This document shows, piece after piece, positions 1-47,500 of a DNA stretch of 47,500 nucleotides. The DNA is from Anaeromyces robustus. Its lineage: Eukaryota; Neocallimastigomycota; Neocallimastigomycetes; Neocallimastigales; Neocallimastigaceae. Position 1 is the first letter of the stretch. The number at the start of each line of letters is the position of its first letter. The notes beneath the pieces are model-generated. The model was not told where the DNA came from, ran no database searches, and was given only the letters and a program-made list of their open reading frames with translations. Location of the stretch: assembly GCA_002104895.1 (NCBI GenBank), contig MCFG01000011.1, positions 275,001 to 322,500 on the forward strand, in the 5' to 3' direction. The position numbers and the translations under genes are program-made.

Positions 1-496
1 AAAAAAAATATAAAAATTAAAATAAAAAAATAAAAAAAATAAAAAAATATAAAAAAACAAATAAAAAAAATACAAAAAATAATAATAATAAAAAAAAAAA
101 CAATAAAAAGAATCAAAAATATACATATATAAATAATAAAAAGCATTAATTACACAATTAACAACAAAATAAAAATAAAAATAAAAAGTTATTATTATTA
201 ATAAATTATGCAGCTAATTTAAATAATAATAACCAATAAAAAAAATAAAAAAAAAATAATTTAAAATTATTAAATTATTTTATATACAACGAAATAATCA
301 AATAAAACAAAATCAAAAATCAAAAATCAAAAATTAAAAATCAAAAACAAAAATAAAAACAAAACGAAAAAATCAATTAATAATACTAATAAATATTTTA
401 TTAAAGAAAAAAAAAATAATAATATAATACAAAATATACAATATAATACAATAGAAAAAATATATATATAATAAATTAAGGTAATAAAATAACATC
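1..496. other. A-rich 5' flank of the K+ channel gene
   Basis: There is no open frame of substance here. The + strand is A-rich with short A-run and TAA patterns, and it leads directly into the ATG at 497. A-rich sense-strand leaders also precede the genes at 41294 and 46031 in this window, so this is probably promoter plus 5' UTR. No specific promoter element can be resolved in such composition. Confidence 0.5.
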
Positions 497-1423
497 ATGA
501 GAGAACATAGAAGAAAAAGAAATATTCGTAAAAGAATATTTGAAATTATTGAAGTTGCTGAAAAAGGGGATTTGTTAAGTTTAATATATGATATTACAAT
601 GATAACTACTATTGTTGTAAGTTTATTTCCTTTAGCGTTTAAAAAAAATTATGATCCAACTGTCAATCAAATTGAGACTAATGAAATGGATAAACAATCG
701 AATGACAATCAAGCAGAGACCAATTTATTGCAAAAAATATTTTTAATTATAGATATTGTTTCTGCTTGTCTTTTTATTTTAGATTATGTTTTAAGATTAA
801 TTACAGCAGATTATAAATTAAAAAATAAATCTTTCATGTCATTTATTAAATATCCTTTTACTTTATGGGCAATCATCGATTTAATATCCATTTTACCTTC
901 AATTACTTTAATAGATGATAGGTTAAAAATGCTTAGAATTTTCATTATGTTAAGAACTTTAAAAATTATAAGAGTTTTTAAAACTTTTAGATATTCTAAT
1001 AGTATTACTATTATATCAGATGTTATTAAAAGTTCTAAAAATGCTTTAACGGCTGTTTGTACTCTTGCATTTGGTTATATTTTAGTATCAGCTCTTATTA
1101 TTTTTAATGTTGAAGAAAATACATTTGATTCTTTTTTCATGGCAGTTTATTGGGCTACAGTTTCACTTACAACCGTAGGATATGGTGATATTTATCCTAC
1201 AACTACTTTAGGAAGAATTATTGCAATGATATCTTCTTTATGTGGAATTGCATTAGTTGCTTTACCTTCAGGTATTATTACTGCTGGATATTTAGAATCA
1301 TTAAATGAAAGAAGTAAAAATAAAATTAGAGAAAGTTCTTCTGTTACTTTAACAGCAGATGTTCCATCAGAAGATATTACAACTATTGGAAGATCTGATT
1401 CTTATCATGCTAGAGAAATATAA
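497..1423 (+). CDS. Voltage-gated K+ channel, 6TM, single exon
   Basis: This is a 308-residue channel subunit with the full six-helix Kv plan. S1 lies near residues 27-48, S2 81-104 (with the LDYVLR acidic/basic pair), S3 118-137 and S4 143-165. S4 carries basic residues at third positions (R147, R153, K156, R159, K162, R165). S5 lies at 184-206, the pore helix at 210-225, the selectivity filter TVGYGD at 226-231, and S6 at 238-266 with an ALPSGI gate region. Tetrameric plasma-membrane K+ conductance is inferred from the family. The N-terminus is short and basic (MREHRRKR) with no T1 tetramerisation domain. The C-tail is about 40 residues and Ser/Thr-rich, with no cyclic-nucleotide domain. 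The compact form resembles prokaryotic Kv channels more than animal Kv or fungal TOK channels. The S1-S2 loop (51-76) is Asn/Gln/Glu-rich and hydrophilic. ATG is the first in frame and the stop is TAA. Confidence 0.93.
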   Translation: MREHRRKRNIRKRIFEIIEVAEKGDLLSLIYDITMITTIVVSLFPLAFKKNYDPTVNQIETNEMDKQSNDNQAETNLLQKIFLIIDIVSACLFILDYVLRLITADYKLKNKSFMSFIKYPFTLWAIIDLISILPSITLIDDRLKMLRIFIMLRTLKIIRVFKTFRYSNSITIISDVIKSSKNALTAVCTLAFGYILVSALIIFNVEENTFDSFFMAVYWATVSLTTVGYGDIYPTTTLGRIIAMISSLCGIALVALPSGIITAGYLESLNERSKNKIRESSSVTLTADVPSEDITTIGRSDSYHAREI

Positions 1424-2709
1424 AAAATAAGTAAAAAAAAAAAAAATAAATATAAATATATATATCTATATATATAAATTTATTATAATATATATTATAT
1501 TATGTAAATAATTTAAAGAAATAGAGAAAAAAAAAAAAAAAAAAAAAAAAAAAAGGACACCTATATACACAAGAATTATCCAACTAATTCAATAACCCAA
1601 CAATCCAACAATCCAACAATTCAGCAAAACAAAACAAAAAACAATACATACATACACAATACATACACAATATATACACAAACTCAAATTCATTAATACA
1701 AGAAAAGAAAAAAGAAAATGAAAAAGAAAATGAAATAAAATAAAAATATAAAAAAAAATATAAAAAAAAAACAAAAAAAAAACAAAAAAACAAAAAAAAA
1801 AAAAAAGAGATAGAAGATTCATTTTAAATTTAAGAAATACACAATGGCATTTATACCCTATTTATTTAATTTTTTTATACAATTTCTTTTAAAAGAATCA
1901 AAATTTTTTATAAGCTTTTTTTTTTAAAAAAAAAAATTAAAATAAAATAAATATAAAATATAATAAAAAATATAATAAAAAATATAATAAAAAATAGTTT
2001 AATTTAGTATAAAATATTTTATAAATATTTTTTTTTTTTTATTTCAAAAAAAAAAAATATAAAATAAAATAAAAAAATTTAAGTTTAAAAAAAAAAGATT
2101 TTAAATATTTTTATAATTAAATGTATTATTAATTATTTTTTTTTTTTTAATAAAATTAAATAAAATAAATAAATAAATAAAACAAATAAATAAATAAAAC
2201 AAATACAATTATATTTTTTTCTCTTCTTCTTCTTCTTTTTATTAATATTAAAAAAAATTTTTTAAAATAATCAATAATCAATAATAATAAATTATAAATT
2301 ATAAGATTTTTATTGACAATCTGTTTAATATATATTAATATTGATTGAACTTAAATTATTATTGTATTGTAAGTAATAAAGAAAAAAAATAAAAAAAAAA
2401 AGAAAAAGAAAAAGAAAAAGAAAAAAGGTTTTACAATTATAACTTGATTTGAGTTAATTAATATATCTATATATATATTTTATAATGAGAAATAATGGTT
2501 AAAAATAAAAAGAATTCAATAAAAACGATTTTTTTATTTTTTTTTTTTTTAATAGTTTTTTTCTTTTAGTATCTTTTAGCAATAATTAAAAAAGAAAAAA
2601 TCTTATTTCTTTGCCCTCATTATATAAAAAAATGGTTGAATTATCAGTTTTTAAAAAATTTAAAATATGAATAAGAATAATCCAATAAAAAATAAATATA
2701 AATAAATAC

Positions 2710-2740
<31 letters not shown>

Positions 2741-3324
2741 GAAGATAATATATAATATTAATATATTATAATATGGTTAATTACTTTCTAATACTATTAT
2801 ACTTTAAAAAAGAACTTTTTTTTTTAAATAAAATTATTTATCTAGAAAAAAAAAATAGTTTTAATACAAATATAAATTAAATACTTTTAAATATATGTTG
2901 TTAAGATTTTTTTTTTCTTTTTAATTGTTAATATCGTTGTTTGTTTGTTTTTTTTTTCTAATATTAGAACAATAAATTATAACTATTATTATAATTAACA
3001 CTATCTATAAATAAAAGGTGTCTTTATTAAAAAATATAAATTTTATTATTACTATTATAATTATTATTATTTATTATTATTATTATTATTATTACTATTA
3101 TTATTATTATTATTTTTATAATTATTATTATTTTTATAATTATTATTATTTTTGTTATTATTGAGATTTATTGGTTATTTTTTATTTATATATATATATA
3201 TATACATTTAATATTATATGCATAGAATATTATGAATATTTTTAATATTTTCATATTAATATTAAATATTAAATATCATCATCACATCATTAAAAAAAAT
3301 AATAATAATAAAAAACAATATGAA

Positions 3325-3340
3325 CCCCCACCCCCTCCCC
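3325..3340. other. C-rich pyrimidine tract in AT spacer
   Basis: A 16-base block of almost pure C (three C-runs of four to five with A and T interruptions) stands alone in several kilobases of A+T. It is too short to be a gene. Function is unknown; it could be a protein-binding site or a chance tract. Confidence 0.4.
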
Positions 3341-3922
3341 AATTTTTTTAAAAATTTACAAATATATAAATATATTAATTTTTTTTTAATAGAAACTTTT
3401 TTTTCAATTAAATTAAATTAAATTTTGCAAATTTGGAAATTTTTTTTTTTCTTTGATTATCTTTTTATCTTTTTTAATAATATAATAATAATTATATTAC
3501 ACATTTGTCATTTATATTATATTATATATACAAGTTTTTAATTAAAAGTAGATAAAAAAAAAAAAAAAGAATCATAAAATAAAGATAAAAAAAAAAAAAC
3601 ATATCATTTTTTATTATTATTTTTTATTATTTTTTATTTTTTTTTTAATTTTTTTTTATTTTATTTTTTTTTTTTATTTTTATTTTTTAATATTATTTTT
3701 TAAAAAAAATGTTAATATGAATGTATTTATTTATTTATTTTTTTTTTCTTATACTTTTTTTATTATATAGATTTTTTATGTATATCATAATTTGATTAAA
3801 AAAAAAAAATTTTTATCGTTATAATTATTATTAATATTATTTATCAATTAATTATTGTTAGATTTAATGTCTAAAATAAGAGTTATTATTAAAATAAAAC
3901 TTGTTTACATGAAAAAGAAAAA

Positions 3923-3953
<31 letters not shown>

Positions 3954-4170
3954 TAAAGAAGAAAACAAAATAAAATAAAATAAAACTATTATCAAATCAA
4001 ATTAATATAAAAATAAAAATAAAAATAAAAAATAAAAATAGAATAGAATAAATAAAAATATTTTTATTATTATTATTTTCTATTTTCTATTTTTTTTTTC
4101 TATTTATTTTATTTTGTAGGTTTGTTTTGTTAATAGATTTATTTTAATTTAAATTTTTTACCTTAATTTT

Positions 4171-4201
<31 letters not shown>

Positions 4202-4392
4202 TTTTTTTTTCTTTCCCTTTTCCTATCGTTTTCTTTTTCTAGATTTATATTATTTTTAGATTTATATTTCTGTCTTTTTACTTTTTTTATTTTTTCATTT
4301 TTTTTTTTTTTATTTTTTTTTAAATTTTACTTTTTGGTATTATTGTTTTTATTTCGTATTTTTTGTAATATGATTTATTTGTTTTTCGCTTT

Positions 4393-4393
4393 G

Positions 4394-4421
<28 letters not shown>
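4393..4421. repeat. TTTTG pentanucleotide microsatellite
   Basis: About six copies of TTTTG occur in a T-rich spacer. It is a simple slippage repeat. Confidence 0.8.
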
Positions 4422-4424
<3 letters not shown>

Positions 4425-4631
4425 TAAAAAATAATATATAATTTTTTTTTTCTCTTTCCTTTTATATATATATATAATATAATATATATATATATATAAA
4501 TTTGGTATATCCTTTTTATTTTTTTTTTAATAATATGGTGTTAAATTTTGAATGTTGGTTTGTTTTTAAATTAATTCTATGATAAAAAAAATTGAAATTG
4601 ATAAAACAAGAAATAAGTGTAATGAATTCTA

Positions 4632-4667
<36 letters not shown>

Positions 4668-5633
4668 TTTTTGTTTTTCTTTTTCTTTTCCTTTTCCTTT
4701 TCTTTTTTCCTTTTCTTTTTTCCTTTTAAAATTCATTTTCAATGTTATTATTGGTTTGATTGTTTGATTATTTGTTTGTTTGCTTGTTTGTTTTTTTATT
4801 ATGAAAAACTACAAAAACTACAAAAGAAAAAAAAATTACTATATATAAATAAATAAAAATAAATAAAGTATATATTTATTAATATAATAAAATAAACTAT
4901 AAAAAAAAAAAAAAAAAAAAAAAAGAGAATTAAAATATAAAAAATAAAATCTATGATTGATGAATTAAAATGAAAAAAAGAAAAAAAATATATTAATAAA
5001 AGAAAAAAAAAATTATTAAAAAGAAATATTATAAAGAATTAAAAATAAAAAAAAAAAAACTATATATATAATATATTATAGTTCCAATATAATTGTAATA
5101 TTCTAAATATTATAATTATCATTATATATTTATATATATGTTATATATCTATATATATATATAAAAACCTATAAACCTATAATATATAAAAAAAAAAAAC
5201 TTATATTATATTTAATAATTTGTTTATTATATTATATTTTTTTTATAATATTTTATTATATTTTATTTTATTTTATTTGAATTTTTTTTTTCTTTTGTTT
5301 TGTTTTTTGTTTTGTTCCCTTTTTTTTTTTTTTAAATTTTTTTAATTTATTTTCAATATAATAAAAAAAAATATTTAAAAAAAAAAAATTTAAAGACAAA
5401 AAAAATACGCATTTTTTTTCTTTATCTTTAATATTTCTGTAAAAAAAAAAAAAAAAAAAGTTCTTTTTTTTTTTTAATTATTTTTTTTTATTATATTGAA
5501 AATAAATTAAAAAAAAAAAAAAAAAAAAGGAAAAAGAAAAGAAATTGATTTACTTATTATTATATTTTTAAATAAAAAAATAAATATGAAAATTTATGTG
5601 TGAAAAACTTAAAAAAAAAAAAAATTAAAGAGT

Positions 5634-6689
5634 TTATTGATATCCTTGTTGATTTTGATAATTAGAGGCATACATAGCTGCTGCTGCATTTGGATCTTGA
5701 GCATAATATGCTGCATTTGCAGTAGCTGCAGCTGCCGCTGCATAGTATGGATTTTGCATATATTGAGCGTAATATTGATTTTGAGCGGCAGCTTGAACTG
5801 CTGCTGCATTATACATTTGTTGATAGTATAAAACACTTTGAGCATCTAAAGATGATACACCACTAAAGTATGAGGAAGATTGACCACTTAATGCAGATGA
5901 CATATTTGAAGCATTATTAACAAGTCCACGTTGTGATGATTGTTTAGAAGATGTAGAATTACTGGCATCATTTCCTGTACTTGAGGTTGCACCTTTCTTA
6001 GTTTTCTTAGCAGGAGTTGTTGCTTTTTTCTTACCAGTACGTGCTTTATTTTGTGTTGAAGATGCATTAGAACCTGGGAATGATGCAATACTAGATGCTC
6101 TTGAACTACCAGCTAATGGTGAAACTGGAGTTGGAATAGCTGGTGACTTTTTAGCATTATTCTTTTTAGTATTAGTTGTTAAATTCTTCATTTTTTGTTG
6201 TGTATCAGAAGCTGTAGATGTATTAATTGGAGCTTTACCACCCACTTTTGTTGTAGAAATATCAATAGAAGATGGTTCATTCTTTGGAAGACTATCTTCA
6301 CCTCTACTCTTTCTAAATAATGATCTAAATCCACGTTTACCTACTTCTTCTTCTATTTCTTTTTGAGGATCAAGATATCTTTGATGTGAAGCTTCACTAA
6401 GAGCTAAACTATCAGTTTTAGCACTTTTTCTATTTGAATTATTATTATTAGATGGAAGAGTCATTTTTTTAAGTTCACTCTCATATTTAGCTTTCTTTTC
6501 ATCCTCCATATGTTTTGAACTACTTCTACCAATAAACCAACACCATAAACATAAAACAAAAATTAATACTGGAAATGCTAAAGCCGATATAACTATCCAT
6601 TTGTTTATACCAAAAATAGTATTATCTTTACGATTCGTTTCTTCATTTCCATTTGATTCATCATCCAAACCATCATCTAAAAAATATGG

Positions 6690-6725
<36 letters not shown>

Positions 6726-7427
6726 TATATATGTATATATTAAAAAAAAAAAAAAAAAAAGAATTTTATTAATATAATTTATAAATTAAAAATATTTATA
6801 TTAATATATTTATAAAATATATAATATTTTATTGTTAAATTATTATTATTATTAATATATATTGATAAAATATATAATATTTTATTATTGAATTATAATT
6901 AATATTAAATTAATATTAATATTTTTTTTTTACTTACATTCTTTAGAAACACATCTATTGTTTTTACAAGTTAAAGTATTTACACAATGAATATCAAGAC
7001 GGCAAGCACCACCAACATCTTGTTCAGTAAAACATTGTTTAAGAGTTCCTTTACTCATCCATGGTGGTATATAACAATATTTAAAGTTTTTACCTAACTT
7101 AGTCTTACAATAATCATCACTCTCACAATAAGCCTCTTCATCTTTAACACATGTATAATTATTTTCTTTATCAGAGTTAAAACGAATACATGAATATCCA
7201 TCTTGACAACTTTGAGTATTAGGCTTACATTTTACTTTTGAATCACCATTTGATGTTTCAATAGATGTACTATTTCCTGGTTTACTAGAAGCACTGCTAC
7301 TAATGGTAGTAGTAGGTTCACTAGTACTTTTACTTGAAATAGCTGGTAAGGCAACAATAGCTTGAAGAGTTAAAAGTGTTAAATATATTTTACCAAGTGA
7401 TTTTAATAATTTCATTTTATTATTCAT
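5634..7427 (-). CDS. Two-exon type I membrane protein, Cys-rich ectodomain
   Basis: Exon 1 is 7427-6938, the intron 6937-6677 and exon 2 6676-5634, giving 510 residues. The donor is GTAAGT and the acceptor TTTTTTAG. The join is in phase and reads E163-Y-D-G-L. Without splicing, exon 1 would stop three codons later and exon 2 would have no nearby ATG. The signal peptide is about 1-27 (basic start, then IYLTLLTLQAIVALPA). A Ser/Thr-rich stretch (31-63) follows, then a 12-Cys ectodomain (C67-C159). The acidic stalk is 164-185. One TM helix spans 191-213 (WIVISALAFPVLIFVLCLWCWFIG). The long cytoplasmic tail is Ser/Lys-rich and ends in about 75 residues rich in Ala, Gln and Tyr. Splicing changes C164 to Tyr and leaves an even number of cysteines. 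The plan resembles fungal wall-stress sensors or a receptor, but no known family is recognised. Both Met1 and Met5 are possible starts. Confidence 0.85.
6677..6937 (-). other. Intron of the Cys-rich membrane protein gene
   Basis: A 261-bp, almost pure A+T intron with GTAAGT donor and TTTTTTAG acceptor. It contains an AAT trinucleotide run and an A-run. It falls between the ectodomain and the stalk/transmembrane region. Confidence 0.85.
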
Positions 7428-8706
7428 TTATATATAAATGCTTTAATAAATATTTATTTGGTTAAATTGTTCAAATATTATTATATAATAGCAAATTTTA
7501 TTTGATTATGAATAAAAAGAAAAAATTATATTCTAAATGAAAAAAAAATATTATTATTATTATTATTATTATTATATAAAAATTATTAGTATTTTATAAT
7601 AATAATTATTATTTAATTTAAATAAATTTATATATATATAATAGAAAAAAATACTTTACATATATTTTTTTGTAATATTATTTATATATATCTAGGTTAA
7701 ATTTAAATACATATAAATATTTCAATTTCTATAATATGATTTATTTATTTATTATAATATTAATAATAATAAATCAATATATTAAATGTTATTTTTTTAT
7801 TTTAAATATTTGTTTTTTTTTTTTTATAGTTTATATTATTATATAAATCTACAAAAAAAATATTAAAAATTACTTTTTTAAAGTTTAATAATTCTGTTTA
7901 TCTTTTTTAATAAAAAAAGTATAGTTAAAAAATGTTTTCCCTTTGACAGATAAAAATACTTAATATTAACAAAATGTATAGTTATAATTTAACATATAAA
8001 AGTTTTTTAAAAAGAATAATGTTAAAAATAGAAATTACGTAAATTATTATTAATTTATAAAACTAATCTATATGCTTTTAAAATTATAAATATTGAATAT
8101 TTGATTTGCAATGGTTTCAATATTGTCATCAATTATTCGTTTTATAAAAGAATATTTTTATATAAACTAAATAAAACTTTTATGATTTTTTTTGTTGTTA
8201 TTATTTATCTGTTTTGATTTATTTTTTTTTTATTGTTGTTGTTTTTATAATTATTATATGTTGTTTGATTTTTTTTTTTTTTTATATTATTTTTATTTTT
8301 GTTTGTTTTTTGTTATTGTTTTTAGTTTTTTGTTGTTCTTTTATTTTTATTTTGTTTTTTTTTTTTTTATTTTTTTTTTTGTATTATTATTATTATTATT
8401 TGATTTTTAATTATTTTGTTTTGAAAATTTTATTTTTAATTAATTTTTATTAATGAATATTATTTAATTATTTTTATAATTTTGTTTTTAATGCTGCTTT
8501 ATTATATCTATTACTGTTTTTAATATTTCTTCTTTTGAAATACTATATATCTTATTTTACTTATGAACTCGCAAAATAAATAATTGTTTTCTATTAATAT
8601 TTTTTTTTAAAAAAAAAAAAGAAAAAAAAATGATTTTTCTTTTTTTATATAATATTCATTCTATAAAAATATATATTTTTTTGATTTATTAAAAAATGAA
8701 AGTGAT

Positions 8707-8737
<31 letters not shown>

Positions 8738-8987
8738 CTTTCAAATAATAATGTTTGCCAAAAAATATATATATTTTTATTATTAAATAAATATTTTAGT
8801 TTTATTATTATCAATGTTGATATTGAATAATAATTATTTTTCAAATATTTATTAATAACAAAAGATTATTGTATCTTTTTTATTAATTTACTTTTAATAC
8901 TATTAAAAAGAATAAAACAAAAAAAAACTAAATATACAAAATAAAAATAAAAAAAAAAAAAAAAAAGAAATTTTTTTAAAAAAAAAA

Positions 8988-9021
<34 letters not shown>

Positions 9022-10023
9022 AAGATTATAATTATTGATGAGATAGGATTATATAATAATTATTTAATAATTAATAATATATATTTCTTTGTTTTGTATT
9101 CATTTTTTGTATTCAATATAGTAACATATTATATGAACTATGATAATAATAGAAATAGACACTATTTTTTTTTTTTTATATATATTATTAATAATATTAG
9201 TTATTTTCCACTGTACAAAAAAAATTGTTATTTAAAACTTTTTTTTTTTCTTTTGAAAATTAATAAAAATATTAACTATTGTTATTATTAGTTCTATTGA
9301 TTGAATATATTAAACAACTTAATTAAATTTATTATTTAATATATTAAATTCTATATATTAAGTTTTATATTCTATTTATTACTAATAAATAAAATTTATA
9401 TATAATAATATACTATCCAATTGACTGCATTTATATTACTGTATACTCATTTTTTGGTTACACATATTTAATTTTAATTATTTAAAATAAGGAAAAAAGT
9501 TTATAGATAATATATGATTAAATGTAATATAATATATATGTATATATTAAAAAATTAATTTTATATTTATTAGAATTAACATTCGTTTTTTTTAAAATAT
9601 CCTTATTTAAATTGATTTACTATTAGTATATATATTATTTATATTAATCAGTTATTTTACAATATATTATGTTTATAATTTCATATAAATAAATAAATTA
9701 TTGGAGAATATAAATGATTATACTCATTATATATTATAATATATAAATTTTACTTTGTGTAAAGATTTTGTTTTTTTTTTTTGCTTTTTGTGTTTTTTTG
9801 TTTTTTCTTTTTTTACATTCTTGGTTAATTATTTGATATGTCTATTCATATATTAAATGTATATTGATGTACATTATGATAATACAACTTTTCAAAATAA
9901 TGTATTAAATGAGGCTAAAATTATTTTTTAAACTATCATCAGCCTCCCTATATAACACATTTTTTATAACTAAAAAAAAAAACTCCTTTTTCTATTTCTA
10001 TATAATTTTCTATTATGGATTAG

Positions 10024-10288
10024 CATTTCTATTATGCTTTATTTTTTACTTTATCATTTCTATTACTTTATTATTATTATTATTTTCCCCTATTTCCTAT
10101 TTTTTTAATTGATAATAATATTTGGTTGTATATAAAATAATAATATAATGATCCTATAGTGTTTCTATTATGCTTTATTTTACTTCATGATTATCATTTC
10201 TATTACTTTATTTTTATTACTATTTTTCCCCTATTTCCTTTTTTTTTTTTGCTTATAATATTTGCTTGTATATAAAATAATTATATAA
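10024..10288. repeat. Tandem segmental duplication, about 126-bp copies
   Basis: Copy 1 (10024-10149) and copy 2 (10161-10288) share, in the same order, TTTCTATTATGCTTTATTTT, ATCATTTCTATTACTTTA, a CCCCTATTTCC block and TTGTATATAAAATAAT. Differences are small indels in T-runs and point changes. There is no coding capacity. Confidence 0.8.
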
Positions 10289-10490
10289 TTATCTTTATTT
10301 AATTATTATTATTATTATTAATTGATTCATTATTATTTATTAGATACTATTGCCAAATTGTTAATTATTTATTATTATTATTATTATTTATTATTATTAT
10401 TAATTATTATTATTATTTATTATTATTATAATTATTATTATATTATTTTTAATTGTTATTTTTATTATTAATTATTATTATTTTGTTAGT

Positions 10491-10617
10491 TATTTACTTA
10501 TTTATTTACTTATTTATTTACTTATTTATTTACTTATTTATTTACTTATTTATTTATTTATTTATTTATTTACTTATTTATTTATTTATTTATTGATTGA
10601 TTGATTTATTTATTGAT

Positions 10618-10654
<37 letters not shown>

Positions 10655-10693
10655 TTTATTGTTTTAATTATTTATTTATTTTTATTTATTGTT

Positions 10694-10734
<41 letters not shown>

Positions 10735-10767
10735 TTTATTGATTTATTTATTTATTTATTTATTTAT
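10491..10767. repeat. TTTA microsatellite
   Basis: About 275 bp of TTTA tetranucleotide, with TTAC variants phased at the left end and TTTTTA/TTGA interruptions on the right. The phased variants suggest expansion of an eight-base TTACTTAT unit. Confidence 0.95.
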
Positions 10768-12830
10768 GTGTGTGTATCATAGTCATACTATTTAATATCC
10801 AATTTATTTATCCACTAATATTATATTTAATTATGATTTAATATTTATTATTTTAAAATTTTTTATTTTAGTTTAATAATGAATAATAATGATAATTAAA
10901 GTTAATAAACTATTAATTTTTGTATTTTGTTTAGCAAAGAACTTCTTTTGTCATATTTATAATACTTATTCCTTCACTGTATATTTTTTTTTCTATTAAA
11001 CTTTTATTTTATTATTTTATTTCCTTTAAAATTATTTAATATTTCTATTTTTATTTTTTTTATAAATAATAACTACTTTAAATAAAATTTTTTTAGCTTG
11101 AAATGATATTAATATTAATATTTAATATTCTTTTTTTTATATTTTTATGTTTGTTTCTTATTTCAGTTTTATTTTGTTTTATTTTATTTTTAATTTTTAT
11201 CTTTTAGTATTGTTTTTTTTTATTTTATTTCTTTAATAAAAAGTATTATTATTTTGTCGTCAAATAACTAATAACAATATATTAACCATTGCTTAAATAT
11301 TTATAAAAAAAAATTTATATTAAAAATATACATATACAAATAGTACCTACCTACTTATTACTCTAAATGGTATATATCTTTAAGCCAATAAAAAGAATTT
11401 TTTGGTTAAAAAAAATATTAATAATTATTTTTTAAAAAATAACAATAATATAATATATTATTTAAAAATATAAAGAAAAACATTAATTTTAAATAAGTTT
11501 AAAGAAAAAAATAATTATATTTTTTTTATTTTTTAAAAATATATATTAAAATATTTATTTATCCTGATTTTTTTACATACTATATTATATTCTTTTCTTT
11601 TTTAAATACCTAAAAAAAATAATAAAAATGTTAATTAGCTTAAATCCATTATATATTACATAATTCATTAATTAATTAATTAATAAAATAAATATTTAAC
11701 CACTTATATTTTAATTTTAATTATCCTAAAAAATTTTAACAAAATGAACTTATATACATAATAATAATAAGACTTTATTATCTTTCTTTTTTATATTTAC
11801 CTCTAATTTATATATTATATTAACTTATTTCAATATCTATTTTTCTGTATCAAAAAAAAAATAAATAAATAAATTAAAATATAAAAAATAAATAAAAATA
11901 AAAAAGATAGAGATAGTTGAAAATCTTAATTTAATGGATTGACGTTTTTATTATTTCTTTGAATATTATAAAATATTTCATTTATATTGTATATATCGTA
12001 TTTTGAAATATAAATGAATTTATCTTTTTTATTCTTTGTTTTTGTTTTGGTTTTATTCCTTTTATATTTATTAATTTTAACTAAATATCATTTATATTTT
12101 ATAAGTGTATTATGAATTAATCTATACTTAAATTATTATATGATATATATTATCATAAATTATTTATTAAATTGATGATTCTATGATTATTATATTAATA
12201 ATATTTGTTATATAACTATTTTACAAATATTATTAAGTATCAAAAATAATATGAATTTGAATATTATATTATTGATTAATAATTACTCGTTTTTTTTTGT
12301 TGCTGTTGTTGCTGAAATATGTTGTATTATAAATGATAAAGTTGAAAAATAAATACTAAATTTGATATAATAATAATTAATAAGTATTATACAATATTTA
12401 TACTTATTTAATATATCTTTATGTTATAAATAATTTGATTATTGATGACTTCAAAATAATATATATATATAATATTTATGAATGAAATATTAATATTCAT
12501 GTATTTTTTTTAATAATAATATAACATATATAATAATATGTTATATCTTATTGATATTTATCTTTTTATCCAAATGTTAACAAAAAAAAAAAAGTTTATT
12601 CAATTAAACTTATATGTTAGATTCTATTATATATGGTATATAAAAAATATAATTAAAGCAATATATAAAGCACTAAAATTGTAATGAAATAAATAAATTA
12701 AATATGATTGTTATAAAAATAATAAATATAAAGAATAAATAATTTATAATTAATAATTAATAAAACTAAGTATATATATTCCCATATGAATACTTTGAAA
12801 TATTAATTAAAAATATTAATTAAAAAATGT

Positions 12831-12893
12831 GAAATGAAAAATGAAAAATGAAAAATAAAAATTGAAAAATGAAAAAATGAAAAATGAAAAATG
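12831..12893. repeat. GAAAAAT-type minisatellite
   Basis: About eight to nine copies of a 7-base ATGAAAA unit with single-base variants. It is a simple repeat. Confidence 0.8.
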
Positions 12894-14614
12894 TATTATT
12901 AAGAACAAGAATTTGAAATTTAGTTAATAAATAAATAAAACCTTTATCATAACAATAATACCTATTATTAAAAAAAAAAAAAGAAAAAAAAAAAAAAAGT
13001 TAAAATAATAAAAAAGTAAACTTTGATAAAATATTTTTATATTATAATTAAATTATTAATTTAATATTAATATATGTATAATAATACATATAATATATAT
13101 TAATCATATAAATTAATTGATAAAATAATTAATTCTTAAATATATAAAAAAGATAAATGATTTATAAGAATTTTATAAACTAAAGAAGAGAAAAAAAAAA
13201 AAAAAAAAAAAAAAAAAGAAAACGATCATCATTAATAAAATCCAATAATTTATTTATTAATGCCAATATATATATATATATATTTTTTTTGCTTTGTTTT
13301 TTTTATTTGTTGTTCGTTTCTAGAAAGAAGAATAAAAAATAATTTTTTTTTTTTTATTATTATTAATATTAATTTTATTTAATTAAAAATATTAATATAA
13401 AATAGCATAATTAAGTATTATCCATAATTCTACATAAATAATGCTTTTTTTCTATTAATTTTTCACTTTACTAAGGTAGTTAATACTTTAGTTATTATAT
13501 ACAAATTAAAAAAAAAATTAATTAACATATTTAATACATGCAATTACATGTTTAAATTAAATAATTACCATCACACTCTTTTTATTTTCTATTTCTGTTT
13601 TGTTTTTTTGTTGTATAGAAATTATTATAATCCTTTTAAAGAAATATCACATAGGAAATAACAACAGAAACAATTAAAAATAAAATATTATACTTTTTTT
13701 TGTCTTAATAGTTGTAATTATATAAACTATTATAAATCACAAAAAAAAAAGTTAATATAATATAACAATAAAAGTAACATTATTAAAGGGAATAATTTAG
13801 TTCAAGGTTATATAATTATAATCATTGTAAATGAGTAACCAAAGAAAATGAAGATGAAAATGAAAATGAAAATGAATAATTATTAATTAAAATTATATTC
13901 AATATATATAATAAATATTATTAACGTTTTTTTTTTCTTTTGTTGTTGTAATAAAAATAAAAATAAATAAAAATAAAAATAAAAATAAAAATAAAAAAAA
14001 AACATTAATAATACTTATTTTAGTTTAATTAGTATTAAAGAAGTACTATTAAAGAAAAAAAATTTTTTTTTTTTAATTTTCATATTATATTAATATAGTA
14101 ATAATAATAATAACAATAAAATAACACAATATTTAATTATTATATATTCTTTTTGATTAAATTTTTTTGTTCATCACTCATTTAATATAAAAAAAATATT
14201 AAATTAGTTATAATTAAATAATATATTAATTTATATTAATATTTAAATTAACAATATAAAATAATTAAATAATATATGATATTGATTACATTGCTATTTA
14301 ATATAAAATAAATTAAAATTAAAAAATGAAAAAAGAATTTTACAACTTAAATGTAAATAATTTGGTAAGTATAAATTAATAAATTAATATATATATTAAC
14401 AGGAAAATCTTATAAATTATTTGATTTACTTAACATGAATATAAAAATATAAATATATAATAATATAATAAAAATATATTAAAAATATATTTTAAAAAAT
14501 GGATGAAATATATTAATATTTATTTAAAACAATTTTTAATATATTTATTAATTACATTTTTGGAAAATTTTCTTTATTTAGTAGTTATCTGAATCATAGT
14601 TCGAAAAAAAAAAA

Positions 14615-14709
14615 AATAAATAAATAATGAAATAAATAAATAAATAAATAAATAATAAATAAATAATAAATAAATAAATAATAAATAAATAAAGAATAAA
14701 TAAATAAAT
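14615..14709. repeat. AAAT microsatellite
   Basis: Interrupted AAAT tetranucleotide run, with AATAAT and AAAG interruptions. Confidence 0.9.
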
Positions 14710-15256
14710 TGAGTAAACAAATTAATAAAAATGATATATAATATTAATAATAAATAATAAATAAATAATTATTGGTTATTCATATTTATTTCATCTCAAA
14801 TTATTTAAATATATTAGGATGTTTTGTTTTATATTTAGTTTATAATATATAATAATATAATATATATTTATATATTATGTTTATAATATAATTAAAAAAA
14901 AAAAAAAAAAAAAAAGAACTGGCCACCATTTTAATTATGTTTTTTTTCCTTAAATTATAATTATATTACATCCAAATAATAAAAAAAAAATTACGATAAA
15001 AGGAAAGTTTTTATGGAAAAACTAAAAATGAAAATAAAAATAAAAATAAAAATAATAAAGATAAAATAAATACTAATAATAAATATAGAAAGAAAACATA
15101 AAAAAAATAAAAGTTATATTATATAAAATAATTAAAATAATAAAATAATGTAATATTAAAAAAAAAAAAAAAGATTCCACCATGATAAAAAAAAAAGAAT
15201 GTGTAAAATAATTAATTATTAAAGAAACAAAAAATATAAAAAAAAAAAAAAAAAAA

Positions 15257-15306
15257 ACTCTTTTGTTATAAATTAGGAATTAATCCCTAAAAAGAATAAA
15301 AGAGTG
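15257..15306. other. Imperfect inverted repeat (hairpin)
   Basis: Outer arms ACTCTTTTGTT and AATAAAAGAGT pair at 10 of 11 positions. An inner TTAGG/CCcTAA pair encloses an AATTAAT loop. It could be a small fold-back remnant or a terminator-like hairpin; no adjacent gene supports the latter. Confidence 0.4.
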
Positions 15307-15350
15307 TTACTTTAATTATTAAAAATATAATTAGTTTATTTTTTCTTTTT

Positions 15351-15352
15351 AC

Positions 15353-15387
<35 letters not shown>

Positions 15388-15388
15388 C

Positions 15389-15431
<43 letters not shown>

Positions 15432-15458
15432 TTATTTATTTATTTATTTATTATTTAC

Positions 15459-15532
<74 letters not shown>

Positions 15533-15550
15533 TTATTTATTTATTTATTA
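15351..15550. repeat. TTTA microsatellite
   Basis: About 200 bp of TTTA with regularly placed ATT deletions, giving a higher-order pattern of about 40-60 bp. Confidence 0.95.
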
Positions 15551-15820
15551 TAAAATATTTATTTTATAATATTTATTTTATTATACCCTAAAAAATTACT
15601 GAAATATTCATTTTTTTTTTTTTTAATTTATTCATATATTTACTATTTATATATTGATATTTATTTATAATAAATATGTACAAATATATAAAAAAACCAT
15701 TTTCTTATATATAATACAGAAAAGGGCAGTAAACAAAAATAATGTAATAGTAAAAAAACAAAAAAATTAATTAAAAAAGAATTTATAATTACATTACCAA
15801 ATTATATTAATTAAATAATT

Positions 15821-15838
15821 ATTTATTTACTTATTTAC

Positions 15839-15937
<99 letters not shown>

Positions 15938-15940
15938 TTA
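15821..15940. repeat. TTTA microsatellite
   Basis: About 120 bp of TTTA, nearly pure on the right, with TTAC variants on the left. It is the cleanest such tract in the window. Confidence 0.95.
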
Positions 15941-17819
15941 AATTACTCATTACAATATTATAAATATGTAATAGTTTTCTTCTTTATTTAAACAATATAA
16001 ATAATATAAAATAAATAATATTAATATATAAATAATATTAATAATATAAATAATATAATTAATATTAAATGTATAACTGAACTGATAATATTATATTATT
16101 TAAATATTGCCATTATTACTACAGAATTTAATAATAGATTCTATAGTAACAATACAAAAAAAAAAAAAAAACAAAAAATGTAACAGTCTCAATAATAAAT
16201 TCATATAATATATATAAATATAATTATATAAATATAATATTTATAATAAAAATGTGGCAAAGATTAACCTATAAAAACTATTTATTTAAACTAAATAATT
16301 ATATATAAAAATTTTAAAAAAAAAAAAAAAAACAATTTTATAAATTATATATAAAAATAAATTAAATACTACATATTAAAATAACTGCATTAGTTACATA
16401 ACGTTAATAATTTAAATAAATATTTAAATGTTTTTTTTTTTTTTTTTTTAACTTTTATTAACATGCATAATAATTAATCGCAATAAATTATAGTTTAAAA
16501 GAAATATTTTTATAGTTATTTTATTTGTTATTACAAAATATTTTTATTAATATATTAATGTATTAATAAATATTTAAATAGATAAAAATTACATAAAGCT
16601 ATTTTTTTTTAATTAAATAAAAAATGTTAATTCTATAATATATATTATTAAATATTATTAAACAAAAATCTTAATCCTTCATAATTATAATTATAATTAT
16701 AATTATACCTAATCTTTAATATATATATATTTTCTTTAAATATTATAAAAAATATAATAAAAATCTAATTTTTTTAAAGTTCTACTTTATATCATATAAT
16801 AAATATATTTGATCCTAATAATAATTATGATTTGGTTAAAATCATAATTTAAATTGTTAATAATTTATATATACTTTTCAATATATATATATATATATAT
16901 ATAGAATATTACCATCTTCTTTAATCTAAAATTCATCAATACTACAAAAAATTAATAGTTCTATTGCCATTATTCTTCTTCTTCTCCTTCTTTTTCTTCT
17001 TATTATTATTCTATTATATATTACTTTGTAAAATATAATAGTGTGATATTTTTATTTCATATTAATTTAATAATTTTAATTTATTTGTTTCATTTAATTT
17101 TTTTTTAAATAATAATATTAATAAATTATTAATAAATAATAAATAAATAATTAATATGTTTTATACTATCCATAAATATTACATTATATTTGAAATAATT
17201 TATCACTAACTACACTGACAACCTAATACAAAATACTATAAAAATGACTTCCTTTTTTTTTTCATCAACTTTACCTTTTTAATTGGTTTTATCATTATTT
17301 TTTGTTTTTTTGTTTTTCGTCTTATGATTGTTTATAATTAAATATTATTGATATCACTTTATTATTATTTTATTATTTTATGATTATATTATTATAATAT
17401 TTAATTATTACTTATGATTTATTGTTATCTTCTATGTTATTCTTCAATCTAATTAATAAAAACTATATATAAACTATTAGTTATTTGATAAATATAATTT
17501 TTATAATATTTGAACTCTTCAATGAAAATTATACACATATTTCTTTAATGAAAAAAGGATTTTTTGTAAAAATCATAATTCAGATTAGTTTTTTTTTTTT
17601 TTTATATCATTAATAAAAAAAGTTTATAGTATTAATAAACATTGATTTTTTCTTTAGAATTAGGAAGATAATACATTTCTTTGTTTTATAATTCAGAATA
17701 GAATAAAATTAAGTAGTACAGATTTTTTAATTAGGACAAAAATAAAAGTTATTTCAAATAATTATAAATAATACTTTATATATATATGTTAATATTAATT
17801 TTATTTAAAAAAATTTTTG

Positions 17820-18390
17820 AGATTCATATTATATATTATTAAAATGTTTAAAAAAAAATGTATCATCATCGTTATAATGAAAAAAAAAAAATTAATTTTT
17901 ATTAATACTATAATTTTTTTTTTATTACTCAGACCTTTCGGTCAAGATTGTAACACATTTGCCTTCATTTAAGTAATATACGTATAACCCAGAACATTAA
18001 AGGGCATCATCATACACTTGATATTTTTTTTTTTTTTCTTTTTTAATATTATTTAATATGAATTTGTAAATTTCATTTAAATAAAGTTCATGTATCTTAA
18101 AACAACAAAGAAGTGTCATTTATAAGAAAGGTAAGGTAATGAATGTGACTTAAAAGACTTTGTTTTAAAAAAAATAAAATAATAAATATAAATAAGGATA
18201 TCATTTATTTTGACTTATTGATTTGATATTCATTGACACTTTTGGTAGTGAAGAGTTGAATTTATACTAAATACTAATTGAATCATAACTCTAAAGAAAC
18301 TTCAGAATTATCAACATAATTTTTTGTTAAATATATATTTAAAAATTTTTATACAATTATTTTTTATTTCTCTAGAATATAATATTTTTT
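17820..18390 (-). pseudogene. Decayed nuclear 18S rRNA fragment
   Basis: Read on the minus strand, several blocks match eukaryotic small-subunit rRNA in the right order. At 18284-18291 and 18237-18250 lie GAGTTATG and CACTACCAAAAGTG (18S: GAGTATGG and CACCACCAGGAGTG). They are 55 nt apart end to end, against 58 in 18S. At 17988-18008 the read is GATGCCC, two altered bases, then ATGTTCTGGG. At 17930-17946 CTTGACCGAAAGGTCTG is identical to fungal 18S. Between the last two blocks about 51 nt align without gaps, and the 18S motif CCGCACGCGCGCTACAC reads TTATACGTATATTAC. Nearly all changes are C to T or G to A, and they hit normally invariant positions, so this is a fossil and not a working rRNA. 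Poly-T and AAT tracts interrupt it. The outer limits are soft. Confidence 0.82.
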
Positions 18391-19453
18391 TTTAATAAAA
18401 AAAAATTTTTTTTTTGTATAATTGTTAACTATATATAAACATAATTATTCTATGTCCAATATTTAAAGTATTTTTTTTTTTCTTTCTTTTTTTTTTTTTT
18501 TTTTAAAGCACACAATTTGTACCTCATCTTTATTGAAATTAAATATTAATATACATAGATGATAAAAAAAAAAAAAAAACACACACACATAATAAAAAAA
18601 AATGATACTAAAAAAAATAAAAAAAACAGTTTAAACATTATGGATAATAATGAATAAAACTGGAGGGAAAAAAAAGTAGTATAATAATATGTAAAAACAA
18701 TAAAAAGTTCATACTAGCCCTTAATTCTACATAGAGAATTAAAATAAAATTGATCTATCCTATTCCACTTGGGTCGATAATAGGAAGATATAAAATAGTA
18801 TAATAATCTATATAAAGTTCATACTAACCCTAAGGTATCAAAATTCAATAAAAGAATACAAGCTAATAAAACAAAAACAAAAAAAGAATAGTGGTTACTT
18901 TTATTAAGAATAAAAAAAAAAAAAAAAAACTTTTATAATTTTAAATAAATAATATTATATTATATAACAAAAAATTATTCTCTTTTATACAATTTTAAAT
19001 AATATTTTATAATAAAAATTCTTTTCTTTAACACAGTTTTAAATAAAGTAATAATTTTTTTTTCTTTTTTTTAAAAAAAACGACTTTTATTTATTTTATA
19101 TTTTTTTTTTTTGCTTTTTTCTTTATATGTATATATATACTTATATAAAAAATTAATATATTTAAGTAATTTACAATTTTTTACATATATTTTAATTATA
19201 TATTATATATAATTATATAATTATATAATATTATGTCTTTTATTTTATTTTTTTTTTGTCTTTTTTTTTTTTTTTCTTCTTCTCTTTTCTTTTTCTTTTC
19301 TAAAAAAAAAAAAAAAGAAAAAAAAGAAAATTTGTAAATAATAAATAAAATAAAATTTTTATTTTATTTATTTAAATATATATATATTTTTTTATTACTT
19401 TATATTTATGAATTTTACATCTTTTTTTTTTTATGTATGTATTTTTATTATTC
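18391..19453. other. Spacer between rRNA fossil and GH16 3' end
   Basis: No gene is seen. It contains poly-T and poly-A runs, an ACACACAC tract near 18581 and the diverged duplication at 18.68-18.84 kb listed separately. The last part is the 3' flank of the GH16 gene. Confidence 0.6.
18677..18840. repeat. Diverged tandem repeat with hairpin between copies
   Basis: Copy A (about 18677-18722) and copy B (about 18794-18838) share AGTATAATAAT and AAAGTTCATACTA(G/A)CCCT, offset about 117 bp. Between them ATCTATCCTATT and AATAGGAAGAT can pair around a GC-richer loop with CACTTGGGTCG. On the minus strand parts resemble the 5' third of 18S (a GGATAG hairpin followed by GAATTA-GGG). That would fit an 18S fossil extending this far, but the similarity is weak. 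Confidence 0.5.
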
Positions 19454-20730
19454 TTAAATACAAGTAGCATCAGTAATTTTAACATAGTCAACAATGAAAT
19501 CGTATGGTTGTCTAGACCAATCAGCTGGACCAGTCCATCCATCACAACCAACACACATCCAATTAGTTAAAATGAAGTAACTTGGTTGAGTTGGCATTGG
19601 ATTATTGAAGGTACGAACGACTTGATTATCAACCTTTAAAACGATAGAATTAGAAGTCCATTCAAAAGTATAAGTATGGAAATCTCTAGATAAATCATAA
19701 GGTGGATTCCAAACTTCTTCACGACCACCTTGACCATTAATGAATAAATTAGTTTGCATACGGTTACTACCAATTAATTCGAAATCCCATTCATCTTGAC
19801 TACCATTAGTATTATCTGGAGTTGAAGCAAAGTAAATAGCTGGTACTAAACCACTAGCAATTGGCATCTTAGCACGAACTTCAAACTTACCAGACTTGTA
19901 ACGAACATTAGTTCTCATACGACCACCATTACCTGATCCTCTGCAGGATTGACTAACTGAATCAATGAACATACCACCTTGAACCTTCATACATTCAGCA
20001 CCACTATTTAAATTCCAACGAGTTTCATCAAGACTGTTGAAATCTTCAGTCCAATTACATTTATCACCAACTGGACTTGGTGAACTGGATGGAATTTGCT
20101 TAGTAGTAGTTCTTGTAGTAGCAGTAGCTTGTGGAATAATACCACACCATTGATTGTTTTCGATACCCCATTCATTACCAGCTGAGTCAGTGTATTGACT
20201 TACTCTAGTATTTCTACAACATTGGTAATCTGGCATACTCCAACAACCTATTTAAGTTGTATGATATAAATATTTTTAATATTAAAATAAAAAAAAAAAA
20301 GATATTAATAAATTATTAATTATTATTTTTAAATTATTGTAATAATAACAGATTATTAATAATTTATATATTATTATATTATTATTTGATACGAATATAA
20401 AATGTTACGAAAACATTTTCATTTTTTATTAATTATTATAATTTAAAAAATATTACTAATAATATTAAAATTAATTTATTATAATTTCTTTTTTAATATT
20501 AAAATTTAAAATTTACCGTTGTAACAAGTGAATGGAATACCACACCAATTACCGTTTTCAATACCCCAATTACCATCATCATCTTTGTATGAAATACTAC
20601 AAGTGTTTCTACAACAGTTGTAACCAAGTAATTTTGGAGTATTGTTAAGGAAACATTCTCTAACTCCTAATTCAGCAGAAACTATAGAAGCAGAGGCTAA
20701 TAAAACAGCTCCTAAAATGGAAGATTTCAT
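19454..20730 (-). CDS. Secreted GH16 beta-glucanase with two fungal dockerins
   Basis: Exon 1 is 20730-20517, the intron 20516-20248 and exon 2 20247-19454, giving 335 residues. The donor is GTAAAT and the acceptor TTAAATAG, and the join gives C-Y-N-G-C-W-S-M-P in phase. The signal peptide is 1-19 (...ASASIVSA). Dockerin 1 spans about 25-70 (CFLNN, NCCRNTC, WGIENGNWCGI) and dockerin 2 about 73-109 (CWSMPDYQCCRNT, WGIENNQWCGI). A Thr/Ser/Pro linker follows (110-134). The GH16 domain is 135-334, with catalytic motif E224-W-D226-F-E228 (nucleophile, helper Asp and acid/base in this family) and the typical DFHTYTFEWT strand. GH16 enzymes cleave beta-1,3/1,4-glucans or act on xyloglucan by a retaining mechanism. 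The short ExDxE motif fits the lichenase/XTH/Crh side, and exact substrate is not decided. The dockerins would tether it to an extracellular cellulosome. Confidence 0.93.
20248..20516 (-). other. Intron between the two dockerin modules
   Basis: A 269-bp A+T-rich phase-1 intron located exactly at the boundary between dockerin 1 and dockerin 2 (donor GTAAAT, acceptor TTAAATAG). The placement fits module duplication by exon insertion. Confidence 0.85.
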
Positions 20731-21541
20731 TTTTACTATTATTATTATTTTTTTAATTTGTTGAAAATGACTGAAACTTTTATTTGTTTAAAAAGAAATA
20801 AAATGTTAAAAAAAAATTTTTTTTTGTAATTTTAACTTTTATTAATTTTTATTATTTTTTTATTTATTTTATTTTTAAAATTTACGTTATTTATTATGTT
20901 GTCCAGCAACTAATTTGCGTATAAAGTATAATAATTTAAACTTGGGTTATTTATGTCTTTATATACTTTTTTTTTATCTGGAATAAAATATATTTTTTTT
21001 TACAAAAAAAAAAACTATATAGAAAGATATTAATTAAAAATAAAAGAATAAAGTGTTTTATTTTGTTTTAGTTTTTTTTTTATTTCATGTAATAATTCAT
21101 ATCACTTTTTTTTTTTATTATTATTATTAGTATTATTATTAATTTTATTTAATTTATTTTATATATAAATTCTATTATATAATAATATATTATAATATAT
21201 TATAAGAATAAATAATAATTTTATATTAAAATGGTATATGATTTACATTATTAAATAAGGTTTATTTACTCATATTAGTAATTTTATAATAAATAAAGTT
21301 TATATTCATATATATTTGAATAGAATTAAACGTAATTAAAGATAATTAAATAATTTAAAATTATACCAATAAATCTTAATTAATATAATTTAATAAATTA
21401 TCATATTATATACAAATATATGTAGAATAAACCAACATATAATAAAATATTACTTTAAATGTAGTATAAATATGTGGAATGGAATGTTTCAGTGTTTATT
21501 AGATTATATTGGCTATATAATTATATACAATTACAAATGAT
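20731..21541. other. Spacer upstream of the GH16 gene
   Basis: No coding region. The first 250 bp (to about 20970) probably hold the GH16 promoter. The rest is T-runs and AT-rich unique sequence up to the SINE target site. Confidence 0.6.
20957..20966 (-). promoter_or_regulatory. Candidate TATA-like element upstream of GH16 gene
   Basis: GTATATAAAG on the minus strand lies about 230 bp before the ATG, beside a locally GC-richer patch (20901-20945). In such AT-rich DNA a TATA match is weak evidence; the neighbouring composition is what makes it worth marking. Confidence 0.2.
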
Positions 21542-22080
21542 AAAATGAAAATTTTTTTTTTTTTTTTTCTATATCCGGGGTATGCTTCTTTGATCTTCCC
21601 TAATGTGAAGCAGTAAGCCCACTCCCTAATAATTAGGTGGTAATGTGTCCCTCATGGACTGCCATACTGAAGTCAGCTTCGGCTCTCCCAATCTTGTACA
21701 ATAATTGCTGAATTTATATCCGCGAGCCACATATTGTTATTGGCGCCCGACATACCTCTAACGAGGCTGGTGAAGCCCAGCCCAGAAGTCACGTGATTCT
21801 AATCCACTTGGTTATTCTACATTACAGATTGGTTAAAGGTTGGTATTTCTCAAAGAAACAATATTAAAGACTATAAGCGTCAGGCAGTACAATAAATTAT
21901 TAAATTAAGAAATGTGGTATAATTAAGGAAGAACATACTAACACCTGGCAAGCGAACAAGTACTAATGAAAAACCCACGTTGAGGAAACATCAGGGTTGC
22001 GGGGTCGAACCAGAGACCTTATGTATGCTAAGACAACGCCTTAACAACCAGGATAAAAACTGGACCGACAAAATGAAAAT
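21542..22080 (-). mobile_element. tRNA-headed SINE with 11-bp target-site duplication
   Basis: The element is 21552-22069, about 518 bp, and clearly richer in G+C than everything around it. On the minus strand it starts near 22069 with a tRNA-like head. The A-box-like TGGTTGTTAAGG is at 22050-22039 and the B box GGTTCGACCCC at 22011-22001, with about 27 bp between them, and a T-arm that pairs. An unrecognised body of about 400 bp follows, and it ends in a 17-base A tail (17-T run at 21552-21568). Flanks 21542-21552 and 22070-22080 are identical (AAAATGAAAAT), a target-site duplication as left by LINE-type retrotransposition. It has no open frame. RNA polymerase III transcription from the internal boxes is inferred. 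The unspoiled composition and perfect duplication suggest a young insertion. Confidence 0.85.
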
Positions 22081-23874
22081 AAAAATTAAAAAAAAACATG
22101 TCGTTTCTTTTTAAAAAAAAAGTTATTTTACTATTAATTAAGATTTATTACTGTTTTTTTAAAATATTAGTAAACAATCACTAAATAAATGAACAAATAA
22201 ATAATAAGTAAATAAATTAACTATTGTAAAATTCTTTTCTTTTATATGAAAGTTTTAAAAATTATTAAAAAGTAAAACAAAAAAAATGCAAATGAAAAAA
22301 AATAAAAGAAAAGATAATATGAAACATGAAACAAAAAAAATATTAAAAGTTTGATATTTTTTTTTACAATGAATAAAAGGAATTGTTTATGTTAAGATGA
22401 AATAAGAAATTATTATTGTAGTTTTTTTTTTTAACTTTACAAGGAAAATAGGAAAAAGTAAAAAAAAAAAATTTAAAGTTGTATTAAAAAAATTTATAAA
22501 GTTTAATTAATAAGATTATTATATACAACCTATAATAATTACTTTATGGTTTTAGAAAAAAAAAAGGAAAAAGGAAAAAGGAAAAAGAAAAAGGAAAAAA
22601 GAATTCTTTGTGTAATTTACATCATTTTAAGGGATGTAATGATGAAATTATGGTTTAATAAAATGAAATTAATATGTTTTTTTTTTTTTAATTCTCATTC
22701 TTTATTTATTCACTATTATTTTAATTATTTTATCAAAATAATATTTAGAAATATTAAAAATCATTTTAATAATGTTACATTAAATTCTTAACCTTTTTTC
22801 TTATTAACAAATAATTAATATTTATTTAAACATTAATTATTTACCTTTATACTATTTTTTTATTTTATTCTTTAATTTATTATTTATTTATTTAGTTTAT
22901 TATAGCAGATTTGTTTCTTTTTTATATTTTTTTTTATTTTTATGGTAAATGATGTAAAATATATTTATAGATATAGTATTATTTAGGAGAAAAGTGTAAA
23001 ATAATAGAAAATTTTATAATTAGTATATAATTGTCATTATCGTTTTAATTTAATATATATATAATTTTTGTTATTCTTTTATTTTTATTTTTTTTTTAAC
23101 CTTTTTTCTAGTAAAAGATTAATATATATCATTAACTAAAGCAAAAAAAATATATAATATATATATATGTATGTATATGTGGATATTAAAAAAACTAATC
23201 ATAAAAAGACAAACAAACAAAAAAAAAAAACAAACAAAAAGTATTGTTTTAAGAAATAAAAATGACGTATGAAGTATAAATTGTTAAATATGCGTTAATA
23301 ATATTTTATATAATATTCTATGACTATGAAATGAAGTAACAATAAATCATCAATAAAATGTTAATAAATTAGATTAATAAATTAATTAATTAATTAATTA
23401 ATTAATTAATATAATTTTTTTTTTTGTTTAATTTTTTTATTTTTTTATTTTTTTTTAAATAATTGTTCTTTGATACATTTTTTAGTTATTATGTCAAGAC
23501 ATCAAGTGCAATTGAAATTAGAATTTATAATTTCAATTATTTTGATATATAATATTATTATTTATTATAATAATTATTAATAATTTTTTATAATAATTAT
23601 ATATAATAATTATTATTATAATATTTTATTTTAAATATTATAATATATAAGATTATTTAAATAATCTAATAATATATTTTAATATATATATTATTTATAT
23701 ATATTCAATTATATTGAATAATATATTAATTTTATTACTATTTAATATCGATATTAATAACTTATTATATTACAAATTATTAATTATATTATACGTTAAC
23801 GTATCACTTTAAATTAATGTATTAAATTAATGTATTAATATTTTATATTATATTTTATATTATTATTATCAAAC

Positions 23875-23935
23875 TTACAAAGTATAAAAGAACATAACAT
23901 TAAGTTATATTTAATGTTCTTTGTAAGGTTATTAA
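23875..23935. other. Interrupted inverted repeat
   Basis: The left arm CTTACAAAG...GAACAT..ATTAA and the right arm TTAATGTTCTTTGTAAGG are complementary, with short insertions in the left arm. It is probably a fold-back remnant or a decayed palindrome. Confidence 0.5.
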
Positions 23936-24089
23936 CACCTGAATTATATAGTTATATTAATATTATCAATATCTTATTTTTAAATAAAATTTACTATTAA
24001 AAAGTTAATCTTAAAGTGTTATTATTATTATTAAATAAATATTGTGTTATTTGCATTACAATTAATTTAGTTATTATTTAAATATTATT

Positions 24090-24420
24090 TAATTATAAAA
24101 ACTATATAATTAGTCATTCGACCTAGTAGACTTATTTAAATTAGAAAATAATCCAGTTGGAAACTTAACATATTATTATTTATTAATGATAATAAATATT
24201 TTATAAATATTTTAAAACAAATATTATAATACGGTAAATAACTATATGGTGTATAACATTAATGATAAAAGTTTATATTCATGTATACATTAAGTTAATA
24301 ATGTATACATATTTTAATATAACTAAATATGCATTCACTTTTTTATATCCATAACTATATAATATTTCAAAGTGAAATTAAATTTATTTATATTTTTAAA
24401 TCTATAAATATAATTTATTA
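24090..24420 (+). pseudogene. Possible decayed 28S rRNA fragment (weak)
   Basis: Three spaced patches recall large-subunit rRNA in the correct order. AACTATATAATTA near 24097-24109 compares with GACTGTCTAATTA. ACGGTAAATAACTAT at about 24231-24245 compares with ACGGCGGGAGTAACTAT, with only C-to-T/G-to-A changes and a short gap. A region at about 24331-24370 compares with ATTCCCACTGTCCCTATC..CTATC. Spacing roughly agrees. The composition makes chance similarity likely, so this is a hint only. Confidence 0.25.
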
Positions 24421-24950
24421 TGTAGTTTTTTTTAACTGAAATCAAATTTATTTAAACTTTAACGTTTAATATTTTTTATAAAAGTGAACAGTAAAAATAT
24501 TATTATTTAAAAATAATTCTAATCAAGCTAATGATTATATTTCTTTATATTTATTATTTATTATATCAAAGGTAAATCAATTTTTAAATATTATTACAAT
24601 GTTACTTTTTTTATTTTTTAATTTTTTATTATAAGATAACAAATACATAAGTTTTTTTAAAAATATCCAATAAATTCTTTAAAAATTTAATATAAATATA
24701 TGTATTTATTATCTATAATAAAAAAAGTATCTTTTTTATTATTTATTTGATTGATTGGATAATTTTAAAAACTTAAAAATTTTTAAATTCTTAATACTTG
24801 TCCAATTTGATTTAAAGTAATAAATAAAAAAAAGTATAAATTGATGGGATTTTTTTTATAAATTTTTTATTTATTTTACATATTAACTATAAAATATTTG
24901 AACTCTTTGAAATTTAAGAACAAAAAAGAATAAAAAAAAAGTCGTCTCCT

Positions 24951-25751
24951 ATGTCAAATCTAAAAGTTGTATTGAAGACTAATAGTCCTTTTGTAAGAAA
25001 AAGTAACAAGAGAAAGAAGAAACCTAATTATCTGGATGAGCTAGTTCCTTTTTTTAAGAAATTTATGAAGGATCATCCTGATGCTGCAAATTATAAGATG
25101 GAATACAATATTATAGAGGTTCTATATCCTGAGTCGAAGTCAACTGATGGATTTGACATTTGGTTTACTCAAGAGAATTCTGATTTAAAGAATATTCATT
25201 TAATACAGATAAATATTCCCGTCTTTTTAGGAAATGAAAAGACTTATCAAGATTTTATTACAAAACTTCGTAAGTTTATTGATGATTCTGATCGAGTAAA
25301 ATATGAGAGGTCAACTCAACAAGAATTTGAAGAACTTATTAAGGAATTATATAGTTCACCACTTAAACATGAGTTTCATTTATATATTAATGAATTCCAA
25401 AATTTTGTTAATAATCCTGATGAAAAAAATTATGAATATGCAATACAAAATTTGGAAAGGCTTGTTAAATATATAAATGATCAAAGAGAAAAAAATGCGG
25501 ATTATTTTATTGGTCCAAGAATTATTGAGAAACTTGAAAATTTTATTAAAAATCGAAAAAAAAATGAATATTTAATTAAGGTTAAACATATGAGTATTGA
25601 AAATAAATTAGAAACTAAATTACTACCATTTAAAAGGATAAATAAAATTGGGAATGATTATTATATAGTTTATAATATTTATTTTCCTCTATTTGAAATG
25701 AAGAGTGGCAAGTTTTATGGCAGTAAATTAGTAATATGTAAAAAAAAATAA
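24951..25751 (+). CDS. Unrecognised ORF, island protein 1 (266 aa)
   Basis: I do not recognise the family. It starts at an ATG after an A-rich leader. Residues 1-30 are basic (KSNKRKKK). The middle is rich in charged and aromatic residues with helical character, with a repeated feel around EFEELIKELY, LYINEFQNFVNN and AIQNLERLVKY. The C-terminal part (about 215-266) looks like a compact beta-rich segment (KVKHMSIENKL, YYIVYNIYFPLF, GKFYGSKLVICKKK). There is no signal peptide and no transmembrane helix. Codon choice (AAG, GAG, CTT and CCT used freely in the first half) differs from the neighbouring host genes. It heads a run of frames on the same strand. It could be the product of a mobile or virus-like element or a lineage-specific gene; nothing decides between them. 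Confidence 0.6.
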   Translation: MSNLKVVLKTNSPFVRKSNKRKKKPNYLDELVPFFKKFMKDHPDAANYKMEYNIIEVLYPESKSTDGFDIWFTQENSDLKNIHLIQINIPVFLGNEKTYQDFITKLRKFIDDSDRVKYERSTQQEFEELIKELYSSPLKHEFHLYINEFQNFVNNPDEKNYEYAIQNLERLVKYINDQREKNADYFIGPRIIEKLENFIKNRKKNEYLIKVKHMSIENKLETKLLPFKRINKIGNDYYIVYNIYFPLFEMKSGKFYGSKLVICKKK

Positions 25752-25863
25752 AACTGTAATTAAAAGAAATTTAAGTAAGAAATATCATCCGTATAATAAA
25801 AGTCCTAAAGATTCAATCAATAAATCTAAAAACAGTTATGTTGCAAGATCACATATCCAAAAA

Positions 25864-26421
25864 TTGAAAGAAAAAGGTATGCTTTATTATATGAAGAATG
25901 CTATCTTTGAGGATAATAGTTATGATTTTAGATCTGATTTGTATTTTCCAATAGAAAACCTTGTTGAAATCAATATTTCCAATATCAATATTGAAAATCC
26001 AAATTTGGATGATTTATTAAAATTATTAAAATATATGGAAACTCAGAAAAAAGAATTAAATAATAATAATCAGATTCATGACAGTGCCAGTGGTGATAAA
26101 AAATCACCAGATAATTCTCCTGTTAATTACTTTAATGATAATCACACAATAACTACAAAAAACCCAGATGTTAAAGAAAGTTGTATGCTATCTCTAAAGT
26201 ATTTAATTAATAAATTGTATATAAATCCTATGAAAGATTTTATTGATAGTAAACAGACTGATAATATTTCGTGTTATATTGTGAATATTATATTTAAAAA
26301 ATTTAAATGTAATATAAATTGTATAAAATATTTAATGGTCTGTAAACTTGAGGACATTATAAAAAAGTGTAATGAAAAGTGTAATGAAAATATAATGGAT
26401 GATCAACAGAATTATTTATAG
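25864..26421 (+). CDS. Unrecognised ORF, island protein 2 (up to 185 aa)
   Basis: The open frame follows island protein 1 on the same strand after a short gap whose composition still looks coding. The first ATG in the listed frame is at 25879. Features seen are a hydrophilic N-terminal part, an Asn/Asp/Ser-rich linker (HDSASGDKKSPDNSP), and a Cys-containing C-terminal region (KKFKCNINCIKYLMVCKLEDIIKKCNEKCNE). No family is recognised. The set of consecutive frames suggests either separate small proteins or an old coding region interrupted about twice. I do not try to decide between these. Confidence 0.45.
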   Translation: MKEKGMLYYMKNAIFEDNSYDFRSDLYFPIENLVEINISNINIENPNLDDLLKLLKYMETQKKELNNNNQIHDSASGDKKSPDNSPVNYFNDNHTITTKNPDVKESCMLSLKYLINKLYINPMKDFIDSKQTDNISCYIVNIIFKKFKCNINCIKYLMVCKLEDIIKKCNEKCNENIMDDQQNYL

Positions 26422-26429
26422 AGAATCAA

Positions 26430-26837
26430 ATGATTTATCAATTCAATAATTTTATGGTGCCATTAGAAGAGAAAATTAGTAATCAATTTAAAAATTTAAT
26501 GCTACATATAGAAAGATTAGTAGTAAATCAATTTGAAATTTTAATGCTATATATAGAAAGATTAGAAATAAATGATTTTAATAATTTTATGCTACTTATA
26601 GAAGACTTAGTAGTTAATCAATTAGAATTATTTATAAAATATACTAATCAATCTTTTATAGTATTAATGAATAATTTGGTCATTAATCGATTTAATAATT
26701 ATAAAATGTTCATAGAAAACATAATTGTCAATATAATTGCCAAACAATCTAAGGCATCTCTAAAAGATACATTTAATGAACAAAATAATTTTTATATGAA
26801 GCTTATGGAAGATATAACTATTGAACAATTAAATTAA
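26430..26837 (+). CDS. Unrecognised ORF with 15-residue amphipathic repeats
   Basis: A 135-residue frame built from degenerate 15-residue repeats of the form NQF-x3-ML-x-IERLVV, starting near residues 3, 18, 33, 48 and 63, with a decayed copy near 86. The repeats alternate hydrophobic and charged residues and would form an extended helix or coiled coil. It begins nine bases after the stop of the previous frame. The function is unknown. The repeat structure argues that this was translated at some point, because the 45-base period preserves the reading frame. Confidence 0.5.
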   Translation: MIYQFNNFMVPLEEKISNQFKNLMLHIERLVVNQFEILMLYIERLEINDFNNFMLLIEDLVVNQLELFIKYTNQSFIVLMNNLVINRFNNYKMFIENIIVNIIAKQSKASLKDTFNEQNNFYMKLMEDITIEQLN

Positions 26838-26845
26838 ATCTTTTT

Positions 26846-26962
26846 ATGACCACTATAATAAACCAAACGTTTAATGAACTTGAATTTAACGTAGTACAAA
26901 TGAAAATTAATGATGATGGATATAGTGAAAATGAACTTGGTTATGGAAATAAGAATTATTAA
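26846..26962 (+). CDS. Small acidic ORF at the end of the island (38 aa)
   Basis: This ATG-initiated 38-residue frame starts shortly after the repeat protein. It has mixed, protein-like composition (MTTIINQTFNELEFNVVQ; then an acidic Asp/Glu, Gly and Tyr-rich end). It is short, so its existence as a gene is uncertain. It could be a fragment of the same coding region. Confidence 0.3.
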   Translation: MTTIINQTFNELEFNVVQMKINDDGYSENELGYGNKNY

Positions 26963-27052
26963 TTAGTTAATTCATTCATTAATATAGTTAATGATTTTTA
27001 TTCATATATCTATTTTTATTATTCGACTTTTTTTTTTATTCGTTTATTTGTT

Positions 27053-27538
27053 TGCTGGATTCTTCAATAATTCGAATAACAATTGCTTGGATTTTATTCA
27101 ATAATATTCCTCAATGATTCGAATATCCTTTGCCTTTGAGTACCTGGATTTTTGTTCAGTAAGATTCCTCAATGATTCAAATATCCTTTTCCTTTGAGTA
27201 CCTGGATTTTTGTTCAGTAAGAATCCTCAATGATTCAAATATCCTTTTCCTTTGAGTACCTGGATTTTTGTTCAGTAAGAATCCTCAATGATTCAAATAT
27301 CCTTTGCCTTTGAGTACCTGGATTTTTGTTCAGTAAGATTCCTCAATGGTTCGAATATCCTTTTCCTTTGAGTACCTGGATTTTTGTTCAGTAAGATTCC
27401 TCAATGGTTCGAATATCCTTTACCTTTGAGTACCTGGATTTTGTTTAATAAGATTCCTTAATGATTCAAATATTCTTTGTCTTTGAGTGCCTGGATTTTG
27501 TTATAGAGATTCCTCAATGAAATGAATATTCTTTGGTA
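27053..27538. repeat. 58-bp minisatellite
   Basis: Seven clear copies of a 58-bp unit start at 27135, 27193, 27251, 27309, 27367, 27425 and 27482. Each begins TTTGAGTACCTGG and contains TTCAGTAAGATTCCTCAATG. One or two decayed copies precede them (from about 27053). The period is exactly 58 between the first six. Since 58 is not a multiple of three, it is not a coding repeat. The last unit runs into the palindrome. Confidence 0.95.
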
Positions 27539-27759
27539 CTGAATGCTTGAGTGAAGAAGAGCAATCTTTCTGTTACGATAAAGTTAGCTCAAAATTTTAT
27601 AAAATCATTTAAACACAAATGTAATGTGATTTTCTTTTTTTTTTATTCAAAATTTACATTACATTTGTGTTTAAATGATTTTATAAAATTTTGAGCTAAC
27701 TTTATCGAAACAGAAAGATTGCTCTTCTTCACTCAAGCATTCAGTACCAAAGAATATTC
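27524..27759. repeat. Near-perfect palindrome, 104-bp arms
   Basis: Left arm 27524-27627 and right arm 27656-27759 are reverse complements with one mismatch and no gap, around a 28-base T-rich spacer. The outer ends read GAATATTC on both sides. Weaker pairing continues outward into the last minisatellite copy (27505 on the left, about 27785 on the right). Such a long clean palindrome in drifting AT-rich DNA implies recent origin or continued correction. It lies between two different tandem-repeat arrays. Confidence 0.95.
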
Positions 27760-27779
27760 AAATCATTGAAAATTCTATT

Positions 27780-28345
27780 AAACGGAAACAGAAACGAAAA
27801 AAATAAGGAAAATATTGAAGATATTGAAGATATTTTAAAAAACAAAAAAGGAAAATATTGACTCATTTTATCAAAACAGAAATGAAAAAAAATAAGGAAA
27901 ATATTGAAGATATTGAAGATATTTTAAAAACAAAAAGGAATTGAGGATATTTTGTATACAAAAAGGAAAATATTAATATATTAAAAACAAAAAGGAAATT
28001 TTAAAAACAGAAAAAAAAAGGAATTGAGGATATTCTGAATACAAAAAGGAAAATATCGATACTTTTAAATACAAAAAGGAAAATATTAATATATTAAAAA
28101 CAAAAAGGAAATTTTAAAAACAGAAAAAAAAAGGAATTGAGGATATTTTGAATACAAAAAGGAAAATATCGATACTTTTAAATACAAAAAGGAAAATATT
28201 AATATATTAAAAACAAAAAGAAAAACATTGAAGATCTTTTATATAAAAAAAGGAAAATATCGCGATATTTTAAATACAAAAAAGAAAATATTGAAGATAT
28301 TTTAAAAACAAAAAGGAAAATATTGACATTTTAAAAACAAAAACA
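27780..28345. repeat. A-rich tandem and higher-order repeats
   Basis: Purine-rich units such as AAAAACAAAAAGGAAAATATT and GAAGATATTTT recur about every 30 bp. From 27950 to 28215 they form a higher-order unit of 113 bp (landmarks TATTAATATATTAAAAAC at about 27971, 28084 and 28197) that includes GGAATTGAGGATATT. It is non-coding. Confidence 0.9.
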
Positions 28346-28901
28346 AAAACAAAAAAAAAAAAAAAACTGAATTTAAAAATATGAATTTTATTATAATTTT
28401 AAATAATATTATCCATTTAGTTATAGTTGTTGTTTTTTTTTTTTTCTTATTTCGTTTTTTATAAATCTTATATGTATCATATTAATAATGAATTAATTAT
28501 TATATATATATATATATTTTTATTTTTTTTTTTTCCTTATTTCGTTTTATATAAATTTTAAATATATAATTAATAATGAATTAATATTATAATATATATA
28601 ACATATGTTTAACTTTTCGTATATATAAAAAATAAAAAATATTAATAAATAAATATTAATAAATAAATATTATTCTTATTTTTCTTATGTTTCAGTGTAA
28701 ATTAAGAAAAAAAAAATGATATTGCTCTTTTACATTACATATAAATAATATTAACATTATTAATATTTTAAAATGGTATAATTCTTATAATAACAAGAAA
28801 GAAAGAAAGAAAAAAAAAAAAAAAAAAACAAGAAAGTGAAATAATTAACTAAAGAAAATGAAGCAAAGTTTTGATAATTTTAAATAATAATAATAAAAAA
28901 A

Positions 28902-29012
28902 ATTAAATAAATAATTTATAATAAATAATAAATAAATAATAAATAAATAAATAAATAGATAAATAAATAAGTAGATAAATAAATAAGTAGATAAATAAAT
29001 AAATAATAATTA

Positions 29013-29043
<31 letters not shown>

Positions 29044-29046
29044 ATA
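28902..29046. repeat. AAAT microsatellite
   Basis: About 140 bp of AAAT with TAG and AATAAT interruptions, including three phased GTAGATAAATAAATA units. Confidence 0.9.
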
Positions 29047-31146
29047 TATAAATAATTATATAAAAACTATTAATACTTAATAATAACTAAAAATTGGTTG
29101 CTTTTTGAATAAATAATTTATTTTCACTTCTCTCTTTGGTCAATAGTTTGTCAATTATTTATTTTAAACTTTATTATTAATAATTATATATTTTTTTTAA
29201 TAATAAATATAAATGGTTGTTAAAAAGATAACTAAATATTAATTCTTCTCGAAAGAACATTACTTTTAAAACTTTATATTTAACATAATATATTTGTTAT
29301 TTATTTTTTTCATTATTTAAATACAATAATTATTAAGATAATTAATAAAAGAAATAATAATGGATAAATAATAAAATAAATTATTGTAAATTATATAACA
29401 AATTTATAAATAAAAATATTATTATGTAATATAATATTTTTTTTAAAAAAACTGAAATAATAATAATAAATGATAAGATTTATTATTAACATTAATAATA
29501 TATCATTTTTATTATTATAAATCATAATTAATTAACTTTATAATTATTAACTATATATAAAAAAAGTACTTGTTTAATAATAAATATTATAGTGCATTTG
29601 ACTATTAAAAAATTTATAAGTTACAATACAACGAAGTTTTGAAGTATATGTTCATCATTGAAGGTTGATTCATGCTTATATAATTATAATTGTAAAAAAT
29701 GGTTCTGTAATAGTAAAAGTTGGAGGGTCAACTATATATATATGTAATATAGATTGAATGAAAAAAAAAAAGAATAAATATAATAAATATTGATAAATAA
29801 ATAAAATAAATAAAAAATAAAAAAAAAATGAAAACTTGATAAAAGGTTTCTTTTTTTTTTTTAAAGTTAACAATAATACCATGTATTTTGTTTTTAATTC
29901 AATATGATTTTATTTTCTTTTTTTAGATGTACCTAAAATAATTCCAATGATTATTTTTTATTTGTACTTTAAAACAACTTATTAAATGATTACAATATTT
30001 CATTTTATTATTATTATTATTATTAAATTTTATATTTTCACCAAATCTATGAACACAAAATAAATAATTACAAAAATTTATTTTTTTTATATGAATGAAT
30101 TATTTTATTTAATGTCAAAGATTTTCAGTAAATACAATATTTAATTACTATTACAATACAAAATGATTGCTTTTACATTATTTCTAATAATTGTGAATAA
30201 AGTTTTATTAATTAATTATAATTTTCAACACTTCTAATAAGTATATAAGTATTATCTAAAGCATTGAAAATTATATATATATATTTTTTCTTATACATTA
30301 TAAAATGTTATTAAAATGAAAAAATAGTAATGTTCACGTGATATAATATTTTTCGTGATTTATCACGTTAATTAATAATTTATTACATAAATATATAAAT
30401 TAATATATAATATAAATAATTATAATTTGAAATTGAAATTATTATTAACTTTTGATTATAATGAGTTTTATATTATTCATAAAGATATAATAAATAAATT
30501 TCTTTATTATTTTAATATATCATTATTTTTTTTTTTTTTCATACATAAAATTATACTTTATTTTTTTTTTTGCATTTAACACAGAAAAAAAAATGAATAC
30601 AATTAATCTATATTAAAAGTATCAAATGGATCCCTTTTTTTTTTATTTATTTTTTTTTTTCTTATTTAAGAAGATAAATGTTTATGTTACAGGATAAAAT
30701 TAAAAATAAAAAATTATTTAATTTAAAATTTATTTTTTTAATAATTTTAAATTATTATAATTTCATTTGTATTTTATTAATTTTTTCTGTATAACCAAAA
30801 TTTAAGGACAATTTTAAATTTTTGAGTAACATACTTCTATATAACTTTTTTTTATTTAAATTTTTTCTGTAAAAAAAAAAATCGTAACAAAATAAATATT
30901 ATTTTTTTTTATAATAATAAAAAATAGTTACTAAATAAGAATAAAAATAAAAAAAAAATATATTAAATAATAATAGTAATAGTAAATAATAGTAATAGTA
31001 AGTAATCATAATAGTAAATAGTAAATAATAGTATCATCAATTAATTATAATTTTCATACAATTAATTACAATAATCATTAAGAATAATTAAAATTAATAA
31101 TAGTAATAATAACAGTGTATATTAAATAGTAATTAATAACAATAAC

Positions 31147-31147
<1 letters not shown>

Positions 31148-31181
<34 letters not shown>
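31148..31181. repeat. AAT microsatellite
   Basis: About eleven AAT trinucleotides. It is a simple repeat. Confidence 0.9.
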
Positions 31182-31552
31182 GAATATTATAAAAATGTAC
31201 ATTTTATAATATTATTAATTATTAGTTATTATTAATGATAATTGATAATTAATAATTAATAATGGTTAATAAAAATAATAACAATAATAATATTTAAGTA
31301 AATATATCAAAATATTCAACCATTTTATTAATTATTGTTATTAAAGTTATGAACTAGAAAATATAAAAAGTTCTTATAATTAAAAAAAAAAAAAAAAAAT
31401 ACAGAAAAAAAGGATAACAACTCAAAATAAAAATAATATTAATATGAATAAGGATTAATGTACTTGGCTTTTTTTTTTTTTTTTTTTTTTTTTTTTTGTA
31501 ATTTTTTTTCAACTTTCCTTTTTTAAAAAAAATAATTAAATATTATATTTAT

Positions 31553-31650
31553 ATTAACCCAAAATATATATATATATATAAATTTTATATATAAATTTTA
31601 TATATAAATATAAATATATATTTATATATTTATGTTTTTTTTGGGTTAAT
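31553..31650. other. 98-bp fold-back sequence with 12-bp inverted ends
   Basis: The ends ATTAACCCAAAA and TTTTGGGTTAAT are exact reverse complements, and the interior is TA-rich and itself largely self-complementary. It could be a tiny MITE-like fold-back element or a cruciform. No clear target-site duplication beyond AT-type bases is visible. Confidence 0.55.
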
Positions 31651-32632
31651 AGTTAAGGAATAATAAATATATAAATAATTATAATATAATATATAATATA
31701 TAATATTAATATATATTATATTATGAAATATTAATTTACTTGATATATATTAATTATTTTTTTTTTTTTTTGATCTTTATAAAATTGATTTGATTGGGTA
31801 ATTTTTTTTGTAACAAAAAAAAAAAAAAGAAAAGTTACTTTATGGACTTGGAAAAATAATTAATGAAACAGTGGATTTTCAAATAATGAAATAAATAAAA
31901 ACAAAAACAAAAACAACTTGACTGCATAATTAATTTATTTCTATTCTTTTTTTCCTTTTTTTTTTTTTTTTTTTTTTTTACATATTGTAAATGTAAATAA
32001 TAAAATTATTAAATTTTTTTTTTCTTGTTTATTTATTTATTTATTTATTTATTTATAATAAATAAATAAATAAACATAAAAAAAAAAATATACACTTTAA
32101 TTTATTTACACTTTTTATATTTTTAATTTTTTCAATTTTTTTTTTATTTTTTTTTATTTTTTTTTATTTTTTTTTATTCGTTTTTTTTATGAACATTTTA
32201 TCAATTCTTTTTCAATTCATATTTAGAATTAATATTAAAATTTTGGTATATCATGTTTATAAAAAAAACTCTTTTTTTTTTTTTTTTTTTTAAATTATTA
32301 TTATTATTAAATATTATATTATGTTATTATTATATATTATTAAATAAGTTATAAAAAAAGTCCCCAAAAAAATCTACAATTCATAATCCTCTTCCTCACT
32401 TTTTTTATCTTAATATGGTATAAATAGTATTATATATGTATATTATATTTTTTTGCCTTATTTCTTTTTTTTTAAAAAAAAAAGAATTAGAGCTCATTTC
32501 TTTAAATATATAAATCATATATTTCTTTTATTTAGAAATTTATGATATTTAAATCTATAAATAATAATACCATTATTTTCATATCAATAATAGTATTCTG
32601 AAAATTTGTGATAATAGATACTCTGAAATTTA

Positions 32633-32911
32633 TTAGCATTCAAAAATATAAGCACCTGGTGTCATTTGCATACGCATAACACGTAATTCACAATAATCTT
32701 TATAATATAATCTTGAAATTGGAACTGATTTTCTGTCATATTCTTCTTCAGACATCATAGTGAAAGTATCTGGAGTTTCACAAAAACTAACTCTTTTTTC
32801 ACAAAAACAAGCTCTTTTTTCAGAGATACTGCTAGATTCAGAGGAAGAATCTGAGTTTTCAGAAACAACGGAAGATTTTCTTCTTAAAATTGGGTGTGGG
32901 TATTCTGGCAT
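32633..32911 (-). CDS. Small protein with PP1-docking RVxF motif
   Basis: A 92-residue single-exon protein. The N-terminal third is Ser/Glu-rich and likely disordered (SSVVSENSDSSSESSSIS). It carries K39-R-V-S-F43, a good match to the RVxF motif that binds the catalytic subunit of protein phosphatase 1. It is preceded by a near copy, so the segment reads EKRACFCE-KRVSFCE. The C-terminal half (about 50-85) has the pattern EEYDR..., LYYKDYCELRVMRMQM. I associate this pattern with a family of short fungal proteins of unknown function that have an EYDR motif and a YxD-x2-EL helix. A role as a PP1 regulator is inferred from the motif only. The ATG is unique in the N-terminal region and the stop is TAA. 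It has no signal peptide or TM. Confidence 0.82.
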   Translation of the reverse strand: MPEYPHPILRRKSSVVSENSDSSSESSSISEKRACFCEKRVSFCETPDTFTMMSEEEYDRKSVPISRLYYKDYCELRVMRMQMTPGAYIFEC

Positions 32912-34477
32912 TTTGTTTAATATTACTTAAAAAATTGATTTAAATATACAATGATTGTAAAAATTTATTGTTTTATATTTATATTTTCTTTTTTTTTATT
33001 TATATTTTTATTTGCAAATTTATAATTTTTTTTGTTATTATTTATATTTGCTTGGATTTATTTTCTTTTTTTATGTATATGTTTGCTTCAATTGATTTTT
33101 ATTCTTTTAAAAAATATATAATTTTTTCAATTATATATATTTTTTTTAGAAAAAAATATATTTATTTTTTTTTCTTTTTTTTTTTGAAGAGATTTTAAAA
33201 ATTTTTTTTTTTTTAAATTATTATTTGTGAAGAATTTAAAAATAGAGAAAAAATTGCATTTTTATACAAAAAGATCAAATATATAAAATAATCAATTTGT
33301 ATATAAAATAATTTATTATGGTAATATATTATAGAATATATTAATTATGTATTGATCTATTTATAATAATATATTAAATGAAAAAAAAATAAATGACAAT
33401 AATTATATCATGGATTATAAGAAATTTTTAATACGAAAATATATATTAAAACAATATATTAAAATATAATCTAATATATAAATATAGTATTTAAGTGAAA
33501 AATTAAATTTATTCTTAATATATTACTTAATATATTACTTAATATATTATTTAATATATATAATATAATAAAAGCTTGAAGTTAAAATGTTAGTGGATAA
33601 AAATAATAAAAAATTTATATTTATAAAAGAAACAACTAAATAAAGTTATTTTATAATATATTATAATATATTTATAATATATTAGGAATAAATATAAATA
33701 AATTAATAGAATATGAACACTGAATATGCTAATATATTAGAAATATACGAAAACTTTCTAAGTTGAAATTGAAAAAAATTGATACCGATTGATTATATTA
33801 TTTAAGATTTATGTTTATATATAAATAAAAAATAATAAATAAAGTTTAAAATTTTCAACATTAGACATAACTTAAAAGTTTACTATAAAAGAATCTATAT
33901 TAATATATTAAATTTATATTATTATTATATGTAACTAATTTAATTGTAATATATTAAAAATATAGTAGTAATGTTAAAAATATTATATTATGTCAATTGA
34001 ATTTTATCATAAACAATTTAATAAAATTAAATTGAATTAATTAACCTTTAAAAAAACTTTTTTTCTTTCTTTTTTAATATTTAGTAATAATAAATTTAAA
34101 ATTAATAATAATTAATCATCATTAATATTAATTAATAATTTAATGAATAGTCAATAATAATTATTAATTCATATTAATAATTAATAAACAATATATTATA
34201 ATATATTATAATATATTATAAGTTGACAATTAATGAAACTAAATAAGAAAAAGAAAAATAAAACAAAAAAAAATAGATTTATTATTTATTATATATATAT
34301 TTTTATAATAATTTAAATAATTTAAATTAATTAAAATATATATCAATAATATATTATTTATTTAATTATTTGGATAAATTTAATATCAATGAATAAATAA
34401 TATAGTATATAAATAAATAACTAATAATAAATCAATGAATATTCTCATAATAATAAAATAAATTATATTAATCAGAT

Positions 34478-34510
34478 ATAAATAAATAAATAGAAAAATA
34501 AATAGAAAAA

Positions 34511-34582
<72 letters not shown>
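34478..34582. repeat. AAAT microsatellite
   Basis: About 105 bp, nearly pure AAAT on the right, with TAGAAAAATAAA variants on the left. Confidence 0.95.
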
Positions 34583-34583
<1 letters not shown>

Positions 34584-35746
34584 AGTTAATTTTTACAATG
34601 TTCTATTAATTTATTATTATTTATAATTTATATATATATAATATTTTTTTTTTATATTTTTTTATATTTATTTTATGCAAATTTATATGAAATTTAATAA
34701 TTACAAAATTGGTATTTTCTTATAATTTTTTTCCTAAATAAACTTTTTTTTTTAATAATTATTAATATTATAATTAATAATTAGTAATATTAATAATATA
34801 AATATAAAACATAAAAACTAAATTTCATTCGATAATGATATATTTTATAATAATAATTCCTATTTATTCCTACCAACTAATAATTATTTAATGATATTTT
34901 CGTTATTATTTAACACCAATAATTAATAACTTATTTTTAATTTATTTTATTAAATCAACTGATAAAAATATAAATTAAAACAAGATAATGGTAAGTTTTA
35001 CCATTTTATAAGAATTACAGATTATTAAAGATTAAATATATTAGTAAACACACTGTTTATAATTCTGGTCAAAATAATTTATAAGCAATAATGTTTATGG
35101 TTAAAATTAAACACTGTCTGTAGTTAAAAATAATTTAAAAATTTGTTTTTATTTTATAGTTTTATTTACTATTAATTATTTATTATTTATTATTTACTAT
35201 TTACTATTAATTTTTTTTTTAAAAAAAAAAAAAAAACATTCTATTATTCTAATTTGTAAATTTTATGATAATATGATTAACTTTAAATTATTAATAATTT
35301 ATTCTATATTTATTATTTATACTTTTTATAGTATACCATAAAAAAGGTTATATAAAATTATTTAATTAATTATAATTTATTCAGTTATATTTCTAATTAA
35401 ATTTATTTACTTCTATTTGATCTATATATTTAATATTATAAAAAAATCAATTTTTAACTCTATTATATATTATTATATAGAATATACCAAAAAATAATTT
35501 TTAAAAAAAAAAATATTTAGTAATTATTATATTAAAAAAATTTATTATTAAATAAAGTTTTAAAAGTATTTTTGAGAACTTATTTAATTTAATTAATTAA
35601 ATTTAATAAATGAATAACCCTTGATTATTTAATTAAAAAGTCTATTTAATAGAATATAATACAATATAATATACAATATATAAAATGATTATTTTAAAAT
35701 TTTGAAATCAAATAAATACAGAAATGGTAGTATTTGATATTTGAAA

Positions 35747-35755
35747 ATAATAATA

Positions 35756-35794
<39 letters not shown>

Positions 35795-35817
35795 TAATAA
35801 TAAATAATAATAATAAT
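35747..35817. repeat. AAT microsatellite
   Basis: AAT trinucleotide run with AAAT interruptions. An AAAT run follows at about 35866-35896. Confidence 0.9.
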
Positions 35818-35863
35818 ATAAACAATTTGACCTAATATCTAATAAACAATAATTAATCATTAA

Positions 35864-35899
<36 letters not shown>

Positions 35900-36483
35900 A
35901 AATAATTAAAAATTAATAATTAATAATTAATAATAAATAATAATAATAAAAAATATTTAATAATTAATAATTAATAAATAATAATAGCAAAACATTTAAT
36001 ATATTAATAAGAAATAAAATATAAAAAAATTAAAATAATACAATAAAATATTAATTACATCGACACAATAATTTAGAAGAATAATATCATATTAATTATA
36101 AATTACTAGTAATTAATTATTTCATCGTTAATAATTATAAAATGCTTTCTTTATTAATTACTTTGATTCAGATATATTAAAAAAAAAATTAGTGTTATTT
36201 TATTATGATTTATTATTTTTATCATGAATTTATTATATAGTTTTTTTTACTATATAGTTTTGTTTGATATTTATTAAAAATTAATTTTTTTTTCATTTTT
36301 ATTTTATTAATATTACAATATTCATATGAATATACAGTAAGGTATTATTATAACAAACTATTAACTATTATCAAAGATTAATTAAAAGATGAAAAGATAT
36401 ATAATATAATGAATGTCAATGATATATAATATAATTAACGATCAATAAAATAGAATATAATTAATGATTAATAAAAGAGAATA

Positions 36484-36812
36484 TTATCAATAATCAATTA
36501 TTTTATTTTTATTTTTTTCGTTAGAATAGCGATTAAAATTGAAAAAAAAATATAATATATATATTACATAAAATAAATTAATCATGGAAAATAAATTATA
36601 AAAGAAGGGATATTATGAATAAAGGAAAATAAATTTAAGATATAATCAATAATCAAATTGTTTTTTTTTTTTTTTTTTTTGTTAGAATAGCGATTAAAAT
36701 TGAAAAAAAAAAAAACAGAAAATATATTATATATTACATAAAATAAATTAATCATGGAAAATAAATTATAAAAGAAGGGATATATTACGAATAAAGGAAA
36801 ATAAATTTAAGA
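36484..36812. repeat. Tandem duplication, about 160-bp units
   Basis: Copy 1 is about 36484-36640 and copy 2 about 36641-36812. Shared landmarks in order are ATCAATAATCAA, a T-run, GTTAGAATAGCGATTAAAAT, ATTACATAAAATAAATTAAT, CATGGAAAATAAATTATAAA and AGAAGGGATAT. The copies differ mainly in homopolymer length and one short insertion, so the duplication is fairly recent. Neither copy is coding. Confidence 0.9.
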
Positions 36813-38491
36813 AAGGAGATTAAATCATAATAATTAAAAAAATTTTTATAATAATTAATGCTCGATTTTGTAAATTATATTAATATTATAGTTTTACAAT
36901 AGGTGAATTTTTTTTTTATAGTAACAAAAGGAAATATAAATAAGAGATCAAAGAAAAAATATTTATTAAAAAAAGGAGGTTAATCAAAAATTTTTGAATA
37001 AAATTAAAAAATTCTAAATATTATTTTATTTAAATATATTATTATCAAAGATCTTAGAAGATCATTATATAATAAAATTCATAATAACCATTTTATAATA
37101 AATTATTATAATAGAAACAAGATTAAAAAAAAAAAAAAAAAAACATATTAATAATAAATAATTTTAAAGTTTCACAATTTTAAATATTTTAAATATTTTT
37201 TATTTTATATGTTCTTATTATTGTTATTATAATATAATATATTGTATTATTATTTCATAAGTTTAAAAATATTGAAAATATGCACTTTAAAAAAATGTAA
37301 TCATGATATGCAATAAGAATTATATATATAAAAAAAGACAACTTTTTAGGTTATGGAAGATCGAATGACATGACTTTTTGATATTAATATTGATAAAACG
37401 AAAAAAGTAAGATAAATATTAACTAAAATAAATAACTAAATAAGTAAATAAATAAATATATAATACAAAAGTTTAGTAAATATATAAAAAAAAAAATAAT
37501 CTCATTTATATGATATGATTATATATTATATATTATTGAATATATGTTTCATACTATATATTTAATATAATATTTTTATTATATTATAACTATTTGATTG
37601 TATTGTAATCATATATCCATAGATCATTATCAAAAAAGATAACTAAATAACAAATAAAGAAGTATATAATTAATTAAATAAACAATGTCAATATTTTATT
37701 ACATTTAATATATATGAAAAAAGAAAAGAATTATGTAATAAATGTTTTAAAGAAAAATGCAATTTTTTAATTATTACTTAAAATGTAAATAATTATTTCT
37801 TAAAAAAGAATTAATTAAAAAATTAATTTAACTTTTAATTATATTAAAAATTTAAAAAAAAATTTTTTTCTATAATACTTAATAATTAATTAATTATTTA
37901 TAATAACTGGTTAACTATAATTTTTAAATTTAAAATGTTTTTTTTTTTTATCATATTGTTTTATGATAAATAAATGAAAACTTTATTTTATTTTGAAATT
38001 ATAATATTAATAATATATCATTATAAAGATATATATTATTTTTAATAGAATATATTAACTCTTAATTGTTTTATAATAAGCAAATAATATATTTATGAGT
38101 TTAATTATTATTGATAATATTCATAACAAAATTAATATTATTATTTAGTATTAATATTATTATTATTATTTAAAATTAGTATTATTATTTAGTATTATTA
38201 TTATTATTATTATTTAGTATTAATATTATTATTATTTAAAATTAATATTAATAATAATAATAATATTAATATTAATTATTAAATAATATTAATTCATATT
38301 GTAATTTATTTATTATAATTATTTTATTATAATTATAAGATTTTTAAAAAATAAAAAAAAAAAAAAAAAACAATTGTTTTTCTAAGAAGCTAAGTAACTT
38401 TAAAATATAATATTATTCTTTTATGATATAAAAAAGAAAAGAACATAATGTCTTTTATATTTATCTTCTAATAGCTGAATTTAAAATACAT

Positions 38492-38539
38492 ATTATGAAA
38501 TGAATTTATGAAATATGTCTAATGAATTCATTTCATAAT
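38492..38539. other. 15-bp-arm inverted repeat
   Basis: ATTATGAAATGAATT (38492-38506) and AATTCATTTCATAAT (38525-38539) are exact reverse complements around an 18-base loop. No flanking gene explains it. Confidence 0.6.
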
Positions 38540-41293
38540 AAGCTTATTTCAATAATATTAATAATGATATTATTATCAATATTTTATTATTAATGCTTTT
38601 TTTTTATTATATAAAAAAATTGAAGTATTAAAATATTATACATCTTCATAGTAATAATAAAAATATTTATACATATGACTTATTAAAACTAATAAAAAAG
38701 TTTAAATAAAAAAGTTAAGTAGATAATGTAAATTTTTAAAGTTAGAGAATGACTCTTTGTAAAATAAAATAAGAAAAAAAAAACAATAATGAATAATAGT
38801 TATTTTACTTATTTCAGATAATTATTTTATATATATTTAAATTACTATGGATAACAAAAAATCTTAGTGTTTTCTATTGCATATATAATAAAAAATTAAA
38901 GTTTTTAAAAAAGAAAAAAATAAAAAATATATATTTTGTATATAAAGTATTCCATAATTCCATACATAATATTTAATGAAAAAAAAAAAGTTATTATTAA
39001 AAAATATTTTTTTATAGTATTATTACTTTTTAAAGTTATCTTAATCATCAATGTTTCATTGCAGTTTTCATTTGTTTAATCGATCAAAAAAAAAAAAAAA
39101 AAATTTTTTTTTGTTATTAATTTATTATTATAAAATTATTTAAAAATATATTTAAAATGAATCAAATGTGTAATATATAACTAAATTCATTATTTATAGA
39201 ATTTATTCTTTACATGTGATTTGATTTTGATTTTAATTTTGATTTTTTTTTCCAAAAAATATTAAAGTTTTCTCTAATTATGTAAATAACTTTATTTTCT
39301 AAAGGGTAATAATTTAAAGTATTTTTAAATTATTTATATAATTTTATGTAAAGATAACTCTAACTGACATTAGAATTTTATTAATAATTAACAAAAACAC
39401 ATTATACATATATTAATTATGTAATACTACAATTAATAATTTTAAAATAAAATGGTTAGTTTTTTTTAAAAAAGATATATATTATTAAAAAAAAACTAAA
39501 CATTTTTTTTTAAAATTAATAAGTTTTTTATACCATGACTCTAATATTACATAAAATTTTTTGTATTTATTAAAATAAAAGTATAAAAATATTAAAAAAT
39601 ATAATTGTTTAAAAAGATTAGATAATAATAATTTCTCTGTTCCTTCTATAATAATAATTATAATAAATATATTAAATACTTTTCATAAAGTTATATAATT
39701 ATTAATATAAAAGAATAAAATAGAATAAGATTCTTTTTTTTTTTTTTAGTTTATAACATATTTAACATTTTATTTAAATGTGTAAATAAATATATAGAAT
39801 CCATAATAAATAATTGATGAAATAAAGTTTATATTAGCTGTCACAAAAAATTTTAAATAATAATTTTTTTTTTTTTTTTTGTTACATATAATTTCAATTA
39901 GATTTAATTATATTTATAATGTACATATTTATAGTGTATTGTTATATGTAATGTATTAAGCAAAATTTTTATTAAAGTATATTTTACTTATAGTAATTTA
40001 TAATAAAATATATTATAAATTTTATTTATTAAAAGGATGAAAATAAATTTTAAAGTACATTTTCATTTAATACGATGTGGCGAATTATAAATGTAGTAAA
40101 AATTATTTACAAAAAAAAATTTAATTATATTTTAATTTATTTTAATTTATTTTATTATTATATTTCCAATTTCATTTTGTATCCTAACAATACTAAATAA
40201 AAAAAAATGATAAATATGGAAATGATTAAAAATCCACATTTCCACATTTCGTTAATTTTTATTATTATAATAATATTACTATTATATTTTTTAATAATTA
40301 ATTTATTAAAATCATACATAATAATAATAAGAAAATAATGAGTAATCCTAACTTTAAAATAAAAAGAATAATGTTTAAAGCATTTTTGTACTTTTTTTCT
40401 TTATGAATTAATAATTTTTAATAGATATAAATTAATTCCGTAAATGAAAAAGAAAAAGAAAAAAAAAAGAAGACAATTTAAAATTTTTTTTAAAAAAAGA
40501 ATTAAAACAAAACAAATGAAAAAAAAAAGATTTTGTAAACATTTGTAAATAATTTTGAAAAATTATGTATTATAATATATAATATAAAAAATTAACAAAT
40601 AATTAAACATTTATTAGATATTTAATGTAAATAAAATAAATAAACCTATTATATATTATAATTATATAATTATATATGTATTTGTAAGTTAATTTATATA
40701 CAATTATATAATTTTATAATTGTAATAATAATACAATATTATTATTATTATTTATAACTACTATATTACAATAAAATAATAATTGTATCTTGTAATAAGA
40801 ATAATAGTTGATTAATAATATTCTTTTTTTTTTTTAAAACCTTTTTTTTTTTTTTAGTGTAGTGGTTTATCTTAAGAAAAAAGAAAATCATTAACAATCA
40901 TAAATTAAAATATATTAAAAATATGACATTTTTATGATTAATAATCCTTTTAATAATTTTAATATTTTTTTAATATTTGTAATATTTATTTAATAAAAAT
41001 AATATTTATAATTAACTATTTTTATATATATTATTTATTCATTACTATCCAAAATTATTTATTTCTTGGTATGACACACAATATTCATTATAAATTAATT
41101 TATATATTAAAATGTCTACATTGTATATATTATTAATATAAATTAATATGTAAAATAAATCTTATTATATATTTTATTCTAATAAAATAAAAAAAAAATA
41201 AAAAAATATATAAATAAATAAATTTGACAATTAAATAAATTTTAAAAAAAAATTTTTTTTGTAAAATATTAAAATTCTAATATATAATTGATA

Positions 41294-43720
41294 ATGAAAA
41301 AAACGGCTTATTCTCTATTTTTTATCTTTACAATATTTTTATTGTTTGAAGTGGTCACAATGGCCCCATTAGCAAAAGATCAATGTATTGAAATACCACA
41401 GAAAGGTGGTAAATTTGAATTAGATGTTTCTAGTAATTCATCATTTTGTGTTAAATTAGAAGGAAATCCAACTACAGGTTTTTCTTGGTCTTTAAATAAT
41501 GAAAATGATTTAGTATCATCTGGTATAGAAAAGATTAGTCAAGAATATGTTTCAAAGAAACATCCAAAAGGAATGGTAGGTGTTGGTGGAAATTATATTT
41601 TTAAATTTAAAGTTAACGATACTTGTGGTAAAGAATTACCAAATTTACAATTCATTTATAAAAGATCTTGGGAAAATAAAAATGGTATTACTGCTATAGT
41701 TAAATTAAATTCAATTGAAAAATGTAACAATGATGATAATGATGACAATGAAGCAACTGTTGAAATTAGTCAAAATGGAGGAAATTTCAATTTAGATATT
41801 AAAGATAATAGTTCTTTCACAGTTAAAATAGCTGGTAATCCAACTACTGGTTATTCTTGGTTTTTAGCAAATGCTGAAGAATTAAAATCTTCTAATGTTA
41901 TCATTCCAACCAATCTTGATGAAAATAATGTTAGTCAAGATTACATTTCAGATCCTCATGAAGAAGGTATGGTTGGTTATGGTGGTACTTTTGTTTACAA
42001 GTTCAATGTTAAAGATGCTTGTAGTGAACGTAAAGGATATCAAGTATTAAACTTTGGTTACAAAAGACCATGGGAAACTAATGTTATTGCTAAAGCTGAA
42101 GTTGTTATAAATATAACTGATTGTATTAATAATAATAATAATAATGTTGTAACTTATAACGATTTACCAAATATTGATATTAGTGAAGAAGGAGGAAAAT
42201 TCAATTTGGATATTAATGATTATGGTTCCTTTGTTGTTAAGATAGCAGGTAACCCAACTACTGGTTATTCTTGGTATTTAGAAAATGCTGAAGAAATAAA
42301 ATCTTCTGATGTCATTAATCCAACTAATCTTGATGAAAGAAATGGATCTTATCTTTACATTTCAGATCCAAACGAAAAAGATTTAGATGGTGTTGGTGGT
42401 ACTTTTGTTTTTAAATTCGAATCTAAGAATGCCTGTGGTAAAGAATTACCAAAATTAAACTTTGGTTATAAGAGACCATGGGAAACTACTGGATCAGTTG
42501 CTACAGCAGAAATTACTTTAAATGTTAATGGCTGTAATAATAATGTTGTGGTTGATGACCAAGAACCAACTATTAGTATTAATCAAAAGGGAGGAAATTT
42601 CAATTTAGATGTTAATGATAATGCTTCATTTAGTGTTAAAATAGCTGGTAATCCAACTACTGGTTATTCTTGGTATTTAGAAAATGCTGAAGAAATAAAA
42701 TCTTCTGATGTCATTCTTCCAATTAATCTTGATGAATATAATGGAAGTAAAGATTATGTTTCAGATCCTCATGAAGAAGGTATGGTTGGTTATGGTGGTA
42801 CTTTTGTTTATAAATTCAATGTTAAAAATGCCTGTGGTAAAGAATTACCAAAATTAAACTTTGGTTATAAGAGACCATGGGAAACTACTGGACCAATTGC
42901 TACAGCCGAAATTACTTTAAATGTTAATGGTTGTAATAATAATGTTGTTATTGATGACCAAGAACCAACTATTAGTATTAATCAAAAGGGAGGAAATTTC
43001 AATTTAGATGTTAATGATAATGCTTCATTTAGTGTTAAAATAGCTGGTAATCCAACTACTGGTTATTCTTGGTATTTAGAAAATGCTGAAGAATTAAAAT
43101 CATCTGATGTCATTCTTCCAATTAATCTTGATGAATATAATGGAAGTAAAGATTATGTTTCAGATCCTCATGAAGAAGGTATGGTTGGTTATGGTGGTAC
43201 TTTTGTTTATAAATTCAATGTTAAAAATGCCTGTGGTAAAGAATTACCGAAATTAAACTTTGGTTATAAGAGACCATGGGAAACTACTGGACCAATTGCT
43301 ACAGCCGAAATTACTTTAAATATTAACGGCTGTGAACAAAAGAAAGAACAAAAAGGTGTTGATAAAGAAATTGTTTTATCAAGAGGTGCAACTGAAGGTG
43401 CCATCTCACTAAGTAATGATATGACATTTTCAATTAAAATTAATGGTAACCCAACTACTGGTTATTCATGGTACTTAAATAATGAAGAAGAATTATTAGA
43501 TAATGACATTACACCATTAAATTTAACCCCAGAAAAAAGTGGTGAATATACTTCTACAGCTCCAAAAGGATTAGTTGGTGGTGGTGGTATTTTTGAATTC
43601 AAATTTAAAATTAAAGAAGTAACTGATACTTTACCAACAATTAAATTTATCTATAGAAGATCATGGATACCAGTTAGTGATAGTGATAGAATATTAGAAG
43701 TAAAGATTAAGCCAGAATAA
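41294..43720 (+). CDS. Secreted protein of six chagasin (I42) inhibitor domains
   Basis: 808 residues from the ATG at 41294. The signal peptide is about 1-22 (KKTAYSLFFIFTIFLLFEVV). Six chagasin-type Ig-like domains follow. Each shows the family's three inhibitory loops: NPTTGF/Y (all six domains), a glycine loop of the form G-x-V/L-GxGG, and an RPW/RSW loop. RPW is present in domains 2-5; the first and last domains have RSW. Chagasins inhibit papain-family (C1) cysteine proteases by filling the active-site cleft. Domains 2-5 are joined by short Asn/Asp-rich linkers each containing a Cys (e.g. VNGCNNNVV). Domains 4 and 5 are almost identical over a 393-bp unit. Single exon, secreted, no dockerin or anchor seen. 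Family I42 is known mostly from bacteria, archaea and protists, so horizontal origin is a reasonable inference. The role could be protection of secreted enzymes from gut proteases or control of the fungus's own proteases. Confidence 0.93.
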   Translation: MKKTAYSLFFIFTIFLLFEVVTMAPLAKDQCIEIPQKGGKFELDVSSNSSFCVKLEGNPTTGFSWSLNNENDLVSSGIEKISQEYVSKKHPKGMVGVGGNYIFKFKVNDTCGKELPNLQFIYKRSWENKNGITAIVKLNSIEKCNNDDNDDNEATVEISQNGGNFNLDIKDNSSFTVKIAGNPTTGYSWFLANAEELKSSNVIIPTNLDENNVSQDYISDPHEEGMVGYGGTFVYKFNVKDACSERKGYQVLNFGYKRPWETNVIAKAEVVINITDCINNNNNNVVTYNDLPNIDISEEGGKFNLDINDYGSFVVKIAGNPTTGYSWYLENAEEIKSSDVINPTNLDERNGSYLYISDPNEKDLDGVGGTFVFKFESKNACGKELPKLNFGYKRPWETTGSVATAEITLNVNGCNNNVVVDDQEPTISINQKGGNFNLDVNDNASFSVKIAGNPTTGYSWYLENAEEIKSSDVILPINLDEYNGSKDYVSDPHEEGMVGYGGTFVYKFNVKNACGKELPKLNFGYKRPWETTGPIATAEITLNVNGCNNNVVIDDQEPTISINQKGGNFNLDVNDNASFSVKIAGNPTTGYSWYLENAEELKSSDVILPINLDEYNGSKDYVSDPHEEGMVGYGGTFVYKFNVKNACGKELPKLNFGYKRPWETTGPIATAEITLNINGCEQKKEQKGVDKEIVLSRGATEGAISLSNDMTFSIKINGNPTTGYSWYLNNEEELLDNDITPLNLTPEKSGEYTSTAPKGLVGGGGIFEFKFKIKEVTDTLPTIKFIYRRSWIPVSDSDRILEVKIKPE
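42538..43325 (+). repeat. 393-bp near-identical tandem duplication inside polychagasin
   Basis: The unit starting near 42538 and the one near 42931 are offset by exactly 393 bp (131 codons) and differ at only a few positions, mostly silent (GTG/GTT, GGA/GGA, ATA/TTA for one residue). The other domains in the same gene are much more diverged. The duplication is recent, or unequal exchange keeps the copies alike. Confidence 0.9.
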
Positions 43721-43948
43721 ACTGCTGAGCGGTTTTGTAATTTTTTTCATTAATATATATATGTATTTATAATATAATAAAACATATATATATATAAGAT
43801 TTTAATTTAAAAATTTTGAAATATAAAAAAAATTAAAATCTATAAAATGAATCAATTAATATTATATTAGTATATATATGTAAATATATATATACTAATA
43901 TATATATATATAATAAAGAAAAATAATTAATATTTGTTATCAAAAAGA

Positions 43949-43980
<32 letters not shown>

Positions 43981-44225
43981 TAAAATAAAATAAAATAAAA
44001 GAGGTTTATTATAAAAATATTTCTATTTATTAATTATATTGTAAAGTTAAAATATATATAAACATTTTTTGTTTATATAATACAATACATATAATAATAA
44101 TAAGAGTAAAATATTTTTATTATTTATAATTATATATATTGTTTATTTGTAAAAAAAAAAAAAGAAAAGAAAAATCATAAAATATATTTATTATAAATTT
44201 AAAAATTAATAAAGTAAATATTTAA

Positions 44226-44257
<32 letters not shown>

Positions 44258-46030
44258 TTATTTATATGTATGTGTATAAGTGTTAATAATGAATTATTAA
44301 ATCATTCTTTTTTTTTTTTTATTTTTTTATTTTTTTTTTTTATATTTTTTTCTAAAAATGTTTTTTTTTTTTTTTTTTTTTATTATATATTCATTAAATA
44401 ATTTAATCAATAATTCAATCCATCATTAAAAACTGCTTATATTTTAATATTATTAAATTCCATTTTTCTTTATTTCATATATTATTTAGAGTATTAGACA
44501 TTTTTATATATTTTTGTTTAAACATTTAATTTTAATCGTAGATGATAAATAATAGTAATACTATCATAACAAATCCTGACTGGTTGATGATGAATTAAAA
44601 AATTTTAATAAATAAATATCAACTACTATTAATAGCTAATAATTCTGTAGAAAATAAAAAATGGTAATTTATAAAATTTTTTAAATGATTATGTCGATAT
44701 ATTTATATAGAACTATAGGAGAGGTTAATAAGTATGGTATAAAGCAAAAATTAGTTTATGATGAAATAAGAAAAAAAAGAATTTAGTATATTATTAATTT
44801 GAACTCTATTAAATTTAATAATAAAATACTTTATAATTACATAGTTTTAGATAATATAAAATTAATATATAGTATTGTTACTATTTAGTTTTAATTATCA
44901 TATAAAATTTTTTTTTAAAAAAAAAAAATAAAATATCATTTAAATCATCAGTTTCTAATAACCTTTTATAACTCTATAAATTATCAGTTTTTAATAATCC
45001 TTTTATTTTATTTATCATTATTTTTGATTAAAATATATTTATAGCACTTTTTATATATATAAATAAAATAACTTTTTAGATATTCAAATTGATGATACAT
45101 AAATTTATCATTACTTATTATCAATTGAATTTTATTGTAAAATTGAATTTTTTGTAAAGTATTTGATTTTTTTTTTTTTGGTTTAATATAAATATAATAA
45201 TTTCTTATGTTATTTTATCGCATAATCAAAAAAATTCAATATAATAATATTATTAATTAAAATTTTAATTAATAACAACTATTATTTTCAATTGAAATTA
45301 GTATCATAGTTTTTTTTTAATACTAAATATATAAACATAGAACAAACCAAATACGAAAGGAAATATATAACTATTTTAATAATTGTTATAGATAGATATA
45401 AAGAAGATATTAAAAACTATATATATGATTAAATATATGAAATAGAAAAAATATGATAATAATTATGATGTATGTATGCTTTAAAAAAAAAATTTTTTAA
45501 AATATAATAAAATTTAATTATTATAAAAATTTATTATTTTAATATATTTTTTAATATTTTAATATTTATGGATCAAAATCAATATTAAATAAATTTTTAT
45601 TATTTCTTTGTTTATTTTCTTTTTTTATTAAAGAAAAATATCTAAAATAATAAAAAAAGAAAAAAACAATGAAATTTTAAAATAATATATATAGATTATT
45701 AAAAAAAAGTCATAAAAAAAGAAAAAAAGTATCTCATATAAATATATAAATATTTTTAAAAACGAATAATAATTTAGGTGTTAATAATACCCAATTTGCA
45801 AATAAACATAACAGAAAAAGTTTTTCATATAATATATTATTTAACGTATTTATTTATTTATTTATTTTTATTTATTTAATTATTAAATAAATAATTATAA
45901 TATTTAATTAATACTTTTATTAACTTTTTTTTATATCAAACAATATTATATATATCTTAATAATACATTATTTTTTTCATTATTTTTCTTATCATAAATA
46001 TATAAATTAAAAAAAAAAAAAAAAAAAGTC
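43721..46030. other. Intergenic spacer, 2.3 kb
   Basis: No complete gene. It begins with a short GC-richer 3' flank of the polychagasin gene (43721-43738). AT-repeat stretches follow, and a faint patch of coding-like sequence at 44.54-44.79 kb is listed separately. The A-rich stretch before 46030 is the probable leader of the TTC7-like gene. Confidence 0.55.
44542..44786 (+). other. Coding-like patch, possible gene remnant
   Basis: Two short frames stand out from the surrounding AT noise by their codon content. One at 44542 starts MINNSNTIITNPDW and is 18 residues. The other, 44691-44786, is 31 residues (MSIYLYRTIGEVNKYGIKQK...EIRKKRI) and uses GAG, AAG, GGA and CGA. They could be leftovers of a decayed gene or chance. 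No family is recognised. Confidence 0.25.
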
Positions 46031-47075
46031 ATGTCAACATCAAAAACAGACCGTATTGAAGAAGAAATTGACAGCACTCGTTGTCATGGACAATGGCAAA
46101 AATTACCAAAATTAGCAAAAAAAATTTCTAAATATCCAAATTATTCAGGTTAGAATGATAAATAATAAAAGAATTGTTGGAATGTTTATATGTAAATTGA
46201 AATGGAAATAAAATAATAAAATAACTATAAAATGAGAATAAAATATAAATAATTATTGAATAATAAAAATAAATGAGGATTCAAAATTTCTTTTTCAAAA
46301 TATAAAAAAAATGCTTATTGAAATTATTCAATGATAAATAAATAATATCATAACAATCTCAATTATAAATAAAATTCAAGATAATATGAAACAAAATATA
46401 ATACATAAATATATATATATTGTTTTTTTATAATAAAGCAAAATTACAGAGGGAGTAATTAAATAAATATAAACAATAAATAATGTTTGACAAATTTATC
46501 AATTATTATAAGTATTCTTAAATTATTTTATTTCTTGAATGCATTTCTATACATTTCATGATAATTACTCTTAAATTATTTTATTCTTTGAATGCATTTC
46601 TATACATTTCATTATTATTATTTCATTATATTTATTAATTTCATTAATAAATATAAATGTTAATTTTTCATTAAAAATAGTTATAACATCATTTTATAAA
46701 CAATTCATTGCTATTATTATTTTATAATTTATTTATATTCATTAATATTTTATTTTATTTTATTTTATTTTATTTTATTTTATTTTATTTATTTATATTT
46801 TATATACAAAAACAATGTATAAAAATTTATGAAAAAAAAAAAAAAATAGTATTGGAACAATTAATATATGGTGAACATTCTTTAAATGTTAATTTAAATT
46901 TAAGAAGAAAACATGTAGCCTATGATTCGGATACCCCATCAAATTTATCTTATGAACCACCTATTCCAAAAGATTCTTTAATGGAAGCTCAAAATTATTT
47001 GAAAAAGGCAATTGAAAATGGAAATAATGACCCAAATAATCCATATACACAAGTAATTAAAGCAAAAAGAGTGTT

Positions 47076-47106
<31 letters not shown>

Positions 47107-47264
47107 TTTCATATATATAGTAAATGTTTCTATTGAAACAATAATTTCAAAATTTATATTTTAAAAATTCTTCATAATAGTATCACAATAATATATATGT
47201 TATAATATATAAAATCTAGTATAAATATATAAATATATGAAATTTATTAATATATATATGTATC

Positions 47265-47298
<34 letters not shown>

Positions 47299-47500
47299 AT
47301 AAATTATTACACTCTGGATATTATAAATAATAATAAACTTAATAGCAAGCAAAAATTTTATTAGCTAGAAGTAACTTAGAAATTGGAGAAATTGATGAAT
47401 CTCTTAAATTATTAAATGAAATTCAACTTAATTATGATGAATCAAAACAAAATTTAGCTTATACTAAAATTGGTGTTATAATGGGATGGACATTAAAAGG
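46031..47500 (+). CDS. TTC7/YPP1-like TPR protein, N-terminal exons, partial
   Basis: Exons are 46031-46148, 46850-47052 and 47346 to beyond the window end. The donors are GTTAGA and GTAATT and the acceptors end AAATAG and TTAATAG; all joins are in phase. The protein begins MSTSKTDRIEEEIDSTRCHGQW and continues KLPKLAKKISKYPNYS-VLEQLIYGEHSL. Then comes PKDSLMEAQNYLKKAIENG...PYTQ-QAKILLARSNLEIGEIDESLKLLNEI and ...NLAYTKIGVIMGWTLK. This follows the animal TTC7 N-terminus position by position: an RCR.EGQW-like opening, a LLxGESKL segment, a helix pair L.EA..YL..AI..G, and a LLA(R/K)xN...GdxxEAL TPR. TTC7 (yeast Ypp1) is the scaffold that holds PI4-kinase III alpha (Stt4) with EFR3 at the plasma membrane. 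The rest of the protein, which should run to several hundred residues, is outside the window. Confidence 0.78.
46149..46849 (+). other. Intron 1 of the TTC7-like gene, with direct repeat
   Basis: A 701-bp AT-rich intron. Inside, 46514-46559 and 46567-46612 are nearly identical 46-bp direct repeats (CTTAAATTATTTTATT...GAATGCATTTCTATACATTT), offset 53 bp. A TTTTA run follows at about 46748-46789. Confidence 0.75.
47053..47345 (+). other. Intron 2 of the TTC7-like gene
   Basis: A 293-bp intron with a TTTA microsatellite near its 5' end (about 47075-47108) and an ATT run (47270-47297). The donor was placed at GTAATT because the resulting protein keeps the spacing of TTC7. A second in-phase GT at 47071 (GTGTTT) would add six residues. 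Confidence 0.65.

Follow-up and report, generated by a model that had tools for sequence, protein, structure and literature searches.

The segment between positions 17,820 and 18,390 in a 47,500-nucleotide stretch of Anaeromyces robustus DNA (C13:275001-322500; the window) raises the question of whether an A+T-rich region of this anaerobic gut fungus harbors the remains of 18S rRNA and, if so, how these remains arrived there and which process eroded them. A first-pass annotation had read the minus strand as a nuclear 18S fossil, with several blocks preserved in order over some 570 nt and altered almost only by C-to-T and G-to-A changes. The features that bear on this question are the following:

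17,924..18,025, minus strand: decayed 18S rRNA fragment (AT-aware alignment with shuffles; covariance model, E = 3e-6)
18,026..18,050, no strand assigned: flank at the 5' edge, A-rich on the rRNA-like strand, where homology stops abruptly (from the sequence; no 18S homology past the edge)
17,899..17,923, no strand assigned: flank at the 3' edge, A-rich on the rRNA-like strand (from the sequence; its A-runs are indistinguishable from a target-site duplication)
18,237..18,250, minus strand: claimed further 18S block (CACCACCAGGAGTG-like), dismissed as chance (102/1000 shuffles equal or better)

As references we used three 18S genes (L001, L002 and L003) that are eukaryotic contaminants in a bacterial genome collection (pattern scans of viral contigs supplied none); all three are scored as eukaryotic SSU by Rfam, and L002 lacks part of the 5' end. 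L001, whose record bears a bacterial title, is a sequence that we recognize as, and take to be, yeast rDNA, and yeast numbering here means L001 numbering. When these genes were aligned locally to the window under a matrix tuned to AT-biased decay, the best place for each of them was the minus strand of 17,924-18,025, a single piece of 102 nt homologous to yeast 18S nt 1421-1517, which presumably corresponds to the helix 41 region. The score against L001 was 72.0, while block-shuffled whole windows reached at most 50.6 (n = 60) and 53.6 (n = 214), and 2000 shuffles of the block's own composition at most 38.0; hence, none of the 274 whole-window and none of the 2000 own-composition shuffles attained the score of the real block, and the comparison with shuffled sequence proposed in the annotation came out in favor of its identification. 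With plain +1/-1 scores, the numbers of shuffles, out of 2000 per reference, that equaled the block were 0, 4, and 1. We also built a covariance model for this part of 18S from the same three genes; it found one place in the 47.5 kb at E up to 10, namely 17,919-18,031 on the minus strand (32.7 bits, E = 3e-6). We conclude that 17,924-18,025 is a dead piece of 18S rRNA sequence.

Standard tools would not have established the block by themselves. Rfam cmscan of the whole window and of the claimed stretch, the other check that had been proposed, gave no hit to an SSU family even with E values up to 10 admitted; at gathering scores the result was empty, and RF01960 did not appear. BLASTN was weak at this place (E = 0.87, 0.019, and 0.020 for the three references), and with L002 several low-complexity places outscored it. 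Among four further matrices, the two that favor transitions placed the block first on the minus strand, above all 40 shuffles, whereas the two without a transition preference put a GC-rich repeat at 21.6-22.07 kb ahead of it. In addition, the reversed decoy of L003 tied the score of the block (59.0) elsewhere in the window. These results are what one would cite in favor of a chance resemblance of AT-rich DNA to 18S; we nevertheless regard such an accident as the least credible of all readings, given the outcome of both sets of shuffles, the covariance-model match as the sole one in the window, and the presence of clear relatives of the same kind elsewhere in the genome. Scarcely more credible is a functional or regulatory RNA that has retained an 18S-like element. 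One hairpin with a GAAA loop does keep most of its pairs, as judged from the sequence and the covariance model, but several of the modeled pairs are non-standard in the window copy, and the block sequence, used as a DNA query, was found once in the genome. Moreover, its G/C sites are as decayed as those of other old fragments (0.33, in a range of 0-0.40 over the 18 fragments considered below, among which it is the third most decayed).

The remainder of the interval fared differently. The best upstream candidate (18,237-18,250) was equaled by 102/1000 shuffles with L001 and by 124/1000 with L003, and its gap-free extension had an identity of 15/45; the best downstream candidate was equaled by 230/1000 and 264/1000 shuffles, respectively. 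We regard both as chance. In a power simulation, every one of 200 trials on each side recovered adjoining 18S sequence with the same decay as the block, and even with the decay doubled the neighbors were detected in 191 and 186 of 200 trials. Since neighbors went undetected despite this power, the insert was either short or has had its neighbors deleted. With 97 of 1800 nt recognizable and its neighbors absent, the locus is not a complete 18S, and of the annotated multi-block fossil there remains one block of about 102 nt. References for 28S, 5.8S, spacer, and 5S were likewise aligned to the window, and none of them beat its reversed decoy by more than 3.9.

The window also contains two repeats. 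Near the block, positions 18471-18785 on the minus strand carry a dispersed repeat of about 300 nt that ends in poly(A), and its copies are mostly 78-88% alike among the best 40 scored of 918 candidates in the genome; it has the appearance of a SINE-type retroposon. Other copies, full-length or long, occur some 0.3-1 kb from a few other fossils, in inconsistent placement. The GC-rich non-coding repeat at 21570-22075 is found with 100% identity at 17 places, counting the one in the window, and at others at about 90% (best 40 of 178 candidates); it has no Rfam match, is apparently a young mobile element, and acted in the 18S tests as the chief compositional decoy.

Is the block an isolated case? 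The window, one protein of which is 100% identical to a protein of A. robustus, belongs to an assembly of 70,169,043 bases, and a search of this assembly revealed at least 37 separate 18S/28S fragment loci in graded states of decay, the window block included. The suggestion that stray nuclear rDNA pieces reside in this genome was thereby borne out well beyond the window. The yeast 18S query gave 23 matches at 19 places, four of which are copies of others: one place on contig C90 (C90:2) overlaps C350 at 100%; C739 repeats C501 at about 99% over roughly 2.8 kb, a segment that carries the 18S piece (L015 and L017); and C261 contains a tandem pair of 18S pieces, the flank of which is shared by C289. 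This leaves 16 separate 18S loci with the window block. A second 18S reference produced 17 matches, all at places already known. The 28S queries yielded 20 matches at 16 loci and the 28S 3' queries 6 matches at 5 loci, with flanks that are unshared except among pieces of one locus. The number 37 is a lower bound because the cross-species search missed the window block itself and because only the best candidates were scored. As a control, a reversed 600-nt piece of 18S had no match in the genome at E up to 10, an empty answer that alone proves nothing.

Most of the fragments measure some 50-450 nt and have abrupt ends. Longer fossils are found on C756 (L050, C756:20500-26500), which covers 18S nt 525-650 and 800-1800, on C115 (18S nt 8-1006, interrupted), and on C136 (L049, C136:54500-64000), where a nearly colinear but interrupted 5.8S-28S pseudogene represents the longest rRNA fossil that we found. 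In the fossil on C756, nt 800-874 of 18S are present twice in tandem ahead of the 800-1800 piece, a local duplication within the fossil. No long near-identical 18S was seen among the assembly matches, and a functional array therefore seems to be absent from the assembly.

We scored substitutions at the 1256 of 1800 18S sites that are identical among the references, a functional Anaeromyces 18S not having been found in the assembly. From the private-change, spectrum, and age-half tallies we dropped L016 (an assembly overlap with L005), L017 (a copy of L015), and L020 (a copy of L019). L025, which lies outside the 37 loci and has a flank 80-91% like those of L019 and L020, was kept with its 15 G/C sites in the invariant-site, context, spectrum, start, and age-half tallies. 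At the 1190 G/C sites of 18 18S fragments, there were 257 C>T/G>A, 37 C>A/G>T, and 13 C>G/G>C changes; the 1735 A/T sites showed 35 A>G/T>C, 47 A>T/T>A, and 14 A>C/T>G changes, so that 49 of them had turned into G/C. C>T/G>A thus makes up 257 of all 403 changes. On the rRNA-like strand, C and G had changed alike (104/464 and 153/726), as expected for DNA mutation after insertion. In the window block, 13 of 39 G/C sites had changed, 11 of the 13 by C>T/G>A; over all invariant sites, these transitions account for 11 of 17 changes. The claim that the block decayed almost only by C-to-T and G-to-A change is hence overstated.

Per site, the rate of change from GC to AT is about nine times that from AT to GC, which fits the strong mutational bias that the annotation had offered as one of its two explanations. 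The implied equilibrium GC is 10.3% for the 18 18S fragments (bootstrap 6.9-16.0%). Private changes give about 14% (83/590 versus 28/1197), and the 28S fragments, for which there were two references only, 17%. When the 18S fragments are divided by age, the younger half gives 20% and the older half 7%; differences between lineages in the functional 18S, which these counts still contain, probably inflate the value for the younger half. The estimates overall spread over 7-20%. For comparison, the non-coding GC of the window is 11.6% (13.8% without A/T runs) and 12.4%, and across 343 flank windows the non-coding GC has a mean of 14.7% and a median of 12.5%.

The other explanation in the annotation was a RIP-like process, and RIP acting on dispersed rDNA, in the manner of filamentous ascomycetes, would indeed produce the predominance of C>T/G>A seen here, at rates that resemble the 12.8-28% given for ascomycete rRNA pseudogenes in the available text of PMC5555474. 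According to the same text, the rRNA pseudogenes of ascomycetes are dominated by C>T/G>A, with RIP showing a CpA/TpG preference. In the Anaeromyces 18S fragments, however, CpA is not favored (C>T at 66/377, or 17.5%; p = 0.52 versus the rest), the other contexts being CpC 42/264, CpG 56/215 (26%), and CpT 59/336, and it is CpG that is elevated over the other contexts (odds ratio 1.7, p = 0.004); this tally still includes L016 and excludes 31 positions with one derived base in all covering fragments. The 28S fragments do not single out CpA either (CpA 30/214, CpC 49/197, CpG 31/131, CpT 37/251). Non-coding DNA of the window bears no RIP signature (TpA/ApT 0.98; (CpA+TpG)/(ApC+GpT) 1.12), and its CpG observed/expected ratio is 0.71. 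An exon-by-exon search of the genome with the C5-methyltransferase family PF00145, a procedure that split genes could escape, returned a single match, which is DNMT2-like. Furthermore, many of the pieces are much shorter than the approximately 400 bp said in the available portion of PMC5555474 to be needed for RIP. RIP as the cause of the decay is not supported by these data, and we consider it highly improbable. The seven long ORFs of the window have a CpG observed/expected ratio of 0.32, though a DNMT2-like methyltransferase is the only one found.

How the pieces entered the genome is a separate matter. We envisage that a piece of the fungus's own 18S rRNA sequence was inserted short into intergenic DNA and subsequently decayed, presumably neutrally, at the DNA level and on both strands, mainly through C:G-to-T:A transitions with little context preference and a mild CpG excess. 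Most of the short pieces would have come in as reverse-transcribed rRNA via the endogenous LINE machinery. Six of 17 18S fragments start at nt 1-10, where a generous random-cut model predicts 2.4 (P = 0.011); the upstream flanks of these 5'-end fragments are unrelated (15 pairs, lowest shuffle rank 5/200); and two fragments run up to nt 1799/1800, while the 1.3-2.0 kb behind them are devoid of a 5.8S signal. Mature rRNA is favored as the template because of these 5'-end starts, the unrelated upstream flanks, and the 3' ends without 5.8S. The genome contains at least 150 reverse transcriptase matches (150 scored of 463 candidates), and a single LINE-type frame on C1 combines a reverse transcriptase (RVT_1) with an endonuclease (Exo_endo_phos). 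The excess of 5'-end starts is modest, which weighs against the RNA route, and the window block itself begins at 18S nt 1421 rather than at the 5' end of its source RNA.

The main competitor is that rDNA itself supplied the pieces, through capture at double-strand breaks or through recombination, and that they then decayed through the same mutation bias. The order of 5.8S and 28S is preserved on C136, an arrangement compatible with rDNA or with precursor RNA, and fossil-bearing segments have themselves been duplicated. In a test for target-site duplications over 35 fragments, the two flanks of a piece resembled each other marginally more than mismatched flanks did, a difference short of significance (p = 0.071), and the sequence behind the pieces was not enriched in A; duplications and tails are thus unproven. 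Several fragment ends lie at GATC, and fast spacer evolution could also account for the 5' clustering and the 3' stops. The gathering of starts at the mature 18S 5' end behind unrelated flanks, and the halt of two pieces at the mature 3' end, nevertheless speak against cut rDNA. We therefore see capture of rDNA as a serious contender that falls somewhat short of an even chance, and give entry as rRNA cDNA slightly better than an even chance. That the pieces were inserted short, perhaps as such cDNA, is probable, and we hold with considerable confidence the account as a whole, namely that the block is defunct 18S sequence derived from the fungus itself, that it belongs to a set of at least 37 loci, and that RIP did not cause the decay.

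The GATC ends deserve separate mention. Fragment ends fall within 2 nt of this tetramer in 4/39 and again 4/39 cases, against 0.67 expected each, and in an unbiased tetramer scan of the ends GATC ranks first (7/78 versus 1.44 expected; p = 7e-4, uncorrected for the 256 tetramers). This excess is driven largely by one 28S site common to three fragments: L064, L065, and L067, 28S 3' pieces on C371, C523, and C201 that vary in size and in the extent of their decay, share the end point ...GCTTTTTGATC although their right flanks are unrelated. L064 and L066 start at or beside another GATC, and the start of L067 may be a decayed form of it. We consider it unlikely that the captured pieces have defined breakpoints at mature 18S ends and GATC sites; if true, this would point to a specific cleavage step, by an rRNA-cutting nuclease or a GATC-cutting DNA enzyme, as a long-lasting source of the genomic fragments.

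Two known systems offer comparisons. The rRNA pseudogenes of filamentous ascomycetes are likewise non-functional 18S/5.8S/28S copies dominated by C>T and G>A; as described in the available text (PMC5555474), they comprise rDNA subunits or repeats affected by RIP, whereas Anaeromyces contains short scattered pieces without a CpA preference, and a RIP gene was not found. The tailless retropseudogenes of therian mammals, attributed to LINE machinery acting in trans in the accessible part of PMC5322556, share several traits with the Anaeromyces pieces: they derive from structural RNAs, are truncated on the 3' side, lack a poly(A) tail, and often begin close to the 5' end of the RNA. Nucleolar rRNA is scarce among them (that text gives two forms for 18S and ten for 28S, each of them 5'-truncated), in contrast to the many pieces in the 70 Mb of Anaeromyces, where 6/17 18S fragments start 5'. 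We found no earlier report of rRNA fossils from an anaerobic fungus in the literature on rRNA pseudogenes and AT-rich bias. Features of this kind are known; what seems to be new, as far as this limited search extends, is how many short pieces an anaerobic fungus contains and that their spectrum is not that of RIP.

Fragments of this kind could mislead rRNA-based identification and copy counts. Their broader significance concerns the extreme A+T-richness of anaerobic gut fungi, of which Pecoramyces sp. F1 is another example, with a GC content given as 16.07% in the available text of PMC6414434. Whether mutation or selection drives this composition is hard to test without known ancestors; the rRNA fossils provide such ancestors at dozens of places, so that the mutation spectrum can be read directly. 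With an equilibrium of about 10% GC (7-20%) against 12-15% in non-coding DNA, mutation alone may suffice to account for the A+T-richness of this genome.
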